Assembly (NCBI GenBank): GCA_037042185.1
Contig: JAXQJY010000027.1
Span: forward strand, 1,302,001 to 1,366,000
Length of the DNA: 64,000 bases
Reading direction: 5' to 3'
From: Sordariomycetes sp. S80-01Y
Taxonomy: Eukaryota; Ascomycota; Sordariomycetes
In this document: piece by piece, positions 1-64,000 of the stretch
Numbering within the stretch: position 1 is the stretch's first letter
Layout of the letters: the number at the start of each line of letters is the position of its first letter
Translations under genes and position numbers: made by a program
The notes under the pieces: generated by a model
The model's input: the letters and a program-made list of their open reading frames with translations, nothing else
The model's database searches: none
Told to the model about the DNA's origin: nothing

Positions 1-235
1 CCTTCTCAGTTCCATTGGGCACCCCCGTCACGTAGGTCGGAATCTGGCTCAAGCTCGTGCCATCCTTCTCCAGCCCCTCGCCTGTCCAACATGTGAGCTT
101 TCACGCCAATTGCGCCTCGGAAAGACCAGACAACGCACCCATCTGCTTGAGAAACTCTTGGACATGGTTATTCAAGTCGGCGTCGGTGAAGTCGAATTGC
201 GAAACGACGCTGCTGGTTTCGTCGGCGAGCGCCAT
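1..235 (-). CDS. Glucokinase/hexokinase, N-terminal part, cut by window edge
   Basis: Phosphorylates glucose at C6 with ATP at the entry to glycolysis, in the cytosol. Only the first roughly 57 residues are inside the window. Exon 1 runs 235 to 139 (start MALADETSS), a 57 bp GT-AG intron covers 138-82, and exon 2 starts at 81 and leaves the window. The spliced junction reads EFLKQM-GEG, and the following segment SLSQIPTYVTG-VPNGTEK is the conserved stretch just before the phosphate-binding loop of fungal glucokinases. The ATP and sugar sites lie outside the window. The N-terminal wording (SQIPTYVT, NGTEK) favours glucokinase over the classical hexokinase, but with so little sequence the subtype is an inference. 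Confidence 0.8.
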
Positions 236-3200
236 GTTTGCGAAAGCGCTGGAGGTGGGCGGGCTCGTCGGGAACGGTGCAGGATTGGCGCAGACAAGCG
301 TCGAGACGTCAACGTCGATATTAGGAGGCGGCGAGACGGAGGACCGGCCGGAGGAGAAAAAAGAAGAAGGCGACGAGGGAATAAGAAAGGGATGTCGGAC
401 GAGGTGCTCCTTGGCGTCGTGGAGCAGGAGCTGGGCAAGCTATAGCAGTTCTGTCAGTGACGGCTGGTGCTTGCAGGGATCTGAGGTGATGGCGCATCGC
501 GCGCATCATGGTGGGCTAGCAGGTGCTTCTCGGCCATCTGGGGCCCATGCGGGGAGAGTTTCGCCGAGCGCCAAGAAATATAACGTTCTGCCAGCCAAAG
601 CCAATTGAGGATGGCACACGACTCCGGCAGGGCCGACCGCAGTGGACGGCTCTCGCATGGTATGCAATGATGTTTGCGGGACAGGACAGCAGGTTTAGAG
701 AGAGGCTCACCGATACAGCAACGAGGAAGGCTAGGAGTGGGAGCACGCTGCACGCCCAGGTCCAGCTTGGTGATGCTCGTCGCGGCTTGACGTCTGGGTG
801 GGACTCGATACCAGCGTCCTGCTGGCGCTCGAAGAACCACACTATGGTGACGTCGGTGTCTACCGTCGTCGACAGTGGACGACGATAGGTGTCCGGTGGC
901 GGCTACGGGAGAGTATGAGCTGGTCCGGTCAGGAAGGTGATCCGTCAACGGTTAACGGGACGTGTGATGAGCGGTTGGCCGTGGAATTGAACGACCTGAA
1001 GCAGGAGGGTTGCGGCTGCAGGTGTTCGCTGTCCCGAGACGCCGATCGCAAATTGTGGTGCAGGACCTTTCAGGTAAGGTAGCTGGCTACTGTACGCTGA
1101 AGATGCCTCCTAAAAATACGACGTTTTTGCTCAAGGGAAGCGCGCATAGATGGTCAAGTAGCCCAGTTGCATCACAGTGCTGATGGTGAAAGCGGTCAAG
1201 GTGTTGGAGATAGAAGGGAGCATCGCTAAAGTCTTGTTTCTGCGCGACTACCTACAGGACAGTGCAGGACCGGGAGCGGCTATTGAGGTTCCTTGCCTCG
1301 TGACCACTGCGCACCACAGCAACTTCACACTTTCACAGAAGCTTTCTGTGCGGGGAGGGCCCCTTTTGACAGCGACATTAATCTATGAACTCAATACTCG
1401 TAACAATGGCTTTGCATTGTCTCCGTCTGGAGTTCGGAACCTCGATGACGAAACTCGTGAGGCTATGGACCAGGTCCCAGCCGGAGACGGTCCGACTCGC
1501 CGCATAGGCCAAATTGCCTGCAACTTGCTCGTAAAACCCTCAAAAATCGCGTTTCATCGTTCATGGATCCGAGATTCCCTCGATCTCTTCTCATTGCAAG
1601 ATCTGTCGTTGGACTGTTGGAGCCCACGGGCGGCAGATTGCTGAACGAGGAGCTTTGTCTCCGCACATCCAGGTTTCCCCCACTAGCTTTTTTGAGGAAA
1701 GCGGTCGGAGCAGCCTTGGGTGACCGAACAACTGTCTTTTGCATGGAGTCCTCCGTGTCAAAGGAGACAATGGACGGCCTTCCAAGATTTGGAGTACCCA
1801 GCTTCGAGCTCAATAGAGCAGACACCGTCGTCTGAAACATAGAGTACCATGTAGCCATCCAGCCTGAAGCAGTATCCGGAGCCGCAAACTTAGAGCTAGT
1901 ATCTTCCCAACATGTAACAGAAGCTCTACCAAACTACACCTTAGATCACGTCGTCGCGGCTCCAAATAGACACTCATGGAATTGGCAAAGCCACACCTCG
2001 AGAAGTTCTGCAACAGCCAATGTCGATGCATGACCCCCGATGCGGCTGAGAAGCCATCCAAATTCCAAGTGGCGGGCTGGGCACCTCAGCTGGAGAACCC
2101 CACCGCATCGTGGCGTCAGTCCAGGTTACGCCATACCGTGTTGCTAAAAACGTGGGCGCTAACACGATCTGATCCAACCAGCACTGCCATCGATGACCGA
2201 ACGCCAGGACATCCGAATCTACCAATGCACAGGGCCAAGGACACAATCAAGGCGCTGATAGGGTCAATGGTCTGTGCAACCACGGGGAGGCTCGCGTCGT
2301 CCGCTTTGTCGTCTGCGCCCCCCTCAGCAGGTGGCGCGCAGACACTGGAATCATGGTAAAAGAGCTGCGTTGACTACAAGAATTCAGGACGATTGAGGCA
2401 TCATGGATGTCTTTGGGAAGTGCCAGAATTAAGACGGTACGTTGCTGGACGACAAGAATTTGCAAAACAGACCGCTGTTCAATCACAAAGTATTCCGTTG
2501 CTTACGTGTGTCGCCAGATTGCGCTGAAGTCCTGCGCTCCACCTGCAAAGTCCTACACTGAGCACGGAGTCCTGGGCGCATCGGACATCAAGCCACAGCC
2601 GTCACTCGACCTGTGGGCGAAAGGGACCTTGTACAATGTGAGGCGAATCCCTCGACAGGCTGGTAGTCCATGGCACATGTGGTTGTGGAAAGATTTATCA
2701 GAGGACATAAAGATTCTAGATGAAGTAGGAAAGCATGGAGCGCCGTTAAGGCGATATTCTGCTTGCTGACCGTCATTTCCGCGAAGCTGATGTTGCGTCT
2801 TCAGCCTTACCACAGCACTGCCAGGGCCCTTGGAATGCGTCGCTGTGATTGGACCTGGCTTCCGCCATGCTGCCCCTCGATCTCCATCTTCAAGAGTCTC
2901 AAAAGGTCAAAGCCTCAGCGCCGTGGCAGGACACGAGCGGACTAAGAACAGAACCATCGTCTCCCGCCTTCGCCATTCGCCGCCCGCCATTCAACCGCTT
3001 GTGTACACGAAAACGACTTCAAGCCCTTTCCCAAGCTTCAAGACGGAACACGAAACAGGCACAAGGTCCTTGATCCATCAACCACCGACCGCGAGTCCCA
3101 CGCACGGCACAGCACCAGAGTGCATGCCACTTTGACACAGCAGACTTGCAACTTAAAGACAAAGATAGGTCTCGGGAACCTTGGACGGTCTCAAGGGTTG

Positions 3201-3492
3201 CATCTCGGACCCACTGCGACAGCTAAATGCTGACCTGAAGCGGCCTCGGATTCTTGGGCACTGAAAGCGACCTGAGTCTCTCTGCCCGCTCGGCGCTGCA
3301 GCAGCACCTGTCGCGGTACCAGACACCCCCGCTATCTCGCTCCTCTGTACCTTAGGACGTCCACCATCCCGGCATCCTCGCTCACCTCCCGCAGCCGCTC
3401 CAGCCCCATTAGGAGTCTGGTCCTTTGCTTCGCCTTCTTTAACCTCCTTCCCTCCTCTTCTTCCCCCCCTCCCCCCTTCTCCTCCGTTCCCT
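236..3492. other. Gene-poor 3.2 kb stretch
   Basis: Divergent region between the glucokinase and the Hsp70-like gene. Scattered open frames (for example 1180-1644 plus and 1976-2359 plus) show no family motif, no clear splice architecture and heavy overlap with frames on the other strand. I see no tRNA and no transposon protein. The last 150 bases before 3493 are pyrimidine-rich (runs of CT and CCTCC), typical of a fungal core promoter. Confidence 0.5.
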
Positions 3493-5923
3493 ATGAGCTC
3501 TATGAACTCGCGCTTCAAAAGCTTTGGCTTTGGGAAACGCAAATCTGCTGCAAGCATCCAGAACCCCGTCGACGCACAAGGCAATCTTCAGACCAGCCAG
3601 ACCCCGCCTCCCGGTCAGCCTCAGAATCAGCACCTCATCCCGGGTCAGACGCCTCCCCTCGGCGCCTCTGCCTCCTCTACCAGCCTCCCGATGAACCACC
3701 CGGGTCCTGGAAACCGCCCACCGAGCTACAACGCAGGCTATCCTCCCGGGCCCCCTCCCGGTGCTCCTGGTGATCGCGCGAGCCCGCTCGGCCAGGGCCA
3801 GTTACAGAACCGGACGCCGCCTACGCAGGTGGTGGGAGGCCCCCCGCCCATCAACACCGGCGCCCCTGTCGGCTACCCTCCTCAAAACATGAATCCCATG
3901 GGCGGTCCCCCTCCGATGGGAGGTCCTCCTCCTGGAGGGCAACCAGGCTTCGGTGGTCAGGCTGGATACCCGCCGGGTGCCCCTCCTCCGCCCGGAGGTC
4001 CCATCGCCCAGGCCTTCCAGCGTGGAAACCCAGCAGCCGAAGTCGAGGGCGCTAGTAAGAGCAAGGCGCAATTGATTGTTGGTATTGATTTTGTGAGTAC
4101 GGAACCGAAATGGGTGTAACTGTCGCTGACCTTGGCAAAGGGTACCACGTTTTCCGGTGTCGCATTCGCCTTTGCGACCAACAACGAGGCGAAGGAAGAT
4201 ATCATTACCGAATGGCCTGGGGCTGGCTCGTACACGAAGCAAAAGGTAAAGAAAACCAAAGCCCTAAGCTGGATCGAGGAGGCTAAACATGGACTCGATA
4301 GATTCCAACCGTTCTCTATTACGATCAGTACCAGAAGGTCGTGGGATGGGGGCCCGACATTTCAGACGCTCTCGCGCCGACTGGCTACCCCAAGCCCGGT
4401 GTTCAGAAAGTCGAGTGGTTCAAGCTGCAACTCATGCTCAGCGGCAACACATACATCGACCCTATCAACCTACCCCCGCTGCCCCCCGGCAAGTCTGAGA
4501 TCGATGTCGCCGCCGACTACCTCTTCAAATTGCGCCAGGCTATGCGCTCAGCGCTGCAGAAGACTCTTGGTGAGGTTTTCAACCGCGAGGAGCGCAACAT
4601 TCGTTACTACCTGACGGTGCCTGCTATCTGGAACGACGCTGGAAAGGCCGCCACCCGTGCGGCTGCCATCCAAGCCGGCTTCCTGCGAGACGAGAACGAC
4701 AACCGCCTGACCCTGATTTCCGAGCCCGAAGCCGCGGCCATGTTCTGTGCCAAGAGCGGCATTCTGAACATCAAGGTCCATGATGCGGTGCTAATTGTGG
4801 ATTGTGGTGGCGGTACCGTGGATTTGATCGCCTACGAAGTAGAAGACGAGAACCCCTTCACCGTGGCCGAATGTACGGCCGGTTCTGGCGACTCTTGCGG
4901 CTCCACAGCCCTAAACCGCAACTTCAGCAACATTCTGAGGACAAAGATCCGTAAGATGAAGCTACCTGATGGATCCAAGACTGCTGGCCGCGTCTACGCC
5001 AAGTGTATCATGGACTTCGAGAACCGCATCAAGGCCGATTTCAGGAACAACGGCCAGAAGTGGGCTGTCGACGTTGGTATCGAGGCTGAGTTCCCCGAGG
5101 CTGGCATTGAAGAGGGTTACATGACCTTCACCAACGAGGAAATCCTGCAGTGCTTCGAGCCGGTCGTCAACCGTATCCTCGAGCTGGTGCGCAACCAGAT
5201 CATCGCTATTCAGGCCCAGAACAGAACGCTGCAGAACATCTTGGTTGTTGGTGGTTTCGGTGCTTCCGAGTACCTCTTCCAGCAGATCAAGCTCCACGTG
5301 CCTCCTCAGTTCCAGTCCAAGGTCGTGCGGCCTATGGACGCCGTAGCTGCCATCGTTAAAGGTGCCGTCACTTCGGGTATCTCTGAGCGTATCGTCACCC
5401 ATCGTGTTGCTCGTCGACACTACCTCATGGCCACCCTTCAGCCATTCAAGGAGGGTTATCACCCCGAGGCCTACCGCGTGCCGTCTCTAGATGGCAAGGA
5501 TAGGTGCAAGTTCACCCGGCAGATCTTCGTGCAAAAGGGTCAAAGAGTGAAGAACGGCGAACCTGTCAAGGTTTCTTTCTTCCGACAGGTCGCTCCCGGC
5601 GCTACTCTCATGTACGAGGATGTGCTGTACGCTTGCGACGACGACGTTTGCCCCGAGTACACTAAGGATCCTCGTAAGTCTAACTACGCATGATGCAAAG
5701 TGTCAGGTGCTAATGAGAAGCAGGAATCAAAGAAGTCGTCACGCTGACCTCCGACTTGTCGCGCAAGAACCTCGAGAAGGACTTTGAGCGCATGGACACG
5801 CCCCAAGGCACCTTCTACCGTGTCTACTTTGACATCTATCTGACGCTGGACGGCTCCGAGTTCAGCGCCGAGCTGGTCTGTCAAGGAGAGGTTATGGGTC
5901 GCTGCCGCGCGCGCTTCAGGTAA
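3493..5923 (+). CDS. Hsp70/actin-fold ATPase with proline-rich N-terminal tail
   Basis: Four exons: 3493-4092, 4141-4245, 4302-5673 and 5724-5923, giving 758 residues; introns are 48, 56 and 50 bp. Residues 1-190 are disordered and rich in P, G and Q with many PPPG repeats. The nucleotide-binding fold follows: phosphate-1 loop VGIDFGTTFSGVAFA (interrupted by intron 1 after VGIDF), phosphate-2 loop IVDCGGGTVDL near residue 402, and an adenosine motif VVGGFGASEYL near residue 550. This matches the large HSPA12-like family of fungal actin-like ATPase domain proteins, which usually lack a canonical substrate-binding domain. The biological role is unknown. The family call rests on motifs; cytosolic location is inferred from the absence of a signal peptide. 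Confidence 0.85.
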
Positions 5924-7163
5924 AGTCCTCAGGATTCGGTTTCAACAATGGGGACGATACAGGCGTTGGTGCACAGCGGCTTCGCAAAAGAAGCACATTT
6001 TCTCTCTGGTTCAAGATATCCATTATACATACTATACATTGCAAGGCGGGTGAGGGCCGAAGACTAGCTGTTTGAGGCGAGGAGGATACATAAGCGGCAG
6101 AAGACGGCACAGCTAAGTGGTGCCCTGACGCTGTCCGAGTAGAGGGCAATCTTGGATGGGTCTTTGACTGAATGGAGGGAGGAGGAGAGGTAAAATCACG
6201 CGGACACGCAAGTATGTAGACCACTTCCGTTAGCATTGGTACCCTTGCCAAGCGACTGTTGGGAGTCGCTTGTGGATGTGGGTTGTGGGAATACATGAGT
6301 TATGATTCAACCTCCCGCGCACGCATTTCGCCCACCAGTATTGCCAGCTACGTAGGGCCGTACATCACGTCCAGATCATTAAAAGTCTCCAATCAGTACT
6401 ATGTCTCGATACTATGTTCGACCACGGGCTGTGCGCCCTCCGTTGCTGGTTTGTCAGAGTCGGTGAAGCGTGTCCGGGGACAGCCGAGCCGTCAAGCGCC
6501 CACTTCCCTGTTCAGGGCCTGTCTTCTCCATCACGACCCTTGTATGCCAACCAATAGCTCCTGCGTCATAGCATCATCCCAAGCCCGGCCTCATCCAATG
6601 CTTCACGACGGAAGGAGGATACCTAACAAGCATGGCCCAACCCAGCTTCGCGGGAGGCCGTTCTCCTCAGTCTGGTCTCCTCTCCATCAACTTCTCGCTT
6701 CTCTTCATCGCTACCTTCGAAACCACCGCCCTTTCCGTCCCTCTGAAATCTACTCTTCCGTATTCTTAAGAGAGCAGCCTTATCGTTCGTCCAGCTGTCG
6801 TCGTTCTTTTCAAGACAGATCCTACCTTGCTAAACTGAGCTGGCTCCGCTCACGCCTTGCTTTCCGACTTGCTGGGCATCAGATTGAATTGATCGAACAA
6901 TATCGCCAGCTCTGCTAATTCGCAACGAGCGGCTCTACTATCGACGGCTTTGCTCGCTCGGTAGTTCTCAGCCTGCTCTTTGTCTCAGCAGAGTAACAAG
7001 AGTGTTGTGCATGGTCAGTTGCGCGCTCGCCGCACCAGCACAGTCCATTCAGCAGCTCGTCTCCGGACCTTGACCTGGATCTTTTCTTCAGCCGAAGGAC
7101 GGACGTTGGCCTAAAGGCGGTACCGTGGATATGCGAACCGACAAATACTCTAGTAGTGTTGCG
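5924..7163. other. Intergenic 1.2 kb, no gene seen
   Basis: 3' flank of the Hsp70-like gene and leader of the thaumatin-like gene. A plus-strand open frame at 6259-6918 has no recognisable motif and an amino-acid mix typical of non-coding DNA (many S, R, H, C), so I do not call it. Confidence 0.5.
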
Positions 7164-8407
7164 ATGCACAGGCTCTATCTATTACTGGCAGCTTCTTCTT
7201 TGCTTGGACCGGCGTCGGCAACGCTCAAGACGCGACATTTCACTTTTGGAGAGGAATGGCAGCGCCAGTTTATAAGCCTTTCTAAGGCTCCCATAGCCGC
7301 CAAGCTGGGACCTCCCGATGACGATGCGGAGCACATCCCTATTCACATCACCAATCAATGCGAGGACGCTATATGGCCAGGCATCGCAACGCAGTCGGGT
7401 ACGGGACCTGGCGTTGGAGGATTTGAGCTAGAATCAGGGGGCACGTCAGATTTGAAGGTATCGCCAGATTGGCAAGGTCGTATATGGGGCAGGACGAATT
7501 GTACCGTGAGCGGTGACTCTGCTTCGTGTGAGACGGGGGATTGTTTTGGCAAGATGAACTGCGAATTCAGTGTAAGTGGCCTTAAACCCCACCTAAGGCT
7601 ATCAAGTAACAGCAGAAGGGAGCAACACCGGCGACGCTGGCCGAGTTCAACCTCGCTGGAGGTGTAGACGGCACGCAGACCTTTTACGATATCTCCCTCG
7701 TCGACGGATATAATCTGCCCATTTCCATCAACTACGTCCCGGCCAAGAACACAACTTTCATTCCTCCAAACCTGACCAACGCCGCGTGTATCGCCACGCC
7801 AGGGTGGCTCTTCACACCGAACCAAACAGGCACAGTCTACTCGAACTCCTCCTACCCAATCCCTTGGGAGCTGTACGAGACAAATGATAGCGTCCGCGAC
7901 TGGTGTCCCTGGCCATACCTCGCCTTTCCACCCACGAAGCCTGGTGACGGTATTTTCCCCTATCCCGATGACAATATCCGCCGTCCAGCCTTTGCCCCCT
8001 GCAACAGCGCCTGCGCAGCCTCTGGCAATGACAAAGATTGCTGCGTGGGCAAGTACCACAACCCGAAGGTCTGCAAACCGAGCCGGTACAGCATGGCTGC
8101 GAAAGCTATCTGCCCCGACGCCTACAGCTTCGCGTTTGACGATCAGAAGAGCACCTTCATTGTGCCTAAGGGTGGCGGCTGGGAGGTTGTCCTATGTCCA
8201 GAGGGACGGTCGACTAATATTCTAAGACAGCTAGGGGCGGAAATGTTCGAATTGGCGGCAGAGGGTAAACTGAGCGCGAACAGTATGTTGCAACTCCGGA
8301 ATACCACGTATATCAACATGGACAAAGGGGCTGCAACGGCACTCAAGCCGTTGTGGGGGTTGTTGTTGGCTATGCTGCCCCTGAGTGTCTGGTTGCCTGA
8401 GATTTGA
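7164..8407 (+). CDS. Secreted thaumatin-like protein with hydrophobic C-terminal tail
   Basis: Two exons, 7164-7571 and 7616-8407 (44 bp phase-0 intron), 399 residues. I chose the ATG at 7164 rather than an in-frame one at 7125 because MHRLYLLLAASSLLGPASA is then a clean signal peptide. The mature protein begins a thaumatin fold near residue 58 (HITNQCEDAIWPGI) and continues through GRTNC, GDCFGKMNC, ATLAEFNL, FYDISLVDGYN and a Cys-rich stretch (CNSAC...DCC...C). Fungal thaumatin-like proteins are extracellular; some bind or cleave beta-glucans. The last 18 residues are hydrophobic (LWGLLLAMLPLSVW), suggesting a GPI anchor signal or a membrane tail, which is not usual for plain thaumatins. 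Confidence 0.85.
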
Positions 8408-8667
8408 CCGCAGGGCTGGGAAGAGCCAGAACGGAAGACAACGAACGACATGTGATTGACGATGCCCAGCGTAGCGGCGGCGTTTGGAAGCTTTCCTAGA
8501 ATTTCAATACCCCTTCTTTGAATAACACCCTAAATCAAATGCTTTCGTATCTAGCGTGCTGCACATGCTCTATCGCAGAATATCTCAAGTTAGAAATCCA
8601 CCAACGCCTGTCTTTCATGTCCCTTCCCATGAGAGGATTATGTCTGCTCTCCTGATGCTCAGATCGC

Positions 8668-9570
8668 TCACCTCTTCTTCTCCCTCTTCCGCCTCTCGAA
8701 CTCTGCTCGCTCTTCCTCATCACTCCCACTAAACTCTGCATCATCGTCTTCGTCCTCATCTGGCTCTACTTGAACCCCCTTGGACTGCTTTATCTCCGCC
8801 ACGTCGACGAAGTCTCCAGCGTTCTGGGAGGCGTACTCGTGCTGCCTTATCACGTCCCGCAGCTCCTGGTTGCTCGGGTCGACGAGGTTGTACGCCGTGA
8901 GGCCGCCCTTGTTCTTCACCCTGGGGTTGGAGCCGGCCTCGAGCATCATCTCGATCAGGGCGCGGCCGAAGGGTCGCTGCGCCGGGGGCTCCGAGTTGAG
9001 CCAGCGGATGGCGGAGTGCAGCGGCGTGTCGCCCTCGAGGCGGGTGACGGGGTCACACTCGAAGGAGGGCTGGTCGAGGAGCATGTCTATGATTTCGTCT
9101 GAGGGGGTCGCATTGTCAGTCCTGATCGCGCACAGTGCTGCCTGTCCCTGCGCTGCGCTGGCTAGCCCTCGCTGCGCTCGTGCGTCGGTGTTCACTTCAA
9201 CCCTTCGGCACGAGCAGGGCGGCTGTGGTGTATGAGGAGGCACGAGCGGAGGGGGCTTGGCCAGAGCAGCCTACGGGGAGAATTCGGGGGTTGGTCTCGT
9301 ACAGTTTCCGCGCAGGGCTGCTTCGTGGTAGAGGTGGTTGCCCATCACGGTTGTGGTCTGGTTGAGGAGTTTGGCGATCTCCTCGTCGGGGAGCGGCGCG
9401 AGGATCTCGGTGAGGAGGTCGGTATTGTTGCCGCGGCAGGCCGCGATGAGCTGCTCTTTGATGGAGGCGCCCTGTTTCGTCGCGGGACGGGTCAGCTTGT
9501 CTGGTCTTGTCTCGTCTGCGCGCGCACTGCTCGGGAAGGGGCTGCTTACATCGTGTTCTTCGTCGCCCAT
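8668..9570 (-). CDS. Small ankyrin-repeat protein
   Basis: Three exons on the minus strand: 9570-9550 (21 bp), 9471-9303 and 9098-8668, giving 206 residues. Intron 1 is 9549-9472, intron 2 is 9302-9099 (204 bp, long for this window). Splicing at intron 2 restores the ankyrin phrase LYHEAALRGN-YEIIDMLLDQ, the main support for the model. Ankyrin-like helices occupy residues 8-140 (GDTPLHSAIRWLN, ALIEMMLEAGSNPRVKNKGG). The tail is acidic then basic (DEDEDDDAEF, ERRKREKKR), a possible nuclear signal. From memory it resembles the yeast YGL242C family, whose function is unknown; that link is not certain. Confidence 0.8.
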
Positions 9571-10602
9571 GTTGGAGGTTCGTGGAGTGTGGGGGGCGGG
9601 GACTCGGAATGGAAGGATGGGGGGAGGGAAGGGAAGTAAAGGATAGAAGATGTCAGACTGGAAGGTGTCGCGACGTTGGATGTTGGATCTGCGGCGGTGG
9701 CGTGGCAGTGAGGGGCGTGGTGTGAGTGGAGGGGTCGAAACGCGTTTCTGGCGTGGGACTTAGCTTAGTTCACGACGTCAGCTCGAGCAGCGCATCATTA
9801 CTGGCATACCCGGTCTATGCGTCGGATCTGAAACAATCACATCGACCTGCAATATGCGCGAGGATAGAACGCCGCCTACTGTTCTTTGCCTCATACTACT
9901 CTGCGCTTCGGAAGACTTGGTAGCCGCTCGAACCGTCTTCTCGGTAAGGCAGTCTGGAAACCAGCTTTCAAGATTTGAAGACATACATATGACCTCCTTG
10001 AGCAGTCTCGCACAGATGACTAAAGTACATTCTTGATGAACAGACTGGGAATTCTCTACAAGATAGATTTCAGGAGTGATATAGCTTAGGTGGCTTCCCC
10101 ATACATCGCGCCACTGGATGGGCTCGTTGCTATCCCTAGGAGCAGTCTGTTCTGTGCCTTTGTCTTGGCTGTACTTTGACCCGAGCTGGAGGTTGCGGCG
10201 TAGGATGAAAACAATTGAAAAAAGAACCAATTACCTAAAGTACAGCTCATACGTTGTTTTCTGGGAAGAAGGTGATCCGGCGGTTACGAGGGGAACTCGG
10301 ATACCAGCGTTGCCAAAAGTGGTCGGCCAGCGGTAAATTCATGTAGGACTAACAAATGCTCTGCCCACTAACAGCGGCTCGCCAGGCTTTCTTGAATGTT
10401 CGAAAACCCCCCGTGCCGTTACACAGGCAATTTTATTCATCCCAATTCTTCATATCTTCATGAGCCCCATCTTATTGTGTAACACTTGTTCCTGAGGTGC
10501 TCAAAGGCTCTTTGATTGTACCCCAGTGTCTAATGGGCATTCGTTCCCCTACGACTGTTGATCAATTTGGGTGTTGGGTTTTTGTCGCATTCAAAGACGG
10601 CC
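9571..10602. other. Intergenic 1 kb, no gene seen
   Basis: Divergent spacer between the ankyrin gene and the small family protein. The only open frames are short, overlap on both strands and lack motifs. Confidence 0.45.
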
Positions 10603-11133
10603 ATGGCAGAGTTGGTTGCTGTGGGTTTGCACCATCGGGATCACTTCTCCCAAGGTAGCGCCAGACGGACTTTTGGATACGAGGCCTTCCACTGGGCCAT
10701 AGTTGTCATCCCCGAGGGGGACCATGAGCGAGGCTGTCAGTCCTTCGATGCCACCGACACATCCGACATCGATCCCACCACGTTCCGAATGACAAACCCT
10801 ACAATGGACTGGTGGTTTCGCGTAGAGGAAGATGTTGACCCTGCCCTTCACCTTAAACTGCTCGTGCGCATCGTCATCGGCCGGGTGCCGGACGGGGTGT
10901 CGAGCATCGAGCTTCGGGACTTTTTGGCGAAGGTTCCCCTGCCTGTGAAGAACACGCATCCTCAGCAGAGCTGCGTGACGTGGGCCGTGGACGCCATCCA
11001 TGCCCTGCAGAGGCAAGGCTGGGTACGGACATTTCAACTTGATCAGTTCAAGGATCGGGCAGTCTCATATGCCGATGAGAGAATGAGAGGTCCGGATTCG
11101 AGGGAGCCAAGCGTGGTGTTCTACGAGGTCTAG
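10603..11133 (+). CDS. Small uncharacterised fungal protein (DUF6914-like)
   Basis: Single exon, 176 residues from the ATG at 10603 (an in-frame ATG at 10558 would add 15 residues). Features: FHWAIVVIPEG, then WWFRVEEDV, a strand LLVRIVIGRVPDG, and SCVTWAVDAIHALQRQGW near the C-terminus. The order His-Trp near the N-terminus, an R-I-x-I-G-x-V strand in the middle and Cys-Val-x-Trp late is what I recall of a fungal family of unknown function (DUF6914); I cannot confirm this without a profile search. No signal peptide, no membrane segment. A Cys/His arrangement reminiscent of papain-like folds is conceivable but unproven. Confidence 0.6.
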   Translation: MAELVAVGLHHRDHFSQGSARRTFGYEAFHWAIVVIPEGDHERGCQSFDATDTSDIDPTTFRMTNPTMDWWFRVEEDVDPALHLKLLVRIVIGRVPDGVSSIELRDFLAKVPLPVKNTHPQQSCVTWAVDAIHALQRQGWVRTFQLDQFKDRAVSYADERMRGPDSREPSVVFYEV

Positions 11134-11483
11134 ACTTGAGGTTGAGCAATGCACTAAGAGCTTGTTTTATGTACTACTTTGTGTGTGCTAGAAACTAGGT
11201 CACCTTACCTTGCTCTCTCCTAGTATTCTGCTTATACTCAGAAGCAGGCGCTGATTGCGAGAACAGGCGTTGAGTAAGATCCATTAGTGCCTACAGCGGG
11301 GTGTTCCGAGGACTAGCGCCTAGACCTGCCGAGTTGGGGCGCCGGGTCGAGACAGGCGTCATGCGGTAAACTTTGAACCCCAGATCTCCAAAACGCAAAA
11401 AAAAAATCGAGCCTGTCCATCATCCACAACACCACCACGGCGATCGCTTGCAGTAGGCCTCGAGCCATCGCACAGCATCAAAG
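11134..11483. other. Short intergenic spacer
   Basis: 3' flank of the previous gene and promoter of RPC11. An A-rich run near 11397-11406 is the only simple-sequence feature. Confidence 0.45.
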
Positions 11484-11861
11484 ATGCTCCTCTGTATGGC
11501 TTCTGCTCCCTAACCTCCCATTCCCAGCTAATGTCCAGTCTGCCCCCACTGCGCAAACATCCTCACAGTGTCCCTCACCAACCAAGGGACCAACCGCCTC
11601 GAATGTCGCACGTGTCCCTTTGAACACCTCATCACCGACCCCGTCTTCTCAAGGAGGGCATACGAGCGCACGGAGAAGGATGACGTTTTCGGCGGACCGG
11701 GCGCGTGGGACAATGCACAGAAGGGACGGGTGCAGTGCCCCGCGGATGGGTGCGATGGCGACGAGGCGGCCTTCTTCCAGGTCCAGATTCGGAGTGCCGA
11801 TGAACCTATGACGAGTTTCTTCAAGTGCATGACCTGCGGGAACCGGTGGAGGGAGAATTGA
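11484..11861 (+). CDS. RPC11: RNA polymerase III subunit RPC11 (TFIIS-like zinc ribbon)
   Basis: RPC11 (yeast Rpc11/C11) gives Pol III its RNA-cleavage activity and helps termination and reinitiation on tRNA and 5S genes. Two exons: a 10 bp first exon 11484-11493 and 11539-11861, 110 residues, separated by a 45 bp intron. Splicing yields MLLF-CPHCAN; without the intron the N-terminal zinc ribbon would be broken. N-terminal ribbon: C-x2-C and C-x2-C (CPHC, CRTC). C-terminal TFIIS-type ribbon: CPADGC, CMTC, with the acidic hairpin in QIRSADEPMTSFFKC, whose Asp-Glu pair is catalytic in the family. DVFGGPGAWDNAQKGRVQCP is a typical linker. It converges on MED31 with a 267 bp gap. Confidence 0.95.
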
Positions 11862-12128
11862 TGGGCAGCGCGTGGTGGGCTACGAGGTAAAGCAGGGGTG
11901 AGGGTGAAGATGACGGGATTGATGTTGCCTTGTTTCGTTAGGATCGAGCAGGACGGCGGTGTTTGGCGTCGGCGTTGTCGGATTATTTGTCGAATTGATT
12001 ATTGAACCTGCCACGGCAGAGCCCTGCGCAGCGCTCCCCGTACTGTGACTCTGCAGCCTCATAGTCCTCATAAAGGCGCCCGTGATAGCCTCCTTGGTCG
12101 GAGTCGAGTGAAGTGCGCGGTCGGGTCT

Positions 12129-12500
12129 CTAACCCTCACGGTGCCACTCCACAGCCGCCCTCATCTCCTCCTCGTGAAGTCTGTTGACCACGTCCGGCCG
12201 GATGATGCTCTGCCGGAACGTCTCCTGCTGCAGCAGCTCCAGGTGGCGGAGCGTCGGGCCCGGGTAGTGCAGGTACTTGAGGTACGGCGGACGGGTCCAG
12301 TACTGCAGGTAGGAGAGGTAGGCAACGAAGGCGGGCTCGGCGAGGAACTTCTGGTCGGCAAGGTAGTTGAGGTAGAAGGGGTTGGCGAGGGACTGGACGA
12401 ACTCGAGCTCGAGCTCGAAGCGTGTGTAGCCGCCGTACTTGGGCTCGTTCGGGGAGGGAGTTGGCGGTTCGGGCGGTTGGGAGGGGACGTCGGCGTCCAT
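12129..12500 (-). CDS. MED31: Mediator complex subunit 31 (SOH1)
   Basis: Single exon, 123 residues. MED31 sits in the Mediator middle module and links it to the RNA polymerase II machinery. The hallmark helix bundle is complete: [19 protein letters not shown], then [39 protein letters not shown] and [14 protein letters not shown]. The N-terminal 25 residues are P-rich and likely disordered. Ends in TAG, one of several ordinary uses of TAG as terminator in this window. Transcribed divergently from the metallophosphoesterase gene. Confidence 0.95.
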
Positions 12501-13064
12501 TGTGTGCGTAAGGGCGGTGGTGGTAAAATTAGATCGTGACGATGTTGAAACAGACTCCTTGTGGTTTGCCTAAGGTATCCGGCAATGTTCTGTCTGTTCG
12601 CAAACTCGTGGTTGAGGGATGCGCAGGGATGGAGACGCGATATGGTGCGCCGCGGCGTCGGAGTGGTGGAGGTGTGAGGAGCTGAGCTAGTGCCTTCAAG
12701 TTACCTCAGGCTCACCTCACTCACCTTCAAGTGATCAGCAATTGCCACTCGACTGCTATAGTAGTGTGGTCTTGTCGTTTCCCCTTTTCCCTGGTTGTTA
12801 AGCCTTCTTTTACTGACAGAACTTTCAACATTTTGCTGGCTCTCCTTATTCTGGCTGCCTTCGCTAGCAGTCTATGGTTGCCTGTCTTTGTCCTCGCTTA
12901 AGTCAGCTTCTCCGAATCATCGACAGGCATACCGTGAACGGGCGTACCGCAAACACACAACCATTATCGATATCTCTGACTAAAGTTGCTACGAACACAG
13001 TCCTTCCAAGGTCCATTCCTCATTTCTGAGATTTCTCCTTCTCATCTTTCAAGACAAACGCAGC
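12501..13064. other. Divergent promoter between MED31 and metallophosphoesterase
   Basis: 564 bases without a supported gene. Contains a direct repeat of CTCACCT-like motifs (about 12710-12730) and CT-rich tracts near 12830-12900. No motif I would assign to a named factor. Confidence 0.45.
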
Positions 13065-14108
13065 ATGGCAGCCAAGATCAAAACCCGCCTTCTCATCATC
13101 TCGGACACTCACGGCGCGAAGCCGAAGGAGAGGGATTCTAACTGCGACACCGACGAGGAGATCGCCAACAAACCGCTGAGAACCACCCACACGGGCTATC
13201 GTCACCCTCTGCCCCCTTCCGACGTCCTCCTCCACTGCGGGGACCTCACTCTGAAGTCAACCCTCAAGGAATACAGGGATACTTTCTCCGCCATACGAGC
13301 AGCGCCCGCTAAGCTCAAGCTCGTCATCGCAGGGAATCATGACCTGAGCCTAGACGAGGAATATTGCAAGTACGACCACTGGGGCGAGCATCGACGGGCG
13401 AAGAAGGAGGATGTGGACAGCATCATTGAGGACGCCAAACAAGATGGCGTTGTGTACCTCGACGAGGGAACACACGAGTTCAGCCTAGAGAATGGCGCCA
13501 GGCTGAGGGTCTATGCCAGTCCATGGACTCCTGTCTTCGGGGGATGGGCATTTCAATACCTGACAGAACAATCAGGAGGTGAGGAAACCGTGGGCCACAA
13601 ATTCGATATACCTGAGGGCGTTGATGTCGCGATGACCCATGGCCCACCGAGGGGCGTGCTGGACTTGGCTGGGTTGGACAAGGTCCGCGCTGGCTGTGAG
13701 TGGCTGTTCGACGCGGTGCGCAGGGCTAGACCGAGCGTTCACTGTTATGGTCACATCCATGAAGCTTGGGGTTCGTACCTGGCTCAATGGGAGGAAGACG
13801 GCAAGGAGGAAGAGCAAAAGTGCTTCACGGAGGCGGTCAATGAGGAAGATTCGAAAGATATCCTAAGACTGAAAACGTTCAAGCCAGGCGTCCAGGATGG
13901 ACGTTACGAACAAAAGGCGAAGATGGACAGAATCAAGGAGGTGGCAAGGAAGCGAGGTGTGGAGGTCGACACAACAGGAGGGGAACACAAGCTTGAGCCC
14001 GGGAAGCAGACGTTGTTCGTCAACGCGGCGATCATGGACATCAGGTACCAGCCGATTCAGCCACCATGGTTGATAGACATCGGACTACCAGTAAGCATGG
14101 AAGAGTGA
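13065..14108 (+). CDS. Calcineurin-like metallophosphoesterase (MPPED family)
   Basis: Single exon, 347 residues. All metal-binding blocks of the fold are present in order: LLIISDTHG (D and H, metal 1), LLHCGDLT (bridging D), VIAGNHDLS (N and H), VAMTHGPP (H) and CYGHIHEAWG (H-x-H). The closest layout I know is the MPPED1/2 (UPF0046) group, phosphodiesterases of uncertain substrate. An insert after SDTHG (about residues 20-45) carries the acidic stretch CDTDEEIANKP. The C-terminal 90 residues (KDILRLKTF onward) hold charged helices and an IMDIRYQPIQPPWLIDI end that packs on the fold in relatives. No targeting signal, so probably cytosolic. Confidence 0.9.
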   Translation: MAAKIKTRLLIISDTHGAKPKERDSNCDTDEEIANKPLRTTHTGYRHPLPPSDVLLHCGDLTLKSTLKEYRDTFSAIRAAPAKLKLVIAGNHDLSLDEEYCKYDHWGEHRRAKKEDVDSIIEDAKQDGVVYLDEGTHEFSLENGARLRVYASPWTPVFGGWAFQYLTEQSGGEETVGHKFDIPEGVDVAMTHGPPRGVLDLAGLDKVRAGCEWLFDAVRRARPSVHCYGHIHEAWGSYLAQWEEDGKEEEQKCFTEAVNEEDSKDILRLKTFKPGVQDGRYEQKAKMDRIKEVARKRGVEVDTTGGEHKLEPGKQTLFVNAAIMDIRYQPIQPPWLIDIGLPVSMEE

Positions 14109-14291
14109 ATGGGACACAGCATTGAGTGAATGCGATAAATATTGGTTCGATCAGGGTATATTGATGTGACCTATTATATCCTATGCTAATTAAAGCATCC
14201 CCTCGCCCGTAGGCTTCGGCCGTTGCAGTTGTACATTACATGCGTTCGTGGTACACGTCCCACTATGTGAGTTATCGTGGTACGACAACGT

Positions 14292-14908
14292 TTACAGAGC
14301 AGCAGCAGCAATGGCGAGAGCGACGGCAGCAAGGCCGGCAGCGGGCTTGCCAGCGGCGTTGTCACCGTCACCACCATCGGTCTCGGTGGTCTCGGCGCCG
14401 GAAGTGGTGGCGGTACCGGTCATGGTCTCAGAGTCGGTCATGGTCTCGGTCTCGGTGGCGGTGGTGGTGGCGGTCTCGTCGGCACCAGAAGAGGTGGGCG
14501 AGGGCATCATCATGCCAGAGGAGGTGGTGACGGTGTTGGTGACGGTGGCCGTGGTGGCAGCGCTGGTGCTGGGCATAGAGACGGAGAGGGTGGTGGACAG
14601 GAGGTTGTTGCAGAGCTCGAGGGCCCTGTCCTGGATGTCCATGAGCTGGTCGGCCTGGCAGGAGTCGGTGAAGCAGCTGGCCTGGGCCTGCATGAGGTCC
14701 TCGAGGCCAGAGCAGATGCACTCGACGTCCAGAGAGCCCTCGCAACCGATCTCGGGAAGACCGCGGGCAAGGCACTCAGTCTGTTCAGTGTTAGCCTCGT
14801 CCGACGCGACCTGTCGATGAAGATGTGACTTACGGCGCACTCGGGGATGTCGATCATCTGGGCGGCAGCGAGGCCGGCACCAGCGAGGAGGGTCATGGAG
14901 TACTTCAT
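14292..14908 (-). CDS. GPI-anchored CFEM-domain surface protein
   Basis: Two exons, 14908-14834 and 14780-14292, 187 residues. A signal peptide (MKYSMTLLAGAGLAAA) precedes a CFEM domain with its eight cysteines in the normal order, including C-x3-C, the C-x-C pair in DVECICS, and an Asp three residues before it (the position that contacts haem iron in studied CFEM proteins). A Ser/Thr-rich stalk with TATET- and ETMT-like repeats follows, then GKPAAGLAAVALAIAAAAL, a GPI-anchor signal. CFEM proteins act in haem/iron capture, adhesion or virulence; which role applies here is not visible. The codon-biased stalk creates long open frames on the opposite strand, which I treat as shadows. Confidence 0.9.
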
Positions 14909-16790
14909 CTTGAAGGTTGGTATTAGATTTTGATTCAAAGTAGCGAAAGGATGGGTATTATCGAGCAAAGGCAAGCGAAAGTACAGACACACTCAAATAT
15001 ACAGAGATGGGGAGAGGGAAGAAGAGGAAGGGGAGTCGGCAGCGGCAGTGCTCGCCTCTTTTATCCATAACCTGATTTCCCCGATTCCTAGGCTGAGACT
15101 ACGACGATCATATCCTTGTCTAGAGGCTCAGGCAATCGGGAGCTCCACGCAGGTCCCCCAGCGACTCAGCCTTGGCTAAAGACATCCTGCGAGGACGGGA
15201 CCGTCTCACCCGTGGATGCCGAAGACGATTGGTCGATGGGCAGGGGAAGCTGGGAACAAGTGGGAATTGTGGTTCATTACATGTGTTTTGTTAGGGATTG
15301 ATGGGCTTGGTTGGTGGGATGGCTGCCTCGAATCTATTTGCGCACACTTGCAAGAGCAATGCATCTGCCTGGAGCTCAACAGTTCTCAAGGTTACTCTCC
15401 TCTTCACGGCACAATCGAGAAGTTCCTGGAGCGCTGTGCCGGCGCTGCGCTAGACGCGTCACGGTGAAGCTCAGCTCCCGGTCCAGACCTCTGGCACGTT
15501 GCCCCTGACTGGAACCCGCGAGTCAAAGGTACGCAACAGGAGCCCTGCCGTGCCACCTCAGTGCTGGTACTGACCATTGAGGGACGGGGAATCCATGGCA
15601 TCGTGTTTGGACCGTTGGGTTCATTGCAATTTGCAGGAAACAGTGGCCGCCCGTCCCCCGAGATGAGAAAAGCTTGATGCTCGACCAGCAAAATTCGGAT
15701 CATCGGTGCTGGGATGTTTATTCGGATTTCAATCCCAGACCCGGCATGATGCAGGGGTCCATCGTCCTCCCCCCGTCATGAGCTCTCGGCACCTTAGCTC
15801 GCCTCCCCGCATTCCAGGATCAAGATTTCAAGCTTTGCGCTTGCGCGTCCTCTGCTGACGCCGGATCGACGAGCTTCAGCGCGTATCTTTTCATCTTACC
15901 TCGCTGTTTTGTTATGGTTAAGTATAAGGTTTGCGTTTGAGTGCCGAGTCTATACGAGCAGTGAGGCGGAGTGAACCGCGACGGACGAGATTGGACACAA
16001 TGCGCGTCTGAGCCACCGGACAAATCAAACGCCATGCGACGAGCTCCTCGATGACTGTGGGGCGCTCGATGGACGCGCTTCTCCAGACCAGACTTGGCTG
16101 ACGTTGTGCATCCACGGGAGCGCGTTCTGGACGCCGACCAGCGCCACAGCGTCTGCTCGCTTCGAGGAGAGAACTGACAGAACCTGCGGGCAGCGCTGAG
16201 GGAGGCGGTAACGCCCTCGCGGACCTCTTCTCCGACTCCGACAGACTGCCCATCCTTCAATTCCCGTGTCTTTGGCCCTGAGTGATCTTCCGAGACCGGC
16301 ACGTCTGGGGGTGGAGTGCGAGTGAGACTGGTGGGTGATGATGGGGTGAAGAGGGTCCGAAATCACAGCTGACTCAGGCGAGCGCTGCTGGGTCCGCCCA
16401 GGTTGAAGCTCGCGTGGGCGACGACGATCCTTCGTTATGCAAAAGGCAGATTTCGGCCTTTCAATCTCATGTTTTGCGATGCAATTGTGCCAATGCGAAG
16501 CTGTGGCTCTAACCGCCGTGGACGCTGGAGCTGTCCTGAGACGAGTACGCCTCGCTGGATCCGGATGTCAGCTTACACGCCTCAGGATCAAACTTAACAT
16601 AGCATGCCGACGTTTTAGCCCAGTAAGACGGAGGAACATCAGATTCCAAACAGGCGCCCTGCCCATGGTTCCCCGATTCGTGTTTGATTTGCGTCGCGCT
16701 CTGAGCCGAGCCAGCCATGGCCAAACTTCACAAGTGAACAAAACCCGACGCAGCAGTAGGAAACACAGCATATCCAATTGCATGATATGT
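14909..16790. other. Intergenic 1.9 kb, no gene seen
   Basis: Promoter of the CFEM gene and 3' flank of GPI2. Open frames on both strands (for example 15820-16302 minus and 16437-16862 plus) lack any motif and overlap one another. No RNA gene recognised. Confidence 0.45.
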
Positions 16791-18229
16791 CTACCGCCTG
16801 CTCATGATAATAGGCCTGGCCGGATCCCAAGGCCCACGTATCTCGTTCTTGTACTTCTGTAACCCAATCAACCACCACGTACAGCCGCCTGTCCCCAACG
16901 CCGCCAGCAGCAAGCTCACCACCATTCCCACAATTCCATTCTTCCAAGGCCAACACCCGTCCTTGCCCTCGCCGAGCACCATGCCAACCCCCAATCCCGC
17001 TCCCATGACAAGTACAACAGTGAGTGCAAAGTGATACTTCCAGCTTCGGTGTCGAATGTGCCGCCTAAACACCGGGAAGAGCCCAAAGACCTCGATGCTG
17101 AACAAGGTCAGACTGAAGACCTGTTTCGTCGAGGGTAACCGGCTCGCCAACACCGTCGATGCCATCAACGCAGCATTTGTAGACAGCGAGGCTGGAAACT
17201 TGACGCCCACGCCGCCAGAGTAGTCGAAGAAGAAGATGTTGACTGCCAGCAACCAGAATGACATGGCCCAGATGCTGTCGCTGGATGTGGACTTGGTCAG
17301 AGACTTCAATATAGGACTGAGCCCCAGGAGGGTGGAATAGATGAGGGCAGCGGACTTGATAGTCCCGAGACGCTCGTGTGTTCGGTTTTCCTCCCCGGGG
17401 TTGAAAGGAGGTATTTCGGATTGTAGGGTTTCGAGGCTGGTCTTCGCGTTGAGTGATGTCGTTGATGCCGCACGCGGGGGTGCCTTCGGCTGGCCAGCAG
17501 TGGAGGTGAGGTTCACTGTCGAGCTTGCGGCGGATGCATCATGCGATCCAGGCTTCGATGGAGGCGCAGACAGCCCTGAAGGGCCCAGCTCGGCCCGCAA
17601 AGGTGTAGGGCGCCTCAGACTTGCCGCTCTAGTCCTCCTCCTACTCAGGCTACCACTCCTTCCCACGACAACAGTCGCGACGCTCGTACTCAGGTCATCC
17701 ACCGTGTCCTCCTCCGATACCCATCGCTCCCATAGTAGCCACCCTAGAAACGTGCCAAAGCTGCTCCAGCTCACAATGGACACGGGCGAGACGCGCTCCT
17801 GGAAGATGCACGCAAAGCATACAATGAAGATGATGACCGAGCAAACATGTTGTAATATGACTGTCGAGTCTGCAACAAGCGGCCAGAAATCGTAGGGCTT
17901 CAGTCGCGGGTTCCGCTGTAGGTTCTCGAGGAAAGTCGCCTGGTCCGTATAGTTGTCCGGATCTGTCCTCCCGTCAGCGCCCCCTGTCCACGCTGCCACC
18001 CGCTGCGTAGACACCTACATGACTGCTTCACCCACATCAGCTTCTTCCACACGCGCTTCCTCCTCCGCCCTCCATGCTCGCCGTTTAACCGTCGGTGTCG
18101 CGATTCGGCGCGGGGCGGGGAGACGAAGGCGTCGTCAGGAGAAAGGTGGGAGCTGAACGTCGGCGGACCGTGGTGGTCTAGGGTTGGGAACGGCGTCTCG
18201 CTTTCATCGTCGTCGGTGTTGGATGTCAT
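16791..18229 (-). CDS. GPI2: GPI2/PIG-C, GlcNAc-PI transferase subunit
   Basis: Subunit of the ER-membrane GPI-GlcNAc transferase that starts GPI anchor synthesis (UDP-GlcNAc plus phosphatidylinositol). Two exons, 18229-18019 and 17962-16791, 460 residues; the 56 bp intron joins MWVKQS-YPDNYTDQATFL, the family's signature N-terminal phrase. Also diagnostic are RLKPYDFWPLVADSTVILQH and the hydrophobic segments ICFACIF, ALIYSTLLGLSPILKSLT and IWAMSFWLLAVNIFFFDYSG. A 100-residue Ser/Pro-rich linker (about 185-290) interrupts the membrane segments, as in other filamentous fungi. The product would serve GPI-anchored surface proteins such as the CFEM protein next door. Confidence 0.95.
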
Positions 18230-18675
18230 TACGAACCATAACGAGGTGGATTGGAGGCGACGTCGTTGGATTTTGAAGGGGTGTGTTGGCGCGAGGGTTT
18301 GGTGATGGCGCAAGCTTGGTTCGAGGTTGGCTTGTGATGGCCGATGTAGGGGACCTACCCTACGTCCGGGGCATCAGGTTCAAGCGACGCCATTAAATTG
18401 AACGCATGACGGCAGTAGTCGGCGCTCAGCCAATCAATGTTCTCAGGAGATGAGAAGCAATTCCTATAGGTTTCATTAAGTCGGTCAGGTCGAAGGTTTG
18501 TTCGTCGGAGCTGCCAATTGCTGACGTCAATTGATACCTCGGCACGAGTTGAAAGAGGGTGAGTGGGCGCTTTTGTCGGCATTTGGTTGAGGTGGGAAAC
18601 CAGCTGAACACCTCGCGACCTTGGGTAACCAACACCTGGGCAACCGAGTGATAACTGAACATCAAAATTCGAGCC
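18230..18675. promoter_or_regulatory. Divergent promoter of GPI2 and alpha/beta hydrolase
   Basis: 446 bases between two divergent start codons. A TGACGTCA palindrome (CRE-like, core of bZIP sites) lies at about 18521-18528 within GCTGACGTCAATTG. Assigning it to a particular factor would be inference. Confidence 0.5.
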
Positions 18676-19698
18676 ATGGCTACATACGAGACTGCTGTTG
18701 ACGAACATGTCAAAGTGGGCGACATCGTATTTACCTACCGACGGTTCGGTCAACCTCGCGGAGTTCCCCTCGTTCTTCTCATGGGCTTCAGGTACGCGTG
18801 AAATTGGCCGGCTCAAGGCGCAAAGTCTTGGATCATCCATAAACTGACAACGATGACAGGGGCACGATGGACCGTTGGGACCCGGCCTTGATCAATCCCA
18901 TGGCTCAAAAACGACCGATTCTACTCATCGACAACGCCGGCGTGGGTAGGTCGACCGGCCAGATTCCCAAGTTCTTCACCGAGTGGGCAAAGCACTACGT
19001 GAACGTCATATCCGCACTGGGCATCAAAGAGGTTGACGTGCTGGGCTACTCAATGGGCGGAGCTGTTGCTCAGTTAGTCGCGTTGAACGCACCCAAAGGG
19101 TTGGTTCGCCGTCTCATTCTTGTGGGAACAACGCCCAGCACGGGAAAAGGCGTGGTCGCCGCGCCATTGGGGCCTTTCAACAAGCTGAAGGCTGCATCCA
19201 CAGACGCAGAACAAAAGGAGGCGTTCCTCTCATCGTTCTTCACAAGCACAGAGCAGGGCAAGGCCGCTGGTCTAGCCGCGTGGGATCGCATCAGCAAAGC
19301 GCGTCCAAACGCTACGGGCTTTGTCCCAGCAGAGGGCTCACACCGACAGGCAATTGCGTTTGCCAAGTTCATGGATCCAAAGCAGGCCCGTGATGCCTCA
19401 TACGGCCGGTTCCACGAGCTCAAGCTCCCGGTTTTGATAGCCAACGGTCAGTGCTACAGCCCAATCCGTACAGAAAGACGCTTCTGACGCATGGGGATCG
19501 ACAGGCAGCGATGATCTCTTGCTACCAACAGAGAACAGCATATTGATGTGGCACATGCTGAAGCATGCTGATGCTCAGCTGCACTTGTATCCAGACTCTG
19601 GGCATGGTTTCCTGTACCAATACGCAGATGACTTTGCGGCCCTCATCAACCAATTTCTCGACGCGCCCCGACGGCCCCAAAGTGCGAGCCGTCTCTAG
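18676..19698 (+). CDS. Alpha/beta hydrolase
   Basis: Three exons, 18676-18791, 18860-19446 and 19505-19698, giving 298 residues; introns are 68 and 58 bp. The catalytic triad is complete: nucleophile Ser103 in LGYSMGGAV, the acid in GSDDLLLP (restored by intron 2), and His in DSGHGFLYQ. The oxyanion-hole region reads LLMGFRGTMDRWD, restored by intron 1. Substrate is unknown; the fold suits haloperoxidase- or epoxide-hydrolase-like esterases, with a small helical lid (residues 155-215). No signal peptide. Confidence 0.9.
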
Positions 19699-20998
19699 GA
19701 TTTGGATCCGACATGCCAACGTCTGGAGAATGGCGGACTGGGTTCCGGGGAGATTTGATGTATCTGACCGAAATCCAATCAAAGAATCGTGATGCTGCTC
19801 GCTGCATGCAGGCCGCGGTGAACTACCTGGACTCCGCTCTGCAGGAGTAATGAGACGCTGTTCTTGGAGACCGAGATGCCCAACTCGTCTCACCTTTGAC
19901 GAATGCAGGCGAGATGTGGTCGCTCCATGCACGTGCAGGTAGCCTTGTGGATTAAACTCACCCGCGGGTGGGACGGTGAGACATTCATGTCGGGTGATTG
20001 GCGAAGCCTCACCGATCCCGTCTGCGTCCTGCAAACACCCAACGTAGCCGATTTGAGCGAGGCGACCGAGCAAACATGGCCTGGGATCCGGCTGGCGACC
20101 TTGGCTACCTCGCCAACTCATGGAGTATCCTCGCTGATCAGCCCTCAAGGATTCAATTGAAGGGTGCCGGCAGAGTTTCATCTGCTGACCGCCTCACACG
20201 CGGACCTCGCCAGCTCGCGTTGTCACGCGCCTCACCTTGTGGTGGACCACCCTGTCTCACAATCTTTCCGTCTGCTCTTCTCTCCCTTGAACGCGCTCGG
20301 TGCTGACGGCTGCACTGCATCCCTCGTACAAAGTACTGCACTCTTACAGGGCTACCTGGTGAATGACCCCCACAACTCACTCTGCAAAGTCCCTGTGCCT
20401 GCTCTTCACTCTGGCCTGAAACGAAACGCCAGCTGAGATCCGATGGCGCGGCTCCGGCGACGGGCTGGGCCTTGAAGGGCCGTCGCGTGCTGCTACTGCT
20501 GCCAAACCCAGTCCGGTCACACACGTTTGCGGGATGCCCATCTGTCTTATGCAGGAGCTGCAGCCACAAGCACCAGCTATTGGCTTCCTGACCGGGTGAT
20601 TGACAGGGAGAAGCTGCAGGTGGCCGCTGCTCGTCGACGGTCGGTGTAATGGTGGTCATGACATCCCAGCAGCTTGGCCGCATCCCGCAAACACGGCCCT
20701 TTCTTCGCGATGGCCTCATGCAAGACCATGATCAATCTGTAATGAATGGCTCCGGCTCCTGCTCCTGCTCCTAGCCCCAGATCTAGACCAGGCCGTAAAC
20801 GGACATACACACCTCCTGGACTTCCGCTCTCAGCATGACGCTGCCTGCCGTCTTCGTCACACCGCCCCAGCCCTTAAGAGGGCCCGGAACACAATTGTTG
20901 GCACAGCAGATGGTTGCTCTCGGCAATCTGATCTTTTCCCATTCATTACGGCCTCGCACTCTGATCTTCTGGAGTGCCCATTGTGCCGGGTCTCCAAT
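19699..20998. other. Intergenic 1.3 kb, no firm gene
   Basis: A 220-codon minus-strand frame (19522-20181) partly antisense to the hydrolase includes GEFNPQGYLHVHG, which looks protein-like, but I cannot attach it to a family and it has no splice context; it may be a relic. A run of CTCCTG repeats near 20756-20775 is the only simple repeat. Confidence 0.4.
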
Positions 20999-21967
20999 AT
21001 GGCTGAGGGTGCGCCACACATGACGATTCGTGAACAGGACTCATCGCCGCAAATCATCAGCTCGCAAACATCCGCATCTGGCAGCCTTGGACAGCTTCCT
21101 CCCGAACTGAGAAGCAAGGTCTGGCAGTGCGCCGTCGAACCTCGGGTGATCCTTCTGGGCGACCTCATCAAAACACCAAAATCATATCCCCTTCCCTTGG
21201 CATCTGCACTGAATGCCGAATCTCGTCATGAAACTCGGAAAGGATACCAGAGGGCCGGTCTCGGGTCGTATGTCAACTTCTCGAAGGATATAGTCGTCTG
21301 CGATGACCATCTCGTGGATCAGACGTCCCCGAATCCGGAGCTGGAGAGGGTAGCATTGCGTGCTGAGCACGTCGTGTTCTGGGACTGCCTCGAGGATGAT
21401 GGGAGGGCTAAACTGCCCGATGGCTACCACGACTATCTCAATACGTGCTACCATCATGAGCACTTTGGCCGCATCGACCTCGAGAGATTTTGGTTCCCTA
21501 GGGTGAAGGAGTTCTGGACGGTGAAGATCGGCCATATCGACACCAGCTGGATGGTGGACAAGCATGTGGAAAGGAGAGCCCCTCGGGATATTCAATCCCG
21601 CCAGTCTGCCAGGGAATTCCGCTACTGGTGGCAAGAGGGCATCGTGGAGATGTGCGTGCTGGACCTGGACGACTCGATTGCCCGGTTGATTCTTCGAGAT
21701 GGTCGGTGCGAGAGAGAGTATTGTCACGACATCAACGCAGGACGGGGCCGACTGATCTCCAAAGTAAGCATCATGGATGGGAGGTACCGGCCATCTCTGG
21801 ATGAGACCAAGTGGATACGGATACGCTCTCCCACAGACGACTACAGCGCCTTGAGCCCCACGGCGAAGATAAATCTCATGCGGTGGGAGGTGGTTGAGAG
21901 GGTCTTTACGTTTCTGCTGAGGTGGGATTGGCCGAGCAAAGCACGCAAGAGGCGCGCCTCGGGCTGA
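20999..21967 (+). CDS. 2EXR-domain protein 1
   Basis: Single exon, 322 residues from the ATG at 20999. The N-terminal block LGQLPPELRSKVWQCAVEPRVI is the F-box-like helix of the 2EXR family, common and expanded in filamentous ascomycetes and of unknown function. The middle (RAEHVVFWDCLED, ERFWFPRVKEFWTVKIG) gives the alternating strands and helices typical of the family, and the C-terminus is basic (KARKRRASG). Some 2EXR-like proteins are thought to bind Skp1 through the F-box-like helix; this is inference. A relative lies 650 bp downstream. Confidence 0.75.
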   Translation: MAEGAPHMTIREQDSSPQIISSQTSASGSLGQLPPELRSKVWQCAVEPRVILLGDLIKTPKSYPLPLASALNAESRHETRKGYQRAGLGSYVNFSKDIVVCDDHLVDQTSPNPELERVALRAEHVVFWDCLEDDGRAKLPDGYHDYLNTCYHHEHFGRIDLERFWFPRVKEFWTVKIGHIDTSWMVDKHVERRAPRDIQSRQSAREFRYWWQEGIVEMCVLDLDDSIARLILRDGRCEREYCHDINAGRGRLISKVSIMDGRYRPSLDETKWIRIRSPTDDYSALSPTAKINLMRWEVVERVFTFLLRWDWPSKARKRRASG

Positions 21968-22612
21968 GAAAGCTGTGGTGCTGCCATGGGGTCCATGCCC
22001 AGAAGCTTCGTTCAAGGCTCACGACCGACGTTCCTCGGAGGCTCACTCAGGGATGGAGACAGGGGAGAACACAGCTCACGGACCGAGTTGACTTCCATCT
22101 TCTAGGTCCGGACTCTTTGACCAGATGTGGTGCTCAAAATGCAAGGAGTCTTGGCGAGAACACCCTCCCGGACGAGACCTAGTCCTTCACCACAGGATGC
22201 CGGGTACCGCTGGAACGGGCACCAGAGGATTCGGCAGTCTATGTGGTTTCTGCCCAAGAATGACGACCTTGTGAACGAAGACAAAAGGACCTCGGCGACG
22301 ACATAAACGCAGAACAAAGGCAAGATACAACGGCACAGCCAAATCCTGCCAGCCACTCGACTATTGTCCTCCCGTTGCTCGGTATGCGTTGCAAACGCCT
22401 GAATCGTCCCGGTAGCGTTTGAGACCGATGCCCCCTGAGACGAAGTTACTCTACGGGTAGTAGGTGAACTCGAGGGAAGGCAGAGGTGCAGGGTCCCAGC
22501 GTGACTCTACATTTAAAGAGGAATTCTGTTCTTACCTCAAAACTTCCCTTCTCCTCAACACTCTGCAACTCAACTACCACTCAAAGCTCGCGCTGAGGAT
22601 CTGGAATCCGGC
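21968..22612. other. Spacer between the two 2EXR-type genes
   Basis: 645 bases; short TA- and CT-rich tracts just before 22613 suit a promoter. No gene seen. Confidence 0.45.
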
Positions 22613-23740
22613 ATGGCGGACGCATGGGGCTTTCCCATATTTTCCAGAGAGATCCAGTTGATGATCTGGGAGTTTGCGGCCGAACCCAGCATTGTGAGCA
22701 CCGAGCCGGCGAGAGATGGGCTCCCAAGCCGTGGATCGACGGGTGCTAGCGCTCTCTCTGCTATCCATTACCTCTCTCGCGAACTTCAAGGTGCCCCGAT
22801 CGCCCCGGCTCTGATGAGGAATCTGTTTGGCGAAATTATCCATCTAGACCTCGCAGTTGACACTGTCAAGGTTTTTGGCTCTTTTGTTCCCGAAGTGATT
22901 CCGTCAGCCGTTTGGCCTGGCCCTGGGGGACTTTACTATCAGAGTCCCATCAGGAAGCTACTCTGTGCAAGCCGCTCCGCTCGTGTTGACTTCAATTTGC
23001 TCGTGGAGGCTGAGGCCAACCGCATCCCTCTAGACCTAGAACGCTGGCCAGTCTTGGAGGAGATCACATTTGCATACACACGTGCTGATGTCGCCTTCTT
23101 CCTCCGAGACTATATTGTTCAGGGTCCTACCATGAACGGTGTGCCAGCACAGGGCTGTCAGTGGCATAGTCCTCTCGCTCTTGAATCGTTCACAGCTAAG
23201 GGCGGAACTACTGTCTACGACCGAACCCATGCGGGCGCCAAGTACTATCGTAGTAAAGGAATTGACGTTGACGCCGGCATCAGATGGCGAGTAGACAAAA
23301 GCCAAGACCCTCAAAAAACGATCTGGGACCGTCGAAATGCAACCAAGAAAGCGCTGAAAGCTGGTAGCAGGAGTCCTCGACATGGCAGTCAACGTGCTCA
23401 CTCTGGACCTCGCGGCCCACAGGTTGGGGGCTATCACCCACATCAAGACGTATGGGCCAACCGTCCTAACGTGGGCCTTCACGGGATGAGTTACGACGCG
23501 ACTTCTTGCGGAGGCATCTGGGCGGGCTTTCGCATCTGGCCACACGAAGGCGGCCGTGTGGGGTTCTCGCCCCTCGGATGGGACGATGTCAAAGACACAG
23601 CGTACGCCTGCCAAGACCACGACAAGATCAAGGGGCACTTCGCCGAGATGATTGTCAAGATCTTTATCGTGCAGCCTGGGCGGGCTGTGCCGACGGGAGG
23701 GCCTCATTGCTCCTGGGAGACGCTTGTCCCGCTCCCGTGA
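22613..23740 (+). CDS. 2EXR-domain-like protein 2
   Basis: Single exon, 375 residues. Starts MADAWGFPIFSREIQLMIWEFAAEP, the same helix motif as the preceding gene (REIQLMIWEFA versus PELRSKVWQCA), followed by a strand/helix region with WPVLEEITFAYTRADV. Residues 245-300 are basic and low in hydrophobics (AGSRSPRHGSQRAHSGPRGPQ), a likely linker. The C-terminal 70 residues (SCGGIWAGFRIWPHEGGR...FAEMIVKIFIV) form a separate block. The two genes are in tandem but clearly diverged, so an old duplication or independent recruitment is possible. Function unknown. Confidence 0.7.
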   Translation: MADAWGFPIFSREIQLMIWEFAAEPSIVSTEPARDGLPSRGSTGASALSAIHYLSRELQGAPIAPALMRNLFGEIIHLDLAVDTVKVFGSFVPEVIPSAVWPGPGGLYYQSPIRKLLCASRSARVDFNLLVEAEANRIPLDLERWPVLEEITFAYTRADVAFFLRDYIVQGPTMNGVPAQGCQWHSPLALESFTAKGGTTVYDRTHAGAKYYRSKGIDVDAGIRWRVDKSQDPQKTIWDRRNATKKALKAGSRSPRHGSQRAHSGPRGPQVGGYHPHQDVWANRPNVGLHGMSYDATSCGGIWAGFRIWPHEGGRVGFSPLGWDDVKDTAYACQDHDKIKGHFAEMIVKIFIVQPGRAVPTGGPHCSWETLVPLP

Positions 23741-24519
23741 ATGTCCGTGGAACACAGGGAAGCAAACCCGGATGCATACACTATCAACATGATATGGCAT
23801 AAGATCTGGAACACTTTCAGCAATCTGCGCTTCTCTGACGTATTTGCCATCACCCAGCTGCGCTGAGAATGATCTGGTCGGGGGGTGGTGGCCGTGATTG
23901 CCTGTCCGTGGTTCTGGATTAAAACTATGGGAGTTTTGACGTCAATAATCTTGTAGTAGGCTAGAAAAAAAAAGAAAATACAAAAAAAAAGGGAAAAGAA
24001 AATATGCTCCTCGTTATTGTGATGTGCTGACAACGCGTCTGGCTTCTCCGTCTCGTGCGGCGTACTGGTAGCCATATCGAGACTTAGACATCACTTGGTT
24101 CTAACAGCAGAGGGCTCTTTAGGAACGACAACGCCAGGCACAGCAATTTACGGAGAAAATCCTTGACACACTATGTGAACCATTGTGTGACCATCCCCTA
24201 CTAGCTACCTTTGCGGCGTCTCTGCTGTGCCGACACATGCTCACAACCTGAGCCTGATTCCCTCAAAGGTAGTATCACCATCCTACATTGCTCGAATGCA
24301 TCCGTAGTAGCAATACATGCAACCCTGCGAAAGCACCACATATCTCATGTGTATTAAACCTGTAACGAGATGCTCTCATCAACCCGTCCTCATTGGCAGC
24401 ATCACTGTGTGCCTGGGACACGGAAAACGCTTCGAAGCGTCGAGCCAAGTATGCAGGGGCAGAAGATACCGCCTCTTACATGCAATAACTGATATTTCGT
24501 GCTCCACAATCCTTCCTAC
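23741..24519. other. Convergent spacer, no gene seen
   Basis: 3' flanks of two convergent genes. An A-rich run with AAAAAAAAAGAAAAT near 23964-24002 is the main simple-sequence feature. Confidence 0.45.
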
Positions 24520-25680
24520 TCATCCGATTATCTCTCGGTCTTGCGTGTGCGGTGTTGGTGGAAGGCGGCTGGCCAGCTTCATCACGAGCTTTTCCGTGGA
24601 AGACATACTGTCATCCACAGCTTCGATCAGGTCGCTGAGGTCGGCTACAGCAAGGTTTTTGTCCTCGAGGAGACTGTAGATCATTTGGATGCCTTGCTTT
24701 TGAATATCCATCTTCTGGTTCCAATTAGTAACAATGAGCTTGGCGTAGGTCGTGACCTGTTGACTGTCCACGGCGTTGAGCTCATGAGCGATTGGCGCGA
24801 TCCATTCCTCGAAAGTCTGACGGCCGTTGGGACTCATGGGGGCAACAGGCTCGCCAGAGCTGGGGTCATCGATGAGGCCTGAGGAGGTCGGAGATGGCAG
24901 TATAGAAGTCATATTCTGTGTGTCTTTGTACCGAGCGACGTGCTTCTTGCGTCGCATCTTCTGGAACTCCCTCTCGAGCTTCCTGGGCCGCTCAGGAGCG
25001 TCATCCCAAGAAAACCCCTTTGAAGGTGTCGCTAACAAACTCACACGGTAATGTTTTCCAAGCAGGCTCAGACTTTCTTCCTGCCCTGCCAACCATTGGG
25101 CCCCGGACCTGCGATAGGTACGTCGCCTCGCGCTCAGATTTTGGAGCACCTTGGTAAGTGCTTCACGTGGACTAAAGTTGAGGTATTGGTGTCGTTCAAC
25201 GGGAGACTCGATTGAACCATAATTTCTTTGGCTCTGCATGCGCAGCTTCCGCTTTCGAGGGGAGCTCTTCTGATAGACCCCTGGTCTCAGCTTCAGGAAC
25301 TCTCGCTCGAGAGGTTCTGATCTCTCTGGGGCGTCGTCCCAAAGAAGACCCTCTGAGGCTGTTTGCTGCAGTTCTTCACAATAAACCTGCGCACTTCTAA
25401 GCAACTGTGCGTCCTCCTGAAACAGAAGCTCAAGAGTGTCGTCGCAACTTCCGTTGCTCTTTCTGAGCCTTGCGCGACGCCTGTTGGTGATATTATAAAA
25501 GACACGCCTGGCAGCTTCCTTAGGGACGAGGCTTAGGTAACCATGAGAAGAGATAATAGGACCAGTTTCAGGCGCAGTGTCGACATATTTCGAGTCTGAA
25601 TGCGTGCCTACCCTGGGATATTCTGCTTCAGAGACCGAATCAACGTCCGGTTCTTGGTGGCGCCGAGGCCGGAGCTCCAT
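24520..25680 (-). CDS. Unrecognised protein with two WDDAPER repeats
   Basis: One long coding exon, 386 residues from the ATG at 25680; possible upstream non-coding or coding exons lie to about 25980 (splice-like GTAAGTC at about 25769, and an acceptor TTAG before CTCACG). I do not recognise the family. It contains two copies of an about 80-residue unit, residues 48-132 and 166-243, each beginning YLxxxPxEA, with N-I/L-T/S-x-RRR in the first third and ending G-L/F-x-WDDAPER-x3-LEREF-x-K-L/M-R. A helical C-terminal third (FEEWIAPIAHELNAVDSQQV...LIVTNW) follows. No signal peptide or membrane segment. The repeat suggests binding two copies of a partner, an inference only. Confidence 0.65.
   Translation of the reverse strand: MELRPRRHQEPDVDSVSEAEYPRVGTHSDSKYVDTAPETGPIISSHGYLSLVPKEAARRVFYNITNRRRARLRKSNGSCDDTLELLFQEDAQLLRSAQVYCEELQQTASEGLLWDDAPERSEPLEREFLKLRPGVYQKSSPRKRKLRMQSQRNYGSIESPVERHQYLNFSPREALTKVLQNLSARRRTYRRSGAQWLAGQEESLSLLGKHYRVSLLATPSKGFSWDDAPERPRKLEREFQKMRRKKHVARYKDTQNMTSILPSPTSSGLIDDPSSGEPVAPMSPNGRQTFEEWIAPIAHELNAVDSQQVTTYAKLIVTNWNQKMDIQKQGIQMIYSLLEDKNLAVADLSDLIEAVDDSMSSTEKLVMKLASRLPPTPHTQDREIIG
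24952..25185 (-). repeat. WDDAPER unit, copy 2
   Basis: Residues 166-243 of the same protein: YLNFSPREA, NLSARRRTYRR, GFSWDDAPER...LEREF. It is slightly shorter than copy 1 because the central acidic helix is reduced. Confidence 0.7.
25285..25539 (-). repeat. WDDAPER unit, copy 1
   Basis: Protein-level repeat of the gene at 24520-25680, residues 48-132. Key residues: YLSLVPKEA at the start, NITNRRRARLRK, and GLLWDDAPER...LEREF at the end. Confidence 0.7.
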
Positions 25681-26594
25681 ACTGGACTCGGTAGAAGACG
25701 GTGCGCGTACGTGAGCTAAGATGTGCTCAGTCAGTGCAACCGAAGAGGAGCAGTGATGTTAAGACTTACGACTTGAAGAGTCAGAGGAGCCTCTGAGGCA
25801 GGGGCCAAAGCTAAAGAAATAGCCTTGAGTATTGGTTCTCCTTTCCTTCTTGGTTGTAGAAAAGAAAATATGAGCTGGAGTTGAACGAAGGCTAGGAGGT
25901 GATAAGCTGGCCTATACAGACTCACAGCGTCTTCTTTAGCCGTGCTGGGGGTCCTGTAATAAGGAGTTTGAGGCAATTGGTGGCTTAACCAGGAAGAAAG
26001 ACGAAGATCCTAGGTGAGTTGAGCAATTTTCAAGGCCAGAGAACATTCATTCTCACGAATAGATGCAATAACTTCAACTTGTGAGTTGGAAGCGTTTTGA
26101 GGCAGGTTGTGACGTGAACTTGAAACAATCCTGATAAGTGTGCGTTCAATATTTCTTCAGGTGATAGCATGAACAGTCTCATGAACACAGCCCATAACAA
26201 GCAAGCAACAAGACGATCACATACTGAAACATAGTTCATCGATAACTCACTCAAGGGTCCAAGTTCAAGTGCAGAAATCGCGAATGGAGTGTGCTGTGCG
26301 CCAACGTTGAGCACCTCGTCATCCCTAGTCCAGACGAAAAGGGATGAGCGTGTCAAAACTTGCTCACTATTGACACCATGTGTTTGCCTTCATTTTACCT
26401 GCATCAAAAGCATGCAATCAAACTAACTGGATATTAATACCGGCGTGTCATTAGAAAATCAGAATTACGGCCCCCCGTTGTCATGTTCTCAACGAGCATC
26501 GTGTGCTGGCCGATTTCTTACGAACATTATAGATTTGTGACCAGGTAGTAGATGGCCAGTTGGCTTGGATCGCTCGATCTCTACATTCTCTACC
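25681..26594. other. Upstream region of the WDDAPER gene
   Basis: Splice-like signals on the minus strand suggest one or two leader exons, but no ATG is joined to the main frame convincingly. No gene recognised between about 26000 and 26594. The base composition is more AT-rich than in the rest of the window. Confidence 0.4.
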
Positions 26595-27353
26595 TTATCT
26601 TGTCGATGTAGGCCCCGCCAACGCACGCTGAATTACGCTGCGCACCTCCTCTCTATGCTCTTCAGGATACAGTTCTTTATACTCCAAGTAACCTAGGTAC
26701 TTCGCGGCTTTGGGGGAATTGTCACCCCTAATGCCGTATGAATAGTAGTACTGTTTCATGATAACCTTGGAAGCAGCAGCGAAGTTACTGGGGTCTGTGG
26801 CTAAAGCTGCTTTGCCTTCTCCGATATTCTTCTTGATGCCACATCAGACAACTCCCATCGTCAGCGTGATGGGACGAGGTCGAGCTGGATCAAATAGACT
26901 CTCTTGTTTGCGGATGCACTTCTCGACACTGACTTCGTCCACCAGATCCGCGATGTCACTATAAGCCATGACATCAGTGTAAGCGAACACTTTGCGGTTG
27001 AGGGTTCGCGGGACAATGATGATCTTGGCAACATATCTTCCAATATCTTTTGTGCTTGGGAAACAACATTCCACAGTGCCATCACCGGGAATGAACTCAA
27101 CATGCGGGACGAGGAACCAGTCAGTTCGAACTGACGATACTCCAGAGGTGCTCACGACAGAATCGCTCCATCAGTAGCTGAGTTTGAAACCTAGACGAGC
27201 TTCAAGCTTCTCAGTATTGCCGCTCTCGCTCAAACCTTCGTAAAGATCTTTGCTAACGATATCACCACGTTTTCCTCGGCAGCACTGGGTACTAAACAGC
27301 TTTCTATCTGGTATGAACGCAACGACATCATCATCCAATAACTTCACCTCGGG
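26595..27353 (-). pseudogene. NmrA/isoflavone-reductase-like relic
   Basis: The C-terminal part of an NmrA-type NAD(P)-binding protein is readable: FIPGDGTVECC, then DIGRYVAKII-x-PRTLNRKVFAY (a hallmark), then after an in-frame TGA at 26844-26846 the C-terminal phrase ALATDPSNFAAA, YYSYGIRGDNSPKAAKYLG and a TAA at 26595. A second in-frame TGA lies at 27171-27173; upstream of it the frame reads 60 codons of an unrecognised protein (FSTQCCRGKRGDIV, NTEKLEARLGF) starting after a TAG at 27354. The Rossmann half with its GxxGxxG loop is absent. I infer a dead gene, possibly two fused fragments. Catalytic activity is not expected. Confidence 0.65.
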
Positions 27354-28722
27354 CTAGGCTATCTCCGATTAAAGAAGCCCGAAGCCGACTTTGACGGGTT
27401 GAGAACAGTGTTTAGTGATGGTGTTAATGGGATGGCCACTTGCTAGCTACTCCATCTGTGCCACGTTGCCACGCAACAGCCAATATATCAGATTAGATTC
27501 CAACATGCAGAAGCTTATCGAGTGGTACACCCGTCTGGGTAGGGGTTGCAATAACGTGGCGTGTGGGACTCGTGTCTTCACGTAAGTCGGCGCGGCGCGG
27601 CAAGCTAGACTTGTCAATCCCTGCGCACGGAACGACAATGGGTCGTTACAGGATGGCTGTTCCTTGCTTTGCTAGTCTTCAGACACAGGCAGTCGTGACA
27701 CTATAAATCTGAAGTTGACTATTCGCGAAGAAACCGTATCTACTAAGTATTAGTAGATCGTGTTGCTACAGCCACTGGTCTCCGAAGTCCTCTGAATAAG
27801 TCCCTGCAAGAAACCGAATAACTACCGTTTAGTTCCTGGCTCAGGGTCTGATGGGTCTTGAGCGGATATTGGAGCGCCGGCTCTACTGGCGCAGTCATTG
27901 CCTTTCTTCTGGCTTTGAGTTCCATCCTTAGCCCTGCCGAAGGCTTAGATCGCCTTATTAGTGCCATGGTTATCGAGTAAGACAACGACAGACTCTAGCT
28001 AAGGCGTTGGTGCCGGGTTCAAATTATGCTTGGTTACCATGGGAGCAGCCATGTTTCAAACCAGATAGGTTCCGCTGGACAACAAGAAAGTTTGCATGTC
28101 GCCTGGACGGTTGTTCTAATGCATCAACGGAAGTCTTGGGTCCTGGCCCAGGGAAGCTCTAAAGCAGTGAAATTAAAGAAAAACCCAGCTGTGTATTTCG
28201 CATTTTTCAATGCACATTTATCGTAGAAGGTGAACTAGAGGCCAATGGCGGTGACGGCTTGTGTGATGTACCCTTTGTGAATAGCGCTTTTCAGAATTTC
28301 AAAGCTTTTTGTGCGGTGTAGAATCACAGTATCAGGAGCGAAGTACGCGAAGAAATGGGTTCAATGGCAATACGAAGACAGGATGGTGCCCTCATTCAAA
28401 ATCTAGCTCACTGTTGAACTCTCTTTTGGCTCCAGCCAACCGATGACAAGTTGCCAGCATCGCAAGAACGTCCTCAGGAGCTAGGTTTGTGCTTTTTGCA
28501 AGAAGTTAAAGTCTGAGACCGGCAGACAGAGCCACTAACCTTATGTCAAAGAAAACCCGTACTTCTACAAAAGATGAGAGGTGCCGGATCTCAGTTCGGG
28601 AGGACTCCTGATCCTTCACTACTTTCGACACTCTTTCTCAAGATCTGGGCCCATTGCTACCTTTTATAATCTAAAGAACATACCTCAAAGTACTACATAT
28701 TGTGCCTCATTTGTTCTTGAGC
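27354..28722. other. AT-richer intergenic stretch, no gene seen
   Basis: Flank of the relic and promoter of the Zn2Cys6 gene. Scattered short frames only. A GGGTTCAAATT at about 28016 resembles a tRNA T-loop, but the stems do not pair. Confidence 0.45.
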
Positions 28723-31539
28723 ATGGAGCGTCCCAACGACAAACACTCTGCTGTTTTGAACAACAACCACAATGGCCGTTCGGAACCAGCTTCCAGAAAT
28801 CTTTTGGCTACACCTCAGCTCATGGTCGGCACAGTTGGTATTCAGACTAGGTCAGAATATGCACCCTCGGGAGTACCCCGGTCAGAATGGTTCAATACAG
28901 CACCGTGGTCCATTAAAGACAGGAACCTTGGCTCAGCTTTCCCTTCTGCCCTGCAACAGCAAGAGAGTCAGAACCTCGGGCAAAAGCAGGAGGAAGTATC
29001 TAACACGCTTCATAGAGTATCGCAGCTACCCCGTCCACAATTTTGGGATGAACTACCCGCGGGTTTTCCATTGCAACAACAGCATGGCGGTCTTGCGCAG
29101 ATGCAACCGCAAATGCATCCCCAGGGCCTTGTTAGCAACTATGGGCAGCAGCAGCAGCAGCAGCAACCAGGCTCACATGGGCGTGTCTTTGCACACCATC
29201 CTCAAAGGCCTAATTCGGCATATCAGTTCCCGTTGCAAGAAACCAATGGGCATCATTCAGCAGCTACTTCTCCATCACCATCATCTAGAGCACCGGTTGA
29301 GCGTACTGCCCCTGGGTCTGCTTCAGCCGCTCAGCATCGGCCAAGGCAGCGAGCAGGGGCTGCTTGCCAGAATTGCAAAGCGCAAAGAACAAAATGCGAG
29401 AGGGCCGAGGATATGGAGGCCTGCCATGCCTGTACGAAAGCATACGGCTCGGAAGCATCGCAGGCGTGTGTTTATCCGTCAAAGGCAGGAAGTAACCTTG
29501 CACGCCAGGTTCGGAAGCGTGGCGGGACTGGCATGCGGCCGGTCAAGGTCACCAAGTCTGGTGATATCGAAGTGCTTCCTACGAACGAAGCTGAGGGCTC
29601 GAGTCTCGGTCCTGAGGAATACATGGGTTATCTTCCGGAGTCTCTCTTGCCGGAAACTCAGCCCGCACGCCACGACACCCACGTGGGTGCCGCCTCTCAG
29701 AACGTCACTGTTCAGCGAGAAGCTACTGAGGGAAGCAACGTTCAGAACAGCTCTGTTCACGTTGGTCCACAGAACGTGCTGCAACAGGCGGCGTTGCCGC
29801 AGGAGACGCTGCCACAGGCGGATTTCGTCTCTCACCCTCTGGCGAAATGGGTCGCCAGCGGCTACAGGCATTTTGTCGAATGCTATTTCCAGCTTGGTCT
29901 TCTTCACAAGGATCGTTTCTTGGAAGAAGCCCAAGCAACATTGACAAACGCCCCGGGAGATACCAGCCGCTTCAAGTTCCTGTTCGCTGCCGTCTTGACT
30001 ATTTCAGCGCGCTACACAACGGAGGTAATCGAGGCCTTTGGAACGCTAGAGCAGGCGACCGATTACTTCACCGGAATGGCTCAGGATCAGGCAGAGCTCC
30101 TGCAAGACGACGACAGCATCGAATGTGCCCAAGCATTCCTACTGCTGGCAGTCACCGAGTGGAGTCAGGGTAACCTGCAAAGGTCTCGGGGTCACTTAGA
30201 GCTCGCTTCAAAGGTGGCTTTGCGTTTGGGTCTACATCTTGAGCGCACCTACGACATTGAGAAGTCGGCGGCAGATGTTAAGGACATGTTCATCGAGAAG
30301 GAAAGTGCTCGCAGAACTTTTTGGATGATATTCAGCCAGCTTAACCTCCAGAGAAGACGTGGAGAGGTCAATTCGTTTGATGTTCTGAACATCAACGCAC
30401 GCCTGCCCTGTGTCGAACGCGACTTTCACCTCAGAACCCTTGATTTGACAGGGACCCGCGCAGTAATGGACGCAATAATTTCGGATGTTCAGTCCAAAGA
30501 CATAGCTTCACCTCCCACGAGGTGTATGTTCGGCATACTGGTCCAAGCCTATGCTCGATGGGGCAAAATTGCGCGGACGGCTTGCCTCAACCATCCGGAC
30601 TTCGGGGTGCAGGATCCTTCAGACCCAGGAAGTGCATTTTGTGCCATCATTCGGGATCTGAAAAGGTTTGAGGCAGCATTGCCAGGGCACAGGTACACGT
30701 TTTCGGAAGAAGCACTGGGTTCGTGGAAGAGAGAAGGGCTGCATCTGGCGTACTTGTCAATCACCATGACACTTCGACTCAGCAACATTGTCATTCGCAG
30801 AATGTATCTGCACGAGATGAATAATGCGTTACTGGACTCTGAAGAAGTGAGCAAGAATGCTAGGGTATTCTGGGAAGACACTGTCCACGGACTATACCGC
30901 GAAGTGGTCGAGCTTTACAGACAGATCGGGGCGTTCGTGAAGCTTCGGGTTGAGAAGCTAGTTGAGGGACAGCCGCAGGTACTTCCGTTCTGTGTCTACG
31001 TCTGTGGTTCCTTGGCTTCCTACCTGTGGAAGTATCCGAGACTCGCCCCACACTGGGCCTACGAACCATACCGCAAGCTCGGGGGTACTGGAAGCCCTGG
31101 GGCTGAAAGAATGGCAAATTGTTGCTTGGGAGTTCTTCTCAAGCTCTCGGCATCCAGTTCTGAGAGCTGGGGACAGATTGCCACTGCAATGGCAGCCCGG
31201 AGCCCTCGTCGAGCCCAGACGGAGAGCTCCCGTGAAGCGAACGGGCACTTGTCTATTGCCGCAGTGGCTACGGCAACTTCTTCCTTCAGTGTTGGTGGCC
31301 GGTGCTTGCTGAATAAAGAAGAGCCACCCCAGCCTGGAGAAGAAGAGTCCGCAACACGGAGGCAACCCTTGGCAGCGCCAGAAGACTTCTTCCGCCAACT
31401 GTCTGGAGCTTACCCGAGAAGTGATTTGCTGAGCTGGGTCGTTTCAGCTATAGACACGGGAGGGATTAGCCTCGGGGAGGCTGCTGAGGCAATGTTTGAA
31501 TACGAAATGTCAGCCTTCCGTAATGGCGACTTCTCTTAG
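28723..31539 (+). CDS. Zn2Cys6 transcription factor with fungal_trans domain
   Basis: Single exon, 938 residues from the ATG at 28723. Residues 1-210 are Gln/Pro/Ser-rich with a CAG run. The zinc cluster is at residues 215-249 (29365-29469): C-x2-C-x6-C-x7-C-x2-C-x11-C, with basic QRTKCER. The last spacer (11) is longer than the usual 6-8. The middle-homology (fungal_trans) domain starts about residue 365 (YRHFVECYFQLGLLHKDRF) and runs through ISARYTTEVI, LRLGLHLERTYD and RRTFWMIFSQLNLQRRRG. These factors are nuclear and bind CGG-containing sites; the regulated pathway is not evident, and the neighbours are not a clear cluster. Confidence 0.88.
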   Translation: MERPNDKHSAVLNNNHNGRSEPASRNLLATPQLMVGTVGIQTRSEYAPSGVPRSEWFNTAPWSIKDRNLGSAFPSALQQQESQNLGQKQEEVSNTLHRVSQLPRPQFWDELPAGFPLQQQHGGLAQMQPQMHPQGLVSNYGQQQQQQQPGSHGRVFAHHPQRPNSAYQFPLQETNGHHSAATSPSPSSRAPVERTAPGSASAAQHRPRQRAGAACQNCKAQRTKCERAEDMEACHACTKAYGSEASQACVYPSKAGSNLARQVRKRGGTGMRPVKVTKSGDIEVLPTNEAEGSSLGPEEYMGYLPESLLPETQPARHDTHVGAASQNVTVQREATEGSNVQNSSVHVGPQNVLQQAALPQETLPQADFVSHPLAKWVASGYRHFVECYFQLGLLHKDRFLEEAQATLTNAPGDTSRFKFLFAAVLTISARYTTEVIEAFGTLEQATDYFTGMAQDQAELLQDDDSIECAQAFLLLAVTEWSQGNLQRSRGHLELASKVALRLGLHLERTYDIEKSAADVKDMFIEKESARRTFWMIFSQLNLQRRRGEVNSFDVLNINARLPCVERDFHLRTLDLTGTRAVMDAIISDVQSKDIASPPTRCMFGILVQAYARWGKIARTACLNHPDFGVQDPSDPGSAFCAIIRDLKRFEAALPGHRYTFSEEALGSWKREGLHLAYLSITMTLRLSNIVIRRMYLHEMNNALLDSEEVSKNARVFWEDTVHGLYREVVELYRQIGAFVKLRVEKLVEGQPQVLPFCVYVCGSLASYLWKYPRLAPHWAYEPYRKLGGTGSPGAERMANCCLGVLLKLSASSSESWGQIATAMAARSPRRAQTESSREANGHLSIAAVATATSSFSVGGRCLLNKEEPPQPGEEESATRRQPLAAPEDFFRQLSGAYPRSDLLSWVVSAIDTGGISLGEAAEAMFEYEMSAFRNGDFS
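29146..29163 (+). repeat. CAG microsatellite (polyglutamine)
   Basis: Six CAG units followed by CAA, encoding a Q run in the disordered N-terminus of the Zn2Cys6 factor. Such tracts vary in length between strains. Confidence 0.85.
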
Positions 31540-33333
31540 AGTCGGGTTAGAAAGGGGCTGTCTGCTTGGAAGCCCAGATTAGACGAGCGGGAACCATAAG
31601 GCTTAGGAAGATGTGGCTAGTAACACTACGGTAAGTAATAACAGGCAGACAATACATGGGCTCATATGAATACTTGATAAATTTTTATTGACCGCTTGTC
31701 TTCTGTGTACAGCTGCTCATGTCAGCCTCCGAGCCCAGAAGTCAGGGGCTGGTAACGCCAGGAAGGCGTTGCTGAGGAAAGAATTTCACGTCCATTCTTG
31801 GGAAAGAAATCCATTCCCAAAATAAAACCCCATAAAAATCTACATTGAAAGTCTTGAAGGAAAGAAAAAAAAACTCAAGGAATCGAGTTCACTCGGTTCT
31901 GAGATACGAGGTACTGTACAGTACCCCGTGAAGAATAGCCCGTTCGAGTGGTCGCGTTGTGGGGAAGGCCTCCTTTTTCCAAGCAAACTGAACAAGGACG
32001 GAAGGAAAGGCAGCGCACGTACGCTCGAGTCGGCGCCATAGCAGACATCTTCATGAGCCAGACAAGGCTTTGACAAGTCCGCCAGGGACCTAATCATCGT
32101 CTCTGTTTCAGTGGGTAGAGCCCTGAAAGTCATTCTTCATCGTCTGTGGGGTGGTGGGCAACCTGGAAGTGGGCTGACTGCATGACTCCACACCAACCCG
32201 GGAATGCCGTGGTCAGGCTGAACGCGCGCCTCGTAAGGCACAATGATCGAGACCCCCATGTCTTGGGCTGTACGGAGTACGAAGTACCTTACCTGTAGAC
32301 TAGACGTCGCCCAGCACGCCAAGCAATTATGTGTAGCGCCAGACGATGAGCGAAGGGATCTCTAACGGCTGTCAAACAAGGACACCCTAACCGTCACAAG
32401 CCAAGGAGGGAAAAAACACAATAACGGTGGCTTGTCAGCATCACAAAGAGAGACCCGCAAGCACGGACTTGGCCATTCCCGAGGGTGCGCGCCCGTCGCC
32501 CTACTCAGTGCTGCTGCGACTGACTGCCTCGTCGGTGGGATGAGGTAGAGAGAGGGAGAGAGGGAGAGGCACAGTTGTCGAAGCATTGGAGGTTGTCCTG
32601 TGCAGAGCCTCCTGCTTGTCTCTGGGCCTACTGTTGCGACGCCGGGACGTTATAGTTGGTACCACCCTACCTCGGTATTTACAGACAGCTGTGGTTAGTC
32701 GACTGGGTAGGACCAAGTAGTGCCTTAGCCTGAGGTGCAGCACTGCGACCGTGACCAACTGGGCGATGATCTCTGACAGTGACGTCTCATCGTCCACCCC
32801 ACTCTTCAACCACTCAACCGTCCACCTTCGCCGTTAGAAATCGACTTCACACTCCGCGTCGAATCCCCGACCTTCCCGCCGGGCGCGCTTCACCACAATC
32901 ATTCGGCGATTATTCGTCACTTCTTGACGACAGCGACGACAACGATCACGACCACAACCACCACCCACGATATCGCACGACTCGACGCTCGACTCGACCC
33001 TGCGACGTCGCACCCTGCACTCGCTACCCTGTCGCGCTTGGCCAAGTTAAGCACCAGCTTGCTTCGGACAGATCCCACGAGCGCATGACCAACAACGCCC
33101 AACCTTGAACGACTCGGGCGACCGAGGGGAGAAGCTTCCTCCGACATTGGCTACTGGAACCGACATATAGTTTTCGAGGTGCCGAGGGCCACCAACAATC
33201 GCCGTCGCAAGCGCCCTCACCACCCGGAACTCCGTTTGAGGCACGTTGGCCTGTAGCCCGCCAAATTGCGCCGAGGTCACTGACCGACGATACCAAGGCT
33301 CTCGTCCGGGGAGACTGCTCCTCGGTTGGCAGA
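31540..33333. other. Long leader/promoter of the Rho GEF gene
   Basis: 1.8 kb without a supported gene. The last 550 bases are rich in C, CA and GA repeats (ACGACAACGATCACGACC and similar), typical of long leaders of cell-wall signalling genes, and contain several short upstream ATG frames. Short GAGAGGGAGAGAGG tract at about 32549-32567. Confidence 0.45.
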
Positions 33334-36300
33334 ATGTCTTTCCGCGATGGACAGAGACGGTACGGTCATGTGCCGCCGGTGCAGTACCCCGTCGCCGGTC
33401 AGCAGCACCAGCAGGGTCAGCAGCAAGACGAGGGTGGCGTAGGGAGGCGGCCGAGCTTCAACAGCGGCGACGACACTGCCTACTACAACCACCCGCAAGG
33501 CCGCGGTGATGCAGGCTACGGAAACGGAGCAGATGAGCTCTTCCTGTCCAACCCGGCTGCGAGACAGCCGAACTATGGTTCCACCGCCCACGCCTTGTCT
33601 GGCTACCAACATCAGTACCAAGACCCCACGCCTCCGACACCCTCGCAGTCCACCTACAATCCCCAGAGCTTCGCACACCAACCGCAATCAGGATTCCAAA
33701 GAACTCAGTCCACCACCCTGCCCTACCGGCAACCACAACAATCGCCGCAATACCCGCCGCAGCACCGAACCTCGTTCGCGCCATCGCCGACCAACTACAC
33801 TCCCCAAGCATACAACCCCGCCGCCTATGCAAGTGCGACCTCACCACAGCGGCAGCCTACATATCACGGCTACAGTTCCCCAGATCCTAGCTATGGGGCT
33901 TCAGCCGCGGGATCACACGGTTCGCCCTCGTATGGACATTCACCTGGCTCAACGTCTTCCGCTTCCTTTCAACAATCGTCCCACGCCCAGGCCTATCACG
34001 GCGGCTATTCCCAACCTGCGCAAAGCTCTTCGATACCTGGCTTCAGTCCCCAAACACCAACGGCTACGTACGACCCAGCGCAATTTGTAGGAGCACAGTT
34101 TGCGAACGGGAGTGGCGCTGGACAGCAGCAGTACTCACAAGCTCCTTATCCCACCACGTCCCAGATGCCAGTCGGGCCATATGGCAATGACCGGAATTCG
34201 ATATACAATAGGGACTCGAGATCGAACTCGCAAACGTCGCCCCTAACATCACCGCCGCTCCAGCCCCAGCCATCGCCTGGCTTGCAGCGACACCCTACCA
34301 ACGCGCCATTGCCAAGGCGGCCCGAGGAGCAAGATGGCAGGTACGACAATGGACATGATCATTACAGCCAGGATCAAGCTCGCCTGATGCAGGACATTGA
34401 GGCGGAGCTAGGGGCCATTGGACCTCGCGATAGTCAGAGAATGACGAATGGGCAATACGCGAACCGATACGAGACTGAGCAGGATTCAATGCGCCGGTAC
34501 AACTCCTCAGCTACGACGCTCGCACACACTGCCAGCGCAGCGTCCAGACCGAGTGGGGTCTCTTCCTTTGAGGAGGACGACGATGATCCCGAGGGCACCG
34601 CGGGCGTGTTGGCGATGCAGCAGGCGGAAATGGACGACAGGCGCTTTAGCGGGGCCACTTTCACCTCCTACGACCCGCCTCCGACCAGATCGGATCCCCT
34701 GCCCCCGCCACCTGAGGAGCAAGATCGCAGCAGCAGTGGCGGGAGTGATTTCGGTGGCACGGTAGACTTGGGGATGCTAAGCGGCGGCTACGCTGGTAAT
34801 TTGACTTACGGAAACGATGTTGGGTCGCCTCCCTCGCGGCAGGACTCAACACGGCCGCTACCGTCACCCAACTATTTTAATGCGCAGTACGAAAAGCACG
34901 AAAGCGCTCCGAACTACCACGATGCTCACATGGACTATGGCGGCACAGGCGGTCTGCAGCCTCCGAGTGCAGCTCGCCTCAGTTTCGACGAGGGTGACGA
35001 AAGGGTTTCACTACACTCAAGGCAGAGCGGCCAGGAGTCTCCTCCCAAGAACGAATACGAAGATCTCTTCTATCATCCCGGTCTCACGAACCGACCACTA
35101 CCGACGGTTCCTCCCGGTACTGGCTCGGATAGCAGCTCCATGCTCTCAGTAAACACCAACCGTGGTCAACTGCAACACACATATTCGAACAGCACCGATT
35201 CGAGACACTATCAACACGAAAACCCAGAGACTTTCTACGGCAACCAATCACCTGCCGGCCTTCATCCTGAGCGTTCGATATCGCTCGGTGGACACAGCAA
35301 CACACCACAGGTCTATGCCCCGGCGAGATCACGAACGGACGCTGCTGAAGAGCGAAAGAAGGCCAACCGCCAGCAGCAAGTCGTTCCTCAAGGAGGTCCG
35401 ATCAGCGAGTACGACAGCACCAGTGGCACTGTAGGGGCATTCGACGGCATCACGCTCCCCAGTGGTCGCAAGAGACGTTTCATTCCCAGCAAGCTCAGCA
35501 CCGGTGACTTCCGTCGCTGCGTTGAGCCATGGGCGCTCAGTGGCGTTGAGCGCTGGATCCGTGATATGGCCGACGGCGAGGTGGATCTTAAAGAAAAGAC
35601 CATCGAGGAAGCGCTCATCCTTCTGTTTACATTCAAAGTACCTACTATGAATGTCGCAGACGCAGAGGTCCTTGCGAGTCGCGTCGTGTCACAGATGCTT
35701 GAGTCAGGTACCATCATTCCTGACGAAGAATGGGTCAAGTTCGGCGATGGCCATATCTCTGGAGTCTTCTGGCAATTGGCTGGCGCTGGGTGTTACGCGC
35801 CGAGGGTCCACGTTGAAGAGATCAGCGGACGCTGTTACTCGTACCACTGCACTCGAACCGTCAAGAAAGTCGACCTCGATGACCTGGATCCCGAATCAAA
35901 CAAGTCCATCGAATGGCACGTATTTTACGGTCTCAGGAAAGAGGACCTCGAAGGCAAAGATGGAAAAGAGATCAAGCGTCAGAACAACTTGCACGAGATC
36001 GTCACTGGCGAGGAGAAGTACATCAAGCAGCTTGACTTCTTCAGGACAGTCTACCGTGATGACCTGCGCTCTCGCAATCCGCCTCTTCTCAAGCCTGATA
36101 GGCAAGATAAGTTCTTGAATGCGGTGTTTGGCAAACTTGAGTCAGTGATGAGCATCAACAAAGACAATCTGCTGGCACAGCTCAAGTATCGACAGCAGGA
36201 GCAGGGTCCTTGGATCATCGGGTTCAGCGACATCTTCCGCGAGTGGATCAGAAAGGCCAAGGCTGAGTACATCGAGTATGCTTCGGGGTATCCGCGAGCA

Positions 36301-38534
36301 CGATACATGATGGAGAAGGAGGCCGAGCGCAATGTCCTTTTCAAGCGCTTCCTCGACGAGAAACTCAAGCACAAGAGCTCCGAGAAGCTCGGCTGGGCTC
36401 ACTTCTTGATCGCCCCTGTGACGCGTCTGCAACGGTACCCTTTGCTGCTGGCAGAAGTTGTGAAGAACTCGGACCCGAGCAGCGAGGAGATGATGAACCT
36501 CCAAAAAGCCATCGCTGAGGTTAAGGCTGTTGCAGCCGAGTGTGACATCAAGGTTGCAGAAACTAACAAGAGGGTGGAAATGATGGAGCTTGACCGCATG
36601 CTTGTTCTTCGACCCGGCTTCCAGTCGATCCTCAACCTCGATCATCTTGGCCGGCAGCTAATCATGCAAGGTGAGCTGACGAGACTTGGGTCTAAGGGTG
36701 TACGATGGGTTGATATGCATGCGCTCTTGTTCGATCACTACCTCATCCTCGCCAAGGCTGTGGTTTCGAGGGATGGCAGGGACAAGAAATACGATGTGTC
36801 GAAGGAGGTATGTATTGTTCGCATTCCTAGATCAACCTATGCTAACCGCCACAGCCTGTGCCTATGCCCCTGTTGTTCTTAGAAAGCACCAACGACGAGC
36901 CCATCCAACGACAAAAGGGCATCACCACTACCCTTGCACGAACCACCACTGCATCAGCGTCTAACTCGCAGCTCAGCAAGGTGGCCACCGGCAGCAGCGG
37001 CAAGCCTGGTCTCGACCACGTCAACACCAGCTCATCGCTCAACACGCTCACCCCCACCGGATCTAACGATGACAGCCGGATCTTGTACCCCTTCCGCGTC
37101 AAGCATCTTGGGCATGAGGTCTACACCCTCTACGCAACTTCATCTAGGGATCGCTTCGAGTGGTGCAACAGGATTATTGACGCCAAGACGAACCACGCAA
37201 AAGCCTTGCACCAGCAAAATGCGGAGCCGTTCCGTCTACGCGTACTCGCCGACGCCGCCTTCCACTACGATGGGTCATCGATATATGCTAGGACAGCGTC
37301 CGTGCCCGTCGAGGGAACACCCCTGGACAGGGCGATCAAAGATATTGAGAGCGTTCTTGGCTCAGCACAGGGGATAGCGCCCGTCTGTCGCGCCCAAGTC
37401 AACTGCGCTACCGGCTTCTCAGCATTCGGCAAGTCTATTATTGCCATCGGCACGGATTACGGTGTCTTCATCTCCGATCCTTCCAACCCTCGTGGATGGA
37501 CCCGAGTAAGTGGTAGTTCCATTACGAATGCATGCCGATACTAACTTCAACAGACGGTAACGGCCTCCCGTGTTACTCAGATAGCAGTTCTCGAGGAGTT
37601 CTCGGTCTGCCTCGTCATCTCAGACCGGTCCCTCATCTCCTACCCCTTGGACGTTATCGCGCCAGTGTCGGACTTTGCTCCTCCTGTTAACGACAACCCC
37701 CGCCGCGCCCCGCAGCGTTTGGCAAAGGACGTCACATACTTCTCCACGGCTCGCATGAAGGATCGAACGCTCATCTTCTACAAGCGAAAAGAGGGCCTGC
37801 ACACCACCTTCAAGGTTCTGGAGCCAATCTATCACAAAGCCACTGAGAAGCGCCGTCTCTTCGGTGGGCGAAAGGGAGCTCCCGGCAGTACAGAGTCATT
37901 CCGCGACTTTGACGAGTTCTTCTTCCCCACGGAATGCTACTCACTCAGCATTTTCCAGACCTATATCGCCGTCGCAACATCCAAGGGTCTCGAGATGCTG
38001 ACTCTGGACAAGAAGCAGCCCATGTCGATCCCCGACCTCAAGGCCCCTGCTATCGCCAACATTGCATCTCGCATTCGCGATCAGAAGCCGCTGGGCATGT
38101 TCCGCCTCAACGAGAACGAGTTCATTCTCACCTACGAGGACTGCGCCGTCTACGTGGACAAACACGGCGACGTATCGCGGACCCTGATCATGGAGTACAC
38201 CGGCAAGCAGAAGAAGGCCCGCGGCGCGACCATGTACGGGCAGTATCTCTTGCTCTTCAACGAGGATTACGTGGAGATACGCAACGCAGACAACGGACGG
38301 CTGAGACAGATCATCGCCGGTAGAGACGTGCGTGTTCTGGACTATGGCATCAGGGGACCGACGGGCGGCAACGCGGCCGCTGGGCAGCAGAAGGAGGGTC
38401 GCAACGGGCAGCTGCCCAATGTTGGAGATGCCAGCAAAGGCACGGTGAAGATTGCTATGTGTCATCCGGAGCTTCCGGGTCGACAGATTGTATTGGAGAT
38501 GTTGTTGAACGAGGGCCATGTGGACGCTAGTTAG
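33334..38534 (+). CDS. ROM2: Rho1 guanine nucleotide exchange factor (ROM1/ROM2 type)
   Basis: Activates Rho1 GTPase at the plasma membrane in cell-wall integrity signalling. Three exons, 33334-36807, 36855-37505 and 37554-38534, encode 1701 residues; introns are 47 and 48 bp. Order: about 700 disordered residues rich in Q, P, S and Y; DEP domain about 711-830 (LSTGDFRRCVEPWALSGVER); DH (RhoGEF) about 884-1086 (HEIVTGEEKYIKQLDFF; signature helix APVTRLQRYPLLL); PH about 1100-1290 (LGSKGVRWVDMHALLFDHY); CNH about 1340-1680 (ISDRSLISYPLDV, FNEDYVEIRNADNGRLRQII). The protein is longer than yeast Rom2 because of the N-terminal region. The symbol follows the domain order; the ROM1/ROM2 split is not resolved. 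Confidence 0.93.
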
Positions 38535-39069
38535 GTTCGCCTTTCCGTGCGCCGCACCAAGAGGGACGGACGACATGGACGGGGTTAGATGCGGGCGAAT
38601 GATTCAGATCAACTGACTTTCAGGATCCGACATTGGATTTCCTTCAGTTTCTTTTGCGAAGTCAGCCGACGACTTCTGTACGGGTTGGCATGGCGTTGTG
38701 GTTTGATGAGCGAGCCGAGATGAGAGGGGAGAGACCGTCTGGCTCTTGCTTTCGCGGTTCATGCTGCTGGATATATAATGATCTTCATGCTAGATGGTCA
38801 GTGTTTATGAATGAAATCTACGACGATGAAGGGCCTTTTCTTTGGTCGCTCACTTCTTCGTCACATATGCGAGACTCGGGTGTCCTGAACAAGAATGCAT
38901 TCCATAAACTGGGAACCATGTTGACTAAAAGTATACACGACAAAAGGAGCCTCGTCGATCTACCGACGAGATCCCATGTAATCCTCCACTGCCGCCCAAA
39001 AAACCCTCCCCTTACTCACTCACGGAGCCTTGCACCTTTGCGACCCTCGTCGCGCATCCGGAGCCAACC
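38535..39069. other. Convergent 3' flanks of ROM2 and MPC
   Basis: 535 bases between convergent stop codons. No gene recognised. Confidence 0.45.
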
Positions 39070-39796
39070 TTAAGGCTTGGCCTGCTGGATCTTTTCCTTG
39101 GCGGCCTCAGCCGTCTCCTTGGCTCCCTCGACGCGCTCCTGCACGTCGGTCTTGATATCCTCCTTGATCTGGTCGCCGCTCTTCTTGGAGGACTCGTGCA
39201 TGGCGATGCGGGTGAGCTGGGTGATGCCGACGAGGGCGAGGAAGAAGTTGACGGCAGCCAAGCTATTTCGAGGAATCGATCCGCGTCAGCAAAACGTTCT
39301 TCTTTTGGAGAACCTTGAAGGGGAAGATGGGGGGAAGACCTACAGGTAGTTCTTGGGTCGGATGATGGTGCACCACCTGGTCCAGATCAGACCGGTGCAG
39401 GTCAGGGCAAAGTTCTGCGTGAAGGAAAGCTTCTCAGCCGGACGGGCGAAGTCCGAGACGCCAGCCAGGACGAGCGCCCACTGCACCACGTTAGCCACCT
39501 ATTCTACTGCAGCTTCCGCTTCGGAGCAATCCTCCTCTCTCCTCTCCAAGATCCGCTCCTCATCTGATGGGCAAACGAACCTTCATGACGGGGGCCCAGA
39601 AGTGAACCGTCTTGAAACCGACCTCGCTCTCCCACATCCTCTTGAACCAACCCTGCTGCTGCGCGCCCTCAGCCGTGCTCTGCCATCTCTTGCTGCCCGC
39701 GCTGCCGAATCGCGAGGCATTCTGGAACTGGGGCCGGAAGGCAGCCCGGAAGGGCGCCTGCTGGAACAGCGGTCGCGAGGCGCGGAAGGCGGACAT
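39070..39796 (-). CDS. Mitochondrial pyruvate carrier subunit
   Basis: Inner-membrane carrier that brings pyruvate into the matrix, working as a hetero-dimer of two MPC subunits. Three exons, 39796-39581, 39498-39344 and 39262-39070, 187 residues; introns 82 and 81 bp. The N-terminus is a presequence (MSAFRASRPLFQQAPFRAAF). The MPC core follows: FWAPVMK-VANVVQWALVLAGVSDFARPAEKLS, FALTCTGLIWTRWCTII-RPKNYLLAAVNFFLALVGI. The extended C-terminal helix (about 55 residues, rich in K, E and A) is typical of the Mpc2/3 type in fungi. Intron 1 uses a weak donor (GTTCGT). Divergent from the complex I subunit gene. Confidence 0.92.
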
Positions 39797-40316
39797 CTTT
39801 TCTTCTGCCTGCGAAGTCCTCCGTCAGTTTTTTGGTCCTTGTACCGCCCCCGATCCGGGCCGTCCTGCGTGCGGGAGGGGGCGAAGCGCTTGCGAGGAGA
39901 GGCAGAGGAGCCCGGCGCAGCGCTCAATTGGGATGACGTACCTTTGATGGGAGAGGGGAGATGGTCGTAGGTGCGTGGGTGGATGGGTGAAGTCGGAAGC
40001 TCGCGGTTGATATCAGTAGATATTACCGTTGAGGGACGGTACATAAATGTTGCGCCCGGAGATAAGCCGATTGTGAAAACCCGCTGCGAGGTCGGCGTCG
40101 CTGCCAGTGCCAGTGCCAGCGCTGTGGTGGGCTAGAATTTATGCACCACAAAACACTCCTGCATAAGCCGTGCATAATTCGCTCCAACTACGAAATTGAG
40201 CCTCGACCAATCACAGCAATTCAATTGACCTCGACCATCAACCTCATCGCCGTCGCCTTGGGTCGCCCTTCTTCCCACCACGGCCCTCAATCCTCACCAA
40301 CACAACGTCGCCCACC
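39797..40316. promoter_or_regulatory. Shared divergent promoter of MPC and NDUFA2 genes
   Basis: 520 bases separate two divergent genes for mitochondrial energy metabolism. It contains a CCAAT box on the plus strand (40207-40211) and an ATTGG on the same strand at 39927-39931 (CCAAT read on the other). Both could serve a HAP-type complex. Confidence 0.55.
40207..40213 (+). promoter_or_regulatory. CCAATCA box
   Basis: Core of the fungal HAP (CBF) site, 106 bp upstream of the NDUFA2 start codon. HAP complexes drive respiratory genes and act in iron regulation. Binding here is inferred, not shown. Confidence 0.5.
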
Positions 40317-40921
40317 ATGTCGAGCCGATACGCCTTCACAAAGGGTCTCAAGGAGGTGCGCTTCCTGTTCTGCCAGACGTCAGAGCACAGCGCTGCGGTG
40401 CGGTACGTTGCAGCCCTTCCCCCAGACAAAGCTCTCGCCTTGGACGGCGAACCACGCTGGCTAGACGAACAAGAGGTCGCGATGCCGAGGATTTGGAGAC
40501 GGGAGTCGGGGGAGCTACCTCTATGCAGAATGATTGATGCTGACGGCCAGGGCAGATCTTTCCTCACCCGCGCCTACCCGACTATGAAGAAGAACAACCC
40601 ACAGATCCCGATCCTCATCCGCGAAGCTCAGGGGACACTGCCCAAGATCTACGCACGATACGGTACGAGCGGACCCCCGGAAACATACACTGGCTTTTCC
40701 AAGTCCCCGCGCGCTGGCAAGCCATCCTACTTCAGCCGAGCTGCTCCGGCGAGCTGTTCATGGGAGTGTGGCGGGGACCGCAGTGTCAAGCTACAAGACA
40801 GAGAGACTGGGAAGCTAACGAGGACTTAGATTTCGGCAACGAGAAGTCGCAGAGCTTGGAGGGCCTGTCGGATAAGCAGGTCGAGGAGACAGTGACTGGT
40901 CTGGTTAAGAACGAGGCATGA
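40317..40921 (+). CDS. NADH dehydrogenase complex I subunit NDUFA2 (10.5 kDa)
   Basis: Accessory subunit of mitochondrial complex I with a thioredoxin-like fold in the peripheral arm. Three exons, 40317-40402, 40556-40662 and 40830-40921, giving 94 residues; the introns are long for this window (153 and 167 bp). The reading is MSSRYAFTKGLKEVRFLFC-QTSEHSAAVR-SFLTRAYPTMKKNNPQIPILIREAQG-TLPKIYARYDFG-NEKSQSLEGLSDKQVEETV. The family's N-terminal RFLFCQTSxxS and PILIREA motifs are intact. Intron 1 joins AVR-SFL and intron 2 joins RY-DFG, both required for the family pattern. Confidence 0.93.
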
Positions 40922-41274
40922 CCGAAGACTGCTCCAGGCTGTCGGATGTATATATGATAGGACGCAGAGGAGAAGGAGACTGTACCAACATCATGTTCTC
41001 GTTGTGCCCGCGAAATGCGTGACATGTGTAGTCTGATGTGAACCCCCTCGACTTGAGCTTGGTGGTCGTTGCTATCAAGTCCTGTGCCTACGATTCAGAC
41101 CAGCTCGGTCCTTTCACCACAGATGATTTCACTCCAATCACGGTGTTTCATGCACCATGGGTCTTGAAGTCGCTTGAAAACGCTTCATATATTAATGCTT
41201 GCCCAAGACCTCTCTTCCCAGCTCTGCTTGCACATGTCCAACCAGTAACGCTTATCTTTTCGCTGATCCTGACC
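40922..41274. other. Convergent spacer
   Basis: 353 bases between the stop codons of NDUFA2 and the RRM gene; no gene seen. Confidence 0.45.
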
Positions 41275-44200
41275 TTATGACCCTTTCCCGAACTTGCTCT
41301 TCCGCTTCGCAATCACCTTGACCTTGCCTGTATGTGGGTTTGTGATCGTTCTGACATTGTCCCCCACGAACTCTTGGCTGCGCCTAACGTTGGCTCTTCC
41401 CTCGACTGCCTTCTCCTCAGCCCTGAGTTTGATGGATTCAACCTTCTCTCCATACTGAACGGTGTCTCTCTCCCACGGCTCATTGAAACCGTGAATATTG
41501 TTGTTCTGGCTCGTTGGTCGACCTCTGTCATCAAGCTTCGGCTTAAACCCAAACCCGTGGACGTGGCCATCCTCGGTGTCGTATCTCACCCAATGGCCAG
41601 AATTCTTCATTCGAACACCTGGAAAATCGGCCTGAGTGGTCTCGACGAGGCTTGCCATTCCTCCAACGGTAATGAGGTGGCTGGCTGAGCTCGAATTTTG
41701 AGGCGAGGCAACGGCTGTGGTGCTGGTGCTGACGCTGGTCCAGTCTTCGTCAATGGACTCTTTCGCAGAGCTCACTAGATTAGCCCCTTTTTCAAACTCG
41801 GCGGCATCAAGATCCGCTAGCTCCTTCTGTTCCCTTTTCTGCCTCTTTTTCTCCGCGCCGGTCTTAAGCTTCTTCCTTTTCTTCTTCTTCTTGGGCGCCT
41901 CAGGTGTCGATCTTTTGTCAGACTCAATGGCCTCATCACTATCCACCCCAGTTTTCGCCTTCGGTTCAACCGTCTCAACCAAGACAATCTCTGTTCGCTC
42001 AGCTGTCCCTCCATCTATGGTTGGGACTGCCCCCTGCTTCTTCGCGTTGCTTCGTGCTTGTGAAATCAGATCTGAGTTGTTAATCTTTCCTTCTACAGTA
42101 ACCAGCCTCGCTGTCTTCCCGAGAAACTCATTGGTTAGAGGATCTGCATCTTCCTTGGCATCAATGAGCCCCTTGCCCTTAGAGAGGCCGAGGGTAATAC
42201 TACTGGCTGATGAATCATGCCCGGGATCGCTCAAGCTGCCGCTGTTAGAAAGATCCTGGAGCTTCTCGAACTGACTCCTGTGGGGTTCGTGTTGCCTAGT
42301 CGTGATGTGCTGGCCCCTTGCCTTCGACTGGGTCGAATGTCTCGAGGACTTTTGGGATGATGCTGCCGGTAATCCTTTGTTCGAATGCGCGCCCTGGGCA
42401 TCCGAAGGTGTCTGAGCGTGCCTTTTGGCGCGCTCGGCAACCTCATCCATCTCTGGAGTAGCCCTGGCCACCGATCGGACTGTATCGTTGTCGTATTCGG
42501 ATTTAGGATGAGTTCTCGCTGACACAAGTGATTTGGTTGTCGATCCCTTTTCTTTACTTTCCCCAGGAGTATGCGGTTGGCTTTGTGTGCTTCCGATGTG
42601 AAATTGGATTGAAGCTTGTTCTGAAGCTTCTTCCAGGTCTTTTTCAGAAGCCTTCGCTGTAGAGTGAGTAGTCGCTGGGCCCTTGGGCCCCTTTATAACC
42701 GCGCTTTTGACTCCAGAACACGCCATTCCATTTTCTTTCCCTTTCACAGTCTTCAAAAGTTGAGTTGATGACACTCGTTGTGTCCCTGACCGTGGCACTT
42801 CAGCTTGCTGGGTGTTTGATTTCGAACCGTCATCCAAGGGTGGTTGAACACCCTTGCCAGTCCTCGGTTGTTGGGGTTTGATAGACTTATTACTTTGATT
42901 CGCAGCATTGGAAGAATGATTGATTCGGTCATCCTGAGGAGGGGGCTTTGCCTTTGCATGCTGCTCAGCGCTGGTTGTGTTGACCACTCCGGACAGGGTT
43001 CCGCTCTTCGCCCCCTTCGAGAGTGATGCTTCTCTGCCTCCCTGAGTGGAACTCGCGTCCATGACGACAGACGGAGGTTGTGGCAGCCGAGTCTTTCGTG
43101 TAGGACCTAGCAATGCAGGAGATCCGCAGCCCACAGGCCTTTTCGCTTTCCTAGCAGTCAAGGCCAGCGGCATCGCAATCTGTCGCGAAAACTTCCGCCT
43201 AGACTCGATATCTACTCCAGATAGTTGGGCAGGCTTTTCTGTACTGCTGGAAGCGGTTTCTGACCACGAAGCGGCACCAGATATTGTACTGGGCAACTGA
43301 TGAGGGTGAGGGTTGATCGGGGTCGGGACGCTGGGTACGGTCTTGGACTTGACTCTACCGTTAAGTACCAGCTGGTCTGGATAGACGACAGACTTTGTTT
43401 TCCTTCCGCCCTTCTTTTTCAGCATGTTGTCGGGTTCGTCAGAGGTACTTGCAACCCACTGCGGATCTTCGAGAGACTTGGCCCTGGCTGCTTCAGCATC
43501 TAGAGCCTGGCCTTGCACCTCTTTTCCATCTTTTGTGCTACTGAGCTGTCTATCATGCGGCACAGATGGAGGAAGAACAACCCGAGGTATCGGTACCTGC
43601 TTTTCACTCTCTTTTTGACACCGATCAACCTGTTCGATGGGCTTCGGGGCTCTTGAAGCTGACATCGGGCTTGGAATTCCTCTGTCGCGGTGCTCTGGTA
43701 CCTGTAATCCTGAGATAACTGTGTCCATTTCGCCCCACGCATCGCAAGGAAGCCATGATCGCGATACATTCTTTACTGGTGAATGACTATTGCTGCGTGG
43801 CGTGATCCGCCTCTCAAAATCTGATCGGCCTCTCTCCTTGTTTGAATATGTTCTCCGGCTAGATAGTCCGGCTTCGACATATTCAACATCGGTGTTGGGC
43901 AATGTGGCACGTGGGATAGGTCTCCTGGCCGTAGCTGATTCCTGAGAGCTTTCGACGACGTCGTCTGTAGGGTTAGTCGGTACAGTTTGACAAACTAGAT
44001 CGCTAGGGATAGCCTTTGTGTGTGTCACACTATCTCGGGGGGCACTTTGACCCTGGGGGAGCCCAGTCGAAGACGTCATGGCTTCCATTATAGGGCCTTG
44101 ATTGACCGCAGTCGCTCCTGTTGCCGTGAAAATCTCTTGTTGTGAGTGTGTGAACGGTTTCAGACCCGCGTTGTAGCCAAAATTGTTTGCATGGGCCAAC

Positions 44201-46306
44201 TCGCCTCTCAAAGGGTTCGTAGTCGGATGAACCACATGCTGGAACGTGTCCTGTTGCGGATAATTACCCGTAGGTAGAGGCTGGTTCCTATGAAGCTCTT
44301 CTGGATATTGTGGTGCATAGAAGGGTTGAGCAGTCGTCGGATGATAAAAGAATTGTCGACTCAGTGGCGCTGGAGGCAGATGATGAGGAAGTGCCCCATT
44401 CCTATGTTGCGGTGCTTGTTGCCCTGCAACGTTGGTGGGCGCCAACACTATGTCAGAGAACTGTTCGGACCATCTTGACAAAGACATAGGGTTTATTGCC
44501 ACTCTTATCTTGCGTCCGACCAAGGTTCTCGAGGACGAAAGCGTCAACTAAACTGCGTTCTCCTTTTGGAACCTGCAGTGATGTTAGTTCTAGACAACGT
44601 TGTAGGATATCCGGTCGGCCAACCTAACAATGACTTTCCAAGTGGCTGCCTGTCTGGGCATTGGCGATACCTCAGTCACATATCCAAACTGTGCCATGCA
44701 TGACCAGATATAGCTCTGCAGTGCAGGTGAGTACGGCTCATGCAAGGAAACCACGACACTTCGGTTGAGCAGCTGACACTGCCTGCACGCACACTCTGTG
44801 TACTTTTCTTTGCAACGAGTAGGCTTTTCTTGGTTTCTGCACATTGTTTTCAGGGGGTTTCCGATCTTGATTGGGTTATCGGCCTGTTTGAGATTACTTC
44901 TAGCGTCCTGGCTGGTGTAGTGAACATTGGTGGAGTGTGAAGCATCCGGCTCCGTAGTGTGAGTCTCGGCCATACCACTGGATCTCAGGGACCGATGAGT
45001 AGCAACTTCGGAGACGTGGGTAGCTTGCTCCCGATGTGCGTGCGGCTTCTCCTTTTCACCTCGGCTATCATGGGAAGCTTGAGACACGGTTTCACAGTCA
45101 GCAGAGGCAGCTGCTTCAAGACCCTCTTGATCTTTGCTGACAACACTGCTGTTTTTCGAAGCGCCAGTTGCCTTAGCCACAGTCTTTACCAGTTGCTCAA
45201 AGTTGTCGTCTTTTTTGAGTGTCTTGTCTGCTCCTCCGGTAGATTTGGCGTGCTTCTGAGCGGCTTCTCGTCTGGTTTGTGACTTTTGCGTACTCTCCAA
45301 CCAGCTTACCCAGAAACTGCTGTGCACAACGCTGCCCTTGACCACAGGAAGGCTGTTCGAGTGAGCTGGCACTTCGCTCCCAGCTTTTAAAGGGTAATCA
45401 GTACTTTGCACTATGTTGTGCCACCACCAAAACTCGTGTGGCCTGAGGGAAGGGGGCGTGTACAAATCCACTATAAGAACTTGTTAGATCAATGCGGTCC
45501 GCTGCAATCAAGATCTGACAGAAGGACCTACCTGGCCATGGTCCGTTCCCAGATTTGTGGTAAGCATGATACCATTGCCCTGGTGTCAGGAAAATTCGGT
45601 GCTGAAGGAGGTGACGAGAGAACAGGAGCGAAATGTCTAACTCCTCTAGGAGTTCTTGCGCGCTCAGGTACTGGCAGAGGTTCCCAAGCGTGTGACGATC
45701 CTCTCTGGTGCAAAGATTAACGATAGGTCCCGACTCATCTAGTCCCTTCCAATTCAACATCTTCCTTAAATTTGATGAATCTGCCATCCAACAAAACATG
45801 AAGTGAATTAGCTGGATCCAGTTATTTTTGTGGCAGCACCCCTCACGGAGGTGGATGTTCTCTTGCTCGAGCTTTAGCTGAACCTCTTGGAGGTTACGGG
45901 AGCCGCAGCGATAAACATCCAAAGGATCGTATACGTTGAAGATATCGTCCAACTTCCGAGACGGCTCAACGTCTAACATGATGGCCCAGTATTTCTGGCG
46001 CAAATGGTTGCATACTGACCGTACCTGTCCGCTCGACCAAGCAAGAACGCTCCTCCGCGGAATCCGGAGTCTCTGACGACCTCCTTGGGTATGAAAGAGG
46101 GCACGAGAAGATCTTCCGTTAGGAAGTCGAAAAGCTGTCATGTATGCGCCTTGCCCATGTCGATTTCCAGCCCATTCGTCAGAAGCATCGTCTAAGATTG
46201 GGAGACCATTGTCGTCGAAGCGAAGGAAGACTTGATGCTGATCTTCTTGTGCGGAATTCGCCAAGTCTCCAATATCGTCCGGCACTGGTGATAAAGTGCT
46301 AGACAT
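41275..46306 (-). CDS. Very long RRM-containing protein, in-frame TAG inside the RRM
   Basis: Exons 46306-45532, 45470-44624 and 44572-41275 (introns 61 and 51 bp; another intron, 46385-46314, lies in the leader). The N-terminal 258 residues have no known family. Exon 2 carries a Cys-rich bit (C-R-Q-C near TECACRQCQL) and then an RRM: RSVVVSLHEP, WSCMAQFGYVTEV, ATWKVIVRF (RNP1-like strand), QKENAV, a TAG at 44548-44550, then LTLSSSRTLVGRKIRVAINP, a textbook RRM ending. So the fold is continuous only if TAG is read. The C-terminal 1000 residues are disordered (S, K, T, P) with a Lys-rich KKKKKRKKLK stretch and a conserved-looking end FPGVRMKNSGHW...HGFNEPWERDT. If TAG stops, the product is 548 residues with a cut RRM; if read, 1639. 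Next ATG (44487) could start a separate downstream frame. Confidence 0.6.
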
Positions 46307-47140
46307 TGCGGTTCTGGAGACGATGTCAGTAACTGGAGTTTGGTACTCCCAGAGAAGAGCTATCTCCACCGTTAAGGATACTCACCAATGCGAGCAACGT
46401 CGCTAGTTTTCGAAGCGGTTGGTACAGCTGTAGGGCTCAGGTGTTGAAGACAGCAGAGAGAGCGCGAGAAGGCAGACTTGAATGTCGTCGAGGCCCAAGG
46501 GCTTCAGCGCTAGTGTAGGCGCGTCGCGAGCTTGAGCGGACTGTGGTGTGGTCGCAGTGCAAGATAGAAGAAGCGTGAAGCAAAGGAAAGGGCATACCGA
46601 GGAGGGAAATTCAGGGGCTGCTGTAAGGAGTGACTTGAAGTTGACGTGAGGATGAGACCCCGGTTCTAAATAGACGCCAGCGCCGCATAAGAACAACTGC
46701 TGGCAGCTGCGCCAGTGCAGCGTAGGTGAACAAGCAGCTATGACAGCTGCTAGCGTGGATCACAATTTGATTCAGGCGCCAATCAACGATATTAATACAG
46801 TTCAATAATTGGAACAGATGATGTTGGAGCCATGTGTGGGTATGAAGTTCGCGGTGTCGTTTTGGAGGACGTTTGCGACTGATTGAGTTGGCAAGAAGCA
46901 GACTTATAACTTCGGGAAGCTGCAGAAGGCATTGAAGGCGGCTAATCACATATGGTCCTTCCGTGGAAGAGCTCTTTGTCCCTATGCATATCTTTTCTGG
47001 TCACAAAAGCTTGTTCACGTAGTCGACAAGATGATTATTACCTTAGCCAAGGTACTGTAGCCAGGTTTGCATTCTTGAGTAGTGAATATGGACGCGATCA
47101 AGCCGAATCTCGTAAATCCTAAATAATCCAAAGTCGCTGT
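46307..47140. other. Leader of RRM gene and 3' flank of FMP46
   Basis: Contains a minus-strand leader intron (46314-46385, donor GTGAGT, branch CTGAC, acceptor CCAG) in front of the RRM gene's ATG. No other gene recognised. Confidence 0.55.
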
Positions 47141-47664
47141 TTACTTCTGCGCGTTCAGAAGCCTCAAGATTTCCGACTCATTGTCCCCGGCAATGGCTTT
47201 CCCATTGTTCCAATCCACCACCTGTGACAGCGTTAGCTTGTGCCCGTACTCCTGCGCGCTCAACTTACCAGCGGCCGTTGCAAGTTGTCCTTGCTCTCCC
47301 TGAACTTTTTCAACGCGTCCTTCTCGTCCATAGCGCCCTTCACAATCTTGGGCACGCCGGCCTTGCCAACATATTCCAGAATGGTCTGCACCTGGCTCTC
47401 GGTGGGGAGGTCCTCGGTGATGTTGAGCTCGAATTGGTCGCGGTGAGGAGTGGTCTGGTGTGAGTGGTCGCTAGCCTGATCAATAGTGGCGCCCGAGGTC
47501 GCGTTCGCGGAGGCTTGTTTGAGCAGGTTGGCGACGCGGACTGAGGCGGGAGATCCGGCCTTGGAGAAGACCGTGACAATGTCAAGGGTCTTGTGCTAAG
47601 GCCGCTTTGTTAGTCGCATTGACTTGAATCATAAATGGGCTTGGGGACCTACGAAGCGGAACAT
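47141..47664 (-). CDS. FMP46-like thioredoxin-fold mitochondrial protein (DUF1687)
   Basis: Three exons, 47664-47653 (12 bp), 47595-47269 and 47221-47141, 139 residues. The tiny first exon gives MFRF, spliced to HKTLDIVTVFSKAGSPASVRVANLLKQ, which matches the fungal FMP46 family (putative redox protein of mitochondria with a thioredoxin-like fold). The C-terminal strand VVDWNNGKAIAGDNESEILRLLN is separated by a 47 bp intron with CTAAC branch. The family has no proven function. The thiol motif is not obvious, so a redox role is only inferred from the fold. Confidence 0.82.
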
Positions 47665-48432
47665 TGTGAATGGAGGTGATCTGGAGGAAGAAGTTTGGTG
47701 CTGAAGGACGAGGGTAAGATCTAATGGAACGAAGTTCCTCCCGATTATGCACGCCGAAGTTGAGTTCTTCGGCTATGCGTTGGTGGGTCCTAGCCCATTA
47801 GAGACAAAAAGACTGGATAGGCAAATGCGCGACTACAGCTGCGGCCAAGCTCCGCTTTTTATGGCAACCAGAGGTCAATAAGCTTTTGGTTATGCGACGT
47901 CATGCACGCACGCAATGGCATCTACCCGATCGGCTCCAGCTGCTACGGCAAGGTGAGTTGCTTGTCCCAGTGTTCCATTAGCCCCCCAAGATATTTTGCG
48001 ATAGAAAAGCTGAAGGGCATGTGTGGCAGATGAGAAGAGGTTGAGCTTTGAAAACCATGGACCGAGAGCTTGGGTTGACGTCATTTGTGAAGACTCAAAG
48101 CTCCTTTGTGACCCAGGATGGGCATGTAAACGTTGCACGAGTTCCTCAGGCTAGAGCTTCTTGACCGTTTCCAAGACCCTTTTTGCCCCTGTTGACCCGA
48201 ACTCATGTTCAAGCAGCCGCGAGCGCCAGCAACAATTTGCGAAACTGTGACCTGCCGCTGCGCTTGCTTTTTTTTATTGCTTTTCGGGACATTCCGCATA
48301 TCTTAGATGGCAGTCGCTAACGAACACAATGCATTGTCAAACTCCAGGGTCGCCATCAGCCCTTCGCGCTACTTAGTACAACTCTCGTTCTCCGAGCATC
48401 TCATAGATTGACCATTAGAGCAATATCATAAG
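47665..48432. other. Divergent spacer, FMP46 and the multi-TAG gene
   Basis: 768 bases without a supported gene; short frames on the minus strand have no motif. Confidence 0.45.
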
Positions 48433-50253
48433 ATGCTTCAACCTTCTCCGTCTGACGGGCAGGTCCCTGAGAGCGCCCCGCCTCCTGAGTCGGTGACGAC
48501 TTCAGCAACATCGCATGACACCTGTCCATACCAAAACGATCCAGCTTCGACTGAGGTTTCATCATCAGATGCTGACCTGACTCAACCTGTCCTGGAATTA
48601 CAAGAATCCCCTCCCCACGTCGAAACTAATGGGGCCGACAGTACTGTCGGTCACGAATTCGCGTTTCTGTCAGATGAGCAAGTCATATCATTGCCGTCAG
48701 GTCCTGTTCTTGAAAATCTCTAGCAGAAGACCCTTGGCCGGATCTACCGTTCTTCAGACAGCCTTATTATCGATGATCTGCACAATATCAATATTGTCTG
48801 CAAGGCCTTTGATCTTGATACTGGAGCTGTGGATGGACAACCCCCAGGCTATTGGCGACCTGCTGGAAAAGAACTCACCAAAGAACATTTTGCTCAGAGA
48901 TATCAGTATCTTTTCAGCGAGCTTGACAGTTTCATTGGACCGCAGTCGGGGTGCCCAAGATACGATAGTAACAGTCTTCGGTCCAAATTTTGCGCCTATC
49001 TCTTGAAACCAGTGCCGGGGCGCGAATCTCAAACAGCGCTGATGTTCCGGGCCACACAATGGAGGCCGCTCATGTAAGATCTTAGAAACGATGCTAGTGG
49101 GTATGTCGTTGACTTTGAATAGAAACAGGTCGCGCTTCCTCATTGACGAGGTCTTCGACTCCCCGGCCTAGCAGGCGGAGTGTGTCTTAGTGTGGTGCAA
49201 GGAGAACAGGAGTCCCGATTTCGACATCCCTCACTGCGCAGCATTCTTGAGTCAAGGGGAGCTTCTCGTGGAGGGCAGACTCACAAATGCCGAGATCAGC
49301 ACAGCACTGTGGGTGTGCACGAATCAATACGTGGCACATAAAGCAAAGTTTCGCTTCTATCCGGTAGGTTCAACGCCACTTATGTACCTATTGTTCCGTT
49401 TTAATGAGGGTGCTAAGTTGACTTTTAGTCACTTGTGTTCTCCTTCTCAGAACACTCGGTTCGACTTATCCAAGGCGTCCTCGATTCGTTCACGGAAACC
49501 TACGAGATCAGGTTCTCGAGCATCGTGTCTTTCAGCTTAGGGTTTATTGGAGTTCCTCCAAACTCAGAGCGATTTTGCACTGTACTACGCTGGTTCTTGG
49601 CGCGGCCTGCTGGAGACCTAGGCATAGGCGCTACCATAAACTATCCCAAGCATGAATGGAAAGCAGAACACCCATCCATCAGCTCGGTCATACCACAAAT
49701 CTTTCAGCAGGTTGAAGAAACGGTGGAGATGCAGGACTTAAGCGACAGCAAAGCGGAGGCTAGTTTGCTCATTCAGAACTCGTCCCCAGAGATGAAACAA
49801 ACCCAAGACGCAGAGAGGTCCCAGAGCGCCGAACATTTTCCCGAGGAGCAGCCCCAAGAGTTCGGCCAGACCGATCCCACTGAGCAATCCCAGAATTTGG
49901 AATAGTGGTTGCAAATTCAAGAGCAATCTGAAAATCAGGATCAGCCTGAGCAGCCGCCAAGTCTCGAGCCATCTCAGGAATTGCAATAGTGGTTGCAAAC
50001 TTTGCAGCAATACTTCAGTGAGGAACAGTATTGTCAGATGCCACCACCCGACCCAGCTCAGTCAAGGGAATGTTCCTCAAGTCCAACGCATTCTACGCAT
50101 TCGTTTTGGGTCGAAGATACAGAGAAGGATACATTCATGGGATATCAACCGCAAGTTCAAGACCAAGGTTATCCCCAGACTTTGGAAGATGCAGAGTGGG
50201 ATGAATTCTTGAAGACTTCGATAAAAGCAACTGGTCTTCAGTTTGCAAAGTAG
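48433..50253 (+). pseudogene. Unrecognised gene with four in-frame TAG codons
   Basis: From ATG 48433 one reading frame, spliced at 49074-49128 (or -49122) and 49364-49428, stays open to a final TAG at 50251-50253, except for TAG at 48721, 49169, 49903 and 49987. Both introns have good donors (GTAAGA, GTAGGT) and CTAAG/TTGAC branches, so most of the structure looks maintained. Between the TAGs the protein is well formed: GYWRPAGKELTKEHFAQRY, RYDSNSLRSKFCAYLLKPV, CAAFLSQGELLVEGRLTNAE and VRLIQGVLDSFTETYEIRF. The first 96 residues are S/T/P-rich; the end is Gln-rich with an 84-base repeat. A 42-45 bp intron could remove the first TAG, but with a poor donor. No family recognised. Dead gene or UAG read-through; undecided. 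Confidence 0.5.
49888..50010 (+). repeat. Direct repeat, 84 bp period, each copy with TAG
   Basis: Two copies, 49888-49926 and 49972-50010, encode S-Q-x-L-x-TAG-W-L-Q-x3-Q. Both carry TAG TGG TTG CAA at the same place. Either the TAG pre-dates the duplication or both arose independently. Confidence 0.7.
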
Positions 50254-51088
50254 CCTGACGCGAAAGTATAGTCTTCCCCAGGTTTTGGGTCTAGTCAAGC
50301 ATGCCTATTATACTGTGCGCTAGAAGCGTTGCGAAGAGATGACTTGTCGCAACGGTAGAGGTCGTGAAACAGAGTGGTTCCTTTGGGCTAGGGATTCGTT
50401 GCCGCCTTTACCTGTGGATCATTGCCTTTTGAACGTATCAGATTAGCATAAGAGCGAAGCAGTATAGTACCTCAGAGACGTGGGTGTACTAGGTTCCGAA
50501 GAAGCTCCTTCACCAGCTTGCAACATTCACCCCGTAATTCTTCCGTCTTGATGCTGTGAAACTAAAGTATACTATCCAGCCAGAAATGAGAATCACTGTG
50601 TTAGTCCCGAAGCCTTCTCATAAGCGGGATAGTTACTTAGGCTTGGGGTGAACCATGAACAGGCTGGGCGAGAGAGTTTCACTTTGGTTGGGATGCTTCA
50701 ACAGCGGCAATCAAGGTTGTATCGCAAGATTGTACAGTCCAGACGGTACAGGGCCCGGAGCAACAGTTTTCGTCTACAGAATGACTTCCAGCTTTCTTCT
50801 ACTACCGTTGTCGATGTCATTACGGAAGGCTTGTGATCTTTCAGGACGGCGCCGGGTGAGGTCCGAGGCGCCGACCCCGGCGAAGGATGTTGGCGCGGGT
50901 CACGGCCGGGTCCAATCGGCTTAGCCCCAATTATTCCCGACTTTTCTGTCCACCCCTGTCGCCGCCGAAGCCAGAGGCGAATTTCCAATCCTCCATCATA
51001 GACCTGAGCTCTCATCACCATCTGCTTCACCCCGATCCGATTCCCTTTACCATATCCCCTCATTCTCCATTCCTTCTGGGTCGCTGTC
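50254..51088. other. Intergenic 0.8 kb, no gene seen
   Basis: 3' flank of the TAG-containing gene and promoter of lipoyl synthase. Frames at 50650-50920 lack motifs. Confidence 0.45.
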
Positions 51089-52358
51089 ATGTCAGCTCTC
51101 GCACCCAACATGCAGCGTGCCCGCGCTCCCCTTCGCAAAGCGCTCCCCTCCACCATCCGCACCTTCGCCACCATCCCCTCTGAGCCAACAGCAGATAAGA
51201 AGCAGCGCAAGTCCTACTTCACCGATCGCACAGTCGCATCCTTCGATGAATTCGTCTCTTCCAAGGGCCCCAAACCCTTGACGCCCACAGAAGCCTACAC
51301 CCTCCGGACTGCCCAGGTCGGGCCTGAGGGCAAGAAGCGAACAATCACCCGTCTTCCCGAGTGGCTCAAGACGCCCATTCCCGCCGGAAACGAGAACTAC
51401 AAGCAGATCAAGCGCGACTTGCGAGGATTGGGACTGCACACCGTCTGCGAGGAGGCACGGTGTCCAAACATCTCCGAGTGCTGGGGTGGAAGTGACAAGA
51501 ATGCTGCCACCGCAACCATCATGCTCATGGGCGATACCTGCACACGCGGTTGTCGCTTCTGCAGTGTAAAGACGAGTCGGACGCCGCCGCCGTTGGATCC
51601 CCATGAACCGGAACATACAGCCGAGGCGCTTGCACGTTGGGGGCTAGGATACGTCGTGCTCACCACCGTAGACCGCGACGATTTGGTAGACAGTGGAGCG
51701 CACCACCTGGCGGAGACGATAAGAAAGATCAAACAGAAGAAACCCTCGCTTCTAGTTGAAGCGTTGACGGGAGATTTCCAGGGTGACCTGGACAGTGCCG
51801 CGTTGGTGGCCGAGAGCGGGTTGGATGTCTTTGCGCACAACATTGAGACAGTGGAGGATCTGACGCCATACGTACGAGACCGACGAGCAACCTTCAGGCA
51901 GAGCTTGTCCATCTTGAAGCATGCGAAGGATGTCAAGGGGCAGGATGGCATCATCACGAAAACTAGCTTGATGCTGGGCCTGGGGGAGCAGGAGAAGGAG
52001 GTCATGGCTGCGATGGAGGGTAAGTCGGTGATGCTGAACCTCAGTGAGCGTCGCTAACGAGGTCGTAGAACTAAGAAAAGCAAACGTCGACGTCGTTACC
52101 TTCGGCCAGTACATGCGCCCGACGAAGCGCCACCTGAAGGTCGAGAAATACGTCACGCCTGACGAATTTGAGATGTGGAAGCAGAGGGCCATGGATATGG
52201 GCTTCCTATACTGCGCCAGTGGGCCCTTGGTTCGCTCGTCGTACAAGGCCGGTGAGGCCTTCATTGAGAATGTCCTACGCAAGCGTCAGGGCCAGAAGGG
52301 TCCTTCGGGCACCCAAATAGACCAGTCTGCTGCAACGCAGACCGCCTCGACGGTCTAA
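51089..52358 (+). CDS. LIP5: Lipoyl synthase (mitochondrial, radical SAM)
   Basis: Inserts two sulfur atoms into octanoyl chains on lipoate-dependent enzymes (pyruvate and oxoglutarate dehydrogenase E2, GcvH) in the matrix. Two exons, 51089-52019 and 52069-52358, 406 residues. An N-terminal presequence ([20 protein letters not shown]) precedes the auxiliary-cluster cysteines C120-x4-C125-x5-C131 and the radical-SAM cysteines C151-x3-C155-x2-C158 ([10 protein letters not shown]). The serine ligand motif [12 protein letters not shown] is present near the C-terminus. The intron joins [13 protein letters not shown]. The enzyme destroys its own auxiliary cluster as sulfur donor, so it depends on Fe-S supply. 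Confidence 0.97.
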
Positions 52359-52573
52359 ATAGAATTCTTTCTCGGATTCTGTTGTATAGTAGACTACATG
52401 AACCTGGTTTGGATTGCATGGACGGCGTTGACGGATACCCCTGGATGGAAAGGGGGCTTAACTTTATATTCATTACAAACGGCCTTCAACATTGGCCAAT
52501 ACTGATCACACTTTTTGCGCCAGAATTTGCCCGAAATAGACCACCTGCTCAATCTCCTGATACGGCGGTCGTA

Positions 52574-53658
52574 CTAACTTGAATCCCATATTCCCCTCAG
52601 CGCTGTGAGGGCGATAAACAACGCCTCCTCCGTCCTAATGGTCCGGGAACCCTGGTTCGGCAGCACGTTGACCCAGTGGTCAAACAACTCCCTCGTCTTC
52701 TGCCCCTGAACACCCATGCCACCCAACTGCTCGTCGTTCATCGATGCATACTCCAGGCCCCGCGGTCCGCCGAATACAATCAGCAGATGCTTGAAAGGCA
52801 CCTCCTTCCCGGGCGGAAAGGTCTTCGATATCGGCGAGCCACGCTCAGAGGTACCGATGCTCACATCGTAGCCGTCCTCATGTGGACTCTCGGTGAAAAC
52901 AGCTGACAGCGACGAAGCTTGCCTCACTTGATAGCCCCAGTAGTAGCCCCCCTCGGTCCGTGGCGCATCAGGCGCGATACACTCAGGGTAGTCATTCTCG
53001 TTGTCGGGGAATTTCAACGTCACCCTCGTCTTCGGCGGGACGTCAGCTTCCACTTCGACCGGCTCACCCAGCCCACATTCCACCAGTGTGCCCTTGCCCG
53101 TGCTTGTCTTGCCAGCAACAGCGATGCCTTCCCTATAGGAGATCCATTCTTTCTGGTTAGGGTGGTGCGGCATGTCCAGACTCGGAAGTACAGCAGTCAT
53201 GCGCAGATTGGGGTGCAGCGGGAAGAGCATCTTGCGCATGAATGGCGGTGCTTCGACGTAGGATAGAATATGCGAGAGGAAGTGACAAGGGTCGGTGTCG
53301 CCGGTGTAGGAGTTTGGGTCGACATTTCGGGGGCGTTCGTTCAAGGGGGAGTCGTCGAAGATGACGATTTCGTCAATCGAGAAGACGGCGAGGGCGCGCG
53401 CAATGCGACCAGGCATTGTCAAGCGCTGATCAGCTGTGGCGAGGTTCGAAAGCACACTGCTGGGGACCGCGACGGACAAAGTCCAGTCTCGACCGCCATC
53501 CTGAGGGTTGAAGATAGCGGATGGTTTCCAGGAAGTGGTGTCCTGTCGCCCACCACCATTGTGGGCGGTTTTTCGTTTCTGCAAATTCTTCAGTTTACAT
53601 TAAAGCTCTAGCGACGACTTGAGGATCTAACCTTGTTGTTCCTCTCGTGGTAAGACAT
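52574..53658 (-). CDS. SPOUT RNA methyltransferase (C9orf114/DUF171 type)
   Basis: Two exons, 53658-53632 (27 bp) and 53578-52574, 343 residues; the 53 bp intron joins MSYHERNNK-KRKTAHNGG. Family blocks: TLSVAVPSSVLSNL, TAVFSIDEIVIFDDSP-like strand and helix (ARALAVFSIDEIVIFDD), HFLSHILSYVEAPPFMRK, and knot loops LIVFGGPRGLEY and NVLPNQGSRTIRTEEALFIALTAL. The last is the SAM-binding trefoil-knot end. Human and yeast relatives (SPOUT1, YMR310C/YGR283C) are nuclear or ribosome-linked RNA methyltransferases; target RNA unknown. A basic N-terminus agrees with RNA binding or nucleolar location. Confidence 0.88.
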
Positions 53659-53905
53659 TTTGAAAGTCAGATATGAAATTGCCAGGATTCAAGAGCGGCG
53701 AGGTCGGTGAACAGAAAAGTTGCGGCGTGGGGTGAAATGTCCGGCAGAATTGATGGAGCTATCTACACCGCCTGCCATTCCGACTCACGCCACCTCATGG
53801 TTGGTCCGGTGGCTCGGCCCATCCACGCTGCTGTCAACTTCAGACGTGCGACATTAGAACAATACCCTTCCAACTCTGCCGAATCGTCCCTCTTCCCGAG
53901 TGACC

Positions 53906-54648
53906 ATGTCGATCAACATTCGTTCAGCTGCCGAATGGCAGTCCTTGCTAAAGGACACTAACGTCGTCATCGCTGACTGTACGACCCTCGCATCCCCCAC
54001 GATGCAACGGCTCACTAACGGCTGTAGTCTACGCGGACTGGTGCGGTCCTTGCAAGATGATAGCTCCGCATTTCGAGCGTCTCGCCAAAGAGAACAGTAT
54101 CGACAAGAAGGTCGCATTCGCAAAAGTCAACGTTGACTCCCAATCCACCATCGCCAAAACCAATGGCGTCTCTGCCATGCCTACCTTCAAGATCTTCCAC
54201 AACGGCACGTGCGTGGAGACTATCAAGGGCGCCAACCCGAGTGATCTGTCCGATGCTATCGGCAAGGCTACGAAGTTGGCGAACACCCCTGGTGGCAGGG
54301 CTGGTGATGTGTTCAAGACCCCGGGCCGGACGCTCGGTGGCGGCAATGCTCAAGGCGGTGCCGGTGGGGGCTTTGACTTTGGGAAGATCCTGAACATTCT
54401 AATCATGTTTGTTGGGATGTACCTGGTTTCATTCTTTGCGGCAAGCAACAAGAAGGATAGCTAGTTGGGAACATGGTTGGCTAATGATGGGACAGATCGA
54501 CGCGGCCAAGGCAGCAGAGACCTCATGGTTCAACAAGTACAAACCATCTGAGCCCAAAGACACTACAGGAAGCGGAAAGGCTGGCTCGGGCGCGCCGAAG
54601 GCGCCTGTAAAGAAGTTCAGGACATTGGCGGATCTAAGCTCGGAATGA
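53906..54648 (+). CDS. Thioredoxin-domain protein with membrane tail, GC-AG intron
   Basis: Exons 53906-53978, 54028-54440 and 54496-54648, 212 residues. Intron 1 (49 bp) restores FYADWCGPCKMIAP, a complete thioredoxin active site. cis-Pro motif: MPTFKIF. After the domain a Gly-rich linker (TLGGGNAQGGAGGG) leads to a membrane helix ILIMFVGMYLVSFFA. If the second intron (54441-54495, donor GCAAGC, acceptor ACAG, branch CTAAT) is spliced the protein continues IDAAKAAETSWFN...FRTLADLSSE. If not, it ends ASNKKDS at 54464. The first version matches the related-fungus pattern I recall (tail with AAE-x-S-x-FN). Could be tail-anchored in the ER or mitochondrial outer membrane. Confidence 0.8.
54441..54495 (+). 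other. Probable GC-AG intron
   Basis: Donor GCAAGC, acceptor GACAG, CTAATG branch 15 bases upstream, 55 bp, phase 0. No GT donor nearby gives an in-frame join to the downstream conserved tail. Confidence 0.6.
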
Positions 54649-54994
54649 AGAGAGGCTTACGTGTGGTTCACTACTTTTGATAGCAGGCGTTGAGCGTTCG
54701 AATTTCAAAGATATTTCAGATTCTCAATATTCTATGCAGCATTTCTCGGCAAAACGGACGTCTTGTCGGCTCTGGTCTGGTCTGGTCTCTGGCGGCGTAC
54801 AGGATCATGCCAGGATATAAATGGCAGTGGATCAATCGGACGTGAGCTCCGGCCAAACCGCCAATGAGCCAACGAATAATTGCAATACGCGGTCACGTGC
54901 TCACGCGCATCTCGAAAAAGTCTATGGTGAAAGTCGCCAGCAACTTTTTTTGCGACAAACATTTCTCTGTACTACAACTTTCGTTTGATGCATC
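54649..54994. other. Spacer before RSM22
   Basis: 346 bases; a TCTGG repeat (three units) around 54771-54785 is the main feature. Promoter expected here. Confidence 0.4.
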
Positions 54995-57877
54995 ATGCTC
55001 TCGGCCAGAGGCATCAGGCATGCCTGCCCTAAGCATTCCATTGGTTCTTGTTTATCATTAAAGCGCTCCCTTTGTAATACTACCTATTATCAACGTTCGA
55101 AGTCAGGGTGGCACCAGGCAAAGCCTCTGGGACATCAAACTGGAACTTCAGCAAAACGAGTTGGATCTTCCTCGAGCTCACAGTTACGGCACGTTTCCAC
55201 AGGAGCAGCCCAAGAATCCGACGCAGAGATCGTTGAGCGAACTGTACGCGATGCGAAACGACGCTTTCGAGACACACTGCCAAAGAACTATCTTACCGAA
55301 GAAGAGTATGCGCTCTACGTGCGATTATACGGCCCTCCACTACGCGAAACCACGCCGGAAGATGTGGGTATCGATACCCACGCCGACATGAGCGAGGCGC
55401 TGCGCGAGGCACTGACAAGGCCACGGGGGACTGAAGACGGCATGGGCACAATTATAAAGGAAATGGAGGATGGGAGCTCAAAAGAGATCAGGTACAAGCT
55501 CCCGATGAGGGAGGAACTGCGACAAGAAGACCAACTTGAGCGAGAGGAGGCGGCAATGGCAGCCGAGAGGATACAGGAGATGGAAGAGGAGGCGCTTGTC
55601 AGAGAAGAGCCGCTGCAAGCGGCTGAAAGACTGGTTCCGGAAGGCTCGATGCAAGAAGACAAGATTTTGGAAGATGACGAAGCCTTGCTGGATGAAGAGG
55701 AAGATCTTCTTGACGAGGAGAACATGACACAGGAAGAGAAGGAGGAGTTACGTCAAGCACGCGAGGCTTTGGAAGCGGAGGAAGACTTCGTGCCGACGGA
55801 GGGGATGACTGTCGGGAACGGTTTGACAGCAGAGCAAATTCTGGCAGCCGCCCACGATGCAGCAGCTGCCGATAATGCAGCTGAGGAGGTGGGCCATGGG
55901 CAGGCGGCCGAGGAGAAACCTGACTACATCAATGCGGTGGCTCGTAATCAACGCGAGTACGACGCACTTCAACAGCTCGCTGCGGATTTTGCACGGACGC
56001 AACGAGAGCAGCAAGCGGCCAGGGAAGAAGCTGACGAAGAAGCTGAGGAACTAGCTGAAGATCAAACCAAAGAGGCTGCGATTCAGGCTGAAAATGCTGC
56101 TTCGTGGCCCAGAGAGTTCGAGCGTCGGTCGGACGACGACTACTACGAAGACGAGGAGTACGATCCTATTCAACGTTTTCATCCTCATACAGTCGAAGGC
56201 AGCTTTCATGGGAAGCAAGCTGAGCTCTTACTCCCCATGGACGAGCTCGTCCAACCTGTTTCTGAGCTTCTGCGAAGGTCGCACAGCGAACACGTGCGCA
56301 TCGCAGCGGAAGACAGCTTTGGTGGAGCTGGTCTCCCACTGGCTGCAGAGACGATTTCCACAAGAGGCGGTGGCAACATGAACGGCGTTGGGCTGTCGGC
56401 CAGTACAAAGCAAATGACGGAGATTCAGGCCGATGCTTTCATGTCAGCCTACTTCCCCGCTGCCTACACTTCTGCCTTCTCGACGCTGAAGGAAACTCGC
56501 AAACGCCTGGGGCCTGAGTGGATACAGTCGAAGCTCAAGAATGGCGGGGAGGGACTGAGCGTCCTTGATGTAGGAGCCGGTGGTGCCGGTATCCTCGCTT
56601 GGGAACAGATCCTCCAGGCTGAGTGGGATACACTCAAGGAGGCCGGTGAAGTGAAGGGTAACTCCCCACCTGGAGCCAAATCAGTCATCGTGGCGTCCGA
56701 TCGCCTTCGCGGCCGCATGAAGACATTCTTGGAGAACACGACGTTCCTGCCTCGCATGCCGGATTACGAGCACTCTGGCGAGATGAAGGGACCACGTCTG
56801 GACGGCGGAGATCAACTACAACCCAAGAAGAGCTACGACGTGATCATAGCATCGCATCAGCTGCTGAGGGAGAAGGAAACTCACCGTAGACAAGCCGTCC
56901 TGAACAATCTCTGGCACCTACTCAAGAAGGACGGCGGTGTCTTGATCATCCTCGAAAAGGCTCACCACCGTGGTTTTGAAGCTGTCGCACACGCTCGACA
57001 CACCATGCTCTACAACTTCCTGCTACCCCCGTCGGGAGAACCAAGAGTGTCGCCGGAGGAATTCAACCCTACGTTCCATCGGGAGCTCGAGCCCGGTCAA
57101 ATCGTCGCCCCCTGCACAAACGAAGAGACTTGCCCCATGTACCCCGAGCCAGGGAAGAGTCACGGCCGCAAAGACTTCTGCCATTTCAGTCAACGTTTCG
57201 TCCGTCCAGCTTTCTACACCAAGATGTTGGGCCGCGGCGCCGGCAACCATGGCGAGGTCAAGTTCAGCTACGTCTCCGTCCAACGCGGTGTCTCCAAGCC
57301 TGTTGAGCCAAGCGGCCGAGAAGCTACGATCAAGGCGGCAGAGGGCTACGAGAAGTCCGACACTCCGCCCGACATGCGCACCCTACCGCGCATGGTCCTA
57401 CCGGCGCTCAAGCGCAAGGGGCACGTTACTATGGACATGTGCACGCCCGAAGGCAAACTCGAGCGTTGGACCGTCCCCAAGAGCTTCAGCAAGCTAGCCT
57501 ACCACGACGCACGCAAGTCACGCTGGGGCGACCTGTGGGCCCTCGGCACCAAGACGCGCGCTCCTCGCCCGGTTCGCAACGGTGAGCTGCACGACAAGTT
57601 CAAGCGCGAGGAGTCTTCCATCAAGAAGAAGATGCGCTCGGGCAAGGTGGAAAAGGACGCTGCGAGACGGGAGAGGCTGAGCACGAGGGACAAGCAGCCC
57701 AAGAGCAAGTTCATGAAGGAGTACGAGCGGCTGAGAGAGCTCAAGGCCAAGGAAGAGGAGGAGGTTATGAGGATAGCAGATGAGATTGAGGATGAGGTTG
57801 AGGCGGAGGTCGAGGCAGAGGAGATTGAGCGAAAGGAGAAGGCGTTGCGGGACGCCGTGAAGAGACGTGATGGCTGA
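54995..57877 (+). CDS. RSM22: Mitochondrial ribosome assembly factor RSM22 (METTL17 family)
   Basis: Needed for the mitochondrial small ribosomal subunit; a methyltransferase-fold protein carrying a [4Fe-4S] cluster. Single exon, 960 residues. Residues 1-55 are a presequence. Block FRDTLPKNYLTEEEYALYVRLYGPP is followed by a very acidic insert (about 140-360, many E/D with Ala) and then the core: FMSAYFPAAYTSAFSTLKETRKRLG, SAM motif LSVLDVGAGGAGILAW, YDVIIASHQLLREKETHRRQ and GGVLIILEKAHHRGFE. The cluster region has C-x5-C (CTNEETCPM) and RKDFCHFSQRFVRP. A long basic C-terminus with coiled-coil E/K repeats ends the protein. Longer than yeast Rsm22 mainly through the acidic insert and the tail. 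Confidence 0.93.
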   Translation: MLSARGIRHACPKHSIGSCLSLKRSLCNTTYYQRSKSGWHQAKPLGHQTGTSAKRVGSSSSSQLRHVSTGAAQESDAEIVERTVRDAKRRFRDTLPKNYLTEEEYALYVRLYGPPLRETTPEDVGIDTHADMSEALREALTRPRGTEDGMGTIIKEMEDGSSKEIRYKLPMREELRQEDQLEREEAAMAAERIQEMEEEALVREEPLQAAERLVPEGSMQEDKILEDDEALLDEEEDLLDEENMTQEEKEELRQAREALEAEEDFVPTEGMTVGNGLTAEQILAAAHDAAAADNAAEEVGHGQAAEEKPDYINAVARNQREYDALQQLAADFARTQREQQAAREEADEEAEELAEDQTKEAAIQAENAASWPREFERRSDDDYYEDEEYDPIQRFHPHTVEGSFHGKQAELLLPMDELVQPVSELLRRSHSEHVRIAAEDSFGGAGLPLAAETISTRGGGNMNGVGLSASTKQMTEIQADAFMSAYFPAAYTSAFSTLKETRKRLGPEWIQSKLKNGGEGLSVLDVGAGGAGILAWEQILQAEWDTLKEAGEVKGNSPPGAKSVIVASDRLRGRMKTFLENTTFLPRMPDYEHSGEMKGPRLDGGDQLQPKKSYDVIIASHQLLREKETHRRQAVLNNLWHLLKKDGGVLIILEKAHHRGFEAVAHARHTMLYNFLLPPSGEPRVSPEEFNPTFHRELEPGQIVAPCTNEETCPMYPEPGKSHGRKDFCHFSQRFVRPAFYTKMLGRGAGNHGEVKFSYVSVQRGVSKPVEPSGREATIKAAEGYEKSDTPPDMRTLPRMVLPALKRKGHVTMDMCTPEGKLERWTVPKSFSKLAYHDARKSRWGDLWALGTKTRAPRPVRNGELHDKFKREESSIKKKMRSGKVEKDAARRERLSTRDKQPKSKFMKEYERLRELKAKEEEEVMRIADEIEDEVEAEVEAEEIERKEKALRDAVKRRDG

Positions 57878-58519
57878 TGCGTCGTCAAGACGGCCATCCA
57901 GTGTATGTACGAGGTCAGGAACGTGTATGAGATGTAGGATACGGGGAGTTGCACGGCGTCAGGGCATCTACACCATCCATCTACAATGTAATGTGTACAA
58001 AAGAAAAATAAGAAGATACAGCCACCGTTATCTGAATCAACATCTCCGAGCAGTCTGGAAAGATGCCCCCCTTTATCATCAACAAGCGATGGCAGCATCT
58101 CCGGACCAAGATGACTGGCTGAAGACGTTGAAATCCCTCGACCGTGATTGGCCCGATAACCGGCTCGGGGCGGGATGGCGTCAATTGGGGGCAGCACGCC
58201 GATTGCGGCAGCGAAAAATGGCGATGGGGAAATTCTACGTCGGCTGCGGCTTTGTAAGAAGGCCATGTTGCGAGATCCATAATATTCTGCCCTCGCCAAC
58301 CCGACGCGGTCAGTTTGATAAATTTATCATGTATTGCTCTCTCAACTTATAGCAGACACGCCTGCGACTCCTTGCCGTCTGTTTTGGAGAACTGCACTGC
58401 AAACCTCGTTGTCTTCAGCTGCTGCTACTCTCGAATTCCATTGCTTGGAGGGGCACCGCGGGGCACCTGCGTCGCATCGCATCTAATCCAGGGTCCAAAC
58501 CTCCCTGCCACTTTCGACC
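57878..58519. promoter_or_regulatory. Promoter region of siroheme synthase
   Basis: 642 bases between RSM22 and the siroheme synthase ATG. Contains the GATA palindrome at 58316-58329, 191 bp upstream of the start codon, and CT-rich sequence from 58370 on. No gene recognised. Confidence 0.5.
58316..58329. promoter_or_regulatory. Perfect palindrome of two GATA sites
   Basis: TGATAAATTTATCA: two inverted TGATAA sites (HGATAR consensus of fungal GATA factors AreA and SreA). Siroheme is needed by nitrite and sulfite reductases, so an AreA- or iron-type control would make sense; that is inference. Confidence 0.55.
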
Positions 58520-60277
58520 ATGTCCCTCTCCAACCTTAACCCGACGGGCGTCCTCCCATCCTCACCACCACAGCCCAACCCTCCCAAGCAGCCGACCTCG
58601 CTTCTCGTCGGCCTGACCTGCACGTCCAACATCCACCTCATCCTCGGCACAAATCCGCTCGCCTCCTCCCGCGTCTCCCAATCTCTCGCCTCCGGCGCCC
58701 ATCCCGTCGTGCTCGCCCCTCCAACAGCGGAAATTCACTACGCTTTGCAGAAACGGATAGATGATGGGTCGGTGAAGCACGAGGCCAAGGAGTATGAGGA
58801 CAGCGACCTGTTCAGGCTGGGGCGCGACGAGGTTGGAGGTGTGGTTGATGCAGTCTTCGTTACGTCGTCCAGTTCCCTCGGGGAACATGTCAGCGGCGTT
58901 TGCAGGAGGAACAGGATTCCGGTCAACGTGGTTGATGCGCCTCACTTGTGTACCTTGACATTGCTCAGCACGCACAACGACGGGCCGTTGCAAATCGGTG
59001 TCACGACAAACGGAAGAGGATGCAAGCTCGCCTCTCGCATCCGTCGCGAGATCGCCTCATCCCTTCCCAAGAACCTGGGCGCCTCGTGTGCACGACTCGG
59101 CGAAGTCAGGAAACGCATTCAGCAGGAGGATTTGAAGCAGATGAGTGGGCTGGAAGGCGACTTGGACGACGCCACGGGTCAAGGGGCGGCATTTAACAAA
59201 CTCGTCACCGACACCGACAGCGAATCTGAGCTGAGGACGAGGAGGATGAGATGGTTGAGTCAGATCTGCGAGTACTGGCCGCTGAGAAGATTGGCGGCTG
59301 TGAGCGACGAGGACGTCGAGTCCATCTTCAGAGCCTATCCTGGGCTGAAGCCCAAGGGCGGGGATGATGCCGGCGAAGTGAAAAGGGGCAGGATAGTCTT
59401 GGCTGGCAGTGGGCCGGGCCATCCAGACCTGCTCACCCAAGCAACCCACAAGGCCATCCAGTCAGCCGACCTCATCCTAGCAGATAAGCTCGTGCCCTCC
59501 GGCGTCCTCGACCTCATTCCCCGTCGCACCCCCGTCAGCATCGCAAGGAAGTTCCCCGGCAACGCGGACAAGGCGCAGGAAGAGCTCCACGAATCCGCCC
59601 TCGCCGCCTACCGGCAGGGCAAGAATGTCCTGCGCCTGAAACAGGGAGACCCGTTCGTTTATGGAAGGGGAGGCGAGGAGGTGCAGTACTTCCGGGAGAA
59701 CGGGGTTCTCGAGGAACGCCTTGTGGTCCTCCCGGGAATCACAAGTGCACTGAGCGCGCCGTTGTTTGCCGGTATCCCTGCGACGCAGAGGGACGTGGCC
59801 GACCAGGTTCTCATCTGCACGGGCACGGGCAAGAAGGGCAAACCCCCGGCCCCGCCGACGTACAATCCCACATGCACGGTCGTGTTCCTCATGGCCCTCC
59901 ACCGCATCAAGGGCCTCGTCGCCGAGCTCACCGAGCCCTTGACCATCGAGTCGTCCGAGGAGGTGGACAACTCGGAAGCCATCGAGCGCGAGAAGAGGAG
60001 GATACTCTGGCCGTCGAGCACGCCCTGCGCCGTCGTCGAGCGAGCGAGCTGTCCCGATCAGAGGGTCATCAGGACGACGCTAAGGCACGTCGCCGAGGCC
60101 ATCGAGGAGGAGGGGAGCTTGCCGCCCGGCTTGTTGGTGGTCGGCAGGGCCTGTGAGGTCCTAAGCCCGAGCGAGAAGGGAAGGGCTTGGAAGGTCGAGA
60201 ATGGCTTCAAGGGGCTGGATGTTGGGGATCTAGGCGTCGCGGACATCAAGGCTGCCGTGGAGGGGATGGTGGCGTAG
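58520..60277 (+). CDS. Siroheme synthase, dehydrogenase-like and methyltransferase domains fused
   Basis: Makes precorrin-2 by methylating uroporphyrinogen III; siroheme is the cofactor of sulfite and nitrite reductases. Single exon, 585 residues. N-terminal 200 residues follow the Met8/CysG dehydrogenase pattern: strand LLVGLTC, GTNPLASSRVSQSL in place of the usual GGGxVAxxR, conserved Asp in NVVDAPHLC, then GPLQIGVTTNGRGCKLASRIRREI. The C-terminal SUMT domain has GSGPGHPDLLT, RLKQGDPFVYGRGGEE and PGITSALSAPLFAGIPATQR. This resembles fungal Met1-type enzymes (yeast MET1, similar length); ferrochelatase capacity depends on the altered N-terminal loop, not decided here. Confidence 0.93.
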   Translation: MSLSNLNPTGVLPSSPPQPNPPKQPTSLLVGLTCTSNIHLILGTNPLASSRVSQSLASGAHPVVLAPPTAEIHYALQKRIDDGSVKHEAKEYEDSDLFRLGRDEVGGVVDAVFVTSSSSLGEHVSGVCRRNRIPVNVVDAPHLCTLTLLSTHNDGPLQIGVTTNGRGCKLASRIRREIASSLPKNLGASCARLGEVRKRIQQEDLKQMSGLEGDLDDATGQGAAFNKLVTDTDSESELRTRRMRWLSQICEYWPLRRLAAVSDEDVESIFRAYPGLKPKGGDDAGEVKRGRIVLAGSGPGHPDLLTQATHKAIQSADLILADKLVPSGVLDLIPRRTPVSIARKFPGNADKAQEELHESALAAYRQGKNVLRLKQGDPFVYGRGGEEVQYFRENGVLEERLVVLPGITSALSAPLFAGIPATQRDVADQVLICTGTGKKGKPPAPPTYNPTCTVVFLMALHRIKGLVAELTEPLTIESSEEVDNSEAIEREKRRILWPSSTPCAVVERASCPDQRVIRTTLRHVAEAIEEEGSLPPGLLVVGRACEVLSPSEKGRAWKVENGFKGLDVGDLGVADIKAAVEGMVA

Positions 60278-60545
60278 GGAACATGATTTGGCATGTTAGC
60301 ATTGCGAGGAGTTTGGACGTTACAATAGATGGGAGCATCGGGCAGATGACAATCTGACGGCCGCATGGTTATATCATCACTTTAAAATCACATGGGCACA
60401 TATCGAACTAGCAGCTTGAAAGCACATTTCCACATTCGGGTTCAAATGCTATGCTATGCGTAAATGCACCAAGAACGCCCTCCAAAAATTACCCTTTACC
60501 CTATAAACCCAAAAATGCCGAAAATAGAAAACCCTCGGGGGCTCA

Positions 60546-62453
60546 TTACCAAGTAAAGCTTTCCTCTATGAAGTCCACGACAGAATCACCCTGTACGCTC
60601 CGCGCCGCCGCTCTAACATCGTCGGCAAACGCACCCGATCCGCAAACGGTCACGACCATGGCACCCATCTGCTCCTGCATCTCCTTGGCCAGCAGCATAG
60701 TGGGGTTCGGTCGGCCAGGGAACAGCTTGACGGTGCTGGAGGCGTGCGATATGGGGCCCGTCGGTCTCGTGACGAAGACGTTGACGTTGAGGAAGTCCTT
60801 GCGGTTGGGCATGTTGAGGATCTCGTTCATCCAGGGTGAGATCCAGTAGATGGCGTCGTGCTCACGGACGACCCAGTACAGGCTCACCCGTCGGATCGCA
60901 GAGGTGCCATTATTGTAGCCGTGGAGGAGGTGCTTGATGTAAGACATCTGATGGGTAATACCGGTCGAGCCGGCGAAGAGGACAGCGTGGCCGTAGGAGT
61001 CGAGGCAGTGGTGGCCAGCATACGGCCCTTCCATTGCGGCCTTCATCTTGATGGTCATGGGCTTGCCGTTGTGGGTGCTGCACTTGGCTCGGTTGTAAAG
61101 CTTCCTTGTCATACCCGTCTGGGCACCGATGAGGAAGGAGACCTGGGTAGTGGCTTTGGACTTGTCGAAGCCAGTGAGAGGATCCTTCTCCGTGGTAGGA
61201 AGAGCGTTGTGGCTGGTGTTGTGGTGAACCCACGCGATGGAGAAGGGGTGGCATTCCCAGGGGTTGACGCCCATGAAGCGAAGGTAGGCGTGCGTGCCGG
61301 GACGGATGTCCATGTATTTGGGTAGCTCCATGGTGACCTTGGTTACTTCGCCAGCCATGGCTGTGCATTCAGCGTAGGTAACCGCCTTCCGACTCCAGTT
61401 GGCGGAGAGCAGGCGGAGGAAACGCGCAGAACGATCGAGAGCCCACAGGATGAAGATGGCGGTAATCCAGGGCTTTTGAGGGAGACCGCCCTTGAGGTGA
61501 GCAGTCCAACAGTGGACCATCGTGCAGGCAAATGCGATAAAGGCGAAGAGGATGTGTGAGTTTAGGAATGTCTCGTACCATGCATGGCGGAAAGGAGACA
61601 GTGCTGTGACAAGGAGAACGGTCATGACAATCGTCCCAATCGTGCCAGATGCATAGAATGCGCCGTTAAAGGCCTCAGAGAGCATGCCACTGAAGGTGAG
61701 ATCAGCCGAGGCGGGGATAGCCCAGGCGATGGCGTGGATGACAGTCTCGATAACCACAATCTTGCCCATCCATCGATGCAGAAGGTTGTAAGTGTCGAAG
61801 CTGATCTGTAGAAGGGGGATGAGGGGGTTGTTGCGGCCGGCCAGGATGATAAGAGGAACCATGTTGACCATGGCCAGAGTGCCGGAGCGACCGCGCAACT
61901 CGGCGCAGAAGGCATACATGTTTTCGTTCGCCCAGTTGAGGAAGAACATGTAGATGACGTTGCTTCCAAGGTAGACGAAGAGGACAATGGTGTGAAGACG
62001 CGAAGGCAGGGTACCGCAGCTGATGGCGCTCGTGATCCTGATGTCGCGGTTGTGGCGCTTTCTGAAGAGCGGTGCGTAGATGATCTGCTTCTTGAGGAAC
62101 GGCATCCAACTCCACTGAGAGTATTTCCAGTAGTTCTGCTTATCCTTTGGTACAGTCATGGCGGAAACTTGTCGTAGCTGCGCCCAGAGGAGTTGCCCAA
62201 CGCGGATAACCAGCATAATCATGGCCGCTATCCCTAATGTCCACCACATCGTTTCCTTGAAAAGCATGTTGGTCGTTTGATCAACTCCGTTGAGATTCTG
62301 GTAGTAGGGCGAGATGGTCGATGTTGGTTCTGCGGCGTCTGCAGGGTGTGCTCGTATTTGCAATGTTGGTGTGCTGATGAGATCTGACGCTGCGGCAACA
62401 GCTCGTTCCAGTTCGGCGATCCGGCGCCGGAGCGAGTTTGCGTCGGCATCCAT
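60546..62453 (-). CDS. Ferric reductase transmembrane component
   Basis: Plasma-membrane flavocytochrome passing electrons from cytosolic NADPH to extracellular Fe(III), usually paired with a high-affinity iron permease. Single exon, 635 residues from ATG 62453 (an upstream in-frame TTG does not count). N-terminus: a short coiled region then TM helix WWTLGIAAMIMLVIRVG. The bis-haem four-His arrangement is exact: His226-x13-His240 (LLHRWMGK, VIHAIAW) and His300-x13-His314 (NSHILFAF, MVHCW). FAD motif HPFSIAW at 402, NADPH loop FAGSTGITHQMSY and C-terminal GSGAFADDVRAA. No signal peptide, as in FRE-type proteins whose first helix serves. Iron repression is expected, but I saw no clear SreA site. 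Confidence 0.95.
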   Translation of the reverse strand: MDADANSLRRRIAELERAVAAASDLISTPTLQIRAHPADAAEPTSTISPYYQNLNGVDQTTNMLFKETMWWTLGIAAMIMLVIRVGQLLWAQLRQVSAMTVPKDKQNYWKYSQWSWMPFLKKQIIYAPLFRKRHNRDIRITSAISCGTLPSRLHTIVLFVYLGSNVIYMFFLNWANENMYAFCAELRGRSGTLAMVNMVPLIILAGRNNPLIPLLQISFDTYNLLHRWMGKIVVIETVIHAIAWAIPASADLTFSGMLSEAFNGAFYASGTIGTIVMTVLLVTALSPFRHAWYETFLNSHILFAFIAFACTMVHCWTAHLKGGLPQKPWITAIFILWALDRSARFLRLLSANWSRKAVTYAECTAMAGEVTKVTMELPKYMDIRPGTHAYLRFMGVNPWECHPFSIAWVHHNTSHNALPTTEKDPLTGFDKSKATTQVSFLIGAQTGMTRKLYNRAKCSTHNGKPMTIKMKAAMEGPYAGHHCLDSYGHAVLFAGSTGITHQMSYIKHLLHGYNNGTSAIRRVSLYWVVREHDAIYWISPWMNEILNMPNRKDFLNVNVFVTRPTGPISHASSTVKLFPGRPNPTMLLAKEMQEQMGAMVVTVCGSGAFADDVRAAARSVQGDSVVDFIEESFTW

Positions 62454-63968
62454 GATGAGAGTGAGGTGGGTGTGTTGTTTGACAGTTGAAGGAAGGCGAC
62501 CCAGTGTATGTAAAGACAAGCGAAGGCACCTAGATCGTTCCTCGATATGGCGCTTGGGGATGTTCCTGATCCGTGATCTCAAAAGGCAACGCCAATCAGC
62601 TGGCGAGAAGATCGGACAGGTCGAGAACGGTGAGTGTTACGAGCTTGTGTGCCGTTGCATGTTCGTCCGTCTTCAGAGGGGTTCGCAATTCGAATGTTGA
62701 ACTTGGGTGATTCACGGACGGCGTTCCAGTCGAGTCGGTGAGCGGAACAAAGAGCCGCAACGCAAGGCGTGCGAGATGCCGAAGTCTAATGTGAGGCACT
62801 AACGGCGTATTCGCGGTGGTTCTGGCGCCTGAACAGTTGACTTGTCGCGATATCAAACTGTCGTGATGGTCGGTATCGAGTGTTGATCGAAGCGGGTGAT
62901 ATCTATATGGTTGAAGGCAAACAATGTTGCGAAATGCGTAAAAAGGCGAAGAAACGGAAGAGTGAGTCTTTGTTGACGGATGAGAGTCCAGATCCAAGGA
63001 TAGAGATCCAAGGATAGTCTATTGTAGAGTTGGCGATTGCAGGTGAGGTGGCCGTGAAAGCAGGGTGAGGCGGCGATGCGTATCAACTGAGAGTAAACGA
63101 CAGAAAGAGCGAAACCAGTCGCTGAGCTAGGCGATGCGATGCGATGGAGCAAAAGATGGAAATGGATGAGGCTGAAAGGTGAAGGACAGTGTCTTGATGA
63201 TGCAACAACCACAGATTGAAGCAAGACAGAGAAGGGAAGGGGGAAAGAAGAGAAGAGGCAGAGTCAACGACGATCACTGACTGACGAGGTTCAAGCTCAC
63301 GATGAGAGTGGCTGTGGATGAGTTTTAGTGGCAGGAAGACTGGGCCATGGCGCCTGCCTCCCCTGAGCATCAACGTCGTCGGGCCCTGTCAGTGGCTCCA
63401 TTCTGGTCAAGCCTGGCTTAGCACCGCTACCAAGTCTGGACCTGGTCAGTGGACCCCTGTCACCGATATTGCGAACGACAGGCGCTGCTTGGCCTGATTT
63501 CCAGAAGCTTGGCTGTTTCCCTCCTCAGCTCCCCTGCGTCTCGTCGTTTCTCGGTGGGGAGTTTTCACGAGGTCAGACGAAACGCCGCTTGGGAACAGGC
63601 GCTGACCAGCCTATCGCGGCTGCAGTCCAGGGATGGCCAGCTTCAGGTTTCGGTGCAGGCGGGAAGAGACCCGCCACTGATTGGCCGCGCTTCGACCTGC
63701 GTTTCTGAAACCAGCCACTCGGCGGGATCTCCTGCAAGGGGTACGAGAGCTTCCTGGCCAATGACACGGGTCAGAACAACAACACCATAGACACGACGCC
63801 GCGATTCTTGCATTCCACTTGTTCCACTTTCACGAAGATTTAGCCAAGCTCCATTGTTTGCCTTGTCGGGGCCAGCCGAGCTGGAGAATGTCATTGGGCT
63901 AGACCGACTCGCTTGCACCTCGACCTGGCCTGCTCATCATCATCATCAACAACATCTAGATCTTGAAG
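62454..63968. other. Promoter/leader region, 1.5 kb, no gene recognised
   Basis: 5' region of the ferric reductase and of any gene at the right edge. Minus-strand frames such as 62853-63224 have no motif. GGTGATATC at about 62897 is a GATA core but lacks the R base of HGATAR. A TCATCA microsatellite lies near 63934-63949. Confidence 0.45.
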
Positions 63969-64000
63969 ATGCTTGCCGAATTCCGTCCTGGGTCCATCTT
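63969..64000 (+). CDS. Possible start of next gene, cut by window edge
   Basis: ATG at 63969 in a plausible context (GAAGATGCTTG) starts MLAEFRPGSI and stays open to the window end. The preceding sequence is pyrimidine/ATC-rich like other leaders here. Ten codons cannot support a product name. Confidence 0.25.
   Translation, partial: MLAEFRPGSI

Follow-up and report, generated by a model that had tools for sequence, protein, structure and literature searches.

We found that a gene at 48433-50253 (+) of the window, by which we mean the whole 64,000-nucleotide stretch analysed, is open from its ATG at 48433 to a terminal TAG at 50251-50253 except for four in-frame stop codons, every one of them TAG. 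Our leading, still tentative explanation, to which we give a little under an even chance, is A-to-I mRNA editing, with each of the four internal UAGs a site of premature-stop correction. What the sequence establishes is the gene structure, the TAG-only interruption, the normal use of TAG elsewhere, the absence of RIP (C to T at CpA), the poor splice-outs available for TAG1, TAG3 and TAG4, and a duplicated core around TAG3 and TAG4. UAG-to-UGG editing stands just ahead of a young pseudogene, a serious rival that we consider nearly equal to it in probability. The gene is made up as follows:

48433-49073 (+), exon 1, with the ATG at 48433; contains TAG1
48721-48723 (+), TAG1, in frame and followed by CAG; base at +3 is A; placement in a hairpin loop weak or absent
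49074-49128 (+), intron 1, 55 nt, GTAAGA..AACAG
49129-49363 (+), exon 2; contains TAG2
49169-49171 (+), TAG2, in frame, next codon CAG; all fold lengths tried predict its A in a hairpin loop
49364-49428 (+), intron 2, 65 nt, GTAGGT..TTTAG
49429-50253 (+), exon 3; contains TAG3, TAG4 and the terminal TAG; later part Gln/Glu-rich
49901-49915 (+), first 15-nt core, AATAGTGGTTGCAAA; contains TAG3 (49903-49905)
49985-49999 (+), second, identical 15-nt core, AATAGTGGTTGCAAA, 84 nt downstream; contains TAG4 (49987-49989)
50251-50253 (+), terminal TAG; base at +3 is C; its A outside any confident hairpin loop

The spliced frame comprises 567 codons with the terminal stop counted, and TAG occupies residues 97, 228, 451 and 479. 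TAA, TGA and frameshifts are all lacking from it, which bears out the first-pass annotation that only TAG interrupts the gene (at 48721, 49169, 49903 and 49987, before a TAG end) and that frameshifts are absent. The two well-formed introns proposed there were likewise recovered: neither length is divisible by 3 and the frame is regained by both jointly, and on a home-made consensus scale they score 7.7 (intron 1) and 7.6 (intron 2), compared with 8.7 for a LIP5 intron and 7.2 for an Hsp70-like one; when 150 positions were drawn at random and the best covering intron that keeps the frame was scored at each, the 95th percentile was 7.3. We also scored codon usage with 16 other long frames of the window as the training set, penalising stops in competing frames, and the frame of this gene came top among six in 7/7 inter-stop segments. 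Codon bias itself is weak, most segments lying near 0 bits per codon.

Searches of Pfam (with the whole protein, then two pieces) and NCBIfam returned no match to the encoded protein, and its sole row among solved structures, at E 3.2, is no match. Pattern matching flagged 5 stretches in viral and 13 in genome contigs, none of which was confirmed as a homologue; these contig searches say little about orphan status, because both collections are non-fungal. Structure prediction on two exon pieces without an alignment was unusable (mean pLDDT 43.3 and 43.9). Judging by its other genes the window is probably fungal: they match lipoyl synthase, Methyltrn_RNA_3, Rsm22, sirohaem synthase, ferric reductase, 2EXR, a fungal transcription factor domain, MED31, GPI2, DUF1687, HSP70 and a CNH domain. 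At 20732-23740 (+) two long frames lie side by side, the first matching 2EXR and the second similar by eye. On the other strand, at 41275-46381 (-), long frames of 1090, 297 and 327 aa adjoin; a Pfam scan of 41278-44547 and 45401-46300 (-) gave no match, and together the frames are perhaps one large lineage-specific gene.

A change of genetic code was ruled out as the cause of the TAGs. Among the ends of 15 window reading frames checked, TAG accounts for 5, TGA for 7 and TAA for 3, some of these gene ends being uncertain. The clearest TAG-terminated gene lies outside those 15 frames: in MED31 (12132-12500, -), the residue preceding TAG aligns with residue 124, the final one, of the solved chain 6xp5_Z (76/117 identical), which we take to be from the Sordariomycete Chaetomium thermophilum. 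Since TAG terminates MED31 and other genes in the window, the code is not reassigned.

We further estimated how often decay would leave only TAG. Across the whole window TAG makes up 26% of stop trinucleotides (1054/4007), which is the wrong null because the gene is Gln-rich. Among single-base nonsense changes from the gene's own 562 sense codons the TAG share is 43-45% (56% under a RIP-like model), and the chance of 4/4 TAG is 0.036-0.042 (RIP-like, 0.096), or 0.08-0.09 (RIP-like, 0.17) with TAG3 and TAG4 counted once. The earlier argument from decay survives in part: the gene does look unlike ordinary decay, but the share of the argument that relied on stop type is weak (p ~0.04 for a Gln-rich gene). 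In simulations of neutral decay, three or four stops took ~66-93 substitutions (~90 for four). We then computed the joint chance of all-TAG stops, no frameshift and intact sites at indel/substitution ratios of 0, 0.02, 0.05 and 0.1, which are assumed values not derived from this fungus; it was ~0.02, 0.006-0.008, 0.002-0.004 and 0.0005-0.001 for four stops, and 0.05-0.06, 0.024-0.025, 0.006-0.011 and 0.002-0.005 for three. Neutral decay loses likelihood from the lack of frameshifts and the intact sites (p 0.0005-0.06, depending on the assumed indel rate). This evidence is moderate rather than strong, because the gene was picked by eye from 64 kb.

A survey of the window that ignored introns listed 31 chains with a single stop type (at least one stop each); the interrupted gene at 48433-50253 is absent from its list. 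The two chains inspected, both TAG-only, were rejected as candidates. The chain at 11652-12695 (-), with four TAGs, is MED31 (12132-12500) plus flanking DNA, and its first TAG after the ATG is a normal stop; the chain at 52289-53599 (-) is the Methyltrn_RNA_3 gene plus its 3' flank. Given that single-type chains occur by chance around real genes, a TAG-only chain alone is no proof.

In the young-pseudogene reading, fixed or strain-specific, function would have been lost recently and the nonsense changes would all be TAG by chance. We rate it only slightly below editing. Gln/Glu codons would favour TAG, and at 43-45% of single-step nonsense changes an all-TAG outcome has p 0.03-0.09; the lack of a family match, as dispensable lineage-specific genes may show, the weak codon bias and the mixed hairpin evidence for editing all fit as well. 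However, the ~66-93 substitutions needed would often yield frameshifts or broken sites, with the indel rate again assumed. A neutral pseudogene would be marked by a mixture of stop types, by frameshifts and by lost sites; all of these are missing from the interrupted gene, although a young pseudogene could escape them by chance.

The duplicated sequence around TAG3 and TAG4 adds a further consideration. Both stops lie within the same 15-nt core, spaced 84 nt (28 codons) apart, and 15 identical bases arose in 0.5% of 200 codon shuffles of the Gln-rich region. At the 84-nt offset, the 42-nt flanks are identical at 21/42 and 22/42 positions (P 0.013 and 0.007; other in-frame pairs, mean 12.1/42), with the signal in the nearest 21 bases at P 0.001 on the left and 0.14 on the right. 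The 84-nt repeat was not reported by Tandem Repeats Finder. The best reading of this pattern is an old in-frame duplication whose flanks would have diverged while the TAG-centred core was retained. From an identical core between diverged flanks it seems that the TAG predates the duplication, and the TAG of the core is probably older than the divergence of the flanks. A core identical in both copies, though the flanks are ~50% diverged, speaks against the young pseudogene, unless TAG3 and TAG4 are one change copied by intragenic exchange; the identical core could equally have come from the recent copying of a short stretch.

The second copy has a peculiarity of its own. TTGCAA reads the same on both strands, so the coded repeat TTGCAA-TAGTGG-TTGCAA at 49981-49998 (+) doubles as a perfect hairpin whose loop holds the TAG. 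As RNA, this TAG4 hairpin (UUGCAA-UAGUGG-UUGCAA) forms in short folds and is absent in the 61- and 63-nt folds.

Fungal A-to-I editing is described as favouring hairpin loops, a U at -1 and a purine at both +1 and +3 (PMC11156358, PMC4817773, PMC11169179), with 62.4% of edited sites in F. graminearum placed in such loops (PMC4817773). It is reported to convert UAG to UGG (Trp), and UAA to UGA, which is still a stop (PMC11156358, PMC4817773). In the interrupted gene, U at -1 and a purine at +1 around the edited A are given by TAG itself. The purine at +3 is present in 4/4 internal TAGs, against a background of 490/1054 (0.465); the chance of this is 0.047, or 0.10 with three independent sites, and it counts against the young pseudogene. 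The next codon is CAG after TAG1 and TAG2 and TGG after TAG3 and TAG4.

Predicted RNA folds gave a less uniform picture. With 30 nt on each side, the published folding length, the minimum-energy fold put TAG2 and TAG3 in hairpin loops (2/4; background 32%), and ensemble loop probabilities were 1.00 for TAG2, 0.26 for TAG3 and 0.03 for both TAG1 and TAG4. When the codon was folded with +/-15 nt, the loop probability was 1.00 for TAG2, TAG3 and TAG4, 0.57 for TAG1 and 0.28 for the terminal TAG (background mean 0.56; 10.6% of 1054 TAGs at the maximum). With +/-9 nt it was 0.69, 1.0, 0.94 and 1.0 for TAG1-TAG4 and 0.68 for the terminal TAG (background 0.635). Best local hairpin energies ranked at 94%, 5%, 14% and 29% for TAG1-TAG4 and at 58% for the terminal TAG, so that 94% of background UAGs have a hairpin at least as stable as that of TAG1; pooling the four internal ranks gave P 0.12. 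The predicted structures are therefore only suggestive of editing, because more than one fold length was used, TAG3 is not independent of TAG4, and TAG1 fails.

Splicing offers another, improbable account, in which the gene has more introns than the two modelled, or alternative ones, and these remove the TAGs. Intron 1 can be extended over TAG2 from the same donor with the frame kept, and the form 49074-49299 (226 nt) scores 7.2, followed by 49074-49278 (6.5) and 49074-49209 (136 nt; 6.0), compared with 7.7 for the 55-nt form. An edited stop in FgBUD14 of F. graminearum is also reported to lie within an alternatively spliced intron (PMC11156358). These long forms nevertheless cost 27-57 codons of exon 2. 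Two higher-scoring frame-keeping introns over TAG2 (7.5 and 7.3) have their donors within intron 1, downstream of an in-frame TAA, and use of the close acceptors at 49171 or 49174 breaks the frame. For the other sites the best frame-keeping covering introns reach only 4.7 (TAG1), 3.8 (TAG3) and 3.8 (TAG4), below the random median of 5.35 (n=150), and automated annotation is described as inventing introns around edited stops (PMC4817773, PMC11169179). Splicing could thus remove TAG2 alone, and hardly TAG1, TAG3 or TAG4.

Read-through, or a suppressor tRNA placing Gln or another residue at UAG, is very improbable. The first-pass annotation had proposed read-through and noted CAG after two TAGs, and that codon is indeed present at TAG1 and TAG2, loosely resembling leaky viral contexts. 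The tobacco-mosaic-type leaky signal, however, is UAG-CAR-YYA; the codons beyond UAG-CAG here are AAG and GCG rather than YYA, and TAG3 and TAG4 lack CAG. Four leaky stops in series would give a negligible yield (for example, 5% each would leave ~6 in a million), and other frames in the window end in TAG, including MED31 at the exact end of its solved homologue; read-through is not supported. Least credible of all, and rejected as the source of the TAGs, is RIP acting on CAG and TGG: a RIP-like mutation pattern would raise the TAG share of nonsense changes to 56%, but TAA would be expected nearly as often (43%), CpA is abundant, tblastn found no second copy within the window, and the TA/AT (0.57) and (CA+TG)/(AC+GT) (1.35) indices lie away from the RIP thresholds and inside, or close to, the values spanned by the window's 4-kb pieces (0.49-0.81 and 1.07-1.33).

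Under the editing explanation the gene would be a protein-coding one of a filamentous ascomycete, and we infer that Trp would be placed at all four sites during the sexual stage by the host's own editing machinery. The Tad2-Tad3 tRNA deaminase pair with an mRNA-editing cofactor would act in sexual tissue and deaminate the A of each UAG to inosine, with U preceding it and a local hairpin loop at most sites. UIG would be decoded as UGG (Trp), giving a single 566-residue protein, and an unedited transcript would yield only a 96-residue fragment. If this is true, four edits per transcript would be needed, which would amount to a near all-or-none expression gate in sexual tissue. Were each site edited independently at 90%, roughly two in three transcripts would be full-length; at ~15%, the reported average, almost none would be. 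Given this steep dependence of yield on per-site editing, the gene would report sensitively on how active editing is. Annotation pipelines overlook or break up genes that are defective in the genome and repaired in RNA, and a four-site gene would be an extreme case among them.

The taxonomic range of mRNA editing gives these results wider relevance. A 2024 review lists it solely for Sordariomycetes and Pyronema, and states that it was not identified in fruiting bodies of Aspergillus nidulans or Botrytis cinerea (PMC11156358). The Ame1-Tad3 interaction is held to have originated in Sordariomycetes, editing in Pyronema is suggested to be of independent origin, and the Ame1 residue pair MV, as opposed to KN, is tied to editing (PMC11087585); reports from basidiomycetes have been listed (PMC7306014) and are ascribed to error by PMC11156358. 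From the gene content our guess for the host would be Dothideomycetes, a class in which our literature search found no report of mRNA editing; the MED31 identity to 6xp5_Z does not settle the class. We regard as rather unlikely the stronger combination of a host outside the known mRNA-editing classes with a gene in which each of four stops can be edited on its own, an internal duplication having passed on two of these stops together with the UAG hairpin core. If the host did lie outside those classes, stop-correcting editing would be wider in Pezizomycotina than reported; a host outside Sordariomycetes and Pezizomycetes would bear on which classes edit mRNA, a question that the same review describes as open (PMC11156358).

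Reported precedents for edited premature stops are PUK1, which has two UAGs, a further 70 genes of F. graminearum, and CHE1 (PMC11156358, PMC4817773, PMC11169179). Like PUK1 and the other F. graminearum genes, the present gene has a pseudogene-like ORF interrupted by UAG only, and shares with them the U at -1 and the purines at +1 and +3; its frame, introns and terminal stop are intact, and some sites fall in predicted hairpin loops. It differs from PUK1, in which the two UAGs are adjacent, in that its four UAGs are scattered along the gene and TAG1 is without a loop, and from all of these genes in being known here from DNA alone. Fusarium CHE1 has a single site, a downstream C2H2 domain and conservation shown across Fusarium species. 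The conserved UAG of CHE1 is edited in hyphae, and the two genes are alike in carrying a premature UAG inside a full-length frame and in having the loop judged from few flanking codons.
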